From assembly GCA_947650365.1 (NCBI GenBank), contig CANTAL010000002.1, positions 2,115,501 to 2,179,500 on the forward strand: 64,000 nucleotides of DNA. The letters are read 5' to 3'. Under the pieces are notes generated by a model, which worked only from the letters and a program-made list of their open reading frames with translations, was not told where the DNA came from and ran no database searches. The position numbers were made by a program, and so were the translations under genes. Below are positions 1-64,000 of this stretch, one piece after another. Every line of letters begins with the position of its first letter. The stretch's first letter is position 1. Origin of the DNA: Chamaelirium japonicum. Its lineage: Eukaryota; Streptophyta; Magnoliopsida; Liliales; Melanthiaceae.

Positions 1-3000
1 AATGAATTAGAATGGATACCTTCGTGCAAATGAATTAGAATGGATCATACGAATGAGTAAGAATGGATCGTACGAATGAAATAGAATGGATCGTTTGAAT
101 GAATTAGAATGGATCGTGCGAATGAATTAGAATGGATCGTACGAATGAATTAGAATAGATTGTGCGAATGAATTAGAATGGATCGTACGAATGAATTAGA
201 ATGGATCGTATGAATGAATTAGAATGGATCGTTCGAATGAATTAGAATGGATCGTACGAATGAAATAGAATGGATTCGCACGAATGTATCCGTTCTAATT
301 CATTCGTACGATCCATTCTATCTCATTCGTACAATCCATTCTATTTCATTCGTACGATCCATTCTAATTCATTCATACGATCCATTCTAATTTATTCGCA
401 CGATCCATTCTAATTCATTCATACGATCCATTCTAATTCATTCATATGATCCATTCTAATTCATTCGCACGATCCATTCTAATTCATTCGCACGATCCAT
501 TCTAATTCATTCGCACGATCCATTCTAATTCATTCATACGATCCATTCTAATTCATTCGTACGAATGAATTAGAATAGATCGTATGAATGAATTAGAATG
601 GATACGAATGGATCGTATAAATGAGTAAATATGGATCGTACGAATGAAATAGAATGGATTGTATGAATGAATTAGAATGGATCATACGAATGAATTAGAA
701 TGGATTCATTCGTGCGAATGAATTAGAATGGATCGTACGAATGAGTAAGAATGGATCATACGAATGAAATAGAATGGATCGTACGTATCAATTAGAATGG
801 TTACATTTATGGGAATGAATTAGAATGGATCGTACGAAGGAATTAGAATGGATCTTACGAAGGAATTAGAATGGATCGTACAAAGGAATTAGAATGGATC
901 GTGCGAATAAATTAGAATGGATCGTATGAATGAATTAGAATGGATCGTACGAATAAAATAGAATGGATTGTACGAATGAGATAGAATGGATCGTACGAAT
1001 GACTTAGAATGGATAATTCATGCGAATGAATTAGAATGGATCATACGAATGAATTAGAATAGATTCATTCGTGCGAATGAATTAGAATGGATAGTACGAA
1101 TGAGTAAGAATGGATCGTACGAATGAATTAGAATGGATTGAATTAGAATGAATCGTACGAATGAATTAGAATGGATCGTACGAATGAATTAGAATGGATC
1201 GTACGAATGAATTAGAATAGATTGAATTAGAATGAATCATACGAATGAATTAGAATGAATCATACCGTACGAATGAATTAGAATGGATCATACAAAGGAA
1301 TTAGAATGGATCGTACGAATGAATTAGAATGGATCGTACGAATGAATTATAATGGATCGTACGAAGGAATTAGAATGGATTGTACGAAGGAATTAGAATG
1401 GATAGTACGAATGAATTAGAATGGATACCTTCGTGCAAATGAATTAGAATGGATCGTACGAATGAGTAAGAATGGATCGTACGAATAAAAAAGAATGGAT
1501 CATTCGGTTCGAATGAATTAGAATAGATTGTGCGAATGAATTAGAATGGATCGTACGAATGAATTAGAAAGGATATATTTGTGCGAATGAATTAAAATAG
1601 ATCGTATGAATGAATTAGATTGGATCGTATTAATGAATTAGAATGGATCGTGCGATCGAATTAGAATGGATCGTTTGAATGAATTAGAATGGATAGATTC
1701 ATGCGAATGAATTTGAATGGATCGTACGAAGGAATTAGAATGGATACATTCGTGCGAATGAATTAGGATGGATCGTATGAATGAATTAGAATAGATTGTG
1801 CAAGTAAGAATGGATCGTACGAATGAATTAGAATGGATTGAATTAGAATGGATCGTACGAATGAATTAGAATGGATCGCATGAATTAGAATGGATCGTGC
1901 GAATGAATTAGAACGGATTGTACGAATGAATTAGAATGGATTTTACGAATGAATTAGAATGGATCGTACGAATAAATTAGAATGGATACATTTGTGCGAA
2001 TCCATTCTATTTCATTCGTAAGATCCATTCTAATTCATTCGCACGATCCATTCTAATTCATTCGTACGATCCATTCTAATTCCTTCGTACGATCCATTCT
2101 AATTCATTCGTACGATCCATTCTAATTCATGCATACGATCCATTCTAATTCATTCGTACGATCCATTCTAATTCATTCGTACGATCCATTCTAATTCATT
2201 CGTACGATCCATTCTAATTCATTCGCACAATCTATTCTAATTCATTCGTACGATCTATTCTAATTCATTCGCACGATCCATTCTAATTCATTCATACGAT
2301 CCATTCTAATTCATTCATACGATCCATTCTACGATCCATTCTAATTCATTCGTACGTTCCATTCTAATTCATTGGCACGATCAATGCTAATTCATTCGTA
2401 CGATTCATTCTAATTCAATCCATTCTAATTCATTCATACGATCCATTCTAATTCATTCGTACGATCCATTCTAATTCATTCGTACGATCCATTCTAATTC
2501 ATTCGTACGATCCATTCTTATTCATTCGCACAATCCATTCTAATTCATTCGTACGATCCATTCTAATTTATTCGCACGAATGTATCCATTCTAATTCATT
2601 CGTACGATCCATTCTAATTCCTTCGTGCGATCCATTCTAATTCCTTCGTACGAATGAATTTGAATGGATACCTTCGTGCGAATGAATTAGAATGGATCGT
2701 ATGAATGAAATAGAATGGATCGTACGAATGAATTAGAATGGATCGTGCGAATGAATTAGAATGGATCGTACGAATTAAATAGAATGGATACATTTGTGCA
2801 AATGAATTAGAATGGATCATATGAATGAATTAAAATGGATCGTTTGAGTGAATGCGAATGGATCGTGCGAATGAATTAGAATGGATCGTACGAATGAATT
2901 AGAATGGATCATGCGAATGAATTAGAATGGATCGTGCGAATGAATTAGAATGGATCGTATTAATGAATTAGAATGGATCGTGCGAATGAATTAGAATGGA

Positions 3001-4432
3001 TCGTACGAATTAGTAAGAATGGATCGTGCGAATGAAATAGAATGGATCGTATGAATGAATTAGAATGGATCGTGCGAATGAATTAGAATGGATCGTACGA
3101 ATGAATTAGAATGGATTGAATTAGAATGAATCGTACGACTGAATTAGAATGAATCATACCGTACGAATGAATTAGCATGGATAATACGAAGGAATTAGAA
3201 TGGATCGTACGAATGAATTAGAATGGATCGTACGAATGAATTAGAATGGATCGTACGAAGGAATTAGAATGGATCGTACGAAGGAATTAGAATGGATAGT
3301 ACGAATGAATTAGAATGGATACCTTCGTGCAAATGAATTAGAATGGATCGCACGAATGAGTAAGAATGGATCGTACGAATGAAATAGAATGGATCGTATG
3401 AATGAATTAGAATGGATCGTACGAATGAATTAGAATGGATACATTCGTGCGAATGAATTAGAATGGATCATACGAATGAATTAGAATGGATTCATTCGTG
3501 CGAATGAATTAGAATGGATCGTACGAATGAGTAAGAATGGATCGTACGAATGAATTAGAATGGATTGAATTAGAATGAATCGTACGAATGAATTAGAAAG
3601 GATCATACGATGGAATTAGAATGGATCGTACGAATGAATTAGAATGGATCGTATTAATGAATTAGAATGGATCGTGCGAATGCATTAGATTGGATCGTGC
3701 GAATGAACTAGAATGGATCGTATGAATGAATTAGAATGGATCGAACGAATGAATTAGAATGGATACATTCGTGCAAAAGAATTAGAATGGATTGTATGAA
3801 TAAATTAGAATGGATCGTGCGAATGAATTAGAATGGATCGTACGAATGAATTAGAATGGATCATACGACGGAATTAGAATGGATCGTACGAATGAATTAG
3901 AATGGATCGTATTAATGAATTAGAATGGATCGTGCGAATGCATTAGATTGGATCGTGCGAATGAATTAGAATGGATCGTACGAATGAATTAGAATGGATC
4001 GAACGAATGAATTAGAATGGATACATTCGTGCAAAAGAATTAGAATGGATTGTATGAATGAATTAGAATGGATCGTATGAATGAATTAGAATGGATACAT
4101 TCGTGCGAAAGAATTAGAATAGATCGTATGAATGAATTAGAATGGATCCAATCTAATTCATTAGTACGATCGATTCTAATTCATTCATACGATCCATTCT
4201 AATTCATTCGCACGAATGTATCCATTCTAATTCATTCGTACGATCCATTCTAATTCATTCGCACGATCCATTCTAATTCATTCATACGATCCATTCTATT
4301 TCATTCGTACGATCCATTCTTACTCATTCGTACGATCCATCCTAATTCATTTGCACGAAGGTATCCATTCTAATTCATTCGTACGATCCATTCTAATTCA
4401 TTCGCACGATCCATTCTAATTTATTCGTATGT
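1..4432. repeat. Mixed-orientation satellite, mostly F
   Basis: Orientation blocks: F to about 275, R to 560, F to 2000, R to 2650, F to 4146, R to about 4432. The switch at 560 is a perfect TCGTACGA-centred palindrome, with TTCTAATTCATTCGT on the left mirrored on the right. The switch at 4146 is centred on GGATCC. Around 780 lies an isolated CGTACGTATCAATTAG unit that is otherwise typical of the 524-bp repeat at 38-39.8 kb. Apart from satellite units I see nothing here. Confidence 0.9.
3584..4099 (+). repeat. 258-bp tandem duplication inside an F block
   Basis: Two adjacent copies (about 3584-3841 and 3842-4099) share rare variants in the same order: GATCATACGA followed by GGAATTAG (3601 and 3859), GTATTAATG (3651 and 3909), GAATGCATTAGATTGG, ATCGAACGAATG, and GTGCAAAAGAATTAG (3771 and 4029). 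All measured spacings are 258 bp, so there is no net indel between the copies. Confidence 0.85.
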
Positions 4433-4455
4433 GAGTGGATCGTGTTTTTTCGTGC
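4433..4455 (-). repeat. A6-tract junction element, inverted copy
   Basis: This is the only homopolymer-bearing piece of the array. The string GTTTTTTCGTG is preceded by GTATGTGAGTGGATC. It is the reverse complement of the elements at 20070, 23656 and 37096. It sits exactly at an R to F switch, as do the other copies. The T run is not a terminator in any visible transcription unit. Confidence 0.85.
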
Positions 4456-4829
4456 TAATGAATTAGAATGGATCGTACGAATGAATTAGAATGGATACAT
4501 TCGTGCGAAAGAATTAGAATGGATCATATGAATGAATTAGACTGGATACATTCGTGCAAATGAATTAGAATGGATACATTCATGGGAATGAATTAGACTG
4601 GATCGTACAAAGGAATTAGAATGGATCATACGAATGAAATATAATGGGTCGTACAAAGGAATTAGGATGGATCGTACGAATGAATTAGAATGGATCGTAC
4701 GAATGAATTAGAATGGATTGAATTAGAATGAATCGTACGATTGAATTAGAATGAATCGTACGAATGAATTAGAATGGATCGTACGAATGAATTAGAATGG
4801 ATCGTACGAATGAATTAGAATGGATTGAA

Positions 4830-6110
4830 TTAGAATGAATCGTACGAATGAATTAGAATGAATCATACCGTACGAATGAATTAGAATGGATCATACGAAG
4901 GAATTAGAATGGATCGTACGAATGAATTAGAATGGATCGTACGAATGAATTAGAATGGATCGTACGAAGGAACTAGAATGGATAGTATGAATGAATTAGA
5001 ATGGATACCTTCGTGCAAATGAATTAGAATGGATCGTACGAATGAGTAAGAATGGATCGTACGAATGAAATAGAATGGATCGTATGAATGAATTAGAATG
5101 GATCGTGCGAATGAATTAGAATGGATCGTACGAATGAATTAGAATAGATTGTGCGAATGAATTAGAATGGATCGTACGAATGAATTAGAAAGGATCGTAC
5201 GAATGAATTAGAATGGATCATATGAATGAATTAGAATGGATCGTGCGAATGAATTAGAATGGATCGTACGAATGAAATAGAATGGATACATTCGTGCGAA
5301 TGAATTAGAATGGATCATATGAATGAATTAGAATGGATCGTTTGAGTGAATGCGAATGGATCGTGCGAATGAATTAGAATGAATTAGAATGGATCGTACG
5401 AATGAATTAGAATGGGTCGTGCGAATGAATTAGAATGGATCGTGCGAATGAATTAGAATGGATCGTATTAATGAATTAGAATGGATCGTGCGAATGAATT
5501 AGAATGGATCGTACGAATGAGTAAGAATGGATCGTGCGAATGAAATAGAATGGATCGTATGAATGAATTAGAATGGATCGTGCGAATGAATTGGAATGGA
5601 TCGTACGAATGAATTAGAATGGATTGAATTAGAATGAATCGTACGAATGAATTAGAATGAATCATACCGTATGAATGAATTAGAATGGATCATACGAAGG
5701 AATTAGAATGGATCGTACGAATGAATTAGAATGGATCGTACGAATGAATTAGAATGGATCGTACGAAGGAATTAGAATGGATCATACGAAGGAATTAGAA
5801 TGGATAGTACGAATGAATTAGAATGGATACCTTCGTGCAAATGAATTAGAATGGATCGTACGAATGACTAAGAATGGATCGTACGAATGAAATAGAATGG
5901 ATCGTATGAATGAATTAGAATGGTCGTGCGAATGAATTAGAATGGATCGTACGAATGAATTAGAATAGATTGTGCGAATGAATTAGAATGGATCGTACGA
6001 ATGAATTAGAATGGATCGTACGAATGAATTAGAATGGATCGTATGAATGAATAAGAATGGATCATGCGAATGAATTAGAATGGATCGTACGAATGAAATA
6101 GAATGGATTC
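4830..6110 (+). repeat. About 0.8-kb tandem duplication (F)
   Basis: The CATAC-CGTAC doublet recurs at 4864 and 5663 (799 bp) and the GGATACCTTCGTGC unit at 5003 and 5825 (822 bp). The 23-bp difference is one gained or lost unit. A partial third copy of the CCTTCGTGC part begins near 6198. The order of variants (GAAGGAATTAG, ATAGTACG, ACCTTCGTGC, GAGTAAG, GAAATAG) is the same in the copies and recurs elsewhere, as near 32610, 35300 and 36235. Confidence 0.75.
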
Positions 6111-6949
6111 GCACGAATGTATCCGAATGGATCGTACGAAGGAATTAGAATGGATCGTACGAAGGAATTAGAATGGATAGTACGAATGAATTAGAATGGA
6201 TACCTTCGTGCAAATGAATTAGAATGGATCGTACGAATGAGCAAGAATGGATCGTACGAATGAAATAGAATGGATCGTATGAATGAATTAGAATGGATCG
6301 TGCGAATGAATTAGAATGGATCGTACGAATGAATTAGAATAGATTGTGCGAATGAATTAGAATGGATCGTACGAATGAATTAGAATGGATCGTATGAATG
6401 AATTAGAATGGATCTTATGCATGAATTAGAATGGATCGTGCGAATGAATTAGAATGGATCGTACGAATGAATTAGAATGGATCGTACGAAGGAATTAGAA
6501 TGGATCGTATGAATGAATTAGAATGGATCGTGCGAATGAATTAGAATGGATCGTACGAATGAAATAGAATGGATTCGCACGAATGTATCCATTCTAATTC
6601 ATTCGTACGATCGATTCTAATTCATTCGTACAATCCATTCTAATTCATTCGCACGATCCATTCGCATTCACTCAAACGATCCATTCTAATTCATTCATAT
6701 GATCCATTCTAATTCATTCGCACGAATGTATCCATTCTAATTCATTCGTACGATCCATTCTAATTTATTTGTACGAATGTATCCACTCTAATTCATTCAT
6801 ACGATCCATTCTAATTCATTTGTACGAATGTATCCACTCTAATTCATTCGTACGAATGAATTAGAATGGATCGTATGAGTGTGAATGAATTAGAATGGAT
6901 CGTGCGAATGAATTAGAATGGATCGTATTAATGAATTAGAATGGATCGT

Positions 6950-7790
6950 ATGAATGGATCGTACGAATGAAATACAATGGATCGTATGAATGAATTAGAA
7001 TGGATCGTGCGAATGAATTAGAATGGATCGTACGAATGAATTAGAATCAATTGTGCGAATGAATTAGAATGGATCGTACGAATGAATTAGAATGGATCGT
7101 ACGAATGAATTAGAATGGATCGTATGCATGAATTAGAATGGATTGTGCGACTGAATTAGAATGGATCGTACGAATGAATTAGAATGGATCGTACGAAGGA
7201 ATTAGAATGGATCGTACGAATGAATTAGAAAGGATACATTTGAATTCATTCGTACGATCCATTCTAATTCCTTCGTACGATCCATATTCTAATTCATTCG
7301 CACGATCCATTCTAATTCATTCGCACGATCCATTCTAATTCATTCATACGATCCATTCTAATTCATTCACACAATCCATTCTAATTCATTCTAATTTGTA
7401 TGAATGAATTAGAATGGATTGTGCGAATGAATTAGAATGGATCGTACGAATGAATTAGAATAGATTGTGCGAATGAATTAGAAAGGATCGTACGAATGAA
7501 TTAGAATGGATCGTACGAATGAATTAGAATGGATCGTATGCATGAATTAGAATGGATCGTGCGAATGAATTAGAATGGATCGTACGAATGAATTAGAATG
7601 GATCGGACGAATGAATAAGAATGGATCGTACGAATGAATTAGAAAGGATACATTCGAATTCATTCGTACGATCCATTCTAATTCCTTCGTACGATCCATA
7701 TTCTAATTCATTCGCACGATCCATTCTATTTCATTCGCACGATCCATTCTAATTCATTCGTACGATCCATTCTTACTCATCGTATGCATG
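6950..7790. repeat. About 0.41-kb duplication that includes orientation switches
   Basis: Copies of about 404-414 bp carry F units ending GAAAGGATACATT (7231 and 7645), an F to R switch around GAATTC, then R units with GATCCATATTC (7281 and 7695). The CGTATGCATG variant occurs at 7131, 7535 and about 7781. The copied segment contains inverted junctions, so the switch was duplicated with its flanks and did not arise twice. Confidence 0.75.
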
Positions 7791-8568
7791 AATTAGAATG
7801 GATCGTGCGAATGAATTAGAATGGATCGTACGAATGAATTAGAATGGATCGAACGAATGAATTAGAATGGATACATTCGTGCAAAAGAATTAGAATGGAT
7901 TGTATGAATGAATTTGAATGGATCGTGCGAATGAATTAGAATGGATCGTACAAATGAATTAGAATGGATACATTCGTGCGAAAGAATTAGAATGGATCGT
8001 ATGAATGAAATAGAATGGATCGTACGAATGAATTAGAATGGATCGTACGATAGAATTAGAATGGATCGTACGAATGAATTTGAATGTATCCTTTCTAATT
8101 CATTCATACGATACATTCTAATTCCTTCGTATGATCCATTCTAATTCATTCGTACGATCCATTCTAATTCATTCACACGATCCATTCTAATTCATTTGTA
8201 CGATCCATTCAATTTCATTCATACGATCCATTCTAATTCATTCATACGATCTATTCTAATTCTTTCGCACGAATGTATCCATTCTAATTCATTCGTACGA
8301 TCCATTCTAATTAGAATAGATCATATGAATGAATTAGAATGGATCGTGCGAATGAATTAGAATGGATCATACGAATGAATTAGAATGGATTCATTCGTGC
8401 GAATGAATTAGAATGGATCATACGAATGAGTAAGAATGGATCGTACGAATGAATTAGAATATATGGAATTAGAATGAATCGTACGAATGAATTAGAATGG
8501 ATCGTACGAATGAATTAGAATGGATCGTAGGAATGAATTAGAATGGACTGAATTAGAATGAATCATAC

Positions 8569-8596
8569 GAATGAATTAGAATGAATCATACCGTAC
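8569..8596 (+). repeat. 28-bp unit variant with a CATAC-CGTAC doublet
   Basis: This unit has AATCATACCGTAC where the consensus has ATCGTAC, as if the 5-bp spacer had been doubled with one CpG changed. The same doublet occurs near 1261, 3155, 4864, 5663, 31990 and 36071 in F. In R it appears as CGTACGGTATGATTC near 19080, 19667, 20828, 22695, 23220, 24413, 24950, 31200 and 44342. It is a useful landmark for aligning higher-order copies. Confidence 0.85.
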
Positions 8597-10639
8597 GAAT
8601 GAATTAGAATGGATCATACGAAGGAATTAGAATGGATCGTACGAATGAATTAGAATGGATCGTACGAATGAATTAGAATGGATCGTACGAATGAAATAGA
8701 ATAGATCGTACGAATGAATTAGAAAGGATCGTACGAATGAATTAGAATGGATACATTCGTGCGAATGAATTAGAATGGAGAGTACGAATGAATTAGAATG
8801 GATACCTTCGTGCAAATGAATTAGAATGGATCGTACGAATGAGTAAGAATGGATCGTACGAATGAAATAGAATGGATCGTATGAATGAATTAGAATGGAT
8901 CGTGCGAATGAATTAGAATGAATCGTACGAATGAATTAGAGTAGATTGTGCGAATGAATTAGAATGGATCGTACGAATGAATTAGAATGGATCGTACGAA
9001 TGAATTAGAATGGATCGTATGAATGAATTAGAATGGATCGTGCGAATGAATTTGAATGGATCGTACGAATGAAATAGAATGGATTCGCACGAATGTATCC
9101 ATTCTAATTCATTTGTACGATCCATTCTAATTCATTCGCACGATCCATTCTAATTCATTTGCACGAATGTATCCATTCTAATTCATTCGTAAGATCAATT
9201 CTAATTCATTCATACGATCTATTCTAATTCATTCATACAATCCATTCTAATTCCTTCGTACGATCCATTCTAATTCATTCGTACGATCCATTCTAATTCA
9301 TTCGTACTATCCATTCTTACTCATTCGTACGAAGGAATTAGAATGAATCGTACGAAGGAATTAGAATGGATAGTATGAATGAATTAGAATGGATACCTTC
9401 GTGCAAATGAATTAGAATGGATCGTACGAATAAGTAAGAATGGATCGTACGAATAAAATAGAATGGATCGTATGAATGAATTAGAATGGATCGTGCGAAT
9501 GAATTAGAATGGATCGTACGAATGAATTAGAATAGATTGTGCGAATGAATTAGAATGGATCGTACGAATGAATTAGAATGGATCGTACGAATGAATTAGA
9601 ATGGATCGTATGAATGAATTAGAATGGATCGTGCGAATGAATTAGAATGGATCGTACGAATGAAATAGAATGGATTCGCACGAATGTATCCATTCTAATT
9701 CATTCGTACGATCCATTCTAATTCATTCGTACAATCCATTCTAATTCATTCGCACGATCCATTCGCATTCACTCAAACAATCCATTCTAATTCATTCATA
9801 TGATCCATTCTAATTCATTCGCACGAATGTATCCATTCTAATTCATTCGTACGATTCATTCTAATTTATTTGTACGAATGTATCCACTCTAATTCATTCA
9901 TACGATCCATTCTAATTCATTCGCACGAATGTATCCATTCCAATTCATTCGTACGATCCATTCTAATTCATTCGCACAATCTATTCTAATTCATTCGTAT
10001 GATCTATTCTATTTCATTCGTACAATCCATTCTTACTCAATCGTATGATCCATTCTAATCCATTCGCATAATCTATTCTAATTCATTCGTACGATCCATT
10101 CTATTTCATTCGTACGATCCATTCTAATTAGAATGGATAGTACGAATGAATTAGAATGGATACCTTCGTGCAAATGAATTAGAATGGATCGTACGAATGA
10201 GTAAGAATGGATCGTACGAATGAAATAGAATGGATCGTATGAATGAATTAGAATGGATCGTACAAATGAATTAGAATGGATCGTGTGAATGAAATAAAAT
10301 AGATCGTACGAATGAATTAGAATGGATCGTATGAATGAATTAGAATGGATCGTATGAATGCATTAGAGTGGATACATTCGTACAATTGAATTAGAATGGA
10401 TCGTACGAATGAAATAGAATGGATCGAACGAATGAATTAGAGTGGATACATTCGTACAAATGAATTAGAATGGATCGTACGAATTAATTAGAATGGATAC
10501 ATTCGTGCAAATGAATTAGAATTGATTGTACGAATGAAATAGAATGGATCGTACGAATGAATTAGAATGGATACATTCATACGAATGAATTAGAATGGAT
10601 CGTATGAATGAATTAGAATGGATCGTATGAGTGAATTAG

Positions 10640-11230
10640 AATGGATACGAAGAAATTAGAATGGATCGTACGAAGGAATTAGAATGGAGAATGGATCGTG
10701 CGAATGAATTAGAATGGATCGTGCGATAAGAAAGGATCGTACGAATGAAATAGAATAGATCGTACGGATAAATGAATTTGGATCGTGCTAATGAATTAGA
10801 ATGGATCGTACGAATGAATTAGAATGGATCGTACTAATGAATTACAATAGATTGTGCGAATGAATTAGAATGGATCGTACGAATGAATTAGAAAGGATAT
10901 ATTCGTGCGAATGAATTAGAATAGATCGTATGAATGAATTAGATTGGATCGTATTAATGAATTAGAATGGATCGTGCGAATGAATTAGAATAGATCGTAC
11001 GAATGAATTAGAATGGATAGATTCGTGCGAATGAATTTGAAAGGATCGTACGAAGGAATTAGAATGGATCGTACGAAGGAATTAGAATAGATCATACAAA
11101 GAAATTAAAATGGATCGTACGAATGAATTAGAATGGATCGTGCGATAAGAATGGATCGTACGAATGAAATAGAATAGATCGTACGGATAAATGAATTTGG
11201 ATCATGCTAATAAATTAGAATGGATCGTAC
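10640..11230 (+). repeat. 419-bp spaced repeat with truncated units
   Basis: The string GTGCGATAAGAA, then GAAATAGAATAGATCG, then ACGGATAAATGAATTTGG recurs with 419-bp spacing (ACGGATAAATG at 10764 and 11183). The same module is found near 35521 and at 40871 and 42839. The ACGGATAAATGAATTTGG unit lacks the normal GAATTAGAATGG core, so it is a deleted unit shared by descent. Confidence 0.75.
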
Positions 11231-11769
11231 GAATGAATTAGAATTAGAATGGATCGTACGAAGGAATTAGAATGGATCGTATGAATGAATTAGAGTGGAT
11301 ACATTCGTGCGAATGAATTCGAATAGATCGTGCGAATGAATTAGAATGGATTGTACGAATGAATTAGAATAGATCGTGCGAATGAATTAGAATGGATCAT
11401 GCTAATGAATTAGAATTGATCGTACGAATGAATTAGAATAGATTGTGCGAATGAATTAGAATGGATCATACGAATAAATTAGAATGGATCATACGAATGA
11501 AATAGAATGGATCGTATGAATGAATTAGAATGGATCGTACGAAGGAATTAGAATGGATCGTACGAATGAATTAGAATGGATACCTTCGTGCAAATGAATT
11601 AGAATGGATCGTGCGAATGAATTAGAATGGATCGTATGAGTGTGAATGAATTAGAATGGATCGTACGAATAAATTAGAATGGATCGTATGAATGAATTAG
11701 AATGGATCGTGCGAATGAATAAGAATATAGATCGTACGAATGAATTAGAATGGATCGTACGAATGAATT

Positions 11770-12750
11770 CGAATGTATCCTTTCTAATTCATTCGTACCA
11801 TCCATTCTAATTCATTCGTACGATCCATTCTAATTCATTCGCACGATCCATTCTAATTCATTCGCACGATCCATTCTAATTCATTCATACAATCCATTCT
11901 AATTCTATTACACGAATGTATCCATTCTAATTCATTCGTATGATCCATTCTAATTCATTCGTACCATCCATTCTAATTCATTCACACTCATACGATCCAT
12001 TCTAATTCATTCGCACGAATGTATCCTTTCTAATTCATTCGTACGATCCATTCTAATTCATTCGCACAATCTATTCTAATTCATTCGAACGATCCATTCT
12101 AAGTCATTCGTACGATCCATTCTAATTCATTCGTACGATCCATTCTAATTCATTCGCACGATCCATTCTATTTCATTCGTACGATCCATTCTAATTCATT
12201 CGCACGAATGTATCCATTCCAATTCATTCGTACGATCCATTCTAATTCATTCGCACAATCTATTCTAATTCATTCGTACGATCAATTCTAATTCATTTGC
12301 ACATATCCATTCTAATTCATTCATAAGATCCATTCTATTTCATTCGTACGATCCATTCTTACTCATTCGTACGATCCATTCTAATTCATTCGTACGATCC
12401 ATTCTAATTCATTCGTACGATCCATTCTAATTCATTCGCACAATCTATACGTTCCATTCTAATTCATTCGTAAGATCCATTCTAATTCATTCGCACGATC
12501 CGAATGAATTAGAATGGATCGTACGATTGAATTAGAATGTATCGTATGAATGAATTAGAGTGGATCATATGAATGAATTAGAATGGATCGTATGAATGAA
12601 TTAGAATGGATCGTGCGAATGAATTAGAATGGATCGTGCGAATGAATTAGATTGGATCGTACGAACGAATTAGAATGGGACGTACGAATGAATTAGAATG
12701 GATACACGATCCAGATCCATTCTAATTCATTCGCACAATCTATTCTAATT
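11770..12750. repeat. Isolated relative of the 4.42-kb repeat's end and start
   Basis: The R block up to 12500 and the F block 12501-12708 reproduce the boundary region of the 4.42-kb repeat at 48780-49330. Shared landmarks are CCATTCCAATTC, ATCAATTCTAATTC, CGCACAATCTATACGTTCC (near 12437), the GATCCGAATG switch (12499) and GGATACACGATCCAGATCC (near 12700). The copy is more than 30 kb from the main set and is more diverged. Confidence 0.75.
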
Positions 12751-13707
12751 CATTCGTAGAATCCATTCTAATTCATTACTACGATCCATTCTAATTCATT
12801 CATACGATCCATTCTAATTCATTCGTACGATCCATTCTAATTCATTCGCATGATCCATTCTAATTCATTCATACGATCCATTCTAATTCCTTCGTACGAT
12901 CCATTCTAATTCCTTCGTACGATCCATTCTAATTCATACGTACGACCCATTCTAATTCATTCGTACGATCCATTCAAATTCATTTGCACGATCCATTCTA
13001 ATTCATTCGCATGATCCATTCTAATTCATTCATACGATCCATTCTAATTCATTCATATGATCCACTCTAATTCATTCATACGATCCATTCTAATTCATTC
13101 ATACGATCCATTCTAACTCATTCGTACGATCCACTCAAATACGAATAAATTAGAATGAATTAGAATGGATTGTGTGAATGAATTAGAATGGATCGTATGA
13201 ATGAATTAGAATGGATCGTGCGAATGAATTAGAATGGATCGTGCGATTGAATTAGAATATGGATCGTACGAAGGAATTAGAATGGATCGTACGAATGAAT
13301 TCGAATGTATCCTTTCTAATTCATTCGTACGATCCATTCTAATTCCTTCGTACGATCCATTCTAATTCATTCGTACGATTCATGCTAATGAATTAGAATT
13401 GATCGTACGAATGAATTAGAATAGATTGTGCGAATGAATTAGAATGGATCGTACGAATGAATTGGAATGGATACATTCGTGCGAATGAATTAGAATGGAT
13501 CGTATGAATGAATTAGAGTGGATACATTCGTACAAATGAATTAGAATGGATCGTACGAATGAATTAGAATGGATACATTCGTGCGAATGAATTAGAATGG
13601 ATCGTTTAAGTGAATGCGAATGGATCGTGCGAATGAATTAGAATGGATTGTACGAATGAATTAGAATGGATCGTACGAATGAATTAGAATGGATACATTC
13701 GTGCGAA

Positions 13708-16700
13708 TCCATTCTATTTCATTCGTACGATCCATTCTAATTCATTCGCACGATCCATTCTAATTCATTCATACGATCCATTCTAATTCATTCGTACGAT
13801 CCATTCTAATTCATTCGTACGATCCATTCTAATTCATTCGCACAAATGTATCCATTCCAATTCATTCGTACGATCCATTCTAATTCATTCGCACAATCTA
13901 TCCTTTCTAATTCATTCGTACGATCCATTCTAATTCATTCGCACAATCTATTCTAATTCATTCGAACGATCCATTCTAATTCATTAGCATGATTCATTCT
14001 AATTCATTCGTACGATCTATTCTATTTCATTCGTACGATCCATTCTAATTCATTCATACAATCCATTCTATTTCATTCGTACGATCCATTCTTACTCATT
14101 CGTACGATCCATTCGTATCCTTTCTAATTCATTCGTACGATCTATTCTAATTTATTCATACGATCCATTCTAATTCATTAATACGATCCAATCTAATTCA
14201 TTCATACGATCCATTCTAATTCATTCGTACGATCCATTCTAATTCATTCGTACAGTCCATTCTAATTCATTCGTACGATCCATTCTAATTCATTCGTACG
14301 ATCCATTCTAATTCATTCGTACAATCCATTCTAATTCATTCGCACAATCTATTCTAATTCATTCGTACGGTCCATTCTAATTCATTCGCACGATCCATTC
14401 TAATTCATTCATACGATCCATTCTATTTCATTCGTACGATCCATTCTTACTCATTCGTACGATCCATTCTAATTCATTTGCACGAAGGTATCCATTCTAA
14501 TTCCTTCGTACTATCCATTCTAATTCCTTCGTACGATCCATTCTAATTCCTTCGTACGATCCATTCTAATTCATTTGTACGAATGTATCCACTCTAATTC
14601 ATTCATACGATCCATTCTAATTCATTCGCACAAATGTATCCATTCCAATTCATTCGTACGATACATTCTAATTCATTCGCACAATCTATTCTAATTCATT
14701 CGTACGATCAATTCTAATTCATTAGCATGATCCATTCTAATTCATTCGTATGATCTATTCTATTTCACTCGTACAATCCATTCTTACTCAATTGTATGAT
14801 CCATTCTAATCCATTCGCACAATCTATTCTAATTCATTCGTACGATCCATTCTATTTCATTCGTACGATCCATTCTAATTCATTCGCACGATCCATTCTA
14901 ATTCATTCGCACGATCCATTCTAATTCATTCATACGATCCATTCTAATCCATTCGCACAATCTATTCTAATTCATTCGTACGATCCATTCTATTTCATTC
15001 GTACGATCGTATGAATGAATTAGAATGGATTGTATGAATGAATTAGATTAGATCGTATAAATGAATTAGAATAGATCGTACGAATGAATTAGAATGGATA
15101 CGAATGGATCGTACGAATGCGTAAGAATGGATCGTACGAATGAAATAGAATGGATTGTACGAATGAATTAGAATGGATACATTCGTGCGAATGAATTAGG
15201 ATGGATCGTAGGAATGAATTAGAATAGATTGTGCGAATGAATTAGAATGGATCGTACGAATGAATTAGAATGGATACATTCATGCGAATGAATTAGAATG
15301 GATCGTACGAATGAGTAAGAATGGATCGTACGAATGAATTAGAATCGATCGTACGAATGAATTAGAATTAGAATGAACTGGAATGGATCGTACGAATGAA
15401 TTAGAGTGGATCGTACGAATGAATTAGAATGGATACATTCGTGCCAATGAATTAGAATGGATCTTACGAATGAGTAAGAATGGATCGTACGAATGAAATA
15501 GAATAGATTGTACGAATGAATTAGAATGGATTCATTCGTGCGAATGAATTAGAATGGATCGTACGAATGAATTAGAATGGATCGTACGAATGAATTAGAA
15601 TGGATCGTGTGAAAGAATTAGAATGGATTGTATGAATGAATTAGAATGGATCGTATGAATGAATTAGAATAGATCGGACGAATGAATTAGAATGGATCGT
15701 ACGAATGAATTAGAATGGATTGTACGAATGAATTAGAAAGGATACATTCGTGCGAATGAATTAGAATGGATCATACGAATGAGAAAGAATGGATCGTACG
15801 AATGAAATAGAATGGATCTATGAATGAATTAGAATGGATCGTGCGAATGAATTAAAATGGATCGTATGAATGAAATAGAATGGATCATATGAATTAGAAT
15901 GGATCGTACGAATGAAATAGAATGGATCGTACGAATGAATTAGAATAGATTGTGCGAATGGATTAGAATGGATCATACGATTGAGTAAGAATGGATTGTA
16001 CGAATGAAATAGAATAGATCGTACGAATGAATTAGAATGGATCATGCTAATGAATTAGAATTGATCGTACGAATGAATTAGAATAGATTGTGCGAATGAA
16101 TTAGAATTGATCGTACGAATGAATTGGAATGGATACATTCGTGCGAATGAATTAGAATGGATCGTATGAATGAATTAGAGTGGATACATTCGTACAAATG
16201 AATTAGAATGGATCGTACGAAGGAATTAGAATGGATACATTCGTGCGAATGAATTAGAATGGATCGTATGAATGAATTAGAATCGATCGTACGAATGAAT
16301 TAGAATGGATCATGCGAATGAATTAGAATGGATCGTGCGAATGAATTAGAATGGATCGTACGAATGAAATAGAATGGATTGTACGAACGAGATAGAATGG
16401 ATCGTACGAATTAATTAGAATGGATACATTCATGCGAATGAATTAGAATGGATCATATGAATGAATTAGAATGGATTCATTCATGCGAATGAATTAGAAT
16501 GGATCGTACGAATGAGTAAGAATGGATCGAACGAATGAATTAGAATGGATTGAATTAGAATGAATCGTACAAATGAATTAGAATGGATACACGATCCAGA
16601 TCCATTCTAATTCATTCGCACAATCTATTCTAATTCATTCGTAGGATCTATTCTAATTCATTACTACGATCCATTCTAATTCATTCATACGATCCATTCT

Positions 16701-17560
16701 AATTCATTCGTACGATCCATTCTAATTCATTCGCACGATCCATTCTAATTCATTCATATGATCCATTCTAATTCATTCGTATGTATCCATTCTAATTCAT
16801 TCATACGATCCATTCTAATTCTACGATCCATTCTTACTCATTCGTATTATCCATTTTAATTCATTCACACGAATGTATCAACTCTAATTTATTCGTATGA
16901 TCCATTCTAATTCTTTCGCACGAATGTATCCATTCTAATTCATTCGTACGATCCATTCTAATTCATTCGTACGATCCATTCTAATTCATTCGTACGATCT
17001 ATTCTAATTCATTCGTACAATCTATTCTAATTCATTCGTACGATCCATTCTAATTTATTCGTACAATCCATTCTAATTCATTCATACGATCCATTCTAAT
17101 TCATTCGCACGAATGTATCCATTCTAATTCATTCGTACGATCCATTCTAATTCATTCGTACAATCCATTCTAATTCATTCGCATGATCCATTCGTATTCA
17201 CTCAAACGATCCATTCTAATTCATTCATATGATCCATTCTAATTCATTCGCACGAATGTATCCATTCTAATTCATTCGTACGATCCATTCTAATTCATTT
17301 GTACGAATGTATCCACTCTAATTCATTCATACGATCCATTCTAATTCATTCGCACGAATGTATCCATTTCAATTCATTCGTACGATCCATTCTAATTTAT
17401 TCGCACAATCTATTCTAATTCATTCGTACGATCAATTCTAATTCATTAGCATGATCCATTCTAATTCATTCGTACTATCCATCCTAATTCCTTTGTACGA
17501 TCCATTCTAATTCCTTCGTACGATCCATTCTAATTCATTTGTATGATCCATTCTAATTCA
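13708..17560. repeat. Satellite in large R-F-R blocks
   Basis: R 13708-15006, F 15007-16592, R from 16593. The 15006 switch is centred on CGATCG. The 16592 switch is the GGATACACGATCCAGATCC class. The R block contains the module CCATTCCAATTC, CGCACAATCTATTC, ATCAATTC, ATTAGCATGATCC near 14640-14740 and 17365-17460. The F block carries the inverse module near 16045-16130. No other sequence is present. Confidence 0.9.
15818..16045 (-). repeat. Dispersed satellite module with an open frame (copy 1)
   Basis: This stretch of F units, read on the minus strand, is open for 75 codons and begins MIHSNSFVRSILFHSYNPF. Near-identical modules lie at 32136-32375, 41355-41594 and about 43323-43560. The match is as good at silent positions as elsewhere and the open frame is simply the 69-bp cycle with the usual TAA altered to TAT or AAA. 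I treat it as a shared satellite module and not as a gene. Confidence 0.75.
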
Positions 17561-18468
17561 TTCATACGATCCATTCTAATTCTTTCGCACGAATGTATCC
17601 ATTCTAAATCATTCGTACGATCCATTCTAATTCATTCGCACGATCCATTCTAATTCATTCGTACGATCCATTCTAATTCATTCGTACGATCTATATTCTA
17701 ATTCATTCGCACGATCCATTCTAATTCATTCGCACAATCTATTCTAATTCATTCGTACGATCCATTCTAATTCATTCGCACGATCCATTCTAATTCATTC
17801 ATATGATCCATTCTATTTCATTCGTACGATCCATTCTTACTCATTCGTATGATCCATTCTAATTCATTTACACGAAGGTATCCATTCTAATTCATTCGTA
17901 CTATTCATTCTAATTCCTTCGTACGATCCATTCTAATTCCTTCGTACGATCCATTCTAATTCATTCGTACGATCCATTCTAATTCCTTCGTATGACCCAT
18001 TCTAATTCATTCGTACGATTCATTCTAATTCAATCCATTCTAATTCATTCATACGATCCATTCATACTTATTCGTACGATCCATTCTAATTCATTCATAC
18101 GATCCAATCTAATTCATTCATACGATCCATTCAAATTCATTAATACGATCCAATCTAATTCATTCATACGATCCATTCTAATTCCTTTGTACGATCCATT
18201 CTAATTCATACGATCCATTCTAATTCATTCGTAAGATCCATTCTAATTCATTCATACGATCTATTCTAATTCATTCATACAATCTATTTCAATTTCTTCG
18301 TACGATCCATTCTAATTCATTCATACGATCCATTCTAATTCATTCGTACGATCTATTCTATTTCATTCATACGATCCATTCTAATTCATTAATACGATCC
18401 AGTCTAATTCATTCGCATGAACCTTTCTAATTCATTCACACTCATACCATCCATTCTAATTCATTCGT
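17560..18468 (-). repeat. 3.6-kb higher-order repeat, partial left copy
   Basis: The R units here match 21070-21977 with a constant offset of 3509 bp. For example, the ATGACCCATTC or ATGATCCATTC unit preceding the 38-bp compound form is at 17992 and 21501, and the closing TCGTACGA switch is at 18468 and 21977. The segment ends in units with CACTCATACCATCC followed by an R to F switch. Confidence 0.8.
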
Positions 18469-21400
18469 ACGAATGAATTAGAGTGGATACATTCGTACAA
18501 ATGAATTAGAATGGATCGTATGAATGAATTAGAGTGGATACATTCGTACAAATGAATTAGAATGGATCGTACGAATGAATTAGAATGGATACATTCGTGC
18601 GAATGAATTAGAATGGATCATATGAATGAATTAGAATGGATCGTTTGAGTGAATGCGAATGGATCGTGCGAATGAATTAGAATGGATTGTACGAATGAAT
18701 TAGAATGGATTGTAGAATGGATCATTCGTACGATCCATTCTAATTCATTCGTACGATCCATTCAAATTCATTCGCACAATCTATTCTAATTCATTCGTAC
18801 GATCCATTCTAATTCATTCGCACGATCCATTCTAATTCATTCATACGATCCATTCTATTTCATTCGTACGATCCATTCTTACTCATTCGTACGATCCATT
18901 CTAATTCATTTGCACGAAGGTATCCATTCTAATTCATTTGTACTATCCATTCTAAGTCCTTCATACGATCCATTCTAATTCCTTCGTACGATCCATTCTA
19001 ATTCATTCGTACGATCCATTCTAATTCATTCGTACGATCCATTCTAATTCCTTCGTATGATCCATTCTAATTCATTCGTACGGTATGATTCATTCTAATT
19101 CATTCGTATGATTCATTCAAATTCAATCCATTCTAATTTATTCGTACAATCCATTCTAATTCATTCGTACGATCCATTCTAATTTATTCGTACGATTCAT
19201 TCTAATTCAATCCATTCTAATTCATTCGTACGATCCATTCTTACTCATTCGTACGATCCATTCTAATTCATTCGCACGAATGAATCCATTCTAATTCATT
19301 CGTATGATCCATTCTAATTCATTCGCATGAATGTATCCATTCTATTTCATTCGTACGATCCATTCTATCTCATTCGTACAATCCATTCTATTTCATTCGT
19401 AAGATCCATTCTAATTCATTCGCACGATCCATTCTAATTCATTCGCATGATCCATTCTAATTCATTCGTACGATCGATTCTAATTCATTCATACGATCCA
19501 TTCTAATTCATTCGCATGAATGTATCCATTCTAATTCATTCGTACGATCCATTCTAATTCATTCGCACAATCTATTCTAATTCATTCATACGATCCATTC
19601 TAATTTATTCACACGATCCATTCTAATTCCTTCGTATGATCCATTCTAATTCATTCGTACAGTATGATTCATTCTAATTCATTCGTACGATTCATTCTAA
19701 TTTAATCCATTCTAATTCATTCGTACGATCCATTCTAATTCATTCGTACGATCCATTCTAATTCATTCGTACGATTCATTCTAATTCAATCCATTCTAAT
19801 TCATTCGTACGATCCATTCTTACTCATTCGTACGATCCATTCTAATTTATTCGCACGAATGAATCCATTCTAATTCATTCGCATGAATTATCCATTCTAA
19901 TTCATTCGTACGATCCATTCTATCTCATTCGTACAATCCATTCTATTTCATTCGTTCGATCCATTCTAATTCATTCGCACGATCCATTCTAATTCATTCG
20001 CATGATCCATTCTAATTCATTCGTACGATCGATTCTAATTCATTCATACGATCCATTCTAATTCATTAGCACGAAAAAACACGATCCACTCACATACGAA
20101 TAAATTAGAATGAATTAGAATGGATTGTGTGAATGAATTAGAATGGATTGTATGAATGAATTAGAATGGATCGTGCGAATGAATTAGAATTGATCGTGCG
20201 AATGAATTAGAATATGGATCGTACGAATGAATTAGAATGGATCGTACGAATGAATTCGAATGTATCCTTTCTAATTCATTCTTACGATCCATTCTAATTC
20301 CTTCGTACGATCCATTCTAATTCATTCGTACGATCCATTCTAATTCATTCGCACGATCAATTGAATTAGAATGGATACATTTGTGCGAATCCATTCTATT
20401 TCATTCGTACGATCCATTCTAATTCATTCGCACGATCCATTCTAATTCATTCATACGATCCATTCTAATTCATTCGTACGATCCATTCTAATTCATTCGT
20501 ACGATCCATTCTAATTCATTCGCACAATCTATTCTAATTCATTCGTACGATCCATTCTAATTCATTCGCACGATCCATTCTAATTCATTCATACGATCCA
20601 TTCTATTTCATTCGTACGATCCATTCTTACTCATTCGTACGATCCATTCTAATTCATTTGCACGAAGGTATCCATTCTAATTCATTCGTACTATCCATTC
20701 TAATTCCTTCGTACGATCCATTCTAATTCCTTCGTATGATCCATTCTAATTCATTCGTACGATCCATTCTAATTCATTCGTACGATCCATTCTAATTCCT
20801 TCGTATGATCCATTCTAATTCATTCGTACGGTATGATTTATTCTAATTCATTCGTACGATTCATTCTAATTTCTTCGTATGAATGAATTAGATTGGATCG
20901 TACGAATGAAATAGAATGGATCGTACGAATGAATTAGAATAGATACATACGAATGAATTAGAATGGATTGTATGAATGAATTAGAATGGATCGTGCGAAT
21001 GAATTCGAATGGATCGTACGAATTAGAATCGATCCATTCTAATTCATTCGTACGATCCATTCTAATTCATTCATACGATCCATTATAATTCTTTTGCATG
21101 AACGTATCCATTCTAATTCATTCGTACGATCCATTCTAATTCATTCGCACGATCCATTCTAATTCATTCGTACGATCCATTCTAATTCATTCGTACGATC
21201 TATATTCTAATTCATTCGCACGATCCAATCTAATTCATTCGCACAATCTATTCTAATTCATTCGTACGATCCATTCTAATTCATTCGCACGATCCATTCT
21301 AATTCATTCATACGATCCATTCAATTTCATTCGTACGATCCATTCTTACTCATTCGTACGATCCATTCTAATTCATTTGCACGAAGGTATCCATTCTAAT

Positions 21401-21977
21401 TCATTCGTACTATCCATTCTAATTCCTTCGTACGATCCATTCTAATTCCTTCGTTCGATCCATTCTAATTCATTCGTACGATCCATTCTAATTCCTTCGT
21501 ATGATCCATTCTAATTCATTCGTACGTTTCATTCTAATTCAATCCATTCTAATTCATTCGTACGATCCATTCTTACTTATTCGTACGATCCATTCTAATT
21601 CATTCATACGATCCAATCTAATTCATTCATACGATCCATTCAAATTCATTAATACGATCCACTGTAATTCATTCATACGATCCATTCTAATTCCTTCGTA
21701 CGATCCATTCTAATTCATACGATCCATTCTAATTTATTCGTAAGATCCATTCTAATTCATTCATATGATCTATTCTAATTCATTCATACAATCCATTCTA
21801 ATTCCTTCGTACGATCCATTCTAATTCATTCATACGATCCATTCTAATTCATTCAAACGATCTATTCTATTTCATTCATACGATCCATTCTAATTCATTA
21901 ATACGATTCATTCTAATTCATTCGCATGATCCATTCTAATTCATTCACACTCATACGATCCATTCTAATTCATTCGT
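18469..21977. repeat. 3.6-kb higher-order repeat, copy 1
   Basis: Blocks: F 18469-18722, R to 20092, F to 20256, R to about 20359, a 30-bp F stub to 20388, R to 20879, F to 21030, R to 21977. It opens with GAATTAGAGTGGATACATTC and contains the A6 element (20070), the GATCAATTG stub (20355) and several CGTACGGTATGATT units. Length is about 3509 bp against 3711 bp for the next copy. The F block 20880-21030 has no counterpart in the next copy, and its right edge is centred on ATCGAT. Confidence 0.8.
20070..20100 (+). repeat. A6-tract junction element, copy at 20.07 kb
   Basis: CACGAAAAAACACGATCC is followed by ACTCACATACG and an R to F switch into AATAAATTAGAATG. It departs from the 23-bp unit for about 25 bp, one of the least satellite-like stretches in the window. 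Confidence 0.85.
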
Positions 21978-24900
21978 ACGAATGAATTAGAGTGGATACA
22001 TTCGTACAAATGAATTAGAATGGATCGTATGAATGAATTAGAGTGGATACATTCGTACAAATGAATTAGAATGGATCGTACGAATGAATTAGAATGGATA
22101 CATTCGTGCGAATGAAATAGAATGGATCATATGAATGAATTAGAATGGATCGTTTGAGTGAATGCGAATGGATCGTGCGAATGAATTAGAATGGATTGTA
22201 CGAATGAATTAGAATGGATCGTACGAATGAATTAGAATGGATACATTCGTGCGAATCCATTCTATTTCATTCATACGATCCATTCTTATTCATTCGCACG
22301 ATCCATTCTAATTCATTCATACGATCCATTCTAATTCATTCGTACGATCCATTCTAATTCATTCGTACGATCCATTCTAATTCATTCGCACAATCTATTC
22401 TAATTCATTCGTACGATCCATTCTAATTCATTCGCACGATCCATTCTAATTCATTCATACGATCCATTCTATTTCATTCGTACGATCCATTCTTACTCAT
22501 TCGTACGATCCATTCTAATTCATTTGCACGAAGGTATCCATTCTAATTCATTCGTACTATCCATTCTAATTCCTTCGTACGATCCATTCTAATTCCTTCG
22601 TACGATCCATTCTAATTCATTCGTACGATCCATTCTAATTCATTCGTACGATCCATTCTAATTCCTTCGTATGATCCATTCTAATTCATTCGTACGGTAT
22701 GATTCATTCTAATTCATTCGTACGATTCATTCTAATTCAATCCATTCTAATTCATTCGTACGATCCATTCTAATTCATTCGTACGATTCATTCTATTTCA
22801 ATCCATTCTAATTCATTCGTACGATCCATTATTACTCATTCGTACGATCCATTCTAATTCATTCGCACGAATGAATCCATTCTAATTCATTCGTATGATC
22901 CATTCTAATTCATTCGTACGATCCATTCTATCTCATTCGTACAATCCATTCTATTTCATTCGTACGATCCATTCTAATTCATTCGCACGATCCATTCTAA
23001 TTCATTCGCATGATCCATTCTAATTCATTCGTACGATCGATTCTAATTCATTCATACGATCCATTCTAATTCATTCGCACGAATGTATCCATTCTAATTC
23101 ATTCGTACGATCCATTCTAATTCATTCGCACAATCTATTCTAATTCATTCATACGATCCATTCTAATTTATTCGCACGATCCATTCTAATTCCTTCGTAT
23201 GATCCATTCTAATTCATTCGTACGGTATGATTCATTCTAATTCATTCATACGATTCATTCTAATTCAATCCATTCTAATTCATTCATACGATCCATTCTA
23301 ATTCATTCGTACGATCCATTCTAATTCATTCGTACGATTCATTCTAATTCAATCCATTCTAATTCATTCGTACGATCCATTCTTACTCATTCGTACGATC
23401 CATTCTAATTCATTCGCACGAATGAATCCATTCTAATTCATTCGTATGATCCATTCTAATTCATTCGCATGAATTATCCATTCTAACTCATTCGTACGAT
23501 CCATTCTATCGCATTCGTACAATCCATTATATTTCATTCGTACGATCCATTCTAATTCATTCGCACGATCCATTCTAATTCATTCGCATGATCCATTCTA
23601 ATTCATTCGTACGATCGATTCTAATTCATTCATACGATCCATTCTAATTCATTAGCACGAAAAAACATGATCCACTCACATACGAATAAATTAGAATTAA
23701 TTAGAATGGATTGTGTGAATGAATTAGAATGGATCGTATGAATGAATTAGAATGGATCGTGCGAATGAATTAGAATGGATCGTGCGAATGAATTAGAATA
23801 TGGATCGTACGAATGAATTAGAATCGATCGTACGAATGAATTCGAATGTATCCTTTCTAATTCATTCGTACGATCCATTCTAATTCCTTCGTACGATCCA
23901 TTCTACTTCATTCGTACGATCCATTCTAATTCATTCGCACGATCAATTGAATTAGAACGGATACATTCGTGCGAATCCATTCTATTTCATTCGTACGATC
24001 CATTCTAATTCATTCGCACGATCCATTCTAATTTATTCATACGATCCATTCTAATTCATTCGTACGATCCATTCTAATTCATTCGTACGATCCATTCTAA
24101 TTCATTCGCACAATCTATTCTAATTCATTCGTACGATCCATTCTAATTCATTCGCACGATCCATTCTAATTCATTCATACGATCCATTCTATTTCATTCG
24201 TACGATTCATTCTTACTCATTCGTACGATCCATTCTAATTCATTTGCACGTAGGTATCCATTCTAATTCATTCGTACTATCCATTCTAATTCCTTCGTAC
24301 GATCCATTCTAATTCCTTCGTACGATCCATTCTAATTCATTTATACGATCCATTCTAATTCATTCGTACGATCCATTCTAATGCATTCGTATGATCCATT
24401 CTAATTCATTCGTACGGTATGATTCATTCTAATTCATTCGTACGATTCATTCTAATTCAATCCATTCTAATTCATTCGTACGATCCATTCTAATTCATTT
24501 GTACGATCCATTCTAATTCATTCGTATGATTCATTCTAATTCAATCCATTCTAATTCATTCGTACAATCCATTCTAATTCATTCGCACGATCCATTCTAA
24601 TTCATTCATACGATCCATTCTATTTCATTCATACGATCCATTCTAATTCATTCATACGATCTATTCTAATTCTTTCGCACGAATGTATCCATTCTAATTC
24701 ATTCGTACGATCCATTCTAATTCATTCGCACGATCCATTCTAATTCATTCATACAATCCATTCTAATTCTTTTGCACGAATGTATCCATTCTAATTCATT
24801 CGTACTATCCATTCTAATTCCTTCGTACGATCTATTCTAATTCCTTCGTACGATCCATTCTAATTCATTCATACGATCCATTCTAATTCATTCGTACGAT

Positions 24901-25688
24901 CGATTCTAATTCCTTCGTATGATCCATTCTAATTCATTCGTACGGTATGATTCATTCTAATTCATTCGTACGATTCATTCTAATTCAATCCATTCTAATT
25001 CATTCGTACGATACATTCTAATTCATTCGTACGATCCATTCTAATTCATTCGTACGATTCATTCTAATTCAATCCATTCTAATTCATTCGTACGATCCAT
25101 TCTTACTCATTCGTACGATCCATTCTAGTTCATTCGCACGAATGAATCCATTCTAATTCATTCGTACGATCCATTCTAATTCATTCATACGATCCATTCT
25201 AATTCCTTCGTAAGATCCATTCTAATTCATTCGTACGATTCATTCTAATTCAATCCATTCTAATTCATTCGTACGATCCATTCTTACTCATTCGTACGAT
25301 CCATTCTAATTCATTCATATGATCCAATCTAATTCATTCATACGATCCATTCAAATTCATTAATACGATCCAATCTAATTCATTCATACGATCCATTCTA
25401 ATTCCTTCGTACGATCCATTCTAATTCATACGATCCATTGTAATTCATTCGTAAGATCCATTCTAATTCATTCATACGATCTATTCTAATTCATTCATAC
25501 AATCCATTCTAATTCCTTCGTACGATCCATTCTAATTCATTCATACGATCCATTCTAATTCATTCGTACGATCTATTCTATTTCATTCATACGATCCATT
25601 CTAATTCATTAATACGATCCATTCTAATTCATTCACACGATCCATTCTAATTCATTCACACTCATACGATCCATTCTAATTCATTCGT
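21978..25688. repeat. 3.6-kb higher-order repeat, copy 2
   Basis: Blocks: F 21978-22256, R to 23680, F to 23842, R to about 23945, F stub to 23975, R to 25688. Landmark offsets from copy 1 are 3586 bp for both the A6 element (23656) and the GATCAATTG stub (23941). The closing TCGTACGA switch at 25688 is again followed by GAATTAGAGTGG. Compared with copy 1 it has extra R units around 24.6-25.2 kb. Confidence 0.8.
23656..23686 (+). repeat. A6-tract junction element, copy at 23.66 kb
   Basis: Same element as at 20070 with one change (CATGATCC in place of CACGATCC), and again at an R to F switch. It lies 3586 bp from the previous copy, in register with the 3.6-kb repeat. Confidence 0.85.
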
Positions 25689-26886
25689 ACGAATGAATTA
25701 GAGTGGATACATTCGTACAAATGAATTAGAATGGATCATATGAATGAATTAGAGTGGATACATTCGTACAAATGAATTAGAATGGATCGTACGAATGAAT
25801 TAGAATGGATACATTTGTGCGAATGAATTAGAATGGATCATATGAATGAATTAGAATGGATCGTTTGAGTGAATGCGAATGGATCATGCGAATGAATTAG
25901 AATGGATTGTACGAATGAATTAGAATGGATCGTACGAATGAATTAGAATGGATCGTACGAATGAATTAATGAATTCATTCGTACGATCCATTCTAATTCA
26001 TTCGCACAATCTATTCTAATTCATTCGAACGATCCATTCTAATTCATTCGTACGATCCATTCTAATTCATTCGTACGATCCATTCTAAGTCATTCGCACG
26101 ATCCATTCTAATTCATTCGCACGATCCATTCTAATTCATTAGCACGATCCATTCTAATTCATTCGTACGATCCATTATAATTCATTTATATGATCCAATC
26201 TAATTCATTCATACGATCCATTCTAATTCTTTCGTGCGAATGAATTAGAATGGATCGTACGAATGAATTAGAATGGATCGTACGAATGAATTAGAATGGA
26301 TCGTATGAATGAATTAGAATGGATCGTACGAATGAAATAGAATGGATCGTATGAATGAATTAGAATGGATTGTACGAATGAAATAGATTAGATCGTACGA
26401 ATGAATTAGAATGGATCGTGCGAATAAATTAGAATGGATCGTACGAATGAATTAGAATGGATACATTCGTGCGAATGAATTAGAATGGATCGTATGAATG
26501 AATTAGAATCGATCGTACGAATGAATTAGAATGGATCATACGAATGAATTAGAATGGATCGTGCGAATGAATTAGAATGGATCGTACGAATGAAATAGAA
26601 TGGATTGTACGAATGAGATAGAATGGATCGTACAAATGAATTAGAATGGATAATTCATGCGAATGAATTAGAATGGATCATACGAATGAATTAGAATGGA
26701 TTCATTCGTGCGAATGAATTAGAATGGATCGTACGAATGAGTAAGAATGGATCGTACGAATGAATTAGAATGGATTGAATTAGAATGAGTCGTACGAATG
26801 AATTAGAATGGCTCGTACGAATGAATTAGAATGGATCGTGCGAATGAATTAGAATGGGTCCTACGAATGAATTAGAATGGATACAC
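25689..26886. repeat. Short mixed blocks after the 3.6-kb repeat
   Basis: F 25689-25973, R 25974-26234, F 26235-26886. The 25973 switch is centred on GAATTC and is preceded by AATTAATGAATTC, a truncated unit. The last F block ends in the compound 38-bp unit (near 26771) and the GGATACACGATCCAGATCC switch. Confidence 0.85.
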
Positions 26887-29800
26887 GATCCAGATCCATT
26901 CTAATTCATTCACACAATCTATTCTAATTCATTCGTAGGATCCATTCTAATTCATTACTACGATCCATTCTAATTCATTCATACGATCCATTCTAATTCA
27001 TTCGTACGATCCATCCTAATTCATTCGCACGATCCATTCTAATTCATTCATACGATCCATTCTAATTCATTCGTATGTATCCATTCGAATTCATTCATAC
27101 GATCCATTCTAATTCTACGATCCATTCTTACTCATTCGTATTATCCATTTTAATTCATTCACACGAATGTATCAACTCTAATTCATTCGTATGATCCATT
27201 CTAATGCATTCACACGAATGTATCCATTCTAATTCATTCGTACGATCCATTCTAATTCATTCGTACGATCCATTCTAATTCATTCGTACAATCTATTCCA
27301 ATTCATTAGTACGATCCATTTTAATTTATTCGTACAATCCATTCTAATTCATTCATACGATCCATTCTAATTCATTCGCACGAATGTATCCATTCTAATT
27401 CATTCATACGATCCATTCTAATTCATTCGTACAATCCATTCTAATTCATTCGCACGATCCATTCGCATTCACTCAAACGATCCATTCTAATTCATTCATA
27501 TGATCCATTCTAATTCATTCGCACGAATGTATTCATTCTAATTCATTCGTACGATCCATTCTAATTCATTTGTACGAATATATCCACTCTAATTCATTCA
27601 TACGATCCATTCTAATTCATTCGCACGAATGTATCCATTCCAATTCATTCGTACGATCCATTCTAATTCATTCGCACAATCTATTCTAATTCATTCGTAC
27701 GATCAATTCTAATTCATTCGTAGGATCCATTCTAATTCATTACTACGATCCATTCTAATTCATTCGCACGATCCATTCTTACTCATTCGTACGATCCATT
27801 CTAATTCATTCATACGATCCATTCTAATTCATTCATATGATCCATTCTAATTCATTCGCACGATCCATTCTAATTCTTTCGCACGAATGTATCCATTGTA
27901 ATTCATTTGTACGACCCATTCTAATTCATTCGCACGATCCATTCTAATTCATTCGTACGATCCATTCTAATTCATTCGTACGATTCATTCTAATTCAATC
28001 CATTCTAATTCATTCGTACGATCCATTATTACTAATTCGTACGATCGATTCTAATTCACTCATACGATCCATTCTAATTCATTCGTACGATCTATTCTAT
28101 TTAATTCGTACAATCCATTCTTACTCAATCGTATGATCCATTCTAATCCATTCGCACAATCTAGTCTAATTCATTCGTACGATCCATTCTAATTCTTTCG
28201 CATGAATGTATCCATTCTAATTCATTCGTACGATCCATTCTAATTCATTCGTACGATCCATTCTAACTCATTCGTACGATCTATATTCTAATTCATTCGC
28301 ACGATCCATTCTAAATTCATTCGTACGATCCATTCTAATTCATTCGCATGATCCATTCTAATTCCTTCGTACGATCCATTTTAATTCATTCGCACAATCT
28401 ATTCTAATTCATTCGCACAATCTATTCTAATTCATTCGTACGATCAATTCTAATTCATTAGCATGATCCATTCTAATTCATTCGTACGATCTATTCTAAT
28501 TCATTCGTACGATCTATTCTATTTCATTCATACGATCCATTCTAATTCATTAATACGATCCATTCTAATTCATTCGCACGATCCATTCTAATTCATTCAC
28601 ATTCATACAATCCACTCTAATTCATTCGCATGAATGTATCCATTCTAATTCATTCGTATGATCCATTCTAATTCATTCGCACGAATGTATCCATTCTAAT
28701 TCATTCGTACGATCCATTCTAATTCATTCGTACGATCCATTCTAATTCATTCGTACAATCCATTCTAATTCATTCGTACGATCCATTCTAATTTATTCGT
28801 ACAATCCTTTTTAATTCATTCATACGATCCATTCTAATTCATTCGCACGAATGTATCCATTCTAATTCATTCGTACGATCCATTCAAATTCATTCGTACA
28901 ATCCATTCTAATTCATTCGCACGATCCATTCGCATTCAATCAAACGATCCATTCTAATTCATTCATATAATCCATTCTAATTCATTCGCACGAATGTATT
29001 CATTCTAATTCATTCGTACGATCCATTCTAATTCATTTGTACGAATGTATCCACTCTAATTCATTCATACGATCCATTCTAATTCATTCGCACGAATGTA
29101 TCCATTCCAATTCATTCGTACGATCCATTCTAATTCATTCGCACAATCTATTCTAATTCATTCGTAGGATCCATTCTAATTCATTACTACGATCCATTCT
29201 AATTCATTCGCACGATCCATTCTTACTCATTCGTACGATCCATTCTAATTCATTCATACGATCCATTCTAATTCATTCATATGATCCATTCTAATTCATT
29301 CGCACGATCCATTCTAATTCTTTCGTACGAATGTATCCATTCTAATTCATTTGTACGACCCATTCTAATTCATTCGCACGATCCTTTCTAATTCATTCGT
29401 ACGATCCATTCTAATTCATTCGTACGATTCATTCTAATTAAATCCATTCTAATTCATTCGTATGATCCATTCTTACTCATTCGTACGATCGATTCTAATT
29501 CATTCATACGATCCATTCTAATTCATTCGTACGATCTATTCTATTTAATTCATACAATCCATTCTTACTCAATCGTATGATCCATTCTAATCCATTCGCA
29601 CAATCTAGTCTAATTCATTCGTACGATCCATTCTAATTCTTTCGCACGAATGTATCCATTCTTATTCATTCGTACGATCCATTCTAATTCATTCGTACGA
29701 TCCATTCTAATTCATTCGTACGATCTATATTCTAATTCATTCGCACGATCCATTCTAATTCATTCGTACGATCCATTCTAATTCATTCGCATGATCCATT

Positions 29801-30271
29801 CTAATTCCTTCGTACGATCCATTTTAATTCATTCGCACAATCTATTCTAATTCATTCGCACAATCTATTCTAATTCATTCGTACGATCAATTCTAATTCA
29901 TTAGCATGATCCATTCTAATTCATTCGTACGATCTATTCTAATTCATTCATACGATCTATTCTATTTCATTCATACGATCCATTCTAATTCATTAATACG
30001 ATCCATTCTAATTTATTCGCACGATCCATTCTAATTCATTCACATTCATACAATCCATTCTACTTCATTCGCACGATCCATTCGCATTCACTCAAACGAT
30101 CCATTCTAATTCATTCATATGTTCCATTCTAATTCATTCGCACGAATGTATCCATTCTAATTCATTCGTACGATCCATTCTAATTCATTTGTACGAATGT
30201 ATCCACTCTAATTCAATCATACGATCCATTCTAATTCATTTGTACGAATGTATCCACTCTAATTCATTTGT
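26887..30271 (-). repeat. Longest R-only block
   Basis: About 3.4 kb of uninterrupted R units, carrying a 1.45-kb tandem duplication. It ends at a TTTGTACGAA palindromic switch into F. Variants include ATTACTACGATCC (near 26950, 27735 and 29180) and CACATTCATACAATCC (near 28597 and 30040). Confidence 0.9.
27160..30050 (-). repeat. 1.45-kb tandem duplication
   Basis: Copies about 27160-28610 and 28620-30050. Landmark spacings: CGCATTCA(C/A)TCAAACG 27464 and 28931 (1467 bp); TAGGATCC with ATTACTACG 27721 and 29165 (1444 bp); ATTCATACAATCC 28601 and 30044 (1443 bp). The 23-bp shift between 1467 and 1444 is one unit lost from copy 2. Both copies share the rare GAATGTATTCATTC form near 27530 and 28997. 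Confidence 0.8.
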
Positions 30272-30500
30272 ACGAATGAATTAGAATGGATCGTATGAGT
30301 GTGAATGAATTAGAATGGATCGTGCGAATGAATTAGAATGGATCGTATTAATGAATTAGAATGGATCGTATGAATGAAATAGAATAGATCGTACGAATGA
30401 ATTAGAATAGATCGTACGAATGAATTAGAATGGATCATACTAATGAATTAGAATTGATCGTACGAATGAATTAGAATAGATTGTGCGAATGAATTAGAAT
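29830..30500. repeat. Inverted repeat across the 30.27-kb orientation switch
   Basis: Arms about 29830-30055 (R) and 30285-30500 (F), centre about 30170. Mirrored variant order: GTATGAGTGTGAATG against CATTCACATTCATAC, then CGTATTAATG against CATTAATACG, then GAAATAGAATAGATCG, then CATACTAATG against CATTAGCATG, then GAATTGATCG. The spacer of about 230 bp is not mirrored. Confidence 0.7.
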
Positions 30501-33306
30501 GGATCGTACGAATGAATTGGAATGGATACATTCGTGCGAATGAATTAGAATGGATCGTATGAATGAATTAGAGCGGATACATTCGTACAAATGAATTAGA
30601 ATGGATCGTACGAATGAATTAGAATGGATACATTCGTGCGAATGAATTAGAATGGATCATATGAATGAATTAGAATGGATCGTTTGAGTGAATGCTAATG
30701 GATCGTGCGAATGAATTAGAATGGATTGTACGAATGAATTAGAATGGATCGTACGAATGAATTAGAATGGATACATTCGTGCGAATCCATTCTATTTCAT
30801 TCGTACGATCCATTCTAATTCATTCGCACGATCCATTCTAATTCATTCATACGATCCATTCTAATTCATTCGTATGATCCATTCTAATTCATTCGTACGA
30901 TCCATTCTAATTCATTCGCACAATCTATTCTAATTCATTCGTACGATCCATTCTAATTCATTCGCACGATCCATTCTAATTCATTCATACGATCCATTCT
31001 ATTTCATTCGTACGATCCATTCTTACTCATTCGTACGATCCATTCTAATTCATTTCCACGAAGGTATCCATTCTAATTCATTCGTACTATCCATTCTAAT
31101 TCCTTCGTACGATCCATTCTAATTCCTTCGTACGATCCACTCTAATTCATTCGTACGATCCATTCTAATTCCTTCGTATGATCCATTCTAATTCATTCGT
31201 ACGGTATGATTCATTCTAATTCATTCGTACGATTCATTCTAATTCAATCCATTCTAATTCATTCGTACGATCCATTCTAATTCATTCGCACGATCCATTC
31301 TAATTCATTCATACGATCTATTCTAATTCATTCGCACGAATGTATCCATTCTAATTCATTCACACGATCCATTCTAATTCATTCATACAATTCATTCTAA
31401 TTCTTTTGCACGAATGTATCCATTCTAATTCATTCGTACGATCCATTCTAATTCATTCGTATGATCTATTCTAATTCATTCGCATGATCCATTATAATTC
31501 ATTCATACGATCCACGAATGAAATAGAATAGATTAGAATGGATTAGAATAGATTGTGCGGATTAATTAGATTGGATCGTACGAATGAATTAGAATGAATC
31601 ATACCGTACGAATGAATTAGAATGGATCATACGAAAAAATTAGAATGGATCGTATGAATGAATTAGAATGGATCGTACGAATGAAATAGAATGGATTGTA
31701 CGAATGAGATAGAATGGATCGTACAAATGAATTAGAATGGATACATTCATGCGAATGAATTAGAATGGATCATACGAATGAATTAAAATGGATTCATTCG
31801 TGCGAATGAATTAGAATGGATCGTACGAATGAGTAAGAATGGATCGTACGAATGAATTAGAATGGATTGAATTAGAATGAATCGTACGAATAAATTAGAA
31901 TGGATCGTACGAATGAATTAGAATGGATCGTACGAATGAATTAGAATGGATTGAATTAGAATGAATCCTACAAATGAATTAGAATGAATCATACCGTACG
32001 AATGAATTAGAATGGTTAGAATGGAAAGATTCGTGCGAATGAATTTGAATGGATCGTACGAAGGAATTAGAATGGATCGTACGAAGGAATTAGAATAGAT
32101 CATACGAAGAAATTAGAATGGATCGTACGAATGAATTAGAATGGATCGTATGAATGAATTAGAATGGATCGTGCGAATGAATTAAAATGGATCGTATGAT
32201 TGAAATAGAATGGATCGTATGAATTAGAATGGATCGTACGAATGAAATAGAATGGATCGTACGAATGAATTAGAATAGATTGTGCGAATGGATTAGAATG
32301 GATCATACGATTGAGTAAGAATGGATTGTACGAATGAAATAGAATAGATCGTACGAATGAATTAGAATGGATCATGCTAATGAATTAGAATTGATCGTAC
32401 GAATGAATTAGAATAGATTGTGCGAATGAATTAGAATGGATCGTACGAATGAATTGGAATGGATACATTCGTGCGAATGAATTAGAATGGATCATATGAA
32501 TGAATTAGAGTGGATACATTCATACAAATGAATTAGAATGGATCGTACGAAGGAATTAGAATGGATCGTACGAAGGAATTAGAATGGATAGTACGAATGA
32601 ATTAGAATGGATACCTTCGTGCAAATGAATTAGAATGGATCGTACGAATGAGTAAGAATGGATCGTACGAATGAATTAGAATGGATCGTACGAATGAATT
32701 AGAATAGATTGTGCGAATGAATTAGAATGGATCGTACGAATGAATTAGAATGGATCGTACGAATGAATTAGAATGGATCGTACGAATGAATTAGAATGGA
32801 TCGTACGAATGAATTAGATTGGTTCGTATTAATGAATTAGAATGGATCGTATGAATGAATTAGAATAGATCGTACGAATGAATTAGAATGGATACGAATG
32901 GATCGTACGAATTAGTAAGAATGGATCGTACGAATGAAATAGAATGGATTGTATGAATGAATTAGAATAGATCGTACGAATGAAATAGAATAGATCGTAC
33001 GAATGAATTAGAATGGATCATGCTAATGAATTAGAATGGATCGTTCGAATGAATTAGAATAGATTGTGCGAATGAATTAGAATGGATCGTACGAATGAAT
33101 TAGAAAGGATAGATTGTGCGAATGAATTAGAATGGATCGTACGAATGAATTGGAATGGATACATTCGTGCGAATGAATTAGAATGGATCGTACGAATGAA
33201 TTAGGATGGATCGTACGAATGAATTAGAATGGATCGTATGAATGAATTAGAATGGATCGTGAGAATGAATTAGAATGGATCGTACGAATGAAATAGAATG
33301 GATTCG
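30272..33306. repeat. Mixed satellite, F with one R block
   Basis: F 30272-30786, R 30787-31513, F 31514-33306. The R to F switch at 31513 runs into irregular DNA (GATTAGAATGGATTAGAATA, TGTGCGGATTAATTAG) at about 31530-31575, where units are truncated and lack the spacer. The R block resembles 22257-22800 and 43908-44400. Confidence 0.85.
32136..32375 (-). repeat. Dispersed satellite module with an open frame (copy 2)
   Basis: This stretch is open for 79 codons on the minus strand and is nearly the same as 15818-16045 and 41355-41594, including the shortened GAATTAG unit that follows the GAAATAG unit. The surroundings also match the 41.3-kb copy (GAAGGAATTAG and GAAGAAATTAG units upstream, CATGCTAATG downstream). 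It is a copied array block, not a gene. Confidence 0.75.
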
Positions 33307-34760
33307 CACGAATGTATCCATTCTAATTCATTCGAACGATCCATTCTAATTCATTCGTACAATCCATTCTAATTCATTCGCACGATACATTCGCATTCAC
33401 TCAAACGATCCATTCTAATTCCTTCATATGATCCATTCTAATTCATTCGCAGAATGTATCCATTCTAATTCATTCATACGATCCATTCTAATTCATTTGT
33501 ACGAATGTATCCACTCAAATTCATTCATACGATCCATTCTAATTCATTCGCACGAATATATCCATTCCAATTCATTCGTACGATCCATTCTAATTCATTC
33601 GCACAATCTATTCTAATTCATTCATACGATCCATCCTAATTCATTCGCACGAATGTATCCATTCTAATTCATTCGTACAATCCATTCTATTTCATTCGTA
33701 CGATCCATTCTTACTCATTCGTACGATCCTTTCGTATCCATTCTAATTCATTCGTACGATCTATTCTAATTCCTTCGTACGATCCATTCTAATTCCTTCG
33801 TATGATCCATTCTAATTCAATCCATTCTAATTCATTCGTACGATCCATTCTAATTCATTCGTATGATCTATTCTAATTCATTCGCATGATCCATTCTAAT
33901 TCCTTCGTACGATCCATTTTAATTCATTCGCACGATCCATTCTAATTCATTCATACGATCCATTCTAATTCATTCGTACGATCCATTCTAATTTCTTCGT
34001 ATGATCTATTCTAATTCCTTCGTACGATCCATTCTAATTCATTCATACGATCTATTCTAATTCTTTCGCACGAATGTATCCATTCTAATTCATTCGTACG
34101 ATCCATTCTAATTTTTTCGTACGATCCATATTCTAATTCATTCGTACGATCCATTCTAATTTATTCGTACAATCCATTCTAATTCATTCGCACGAATGTA
34201 TCCATTCTAATTCATTCGTACGATCCATTCTACGAATTAGAATGGATCGTATGAATGAATTAGAATAGATCGTGCGAATAAATTAGAATGGATCGTATGA
34301 ATGAATTAGAATAGATTGTGCGAATGAATTAGAATGGATCGTACGAATGAATTAGAATGGATACATTCGTGCGAATGAATTAGAATGGATCATACGAATG
34401 AATTAGAATGGATCATATGAATGAATTAGAATGGATCGTACGAATGAATTAGAATGGATACATTCATGCGAATGAATTAGAATGGATCATACGAATGAAT
34501 TAGAATGGATTCATTCGTGCGAATGAATTAGAATGGATCGTACGAATGAGTAAGAATGGATCGTACGAATGAATTAGAATGGATTGAATTAGAATGAAAC
34601 GTACGAATGAATTAGAATGGATCGTACGAATGAATTAGAATGGATCGTACGAATGAAATGGAATGGATCGTATAAATGAATTAGAATGGATCGTGCGAAT
34701 GAATTAGAATGGATCGTACGAATGAATTAGAATAGATTGTGCGAATGAATTAGAATGGAT
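33307..34760. repeat. Distant direct copy of the 59.8-60.9 kb segment
   Basis: R 33307-34232, then F. The switch string TACGAATTAG is at 34231 and 60348, an offset of 26117 bp. The first ATTCATGCG unit after the switch (34451 and 60567) keeps that offset to within a base. The match runs from about 33840 to 34760 against 59957 to 60880. The left parts differ by about 360 bp of extra R units here, since the preceding GATTCGCAC switches (33301 and 59778) are 26477 bp apart. Confidence 0.7.
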
Positions 34761-37718
34761 CGTGCTTATGAATTAGAATGGATCGTGCGAATAAATTAGA
34801 ATGGATCGTATGAATGAATTAGAATAGATTGTGCGAATGAATTAGAATGGATCGTACGAATGAATTAGAATGGATACATTCGTGCGAATGAATTAGAATG
34901 GATCGTATGAATGAATTAGAATTGATCGTACGAATCAATTAGAATGGATCATGCGAATGAATTAGAATGGATCGTGCGAATGAATTAGAATGGATCGTAC
35001 GAATGAAATAGAATGGATTGTACGAATGAGATAGAATGGATCGTACGAATGAATTAGAATGGATACATTCATGCGAATAAATTAGACTGGATCATACGAA
35101 TAAATTAGAATGGATTCATTCGTGCGAATGAATTAGAATGGATCGTATGAATGAGTAAGAATGGATCGTTAGAATGAATTAGAATGGATCGTATTAATGA
35201 ATTAGAATGGATCGTATAAATGAATTAGGATGGATCGTACGAAGGAATTAGAATGGATCGTACGAAGGAATTAGAATGGATAGTACGAATGAATTAGAAT
35301 GGATACCTTCATGCAAATGAATTAGAATGGATCGTACGAATGAGTAAGAATGGATCGTACGAATGAATTAGAATGGATTGAATTAGAATGAATTGTACGA
35401 ATGAATTAGAATGGATCGTACGAATGAATTAGAATGGATCGTACGAATGAATTAGAATGGATTGAATTAGAATGGATCGTACGATAAGAATGGATCGTAC
35501 AAATGAAATAGAATAGATCGTAGGGATAAATGAATTTGGATCGTGCTAATGAATTAGAATGGATCGTACGAATGAATTAGAATAGATCGTACTAATGAAT
35601 TAGAATAGATTGTGCGAATGAATTTGAATGGATCGTACGAATGAATTAGAAAGGATATATTCGTGCGAATGAATTAGAATAGATCGTATGAATGAATTAG
35701 ATTGGATCGTATTAATGAATTAGAATGGATCGTGCGAATGAATTAGAATGGATCGTACGAATGAAATAGAATAGATTGTACGAATGAGATAGAATGGATC
35801 GTACGAATGAATTAGAATGGATACATTCATGCGAATGAATTAGAATGGATCAAACGAATGAATTAGAATGGATTCATTCGTGCGAATGAATTAGAATGGA
35901 TCGCACGAATGAGTAAGAATGGATCGTACGAATGAATTAGAATGGATTGAATTAGAATGAATCGTACGAATGAATTAGAATGGATCGTACGAATGAATTA
36001 GAATGGATCGTATGAATGAATTAGAATGGATTGAATTAGAATGAATCGTACGAATGAATTAGAATGAATCATACCGTACGAATGAATTAGAAAGGATCAT
36101 ACGAAAGAATTAGAATGGATCGTACGAATGAATTAGAATGGATCGTATGAATGAATTAGAATGGATCGTACGAAGGAATTAGAATGGATCGTACAAAGGA
36201 ATTAGAATGGATAGTACGAATGAATTAGAATGGATACCTTCGTGCAAATGAATTAGAATGGATCGTACGAATGAGTAAGAAATGGATCGTACGAATGTCC
36301 ATTCTAATTCATTCGTACTATCCATTCTAATTCCTTCGTACGATCCATTCTAACTCATTTGCATGATCCATTCTAATTCATTTGCATGATCCATTCTAAT
36401 TCATTCGTACGATCGATTCTAATTCATTCATACGATCCATTCTAACTCATTCGCACGAATGTATCCATTCTTATTCATTCGTACGATCCATTCTAATTCA
36501 TTCGCACAATTTATTCTAATTCATTCATACGATCCATTCTAATTTATTCGCACGATCCATTCTAATTCATTCATACGATCCATTCTAATTCATTCATTTG
36601 ATCCATTCTAATTCATTCGCACGATCCATTCTTACTCATTCGTACGATCCATTCTAATTCATTCGCACGATCCATTCTAATTCATTAATACGATCCATTC
36701 TAATTCATTCGCACAATCCATTCTAATTCATTCACACTCATACGATCCATTCTAATTCATTAGCATGAATGTATCCTTTCTAATTCATTCGTACGATCCA
36801 TTCTAATTCATTCGCACAATCTATTCTAATTCATTCGAACGATCCATTCTAATTCATTCGTACGATCCATTCTAATTCATTCGTACGATCCATTCTAATT
36901 CATTCACGCGATCCATTCTAATTCATTCGCACGATCCATTCTAGTTCATTAGCACGATCCATTCTAATTCATTCGTACGATCTATTCTAATTCATTTATA
37001 CGATCCAATCTAATTCATTCATACGATCCATTCTAATTCTTTCGCACGAATGTATCCATTCTAATTCATTCGTACGATCCATTCTAATTCATTAGCACGA
37101 AAAAACACGATCCACTCACATACGAATAAATTAGAATGAATTAGAATGGATTGTGTGAATGAATTAGAATGGATTGTATGAACGAATTAGAATGGATCGT
37201 GCGAATGAATTAGAATATGGATCGTACGAAGGAATTAAAATGGATCGTACGAATGAATTCGAATGTATCCTTTCTAATTCATTCGTACGATCCATTCTAA
37301 TTCCTTCGTACGATCCATTCTAATTCATTCGTACGATCCATTTTAATTCATTCGCACGATCCATTCTAATTCATTCGTACGATCCATTCTATTTCATTCA
37401 TACGATCCATTCTAATTCATTCATACGATCTATTCTAATTCTTTCGCACGAATGTATCCATTCTAATTCATTCGTACGATCCATTCTAATTCATTCGCAC
37501 GATCCATTCTGATTCATTCATACAATCCATTCTAATTTTTTTGCACGAATGTATCCATTCTAATTCATTCGTTCGATCCATTCTAATTGATTCATACAAT
37601 CCATTCTAATTCATTCGCACGATCCACTCTAATTCATGCATACGATCCAATCTAATTCATTCATACGATCCATTCTAATTCATTCGCACGAATGTATCCA
37701 TTCTAATTCATTCGTACA
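34233..37718. repeat. Mixed satellite blocks
   Basis: F 34233-36296, R to 37119, F to 37260, R to 37718. The truncated ACGGATAAATGAATTTGG-type unit appears near 35521, with the first bases changed to AGGGATAAATG. The 37718 switch is centred on ACATGT, a palindrome not used elsewhere in the window. Confidence 0.85.
37096..37126 (+). repeat. A6-tract junction element, copy at 37.1 kb
   Basis: CACGAAAAAACACGATCC followed by ACTCACATACG, at an R to F switch at about 37119. It matches the 20070 copy. It lies outside the 3.6-kb repeat, so the element moves with smaller blocks too. Confidence 0.85.
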
Positions 37719-39812
37719 TGTATGAATGAATTAGAATGGATTGTACGAATGAATTAGATTGGATCGTGCGAATGAATTAGAATGGGTCGTACGAATGAAT
37801 TAGAATGGATCGAACGAATGAATTAGAATGGATACATTCGTGCAAAAGAATTAGAATGGATTGTATGAATGAATTAGAATGGATCGTGCGAATGAATTAG
37901 AATGGATCGTACGAATGAATTAGAATGGATACATTCGTGCGAAAGAATTAGAATAGATCGTATGAATGAATTAGAAGGGATCGTGCGAATGAATTAGAAT
38001 GGATCGTACGAATGAAATAGAATGGATTGTACGAATGAGATAGAATGGATCGTACGAATGAATTAGAATGGATACATTCATGCGAATGAATTAGAATGGA
38101 TCATACGAATGAATTAGAATGGATTCATTCGTGCGAATAAATTAGAATGGATCGTACGAATGAGTAAGAATGGATCGTACGAATGAATTAGAATGGATTG
38201 AATTAGAATGAATAGTACGAATGAATTAGAATGGATCGTACGAATGAATTAGAATGGATCGTACGAATGAATTAGAATGGATCGTGCGAATGAATTAGAA
38301 TGGATCGTTCGAATGAATTAGAATGGATCATATGAATGAATTAGAATTAGAATGGATCGTACGAATGAGTAAGAATGGATCATACGAATGAAATAGAATG
38401 GATCGTACGTATCAATTAGAATGGATACATTCATGGGAATGAATTAGAATGGATCGTACGAAGGAATTAGAAGGGATCGTACGAAGGAATTAGAATGGAT
38501 CGTACGAATGAATTAGAATGGATACATTCGTACGAATGAAATAGAATGTATTGTACGAATGAGATAGAATGGATCGTACGAATGAATTAGAATGGATACA
38601 TTCATGCGAATGAATTAGAATGGATCATAGGAATGAATTAGAATGGATTCATTCGTGCGAATGAATTAGAATGGATCGTACGAATGAGTAAGAATGGATC
38701 GTACGAATGAATTAGAATGGATTGAATTAGAATGAATCGTACGAATGAATTAGAATGGATCGTACGAATGAATTATAATGGATCGTACGAATGAATTAGA
38801 ATAGATCGTGCGAATGAATTAGAATGGATCGTGCGAATGAATTAGAATGGATCATATGAATGAATTATAATTAGAATGGATCGTACGAATGAGTAAGAAT
38901 GGATCATACGAATGAAATAGAATGGATCGTACGTATCAATTAGAATGGATACATTCATAGGAATGAATTAGAATAGATCGTACGAAGGAATTAGAATGGA
39001 TCGTACGAAGGAATTAGAATGGATCGTACGAATGAATTAGAATGGATACATTCGTACGAACGAAATAGAATGGATTGAACGAATGAGATAGAATGGATCG
39101 TACGAATGAATTAGAATGGATACATTCATGCGAATGAATTAGAATGGATCATAGGAATGAATTAGAATGGATTCATTCGTGCGAATGAATTAGAATGGAT
39201 CGTACGAATGAGTAAGAATGGATCGTACGAATGAATTAGAATGGATTGAATTAGAATGAATCGTACGAATGAATTAGAATGGATCGTACGAATGAATTAT
39301 AATGGATCGTACGAATGAATTAGAATAGATCGTGCGAATGAATTAGAATGGATCGTGCGAATGAATTAGAATGGATCATATGAATGAATTAGAATTAGAA
39401 TGGATCGTACGAATGAGTAAGAATGGATCATACGAATGAAATAGAATGGATCGTACGTATCAATTAGAATGGATACATTCATGGGAATGAATTAGAATAG
39501 ATCGTACGAAGGAATTAGAATGGATCGTACGAAGGAATTAGAATGGATCGTACGAATGAATTAGAATGGATACATTCGTACGAATGAAATAGAATGGATT
39601 GAACGAATGAGATAGAATGGATCGTACGAATGAATTAGAATGGATACATTCATGCGAATGAATTAGAATGGATCATACGAATGAATTAGAATGGATCGTA
39701 CGAATGAGTAAGAATGGATCGTACGAATGAATTAGAATGGATTGAATTAGAATGAATAGTACGAATGAATTAGAATGGATCGTACGAAGGAATTAGAATG
39801 GATCGTACGAAG
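37719..39812 (+). repeat. F block containing the 524-bp higher-order repeat
   Basis: This is an uninterrupted F block. The first 300 bp resemble 3,700-4,100 (CGAACGAATG, GTGCAAAAGAATTAG). The remainder is the 524-bp repeat annotated separately. The block ends at an F to R switch, CGAAGGTATCC. Confidence 0.9.
38020..39800 (+). repeat. 524-bp higher-order repeat, about 3.4 copies in exact register
   Basis: GAGATAGAATGG occurs at 38037, 38561, 39085 and 39609, and CGTACGTATCAATTAG at 38404, 38928 and 39452. Every spacing is exactly 524 bp. Each copy mixes 23-bp, 28-bp and 38-bp units in the order GAGATAG, ATTCATGCG, GGATTCATTCGTGCG, GAGTAAG, compound unit, GAATTAGAATTAG, GTATCAATTAG. The final copy lacks the ATTCATTCGTGCG unit. 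Exact spacing implies recent expansion. Confidence 0.9.
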
Positions 39813-39877
39813 GTATCCATTCTAATTCATTCGTACGATCCATTCTAATTCATTCGCACAATCTATTCTAATTCATT
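39813..39877 (-). repeat. Short R insertion between two long F blocks
   Basis: Only about 65 bp of R units separate the F blocks at 37.7-39.8 and 39.9-43.9 kb. The right switch has the string CATTACGAATGAGTAAG, the same class as the switches at 47125, 51550 and 56783. Confidence 0.8.
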
Positions 39878-40099
39878 ACGAATGAGTAAGAATGGATTGT
39901 ACGAATGAATTAGAATGGATACATTCGTGCGAATGAATTAGAATGGATCGTACGAATGAAATAGAATGGATCGTACGAATGAATTAGAATGGATCGTGCG
40001 AATAAATTAGAATGGATCATACGAAGGAATTAGAATGGATCGTACGAATGAATTAGAATGGGTCGTACGAATGAATTAGAATGGATCATACGAATGAAT

Positions 40100-43000
40100 T
40101 AGAATGGATACATTCGTGCGAATGAATTAGAATGTATCATACGAATGAATTAGAATGGATTCATTCGTGCGAATGAATTAGAATGGATCGTACGAATGAG
40201 TAAGAATGGATCGTACGAATGAATTAGAATGGATTGAATTAGAATGAATCGTACGAATGAATTAGAATGGATCGTACGAATGAATTAGAATGGATCGTAC
40301 GAATGAATTAGAATGGATCGTACGAATGAATTAGAATGGATCGTGCGAATGAATTAGAATGGATCGTACGAATGAATTAAAATGGATCGTATGAATGAAA
40401 TAGAATGGATCCTACGAATGAATTAGAATGGATTGTACGAATGAATTAGAATGGATCGTACGAAGGAATCAGAATGGATCGTACGAAGGAATTAGAATGG
40501 ATACCTTCGTGCAAATGAATTAGGAAGGATCGTACGAATGACTAAGAATGGATCGTACGAATGAAATAGAATGGATCATATGAATGAATTAGAATGGATC
40601 ATGCGAATGAATTAGAATGGATCGTACGAATGAATTAGAATGGATACATTCGTGCGAATGAATTAGAAAGGATCGTATGAATGAATTAGAATCGATCGTA
40701 CGAATGAATTAGAATGGATCATGCGAATGAATTAGAATGGATCGTGCGAATGAATTAGAATTGATCGTACGAATGAAATAGAATGGATTGTACGAATGAA
40801 TTAGAATGGATTGAATTAAAATGGATCGTACGATAAGAATGGATCGTATGAATGAAATAGAATAGATCGTACGGATAAATGAATTTGGATCGTGCTAATG
40901 AATTAGAATGGATCGTACGAATGAGTTAGAATAGATCGTACTAATGAATTAGAATAGATTGTGCGAATGAATTAGAATGGATCGTACGAATGAATTAGAA
41001 AGGATATATTCGTGGGAATAAATTAGAATAGATCGTATGAATGAATTAGATTGGATCGTATTAATGAATTAGAATGGATCGTGCGAATGAATTAGAATGG
41101 ATCGTACGAATGAATTAGAAAGGATATATTCGTGCGAATGAATTATAATAGATCGTATGAATGAATTAGATTGGATCGTATTAATGAATTAGAATGGATC
41201 ATGTGAATGAATTAGAATGGATCGTACGAACGAATTAGAATGGATAGATTCGTGCGAATGAATTTGAATGGATCGTACGAAGGAATTAGAATGGATCGTA
41301 CGAAGGAATTAGAATAGATCATACGAAGAAATTAGAATGGATCGTACGAATGAATTAGAATGGATCGTATGAATGAATTAGAATGGATCGTGCGATTGAA
41401 TTAAAATGGATCGTATGAATGAAATAGAATGGATCGTATGAATTAGAATGGATCGTACGAATGAAATAGAATGGATCGTACAAATGAATTAGAATAGATT
41501 GTGCGAATGGATTAGAATGGATCATATGATTGAGTAAGAATGGATTGTACGAATGAAATAGAATAGATCGTACAAATGAATTAGAATGGATCATGCTAAT
41601 GAATTAGAATTGATCATACGAATGAATTAGAATAGATTGTGCGAATGAATTAGAATGGATCGTACGAATGAATTGGAATGGATACATTCGTGCGAATGAA
41701 TTAGAATGGATCGTATGAATGAATTAGAATGGATCGTACGAATGAATTAGAATGGATTGAATTAGAATGAATCGTACGAATGAATTAGAATGGATCGTAC
41801 GAATGAATTATAATGCATCGTACGAATGAATTAGAATAGATCGTGCGAATGAATTAGAATGGATCGTGCGAATGAATTAGAATGGATCATATGAATGAAT
41901 TAGAATTAGAATGGATCGTACGAATGAGTAAGAATGGATCGTACGAATGAAATAGAATGGATCGTATGAATGAATTAGAATGGATCATGCGAATGAATTA
42001 GAATGGATCGTACGAATGAATTAGAATGGATACATTCGTGCGAATGAATTAGAATGGATCATACGAATGAATTAGAATGGATTCATTCGTGCGAATGAAT
42101 TAGAATGGATCGTACGAATGAGTAAGAATGGAACGTACGAATGAATTAGAATGGATTGAATTAGAATGAATCGTACGAATGAATTAGAATGGATCATACG
42201 AAGGAATTAGAATGGATCGTACGAATGAATTAGAATGGATCGTACAAATGAATTCGAAGGGATCGTACGAATGAATTAGAATGGATCGTGCGAATGAATT
42301 AGAATGGATCGTGCGAATGAATTAGAATGGATCGTACGAATGAATTAAAATGGATCGTATGAATGAAATAGAATGGATCCTACGAATGAATTAGAATGGA
42401 TTGTACGAATGAATTAGAATGGATCGTACGAAGGAATTAGAATGGATCGTACGAAGGAATTAGAATGGATACCTTCGTGCAAATGAATTAGGAAGGATCG
42501 TACGAATGAGTAAGAATGGATCGTACGAATGAAATAGAATGGATCGTATGAATGAATTAGAATGGATCATGCGAATGAATTAGAATGGATCGTACGAATG
42601 AATTAGAATGGATACATTCGTGCGAATGAATTAGAATGGATCGTATGAATGAATTAGAATCGATCGTACGAATGAATTAGAATGGATCATGCGAATGAAT
42701 TAGAATGGATCGTGCGAATGAATTAGAATGGATCGTACGAATGAAATAGAATGGATTGTACGAATGAATTAGAATGGATTGAATTAAAATGGATCGTACG
42801 ATAAGAATGGATCATATGAATGAAATAGAATAGATCGTACGGATAAATGAATTTGGATCGTGCTAATGAATTAGAATTGATCGTACGAATGAATTAGAAT
42901 AGATCGTACCAATGAATTAGAATAGATTGTGCGAATGAATTAGAATGGATCGTACGAATGAATTAGAAAGGATATATTCGTGCGAATGAATTAGAATAGA

Positions 43001-43690
43001 TCGAATGAATGAATTAGATTGGATCGTATTAATGAATTAGAATGGATCGTGCGAATGAATTAGAATGGATCGTACGAATGAATTAGAAAGGATATATTCG
43101 TGCGAATGAATTATAATAGATCGTATGAATGAATTAGATTGGATCGTATTAATGAATTAGAATGGATCATGTCAATGAATTAGAATGGATCGTACGAATG
43201 AATTAGAATGGATAGATTCGTGCGAATGAATTTGAATGGATCGTACGAAGGAATTAGAATGGATCGTACGAAGGAATTAGAATAGATCATACGAAGAAAT
43301 TAGAATGGATCGTACGAATGAATTAGAATGGATCGTATGAATGAATTAGAATGGATCGTGCGGATGAATTAAAATGGATCGTATGAATGAAATAGAATGG
43401 ATCGTATGAATTAGAATGGATCGTACGAATGAAATAGAATGGATCGTACAAATGAATTAGAATAGATTATGCGAATGGATTAGAATAGATCATACGATTG
43501 AGTAAGAATGGATTGTACGAATGAAATAGAATAGATCGTACGAATGAATTAGAATGGATCATGCTAATGAATTAGAATTGATCATACGAATGAATTAGAA
43601 TAGATTGTGCGAATGAATTAGAATGGATCGTACGAATGAATTGGAATGGATACATTCGTGCGAATGAATTAGAATGGATCGTATGAATGA
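40100..43690 (+). repeat. Pair of about 1.65-kb direct repeats spaced 1968 bp
   Basis: Copies about 40100-41730 and 42050-43690. CCTACGAATG 40411 and 42379, ACGGATAAATG 40871 and 42839, AGGATATATT 41001 and 42969, and its second occurrence 41121 and 43089 are all 1968 bp apart. Left of 40411 the TCATTCGTGC landmark (40161 and 42083) is spaced 1922 bp, 46 bp (two units) less. Each copy contains a nested 120-bp duplication around AGGATATATTCG. Confidence 0.85.
41355..41594 (-). repeat. Dispersed satellite module with an open frame (copy 3)
   Basis: This stretch is open for 79 codons on the minus strand, almost the same as 32136-32375. The equivalent stretch in the next 1968-bp copy (about 43323) is the fourth occurrence. 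Conservation extends equally outside the open frame, so it reflects block duplication. Confidence 0.75.
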
Positions 43691-43907
43691 ATTAGAGTGG
43701 ATACATTCGTACAAATGAATTAGAATGGATCGTAAGAATGAATTAGAATGGATACATTCGTGCGAATGAATTAGAATGGATCATATGAATGAATTAGAAT
43801 GGATCGTTTGATTGAATGCGAATGGATCGTGCGAATGAATTAGAATGGATTGTACGAATGAATTAGAATGGATCGCACGAATGAATTAGAATGGATACAT
43901 TCGTGCG

Positions 43908-44669
43908 AATCCATTCTATTTCATTCGTATGATCCATTCTAATTCATTCGCACGATCCATTCTAATTTATTCATATGATCCATTCTAATTCATTCATACG
44001 ATCCATTCTAATTCATTCGTACGATCCATTTAATTCATTCGCACAATCTATTCTAATTCATTCGTACGATCCATTCTAATTCATTCGCACGATCCATTCT
44101 AATTCATTCATACGATCCATTCTATTTCATTCGTACGATCCATTCTTACTCATTCGTACGATCCATTCTAATTCATTTGCACGAAGGTATCCATTCTAAT
44201 TCATTCGTACTATCCATTCTAATTCCTTCGTACGATCCATTCTAATTCCTTCGTACAATCCATTCTAATTCATTCGTACGATCCATTCTAATTCATTCGT
44301 ACGATCCATTCTAATTCCTTCGTATGATCCATTCTAATTCATTCGTACGGTATGATTCATTCTAATTCATTCGTACGATTCATTCTAATTCAATCCATTC
44401 TAATTCATTCGTACGATCCATTCTAATTCATTCGTACGATCCATTCTAATTCCTTCGTACGATTCATTCTAATTCAATCCATTCTAATTCATTCGTACGA
44501 TCCATTCTTACTCATTCGTACGATCCATTCTAATTCATTCGTACGATCCATTCTAATTCATTCGTACGATCCATTCTAATTCATTCGTACGATCCATTCT
44601 AATTCATTCGCACAATCTATACGTTCCATTCTAAGTCATTCGTAAGATACATTCTAATTCATTCGCACG
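43908..44669 (-). repeat. R block leading into the 4.42-kb repeat
   Basis: R units starting with the CCATTCTATTTC switch, like 22257, 30787 and 46552. The last 170 bp, with CGCACAATCTATACGTTCC near 44610, already match the end of each 4.42-kb copy. One unit near 44030 has lost bases (GATCCATTTAATTC). Confidence 0.85.
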
Positions 44670-44670
44670 A

Positions 44671-47600
44671 TCCGAATGAATTAGAATGGATCGTACGAAT
44701 GAATTAGAATGGATCGTATGAATGAATTAGAGTGGATCATATGAATGAATTAGAATGAATCGTATGAATGAATTAGAATGGATCGTGCGAATAAATTAGA
44801 ATGGATCGTGCGAATGAATTAGAATGGATCGTACGAATGAATTAGAATGGGTCGTACGAATGAATTAGAATGGATACACGATCCTGATCCATTCTAATTC
44901 ATTCGCACAATCTATTCTAATTCTTTTGTAGGATCGTGCGAATGAATTAGAATGGATCGTGCGAATGAGTTACAATGGATCGTACTAATGAATTAGAATG
45001 GATCGTACGAATGAATTAGAATGGATCGTACGAATGAATTAGAAAGGATACATTCGAATTCATTCGTACGATCCATTCTAATTCCTTCGTACGATCCATA
45101 TTCTAATTCATTCGCACGATCCATTCTAATTCATTCGTACGATTCATTCTAATTCAATCCATTCTAATTCATTCGTACGATCCATTCTAATTCATTCGTA
45201 CGATCCATTCTAATTCATTAGTACGATCCATTCTAATTAGAATAGATTGTATGAATTAGAATGGATCGTATGAATGAATTAGAATAGATCGTACGAATGA
45301 ATTAGAATGGATTGAATTAGAATGAATCGTACGAATGAATTAGAATGGATCGTGCGAATGAATTAGAATATGGATCGTACGAAGGAATTAGAATGGATCG
45401 TACGAATGAATTCGAATGTATCCTTTCTAAATCATTCGTACGATCCATTCTAATTCATTCGTACGATCCATTCTAATTCATTCGTACGATCCATTCTAAC
45501 TCATTCGCACGATCCATTCTAATTCATTCGCACGATCCTACGAATGAATTAGAATAGATTGTGCGAATGAATTAGAATGGATCTGGATCGGGTATCCATT
45601 CTAATTCATTCGTACGACCCATTCTAATTCATTCATACGATCCATTCTAATTCATTCGTACGATCCATTCTAATTCCTTCGTACGATCCATTCTAATTCC
45701 TTCGTACGATCCATTCTAATTCATTCATACGATCCATTCTAATTCCTTCGCACGATCCATTCTAATTCATTCGTACGATCCATTCTAATTCATTCATATG
45801 ATCCATTCTAATTCATTCGTATGATCCATTCTAATTCATTCGCACGAATGTATCCATTCTAATTCATTCGTACAATCCATTCTAATTCATTCGCACAATC
45901 TATTCTAATTCATTCATACGATCCATTCTAATTTATTCGCACGATCCATTCAAATTCATTCATACGATCCATTCTAATTCGTAGAATGGATCGTACGAAT
46001 GAATTAGAATGGATACATTCGTGCGAATGAATTAGAATGGATTGGACGAATAAATTAGAATGGATCGTACGAATGAATTAGAATATGGATCGTACGAAGG
46101 AATTAGAATGGATCGTACGAATGAATTAGAATGGATACATTCGTGCGAAAGAATTAGAATAGATCGTATGAATGAATTAGAATGGATCGTACGAAGGAAT
46201 TAGAATAGATCATACGAAGAAATTACAATGGATCGTACGAATGAATTAGAATGGATCGTATGAATGAATTAGAATGGATCGTGCGAATGAATTAAAATGG
46301 ATCGTACGAAGGAATTAGAATGGATCATGCGAATGAATTAGAATAGATCATACGAATGAATTAGAATGGATCATACGAATGAATTAGAATGGATACTTTC
46401 GTGCAAAAGAATTAGAATGGATTGTATGAATGAATTAGAATGGATCGTTTGAGTGAATGCGAATGGATCGTGCGAATGAATTAGAATGGATTGTACGAAT
46501 GAATTAGGATGGATCGTACGAATGAATTAGAATGGATACATTCGTGCGAATCCATTCTATTTCATTCGTACGATCCATTCTAATTCATTCGCACGATCCA
46601 TTCTAATTCATTCGTACGATCCATTCTAATTCATTCGTACGATCCATTCTAATTCATTCGTACGATCCATTCTAATTCATTCGCACTATCTATTCTAATT
46701 CATTCGAACGATCCATTCTAATTTATTCGTACGATCCATTCTAATTCATTCGTACGATCTATTCTATTTCATTCGTACAATCCATTCTTACTCAATCGTA
46801 TGATCCATTCTAATCCATTCGCACAATCTACTCTAATTCATTCGTACGATCCATTCTATTTCATTTGCACGAAGGTATCCATTCTAATTCATACAATCCA
46901 TTCTAATTCATTCATACGATCCAATCTAATTCATTCATACGATCCATTCTAATTCATTCGCACGAATGTATCCATTCTAATTCATACGTACGATCTATTC
47001 TAATTCATTCGTACGATCCATTCTAATTCATTCGCACAATCCATTCTAATTCATTTGCACGATTTCTAATTCATTCATACAATCCATTCTAATTCTTTTG
47101 CACGAATGTATCCATTCTAATTCATTACGAATGAGTAAGAATGGATTGTACGAATGAATTAGAATGGATACATTCGTGCGAATGAATTAGAATGGATCAT
47201 ACGAATGAATTAGAATGGATCGTACGAATGAATTAGAATGGATCGTACGAATGAATTAGAATGGATCGTACGAATGAATTAGAATGGATCGTACGAAGGA
47301 ATTAGAATGGATCGTACGAAGGAATTAGAATGGATCGTACGAATGAATTAGAATGGATCGTGCGAATGAATTAGAATGGATCGTACGAATGAATTAGAAT
47401 GGATCGTATGAATGAATTAGAATGGATCGTAGTAATGAAGTAGAATGGATCCTACGAATGAATTAGAATAGATTGTGCGAATGAATTAGAATGGATCTGG
47501 ATCGTGTATCCATTCTAATTCATTCGTACGACCCATTCTAGTTCGTTCGTATGATCCATTCTAATTCATTCGCACGATCCATTCTAATTCATTCGCACGA

Positions 47601-49090
47601 TCCATTCTAATTCATTCATACGATCCATTCTAATTCATTCATATGATCCACTCAAATTCATTCATACGATCCATTCTAATTCATTCGTACGATCCATTCT
47701 AATTCATTCGGATCATACGAATGAATTAGAATGGATCTTACGAATGAATTAGAATGGAACGTATAGATTGTGCGAATGAATTAGAATGGATCGTACGAAT
47801 GAATTATAATGGATCGTACGAATGAATTAGAATGGATCGTACGAATGAGTAAGAATGGATCGTACGAATGAAATAGAATGGATCGTATGAATGAATTAGA
47901 ATGGATACGTGCGAATGAATTAGAATTGATCGTACGAATGAATTATAATAGATTGTGCGAATGAATTAGAATGGATCGTACGAATGAATTGGAATGGATA
48001 CATTCGTGCGAATGAATTAGAATGGATCGTACGAATGAAATAGAATGGATCATTTGAGTGAATTAGAATAGATTGTGCGAATGAATTAGAATGGATCGTA
48101 CGAATGAATTAGAATGGATCGTGCGAATAAATTAGAATGGATCGTATGAATGAATTAGAATGGATCGTGCGAATGAATTAGAATATAGATCGTATGAATG
48201 AATTAGAATAGATTGTGCGAATGAATTAGAATAGATCGTATGAATGAATTAGAATGGATCGTACGATCTATTCTAATTCATTCATGCAATCCATTCTAAT
48301 TCATTCGTACGAAGGAATTAGAAAGGATCGTACGAATGAATTAGAATGGATCGTACGAAGGAATTAGAAAGGATACATTCGAATTCATTCGTACGATCTA
48401 TTCTAATTCATTCGTACGATCTATATTCTAATTCATTCGCACGATCCATTCTAATTCATTCGTACGATCCATTCTAAGTCATTCGCACGATCCAATCTAA
48501 TTCATTCGCACGATACATTCTAATTCATTCATACAATCCATTCTAATTCTTTTGCACGAATGTATCCATTCTAATTCATTCGTACGATCCATTCTAATTC
48601 ATTCGTACGATCCATTCAAATTCATTCGCACGAATGTATCCGTTTTAATTCATTCGTACGATCCATTCTAATTCATTCGCACAATCTATTCTAATTCATT
48701 CGAACGATCCATTCTAAGTCATTCGTACGATCCATTCTAATTCATTCGTACGATCCATTCTAATTCATTCACACGATCCATTCTATTTCATTCGTACGAT
48801 CCATTCTAATTCATTCGCATGAATGTATCCATTCCAATTTATTCGTACGATCCATTCTAATTCATTCGCACAATCTATTCTAATTCATTCGTACGATCAA
48901 TTCTAATTCATTCGCACGTATCCATTCTAATTCATTCATACGATCCATTCTATTTCATTCGTACGATCCATTCTTACTCATTCGTACGATCCATTCTAAT
49001 TCATTCGTACGATCCATTCTAATTCATTCACACAATCTATACGTTCCATTCTAATTCATTTGTAAGATCCATTCTAATTCATTCGCACGA
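44671..49090. repeat. 4.42-kb higher-order repeat, copy 1
   Basis: Sixteen blocks: F to 44884, R 44930, F 45057, R 45236, F 45412, R 45538, F 45586, R 45981, F 46551, R 47125, F 47502, R 47711, F 48262, R 48308, F 48380, R 49090. The start landmark TCCGAATGAA is at 44671, with the next at 49091 (4420 bp). It lacks a CACACTCAT unit near 48610 that copies 2 and 3 have, and has a damaged unit near 47050 (CACGATTTCTAATTC). Confidence 0.9.
44835..45635. repeat. 0.8-kb near-perfect palindrome, copy 1 (centre 45236)
   Basis: The arms mirror each other around TTCTAATTAGAA. Mirrored pairs share the same midpoint: GGGTCG 44849 with CGACCC ending 45620; the GGATACACGATCC and GGATC(C/G)GGTATCC-class switches 44884 and 45586; GTAGGATCGTGC 44930 with GCACGATCCTAC 45538; GGATACATTCGAATTC 45057 with GAATTCGAATGTATCC 45412. 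The arms include five orientation switches and a matching compound 38-bp unit. A few substitutions and a 3-4 bp length difference near the centre separate the arms. Confidence 0.85.
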
Positions 49091-49350
49091 TCCGAATGAA
49101 TTAGAATGGATCTTACGAAAGAATTAGAATGGATCGTATGAATGAATTAGAGTGGATCATATGAATGAATTAGAATGGATCGTATGAATAAATTAGAATG
49201 GATCGTGCGAATGAATTAGAATGGATCGTGCGAATGAATTAGAATGGATCGTACGAATGAATTAGAATGGGTCTTACGAATGAATTAGAATGGATACACG
49301 ATCCAGATCCATTATAATTCATTCGCACAATCTATTCTAATTCATTCGTA
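47455..49350. repeat. 1.9-kb imperfect palindrome spanning the copy 1/2 boundary
   Basis: The reverse complement of 47455-48060 matches 48780-49350. Mirrored switches 47502 with 49302 and 47711 with 49092 share the midpoint 48402. The ATACGTTCC unit, GAGTAAG unit, GAAATAG unit, GATACGTGC unit and GAATTGATCG unit appear in mirror order. The inner about 500 bp are only partly mirrored and centre on about 48305, so one arm has gained or lost units. Confidence 0.75.
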
Positions 49351-50055
49351 GGATCGTGCGAATGAATTAGAATGGATCGTGCGAATGAGTTAGAATGGAT
49401 CGTACGAATGAATTAGAATGGATCGTACGAATGAATTAGAATGGATTGTACGAATGAATTAGAAAGGATACATTCGAATTCATTCGTACGATCCATTCTA
49501 ATTCCTTCGTACGATCCATATTCTAATTCATTCGCACGATCCATTCTAATTCATTCGTACGATTCATTCAAATTCAATCCATTCTAATTCATTCGTACGA
49601 TCCATTCTAATTCATTCGTACGATCCATTCTAATTCATTAGTACGATCCATTCTAATTAGAATAGATTGTATGAATTAGAATAGATCGTATGAATGAATT
49701 AGAATAGATCGTACGAATGAATTAGAATGGATTGAATTAGAGTGAATCGTACGAATGATTTAGAATGGATCGTGCGAATGAATTAGAATATGGATCGTAC
49801 GAAGGAATTAGAATGGATCGTACGAATGAATTCGAATGTATCCTTTCTAATTCATTCGTACGATCCATTCTAATTCATTCGTACGATCCATTCTAATTCA
49901 TTTGTACAATCCATTCTAACTCATTCGCACGATCCATTCTAATTCATTCGCACGATCCTACGAATGAATTAGAATAGATTGTGCGAATGAATTAGAATGG
50001 ATCTGGATCGTGTATCCATTCTAATTCATTCGTACGACCCATTCTAATTCATTCA
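49255..50055. repeat. 0.8-kb palindrome, copy 2 (centre 49656)
   Basis: Same palindrome as at 45236, 4420 bp away. Mirrored switches: 49302 with 50005, 49352 with 49958, 49477 with 49832. Both arms share GAAGGAATTAG and the GAATATGGATCG unit in mirror order. Confidence 0.85.
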
Positions 50056-52129
50056 TACGATCCATTCTAATTCGGTCGTACGATCCATTCTAATTCCTTC
50101 GTACGATCCATTTTAATTCCTTCGTACGATCCATTCTAATTCATTCATACGATCCATTCTAATTCCTTCGCACGATCCATTCTAATTCATTCGTACGATC
50201 CATTCTAATTCATTCATATGATCCATTCTAATTCATTCGTATGATCCATTCTAATTCATTCGCATGAATGTATCCATTCTAATTCATTCGTACGATCCAT
50301 TCTAATTCATTCGCACAATCTATTCTAATTCATTCATACGATCCATTCTAATTTATTTGCACGATCCATTCTAATTCATTCATACGATCCATTCTAATTC
50401 GTAGAATGGATCGTACGAATGAATTAGAATGGATACATTCGTGCGAATGAATTAGAATGGATTATACGAATAAATTAGAATGGATCGTACGAATGAATTA
50501 GAATATGGATCGTACGAAGGAATTAGAATGGATCGTACGAATGAATTAGAATGGATACATTCGTGCGAAAGAATTAGAATAGATCGTATGAATGAATTAG
50601 AATGGATCGTACGAAGGAATTAGAATAGATCATACGAAGAAATTAGAATGGATCGTACGAATGAATTAGAATGGATCGTATGAATGAATTAGAATGGATC
50701 GTGCGAATGAATTAAAATGGATCGTACGAAGGAATTAGAATGGATCATGCGAATGAATTAGAATAGATCATACGAATGAATTAGAATGGATCATATGAAT
50801 GAATTAGAATGGATACTTTCGTGCAAAAGAATTAGAATGGATTGTATGAATGAATTAGAATGCACCGTTTGAGTGAATGCGAATGGATCGTGCGAATGAA
50901 TTAGAATGGATTGTACGAATGAATTAGAATGGATCGTACGAATGTATTAGAATGGATACATTCGTGCGAATCCATTCTATTTCATTCGTACGATCCATTC
51001 TAAATCATTCGCACGATCCATTCTAATTCATTCGTACGATCCATTCTAAGTCATTCATACGATCCATTCTAATTCATTCGTACGATCCATTCTAATTCTT
51101 TCGCACAATCTATTCTAATTCATTCGAAAGATCCATTCTAATTCATTCGTACGATCCATTCTAATTCATTTGTACGATCTATTCTATTTCATTCGTACAA
51201 TCCATTCTTACTCAATCGTATGATCCATTCTAATCCATTTGCACAATCTACTCTAATTCATTCGTACGATCCATTCTATTTCATTTGCACGAAGGTATCC
51301 ATTCTAATTCATACAATCCATTCTAACTCATTCATACGATCCAATCTAATTCATTCATACAATCCATTCTAATTCATTCGCACGAATGTAACCATTCTAA
51401 TTCATACGTACGATCTATTCTAATTCATTCGTACGATCCATTCTAATTCATTCGCACAATCCATTCTAATTCATTTGCACGATCCATTCTAATTCATTCA
51501 TACAATCCATTCTAATTCTTTTGCACGAATGTATCCATTCTAATTCATTACGAATGAGTAAGAATGGATTGTACGAATGAATTAGAATGGATACACTCGT
51601 GCGAATGAATTTGAATGGATCGTACGAATGAATTATAATGGATCGTACGAAGGAATTAGAATGGATTGTACGAAGGAATTAGAATGGATCGTACGAAGGA
51701 ATTAGAATGGATCGTATGAATGAATTAGAATGGATCGTGCAAATGAATTAGAATGGATCGTACGAATGAATTAGAATGGATCGTATGAATGAATTAGAAT
51801 GGATCGTAGTAATGAATTAGAATGGATCCTACGAATGAATTAGAATAGATTGTGCGAATGAATTAGAATGGATCAGGATCGTGTATCCATTCTAATTCAT
51901 TCGTACGACCCATTCTAATTCATTCGTACGATCCATTCTAATTCATTCGCACGATCCATTCTAATTCATTCGCACGATCCATTCTAATTCATTCATACGA
52001 TCCATTCTAATTCATTCATATGATCCACTCTAATTCATTCATACGATCCATTCTAATTCATTCGTACGATCCATTCTAATTCATTCGGATCGTGCGAATG
52101 AATTAGAATGGATCTTACGAATGAATTAG

Positions 52130-52750
52130 AATGGAACGTATAGATTGTGCGAATGAATTAGAATGGATCGTACGAATGAATTAGAATGGATCGTATGAAT
52201 GAATTAGAATGGATCGTACAAATGAGTAAGAATGGATCATACGAATGAAATAGAATGGATCGTATGAATGAATTAGAATGGATACGTGCGAATGAATTAG
52301 AATTGATCGTACGAATGAATTGGAATAGATTGTGCGAATGAATTAGAATGGATAGTACGAATGAATTGGAATGGATACATTCGTGCGAATGAATTAGAAT
52401 GGATCGTACGAATGAAATAGAATGGATCGTTTGAGTGAATTAGAGTAGATTGTGCGAATGAATTAGAATGGATCGTACGAATGAATTAGAATGGATCGTA
52501 CGAATGAATTAGAATGGATCGTACGAATGAGTAAGAATGGATCGTACGAATGAAATAGAATGGATCGTATGAATGAATTAGAATGGATACGTGCGAATGA
52601 ATTAGAATTGATCGTACGAATGAATTATAATAGATTGTGCGAAAGAATTAGAATGGATCGTACGAATGAATTGGAATGGATACATTCGTGCGAATGAATT
52701 AGAATGGATCGTACGAATGAAATAGAATGGATCGTTTGAGTGAATTAGAA
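52130..52750 (+). repeat. 305-bp tandem duplication inside copy 2
   Basis: GATACGTGCGAATG is at 52281 and 52586, and TTGAGTGAATTAGA at 52431 and 52736, both 305 bp apart. Copies 1 and 3 of the 4.42-kb repeat have this segment once, so the duplication arose after copy 2 split from them. Confidence 0.85.
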
Positions 52751-53330
52751 TAGATTGTGCGAATGAATTAGAATGGATCGTACGAATGAATTAGAATGGA
52801 CCGTGCGAATAAATTAGAATGGATCGTATGAATAAATTAGAATGGATCGTGCGAATGAATTAGAATATAGATCGTATGAATGAATTAGAATAGATTGTGC
52901 GAATGAATTAGAATAGATCGTATGAATGAATTAGAATGGATCGTACGATCTATTCTAATTCATTCATGCAATCCATTCTAATTCATTCGTACGAAGGAAT
53001 TAGAAAGGATCGTACGAATGAATTAGAATGGATCGTACGAAGGAATTAGAAAGGATACATTCGAATTCATTCGTACGATCCATTCTAATTCATTCGTACG
53101 ATCTATATTCTAATTCATTCGCACGATCCATTCTAATTCATTCGTACGATCCATTCTAAGTCATTCGCACGATCCAATCTAATTCATTCGCACGATCCAT
53201 TCTAATTCATTCATACAATCCATTCTAATTCTTTTGCACGAATGTATCCATTCTAATTCATTCGTACGATCCATTCTAATTCATTCGTACGATCCATTCT
53301 AATTCATTCGCACAATCCATTCTAATTCAT

Positions 53331-54290
53331 TCACACTCATACGATCCATTCAAATTCATTCGCACGAATGTATCCGTTTTAATTCATTCGTACGATCCAT
53401 TCTAATTCATTCGCACAATCTATTCTAATTCATTCGAACGATCCATTCTAAGTCATTCGTACGATCCATTCTAATTCATTCATACGATCCATTCTAATTC
53501 ATTCACACGATCCATTCTATTTCATTCGTACGATCCATTCTAATTCATTCGCATGAATGTATCCATTCTAATTTATTCGTATGATCCATTCTAATTCATT
53601 CGCACAATCTATTCTAATTCATTCGTACGATCAATTCTAATTCATTCGCACGTATCCATTCTAATTCATTCATACGATCCATTCTATTTCATTCGTATGA
53701 TCCATTCTTACTCATTCGTACGATCCATTCGAATTCATTCGTACGATCCATTCTAATTCATTCGTACGATCCATTCTAATTCATTCGCACAATCCATTCT
53801 AATTCATTCACACTCATACGATCCATTCAAATTCATTCGCACGAATGTATCCGTTTTAATTCATTCGTACGATCCATTCTAATTCATTCGCATAATCTAT
53901 TCTAATTCATTCGAACGATCCATTCTAAGTCATTCGTACGATCCATTCTAATTCATTCATACGATCCATTCTAATTCATTCACACGATCCATTCTATTTC
54001 ATTCGTACGATCCATTCTAATTCATTCGCATGAATGTATCCATTCCAATTTATTCGTATGATCCATTCTAATTCATTCGCACAATCTATTCTAATTCATT
54101 CGTACGATCAATTCTAATTCATTCGCACGTATCCATTCTAATTCATTCATACGATCCATTCTATTTCATTCGTATGATCCATTCTTACTCATTCGTACGA
54201 TCCATTCGAATTCATTCGTACGATCCATTCTAATTCATTCGTACGATCCATTCTAATTCATTCGCACAATCTATACGTTCCATTCTAATT
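53331..54290 (-). repeat. 477-bp tandem duplication inside copy 2
   Basis: TCACACTCAT is at 53331 and 53808 (477 bp). Both halves repeat CATTCAAATTC, GTATCCGTTTTAATTC, ATTCGAACG, ATTCTAAGTC, CGCACGTATCC and CCATTCGAATTC in order. Copies 1 and 3 carry this segment once. The two halves differ by only a few bases, for example CGCACAATC against CGCATAATC and TATCCATTCTAATTT against TATCCATTCCAATTT. Confidence 0.85.
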
Positions 54291-54324
54291 CATTTGTAAG
54301 ATCCATTCTAATTCATTCGCACGA

Positions 54325-57300
54325 TCCGAATGAATTAGAATGGATCTTACGAATGAATTAGAATGGATCGTATGAATGAATTAGAGTGGATCATATGAAT
54401 GAATTAGAATGGATCGTATGAATGAATTAGAATGGATCGTGCGAATGAATTAGAATGGATCGTGCGAATGAATTAGAATGGATCGTACGAATGAATTAGA
54501 ATGGGTCGTACGAATGAATTAGAATGGATACACGATCCAGATCCATTATAATTCATTCGCACAATCTATTCTAATTCATTCGTAGGATCGTGCGAATGAA
54601 TTAGAATGGATCGTGCGAATGAGTTAGAATGGATCGTATGAATGAATTAGAATGGATCGTACGAATGAATTAGAATGGATCGTACGAATGAATTAGAAAG
54701 GATATATTCGAATTCATTCGTATGATCCATTCTAATTCCTTCGTACGATCCATATTCTAATTCATTCGCACGATCCATTCTAATTCATTCGTACGATTCA
54801 TTCAAATTCAATCCATTCTAATTCATTCGTACGATCCATTCTAATTCATTCGTACGATCCATTCTAATTCATTAGTACGATCCATTCTAATTAGAATAGA
54901 TTGTATGAATTAGAATAGATCGTATAAATGAATTAAAATAGATCGTACGAATGAATTAGAATGGATTGAATTAGAGTGAATCGTACGAATGATTTAGAAT
55001 GGATCGTGCGAATGAATTAGAATATGGATCGTACAAAGGAATTAGAATGGATCGTATGAATGAATTCGAATGTATCCTTTCTAATTCATTCGTACGATCC
55101 ATTCTAATACATTCGTACGATCCATTTAATTCATTCGTACGATCCATTCTAACTCATTCGCACGATCCATTCTAATTCATTCGCACGATCCTACGAATGA
55201 ATTAGAATAGATTGTGCGAATGAATTAGAATGGATCTGGATCGTGTATCCATTCTAATTCATTCATACGACCCATTCTAATTCATTCATACGATCCATTC
55301 TAATTCGGTCGTACGATCCATTCTAATTCCTTCGTACGATCCATTCTAATTCCTTCGTACGATCCATTCTAATTCATTCATACGATCCATTCTAATTCCT
55401 TCGCACGATCCATTCTAATTCATTCGTACGATCCATTCTAATTCATTCATATGATCCATTCTAATTCATTCGTATGATCCATTCTAATTCATTCGCACGA
55501 ATGTATCCATTCTAATTCATTCGTACGATCCATTCTAATTCATTCGCACAATCTATTCTAATTCATTCATACGATCCATTCTAATTTATTTGCACGATCC
55601 ATTCTAATTCATTCATACGATCCATTCTAATTCGTAGAATGGATCGTACGAATGAATTAGAATGGATACATTCGTGCGAATGAATTAGAATGGATTGTAC
55701 GAATAAATTAGAATGGATCGTACGAATGAATTAGAATATGGATCGTACGAAGGAATTAGAATGGATCGTACGAATGAATTAGAATGGATACATTCGTGCG
55801 AAAGAATTAGAATAGATCGTATGAATGAATTAGAATGGATCGTACGAAGGAATTAGAATAGATCATACGAAGAAATTAGAATGGATCGTACGAATGAATT
55901 AGAATGGATCGTATGAATGAATTAGAATGGATCGTGCGAATGAATTAAAATGGATCGTACGAAGGAATTAGAATGGATCATGCGAATGAATTAGAATAGA
56001 TCATACGAATGAATTAGAATGGATCATATGAATGAATTAGAATGGATACTTTCGTGCAAAAGAATTAGAATGGATTGTATGAATGAATTAGAATGCACCG
56101 TTTGAGTGAATGTGAATGGATCGTGCGAATGAATTAGAATGGATTGTACGACTGAATTAGAATGGATCGTACGAATGAATTAGAATGGATACATTCGTGC
56201 GAATCCATTCTATTTCATTCGTACGATCCATTCTAATTCATTCGCACGATCCATTCTAATTCATTCGTACGATCCATTCTAATTCATTCATACGATCCAT
56301 TCTAATTCATTCGTGCGATCCATTCTAATTCATTCGCACAATCTATTCTAATTCATTTGAAAGATCCATTCTAATTCATTCGTACGATCCATTCTAATTC
56401 ATTCGTACGATCTATTCTATTTCATTCGTACAATCCATTCTTACTCAATCGTATGATCCATTCTAATCCATTCGCACAATCTACTCTAATTCATTCGTAC
56501 GATCCATTCTATTTCATTTGCACGAAGGTATCCATTCTAATTCATACAATCTATTCTAATTCATTCATACGATCCAATCTAATTCATTCATACAATCCAT
56601 TCTAATTCATTCGCACGAATGTAACCATTCTAATTCATACGTACGATCTATTCTAATTCATTCGTACGATCCATTCTAATTCATTCGCACAATCCATTCT
56701 AATTCATTTGCACGATCCATTCTAATTCATTCATACAATCCATTCTAATTCTTTTGCACGAATGTATCCATTCTAATTCATTACGAATGAGTAAGAATGG
56801 ATTGTACGAATGAATTAGAATGGATACATTCGTGCGAATGAATTAGAATGGATCGTACGAATGAATTAGAATGGATCGTATGAAGGAATTAGAATGGATC
56901 GTACGAAGGAATTAGAATGGATCGTACGAAGGAATTAGAATGGATCGTATGAATGAATTAGAATGGATCGTGCGAATGAATTAGAATGGATCGTACGAAT
57001 GAATTAGAATGGATCGTATGAATGAATTAGAATGGATTGTAGTAATGAATTAGAATGGATCCTACGAATGAATTAGAATTGATTGTGCGAATGAATTAGA
57101 ATGGATCTGGATCGTGTATCCATTCTAATTCATTCGTACGACCCATTCTAATTCATTCGTACGATCCATTCTAATTCATTCTCACGATCCATTCTAATTC
57201 ATTCGCACGATCCATTCTAATTCATTCATACGATCCATTCTAATTGATTCATATGATCCACTCTAATTCATTCATACGATCCATTCTAATTCATTCGTAC

Positions 57301-58752
57301 GATCCATTCTAATTCATTCGGATCGTGCGAATGAATTAGAATGGATCTTACGAATGAATTAGAATGGAACGTATAGATTGTGCGAATTAATTAGAATGGA
57401 TCGTACGAATGAATTAGATTGGATCGTACGAATGAATTAGAATGGATCGTACGAATGAGTAAGAATGGATCATACGAATGAAATAGAATGGATCGTATGA
57501 ATGAATTAGAATGGATACGTGCGAATGAATTAGAATTGATCGTACGAATGAATTAGAATAGATTGTGCGAATGAATTAGAATGGATCGTACGAATGAATT
57601 GGAATGGATACATTCGTGCGAATGAATTAGAATGGATCGTATGAATGAAATAGAATGGATCGTTTGAGTGAATTAGAATAGATTGTGCGAATGAATTAGA
57701 ATGGATCGTACGAATGAATTAGAATGGATCGTGCGAATAAATTAGAATGGATCGTATGAATGAATTAGAATGGATCGTGCGAATGAATTAGAATATAGAT
57801 CGTACGAATGGATTAGAATAGATTGTGCGAATGAATTAGAATGGATCGTATGAATGAATTAGAATGGATCGTACGATCTATTCTAATTCATTCATGCAAT
57901 CCATTCTAATTCATTCGTACGAAGGAATTACAAAGGATCGTATGAATGAATTAGAATGGATCGTACGAAGGAATTAGAAAGGATACATTCGAATTTATTC
58001 GTACGATCCATTCTAATTCATTCGTACGATCTATATTCTAATTCATTCGCACGATCCATTCTAATTCATTCGTACGATCCATTCAAATTCATTCGCACGA
58101 TCCATTCTAATTCATTCGCACGATCCATTCTAATTCATTCATACAATCCATTCTAATTCTTTTGCACGAATGTATCCATTCTAATTCATTCGTACGATCC
58201 ATTATAATTCATTCGTACGATCCATTCTAATTCATTCGCACAATCCATTCTAATTCATTCACACTCATACGATCCATTCTAATTCACTCGAACGAATGTA
58301 TCCGTTTTAATTCATTCGTACGATCCATTCTAATTCATTCGCACAATCTATTCTAATTCATTCGAACGATCCATTCTAAGTCATTCGTACGATCCATTCT
58401 AATTCATTCGTACGATCCATTCTAATTCATTCACACGATCCATTCTATTTCATTCGTACGATCCATTCTAATTCATTCGCACGAATGTATCCATTCCAAT
58501 TCATTCGTACGATCCATTCTAATTCATTTGCACAATCTATTCTAATTCATTCGTACGATCAATTCTAATTCATTCGCACGTATCCATTCTAATTCATTCA
58601 TACGATCCATTCTATTTCATTCGTACGATCCATTCTTACTCATTCGTACGATCCATTCTAATTCATTCGTACGATCCATTCTAATTCATTCGCACAATCT
58701 ATACGTTCCATTCTAATTCATTCGTAAGATCCATTCGAATTCATTCGCACGA
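54325..58752. repeat. 4.42-kb higher-order repeat, copy 3
   Basis: Start landmark at 54325, the next at 58753 (4428 bp). The same sixteen blocks: switches near 54536, 54585, 54711, 54890, 55067, 55191, 55239, 55634, 56203, 56783, 57112, 57321, 57872, 57918, 57990 and 58752. It shares the GTTTGAGTGAATG unit preceded by GAATGCACC with copy 2, which groups copies 2 and 3 as closer to each other than to copy 1. Confidence 0.9.
54488..55290. repeat. 0.8-kb palindrome, copy 3 (centre 54890)
   Basis: Mirrored switches: 54536 with 55239, 54585 with 55191, 54711 with 55067. Copy-specific changes such as GGATATATTCG on the left arm (the right arm keeps GTATCC) show that the arms vary independently, which a read fold-back would not give. 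Confidence 0.85.
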
Positions 58753-59010
58753 TCCGAATGAATTAGAATGGATCGTACGAATGAATTAGAATGGATCGTA
58801 TGAATGAATTAGAGTGGATCATATGAATGAATTAGAATGGATTGTATGAATGAATTAGAATGGATCGTGCGAATGAATTAGAATGGATCGTGCGAATGAA
58901 TTAGAATGGATCGTACGAATGAATTAGAATGGGTCGTACGAATGAATTAGAATGGATACACGATCTAGATCCATTCTAATTCATTCGCACAATCTATTCT
59001 AATTCATTCG
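58753..59010. repeat. 4.42-kb repeat, truncated copy 4
   Basis: The first about 255 bp match the starts of copies 1-3: the TCCGAATGAA switch, GAGTGGATCATATG, GAATGGGTCG, then GGATACACGATCTAGATCC. At GTAGGATC near 59009 the sequence leaves the direct repeat, where copies 1-3 continue GTGCGAATG, and follows the inverted 4.42-kb sequence (CATTCTAATTCATTACTACG). Confidence 0.8.
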
Positions 59011-60460
59011 TAGGATCCATTCTAATTCATTACTACGATCCATTCTAATTCATTCATACGATCCATTCTAATTCATTCGTACGATCCATTCTAATTCATT
59101 CGCACGATCCATTCTAATTCATTCGTACGATCCATTCTAATTCCTTGGTACTATCCATTCTAATTCCTTCGTACGATCTATTCTAATTCATTCGTACGAT
59201 CCATTCTAATTCATTCGCACGAATGTATCTATTCTAATTCATTCGTACAATCCATTCTTACTCATTCGTAATGAATTAGAATGGATACATTCGTGCAAAA
59301 GAATTAGAATGGATTGTATAAATGAATTAGAATGGATCGTACAAATGAATTAGAATGGATTGTGCGAATGAATTAGAATGGATCGTACGAATGAACTAGT
59401 ATAGATCGTACGTATGAATTAGAATGGATACATTCGTGCGAATGAATTAGAATGGATCGTATGAATGAATTAGATTGGATCGTATGAATGAATTAAAATG
59501 GATTGTATGAATTAGAATGGATACCTTCGTGCAAATGAAATAGAATGGATCGTACGAATGAATTAGAGTAGATTGTGCGAATGGATTAGAATGGATCATA
59601 TGATTGAGTAAGAATGGATTGTACGAATGAAATAGAATAGATCGTACGAATGAATTAGAATGGATCGTATGAATGAATTAGAATGGATCGTTCGAATGAA
59701 TTAGAATAGATTGTGCGAATGAATTAGAATGGATCGTGCGAATGAATTAGAATGGATCGTACGAATGAAATAGAATGGATTCGCACTAATGTATCCATTC
59801 TAATTCATTCGTACGATCCATTCTAATTCATTCATACAATCCATTCTAATTCATTCGCACGATCCATTCGCATTCACTCAAACGATCCATTCTAATTCAT
59901 TCATACAATCCATTCAAATTCTTTTGCACGAATGTATCCATTCTAATTCATTCGTACGATCCATTCTAATTCATTCGTATGATCTATTCTAATTTATTCG
60001 CATGATCCATTCTTATTCCTTCGTACGATCTATTTTAATTCATTCGCACGATCCAATCTAATTCATTCATACGATCCAGTCTAATTCATTCGTACAATCC
60101 ATTCTAATTTCTTCGTATGATCTATTCTAATTCCTTCGTACGATCCATTCTAATTCATTCATACGATCTATTCTAATTCTTTCGCCCGAATGTATCCATT
60201 CTAATTCATTCGTACGATCCATTCTAATTCCTTCGTACTATCCATATTCTAATTCATTCGTATGATCCATTCTAATTTATTCGTACAATCCATTCTAATT
60301 CATTCGCACGAATGTATCCATTCTAATTCATTTGTACGATCCATTCTACGAATTAGAATGGAACGTATGAATGAATTATCATGGATCGTGCGAATAAATT
60401 AGAATGGATCGTATGAATGAATTAGAATAGATTGTGCGAATGAATTAGAATGGATCGTAC

Positions 60461-60488
60461 GAATGAATTAGAATGGATACATTCGTGC
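60461..60488 (+). repeat. Exemplar of the 28-bp unit variant (ATACATTCGTGC spacer)
   Basis: A second unit length class, 28 bp, has the spacer ATACATTCGTGC in place of ATCGTAC. It is scattered through the window in both orientations (R form GCACGAATGTATCC). Related 28-bp forms carry ATACCTTCGTGC (for example near 5003, 5825 and 6198). The 5-bp length change sets the register of the higher-order repeats and marks equivalent positions in different copies. Confidence 0.9.
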
Positions 60489-60682
60489 GAATGAATTAGA
60501 ATGGATCATACGAATGAATTAGAATGGATCATATGAATGAATTAGAATGGATTGTACGAATGAATTAGAATGGATACATTCATGCGAATGAATTAGAATG
60601 GATCATACGAATGAATTAGAATGGATTCATTCGTGCGAATGAATTAGAATGGATCGTACGAATGAGTAAGAATAGATCGTAC

Positions 60683-60720
60683 GAATGAATTAGAATGGAT
60701 TGAATTAGAATGAATCGTAC
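60683..60720 (+). repeat. Exemplar of the 38-bp compound unit (spacer lost between two cores)
   Basis: This 38-bp form joins two cores without the CGTACGAAT spacer: AATGGATTGAATTAGAATG, then AATCGTAC. It recurs many times, usually right after a GAGTAAG unit, for example near 1131, 3561, 26771, 35369, 38190, 40233 and 62609, and in R form near 18020, 21530 and 25240. It reads as an internal deletion between two units that was then spread by amplification of larger blocks. Confidence 0.85.
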
Positions 60721-61203
60721 GAATGAATTAAAATGGATCGTACGAATGAATTAGAATGGATCGTACGAATGAAATAGAATGGATTGTATGAATGAATTAG
60801 AATGGATCGTGCGAATGAATTAGAATGGATCGTACGAATGAATTAGAATAGATTGTGCAAATGAATTAGAATGGATCGTGCGAATGAATTAGAATGGATC
60901 GTACGAATGAATTAGAATAGATTGTGCGAATGAATTAGAATGGATCGTACGAATGAATTAGAATGGATCGTACGAATGAATTAGAATGGATACATTCGTA
61001 CGAATGAAATAGAATGGATTGTACGAATGAGATAGAATGGATCGTGCGAATGAATTAGAATAGATTGTACGAATGAATTAGAATGGATTCATTCTAATTC
61101 ATTCGTACGATCCATTCTATCTCATTCGTACAATCCATTCTATCTCATTCGCACAATCTATTCTAATTCATTCATACGATCCATTCTAATTTATTCGCAT
61201 GAT

Positions 61204-61327
61204 CCATTCTAATTCATTCGTACGATCCATTCTAATTCATTCGTACGATCCATTCTAATTCATTCGTACGATCCATTCTAATTCATTCGTACGATCCATT
61301 CTAATTCATTCGTACGATCCATTCTAA
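61204..61327 (-). repeat. Most homogeneous run of consensus units
   Basis: About five consecutive R units are exact consensus with no substitution, which is rare here because neighbouring units usually differ. A comparable F run lies near 47210-47290. This may mark recent local unit-level expansion. Confidence 0.7.
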
Positions 61328-62120
61328 TTCATTAATACGATCCAATCTAATTCATTCATACGATCCATTCTAATTCATTCGTACGATCCATTCTAATTCA
61401 TTCGCACGATCCATTCTAATTCATTCGCACGATCATTTCTAATTCATTCATACGATCCATTCTAATTCATTCGTACGATCCATTCTAATTCATTCGCACG
61501 ATCAATTGTAATTCATTCATACGATCCAATCTAATTCATTCGTACGATCCATTCTAATTCTAATTCATTCGTACAATCCATTCTAATTCATTTGTACGAA
61601 TGAATTAGAATGGACCGTACGAATGAGTAAGAATGGATCGTACGAATGAATTAGAATGGATTGAATTAGAATGAATCGTACGAATGAATTAGAATGGATC
61701 GTACGAATGAATTAGAATGGATCGTACGATTGAATTATAATGGAATGAATTAGAATGAATCGTACGAATGAATTAGAATGAATCATATCGTACGAATGAA
61801 TTAGAATAGATCATACGAAGGAATTAGAATGGATCGTACGAATGAATTAGAATGGATCGTACGAATGAATTAGAATGGATCGTACGAAGGAATTAGAATG
61901 GATCGTACGAAGGAATTAGAATGGATCATACCGTACGAATGAATTAGAATGGATCGTATGAATGAATTAGAATGGATCGTACGAATGATTTAGAATGGAT
62001 CGTACGAATGAATTAGAATGGATCGTGCGAATGAATTAGAATGGATCGTACGAATGAATTAGAATAGATTTTGCGAATGAATTAGAATGGATCGTACAAA
62101 TGAATTAGAATGGATCGTAC

Positions 62121-62143
62121 GAATGAATTAGAATGGATCGTAC
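62121..62143 (+). repeat. Exemplar of the consensus 23-bp unit (F orientation)
   Basis: This is an exact copy of the commonest unit. Its features in order are GAATGAATTAG, then AATGG, then ATCGTAC. Each consensus unit carries one GATC and one GTAC, and with the next unit forms the 8-bp palindrome TCGTACGA. Two CpG sites lie in CGTACG. The F strand has 15 purines of 23. In frame terms, F consensus units meet TAG and TGA stops, while R consensus units meet one TAA per 69 bp. Confidence 0.95.
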
Positions 62144-64000
62144 GAATGAATTAGAATGGATCGTATGAATGAATTAGAATGGATCGTGCGAATGAATTAG
62201 AATGGATCGTACGAATGAAATAGAATGGATTCGCACGAATGTATCCATTCTAATTCATTCGTACGATCCATTCTAATTCATTCGTACAATCCATTCTAAT
62301 TCATTCGCATGATCCATTCGCATTCACTCAAACGATCCATTCTAATTCATTCGCACGATCCATTCTAATTCATTCGTACGATCCATTCTAATTCATTCGC
62401 ACGATCCATTCTAATTCATTCATACGATCCATTCTAATTCATTCATATGATCCATTCTAATTCATTTGCACGAATGTATCCATTCTAACTCATTCGTACG
62501 AATGAAATAGAATAGATCGTACGAATGAATTAGAATGGATCGTATGAATGAATTAGAATCGATCGTACGAATGAGTAAGAATGGATCGTACGAATGAATT
62601 AGAATGGATTGAATTAGAATGAATCGTACGAATGAATTAGAATGGATCGTACGAATGAATTAGAATGGATCGTGCGAATGAATTAGAATGGGTCGTACGA
62701 ATGAATTAGAATGGATACACGATCCAGATTTATTCTAATTCATTCGCACAATCTATTCTCATACGATCCATTCTAATTCATTCGCACGAATGTATCCATT
62801 CTAATTCATTCGTACGATCCATTCTAATCCATTTGTACGAATGTATCCACTCTAATTCATTCATATGATCCATTCTAATTCATTCGCACGAATGTATCCA
62901 TTCCAATTCATTCGTACGATCCATTCTAATTCATTCGCACAATCTATTCTAATTCATTCGTACGATCAATTCTAATTCATTAGCATGATCCATTCTAATT
63001 CATTCGTACGATCTATTCTATTTCATTCGTACAATCCATTCTAATTCATTCGTACTATCCATTCTAATTCCATCGTACGATCTATTCTAATTCATTCATA
63101 CGATCCATTCTAATTCATTTGCACGATCCATTCTAATTCATGCATACGATCCATTCTAATTCATTACTACGATCCATTCTAATTCATTCGTACGATCCAT
63201 TCTAATTCCGTCGTATGATCCATTCTAATTTATTCGCACGATCCATTCTAATTCATTCGTACGATCCATTCTATTTCATTCGTACGATCCATGCTAATTC
63301 ATTCGCACAATCTATTCTAATTCATTTATACGATCCATTCTAATTTATTCGTACGATCCATTCTAATTCATTCGCACGATCCATTCTAATTCATTCGTAC
63401 GATCCATTCTATTTCATTCGTACGATCCATTCTATTTTGTTCGTACGATCCATTCTTACTCATTTGTACGATCCATCATTCGTGCGATACCTTCGTGCAA
63501 ATGAATTAGGATGGATCGTACGAATGAGTAAGAATGGATCGTACGAATGAAATAGAATGGATCGTATGAATGAATTAGAATGGATCGTACGAATGAGTAA
63601 GAATTGATCGTGCGAATAAATTAGAATGGATCGTATGAATGAATTAGAATGGATCGTGCGAATGAATTAGAATATGGATCGTACGAAGGAATTAGAATGG
63701 ATCGTACAAATGAATTCGAATGTATCCTTTCTAATTCATTCGTATGAACCATTCTAATTCCTTCGTATGATCCATTCTAATTCATTCGCACGATCTATTC
63801 TAATTCATTCGCACAATCTATTCTAATTCATTCGTACGATCCATTCTAATTCATTCGTACGATCCATTCTAATTCATTCGCACGCTATTCTAATTCATTC
63901 GCACGCTATTCTAATTCATTCGTACGATCGATTCTAATTCATTCGTACGATCCATTCTAATTCATTCGTACGATCCATTCTTATTCATTCGTACGATCCA

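Follow-up and report, generated by a model that had tools for sequence, protein, structure and literature searches.

The window analysed here, a stretch of 64,000 nucleotides (C14:2115501-2179500) from a 1.52-Gb assembly, carries a satellite with a unit of 23 bp, ATCCATTCTAATTCATTCGTACG, in which a two-state model distinguishes 116 segments by orientation. The satellite continues on both sides of the window across 264 kb, interrupted once, over about 13.5 kb, by two higher-GC inserts with satellite between the pair. With the inserts left out, these 264 kb hold 521 orientation segments with a mean length of 478 bp and a median of 316 bp, so that the strand of the satellite switches roughly every 0.5 kb. 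In 4-kb samples taken at eight points of the unplaced contig, the 23-bp unit was detected at 1.70, 1.90, 2.45, 2.70 and 3.27 Mb, and in the first part only of the sample at 3.00 Mb, and was absent from those at 0.50 and 1.20 Mb; its presence in six of the eight samples, from 1.70 to 3.27 Mb, shows that it extends, although interrupted, over at least 1.57 Mb. No match to any of six 18-base strings taken from the unit was found in the literature searched. The two inserts (C14 about 2198000-2201500 and 2205600-2211500; L012-L014) have a higher GC content than the array, and Pfam, queried with three frames from a nearby insert, retrieved nothing above the curated cut-off. In the second insert, a pair of almost identical frames of 206 aa is separated by about 4.75 kb, an arrangement that long terminal repeats would produce; this insert also has a coding-like tandem repeat (L013:8646-9143).

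At 55-61 kb of the window, the satellite forms a large palindrome. Local alignment of positions 54900-58000 with the reverse complement of 58000-61100 defined a left arm on the forward strand (55408..57793) and a right arm mirroring it on the reverse strand (58305..60575), which are about 97.0% identical, with 67 mismatches in 2271 ungapped columns. A sequence-only reading of the window had described these arms as mirrored and as old enough to have diverged, and both points are confirmed by the alignment, in which we also found the difference that it quoted near 60235 (CGTACTATCC against CGTACGATCC). The core of the alignment consists of four long blocks of 839, 547, 497 and 388 bp, 95-98% identical, and its gaps of 69, 23 and 23 bp correspond to three, one and one whole units, every one of them present in the left arm and absent from the right one. 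Beyond the arms (55247-55407 and 60581-60761) similarity falls to about 88-91%, with small gaps, and is lower farther out. An independent ungapped repeat finder also recovered overlapping pieces of both arms.

As a null, we aligned 600 random opposite-strand pairs with arm-matched lengths, taken from 181 kb of the array. These pairs showed a mean identity of 82.5% and a mean score of 962 (s.d. 215), versus 97.05% and 2072 for the palindrome, so that its arms lie above the maxima of the 600 pairs (94.3% and 1576) and are, as the earlier reading supposed, more alike than random blocks in opposite orientation. The palindrome is real and far beyond chance and, as discussed below, is for the most part explained. 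Mapping of the switch calls through the arm alignment identified five mirrored orientation switches per arm, instead of the four claimed initially. Those of the left arm, at 55627, 56184, 56776, 57109 and 57314, project onto positions 60356, 59799, 59276, 58966 and 58761 of the right arm, where switches were called at 60342, 59774, 59264, 58951 and 58741; the offset of 12-25 bp is within the resolution of the switch caller.

The palindrome had been given a centre at about 58.0 kb, around which the arms are indeed mirrored, but the central 511 bp (57794..58304) are asymmetric and include further switches at about 57869, 57915 and 57973. The structure is, therefore, not a perfect palindrome but an inverted repeat whose arms flank a spacer of about 0.5 kb. 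Pairing within these 511 bp stays below arm level, and a split-point scan, even with cheap long gaps, found no unique centre. A zero-spacer centre at 57914/57915, proposed by eye from a shared ATATA variant, was not preferred by the alignment. Judging from sequence, the asymmetry would argue, if mildly, against easy extrusion of a cruciform.

The location of the palindrome within a higher-order satellite, also noted in the first reading, was borne out, because the left arm and the centre repeat in a unit of 4.4-5.2 kb. Forward-strand copies of the left arm occur in the first unit (45755..48183), as two overlapping pieces (45755-47451, 97.4%, and 47179-48183, 96.9%), and in the second (50175..52560, 98.3%), giving left-arm spacings of 4420 and 5233 bp; their identity of 97-98% compares with about 82% for random pairs, all of which joined opposite strands. 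Copies of the centre, at 97-99%, are found at 48184 (448 of the 511 bp), at 52866 and within the downstream duplicate described below. The inner right arm is also represented on the forward strand of both units, by R1 (48643..49355, 98.2% identical to the right arm) and R2 (53880..54589, 2.0% from the right arm in a multiple alignment), and each of the three higher-order units contains a small self-palindrome of about 1.1 kb (44674-45795, 49094-50215 and 54328..55448), with arms of about 560 bp that are 5-6% diverged in the one unit tested. The outer right arm, past about 59.0 kb, has no direct match in the earlier higher-order units and thus, within this repeat, the full palindrome exists in the last unit only; pieces of this outer arm recur directly at 33.6 and 81.5 kb, with 92-94% identity. 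A dispersed relative of the inner arm block, on the reverse strand at 12028..13031, differs by 2.0% from the right arm and by 4.1% from the left one. Blocks of the arms recur tens of kb off with about 94-96% identity (33820-34972 and 59936-61088; 11936-13031), some in the orientation of the left arm and some in the opposite one. Tandem repeat finder also reported a 477-bp unit, repeated 2.5 times at 95%, at 53078-54271, inside the second higher-order copy.

Eleven direct matches of at least 2.5 kb and 93-99% identity link the region from -100 to -46 kb, relative to the window, with that from 101 to 163 kb, which predicted a second palindrome downstream that was then found. The whole palindrome repeats 209 kb downstream with 99.2-99.3% identity in BLAST comparisons, with the left arm at 264501-266878 (99.2%), the right arm at 267390-269660 (99.3%), a centre that is 99.2% identical, and three left-arm copies of its own. 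A 2.5-kb probe from the interval in between matched with a 212.2-kb offset (98.2% identity across 1389 bp), and the long match surrounding the palindrome stops near 61.56 kb. The direct segmental duplication pairs C14 about 2015501-2069600 and 2160600-2177060 with 2216900-2278200 and 2370000-2386150, at an offset of 201-212 kb and mostly 96-99% identity, and would exceed 160 kb if continuous. A third copy of the block, sought one period upstream (C14:1950001-1980000), was discarded: the longest match of at least 93% identity spans 1.4 kb and has a different offset.

The 55-61 kb palindrome is one among several in the 264 kb, as deduced from a BLAST search for inverted pairs of at least 93% identity and 400 bp. 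In window-relative positions, further pairs are found, among others, at -53305/-49826 (arms of 1465 bp, spacer of 550 bp), -43513/-35542 (3.1 kb, spacer of 1.8 kb), -27005/-24065 (1354 bp, spacer of 254 bp), -24699/-22140 (1.1 kb, spacer of 372 bp) and 155250/158729 (1465 bp, spacer of 550 bp), the first and the last being copies of one another.

The second copy allowed us to evaluate gene conversion between the arms, which the sequence-only reading had considered, by comparing the arms of the window copy (LA and RA) with those of the copy 209 kb away (LB and RB). Orthologous arms differ by 0.50% (LA-LB) and 0.66% (RA-RB), and the two arms of each copy by 2.95% (LA-RA) and 3.45% (LB-RB); arms are thus not more alike within a copy than between orthologues, as those of a gene-converting palindrome would be. 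The informative columns comprised 60 arm-specific, no copy-specific and no crossed sites, with 25 private ones, which speaks against conversion, and the gaps of 69, 23 and 23 bp are common to RA and RB. A wider alignment including the higher-order copies yielded 61 arm-specific and 27 private columns. Same-arm copies could be compared for 18 of these 27 private changes, and 17 of the 18 were absent from them, the pattern expected of new mutations; nine right-arm private changes had no same-arm copy for comparison, and polarising private changes with an outside block leaves room for a change on the branch of the arm itself. In two further palindromes the counts were 23 arm-specific sites versus one copy-specific and 27 versus none. 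The 60 arm-specific differences include 35 transitions, and at 26 of them one arm contains CG. Together, the 60:0:0 distribution and the 17 of 18 private changes indicate that arm-to-arm conversion is not detectable since the 209-kb duplication, conversion of a single site being indistinguishable from mutation.

A tree of the inner 0.7 kb agrees with this pattern: A/B orthologues pair in six of six cases (support 0.86-1.00), the six left copies group together (0.98), as do the right copies R1-R3 (0.75), and in none of the six palindromes does the left arm pair with its own right arm. R0, a right-like block ahead of the first unit (44.2-44.9 kb), falls outside the right group, 6-7% away. Between units, inner parts differ by 3.2-4.5% (left-right), 2.2-3.1% (left-left) and 1.0-2.8% (right-right). 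Since left-right distances exceed those within arms, and the divergence of the arms is about five times that between copies A and B, it seems that the palindrome arose first, the tandem units next, and the 209-kb duplication last.

Some results run contrary to the absence of detectable conversion. Besides the single copy-specific site in another palindrome (23:1), copy A has three right-arm-only changes in a row, at arm positions 1415, 1489 and 1516, which could mark a tract converted in copy B; no run of a single kind between arm-specific sites that survive is longer. Against this, copy B retains a 23-bp gap inside the run, and at the two sites of the run that the 12-kb block covers, this block carries the majority base. 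At site 864, a gap-edge column and the eighteenth of the comparable private changes, the higher-order copies carry the LA base and not the LB base, for which a new change in LB is the simplest account, and the site depends on gap placement because it lies within the 69-bp stretch given as missing from the right arm.

To characterise the junctions, the mirror axis of each of the 521 switches was calculated modulo 23 using the flanking phases. Three axes of the unit coincide with a perfect dyad that is 4 bp or longer (TCGTACGA, GATC and AATT), for an expectation of 3/23, and switches on them amounted to 175 of the 521, to 79 of 186 when near-identical junctions were collapsed (binomial p about 4e-23), and to 39 of 118 by distinct class of direction, axis and gap (p about 2e-8), p values that are overstated because the 4-bp rule was set after seeing the histogram and because junctions share descent. 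As the junctions are related by descent, these counts are of switches and not of independent events. The enrichment in the collapsed set comes mainly from C>G switches (59 of 117); it is weaker among the 69 of the G>C direction, of which 20 lie on the three axes. Axis 10, the most frequent G>C class (124 of 261), is off any dyad axis of the unit, and a small hairpin inside its junction, ATTCGCACGAAT, would be consistent with two small successive fold-backs. The 20-base motif GGATACATTCGTGCGAATCC, or its reverse complement, occurs exactly at 91 of the 124 axis-10 G>C switches and with up to one mismatch at 119 of them, as in those at 56184 and 59774 of the window. Junctions at self-complementary sequence are enriched across all switches; the palindrome's own centre is asymmetric.

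The excess of switches at the three dyads of the unit favours an inverted duplication by hairpin or template switching, and fold-back or template switching is supported indirectly, by the switch axes, as the source of the strand switches. We consider it probable that the palindrome results from one such event followed by passive amplification. A block of at least 2.3 kb, already containing the five strand switches, would have undergone a single inverted duplication, in a satellite where events of this type have been frequent. A short dyad (TCGTACGA, GATC or AATT) would have allowed a nascent or resected strand to prime again, on itself or on the strand opposite, either as a hairpin-primed fold-back or by a switch of template from one strand to the other. 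The structure would later have been carried passively as the satellite underwent ordinary tandem and segmental duplication, in the order deduced above, while point mutations and gains or losses of whole units drove the arms apart, and no function would be required. Some observations do not fit well: the axis-10 class of G>C switches is off the dyads, there is no clean fold-back point at the centre of the palindrome, and the inner right arm is 2.0% from the 12-kb block and 3.2% from the left arm. The last of these, together with the position of R0 outside the right group, indicates that blocks also move by other routes.

That proximity to the 12-kb block is also what recombination between oppositely oriented satellite stretches, by inversion of a tandem copy or by reverse insertion, would account for, as it would for the related blocks in both orientations at 12, 33 and 82 kb and for an opposite-strand homology that extends throughout the array. 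Yet the switch axes prefer micro-dyads, which are unneeded if long stretches recombine, and head-to-head arms only about 0.5 kb apart would be unexpected from random reverse insertion; we thus regard this origin as rather unlikely. Less likely still, on sequence grounds, would be a functional element, a cruciform or macro-dyad involved in the organisation of centromere or heterochromatin and kept by selection or arm conversion. Several palindromes do occur within 264 kb, and the authors of PMC13081366 propose a role of this kind for those of Tribolium. However, the arms drift apart with no detectable conversion, whole units are missing on one side only, and the centre is asymmetric. Finally, satellite assembly is prone to error and the palindrome is read here in assembled sequence, but a fold-back chimeric read or a false duplication is very improbable, because fold-back artefacts yield near-identical arms and these differ at 67 of 2271 sites, because the copy 209 kb away repeats these three gaps and the 60 differences that are arm-specific, while having private changes of its own, and because false duplication of a larger block alone would leave the palindrome unexplained.

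Beyond the inverted duplication and its passive amplification, we tentatively suggest that the unit might bear its own strand-switch seeds (TCGTACGA, GATC and AATT), so that the array keeps writing inverted duplications and palindromes, copied as blocks through tandem and 200-kb duplication, become its currency of amplification. If true, this would explain a megabase array that is a nested patchwork of mirrored blocks. More generally, the switch axes tie the strand switching of a satellite to short dyads in the repeat unit, a link that is testable in other short-unit satellites.

The kind of structure is already known, since kilobase palindromes of satellite DNA are published for Tribolium (PMC13081366). 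That text describes for TmSat1 and TmSat2 of Tribolium madens megabase satellite regions with orientation-switching arrays, kilobase palindrome-like structures, and recurrent and conserved sequences at the inversion sites. Shared with those macro-dyads are the tandem satellite that reverses orientation, the kilobase palindrome-like arms and the recurrent inversion-site sequence (axis 10, 119 of 124; 521 junctions in 118 classes). The Tribolium repeats described there are of 225 and 704 bp, predominantly with two subarrays per array, whereas here the unit is of 23 bp and switches every 0.5 kb or so, each arm has five mirrored switches, and a higher-order repeat includes the left arm and the centre. 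Ape sex-chromosome ampliconic palindromes, characterised as gene-converting in PMC11168930, are also long spacer-bearing inverted repeats; in contrast, no conversion was detectable here over the tested interval. Fold-back inversions in yeast, according to PMC7467729, involve hairpin stems down to 4 bp, with two cases fitting sequential hairpins; there too, short self-complementary sequences mark the junctions, on occasion two in succession. Those are, however, new chromosome rearrangements selected in the laboratory, and only old array junctions are seen here. No plant precedent for satellite palindromes appeared in the literature searched, mostly at listing level. Compared with Tribolium, the distinctive points here are how short the unit is, how densely it switches, the five mirrored switches per arm, and two copies through which arm conversion can be measured: with a satellite palindrome twice in one contig, this natural experiment lets arm conversion be counted and not assumed. 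Higher-order repeats of centromeric satellites consist of a multi-kilobase unit of diverged monomers in tandem. The array resembles them in its tandem multi-kilobase unit, here 97-98% identical, and differs from them in its palindromic parts and in the use of both strands.
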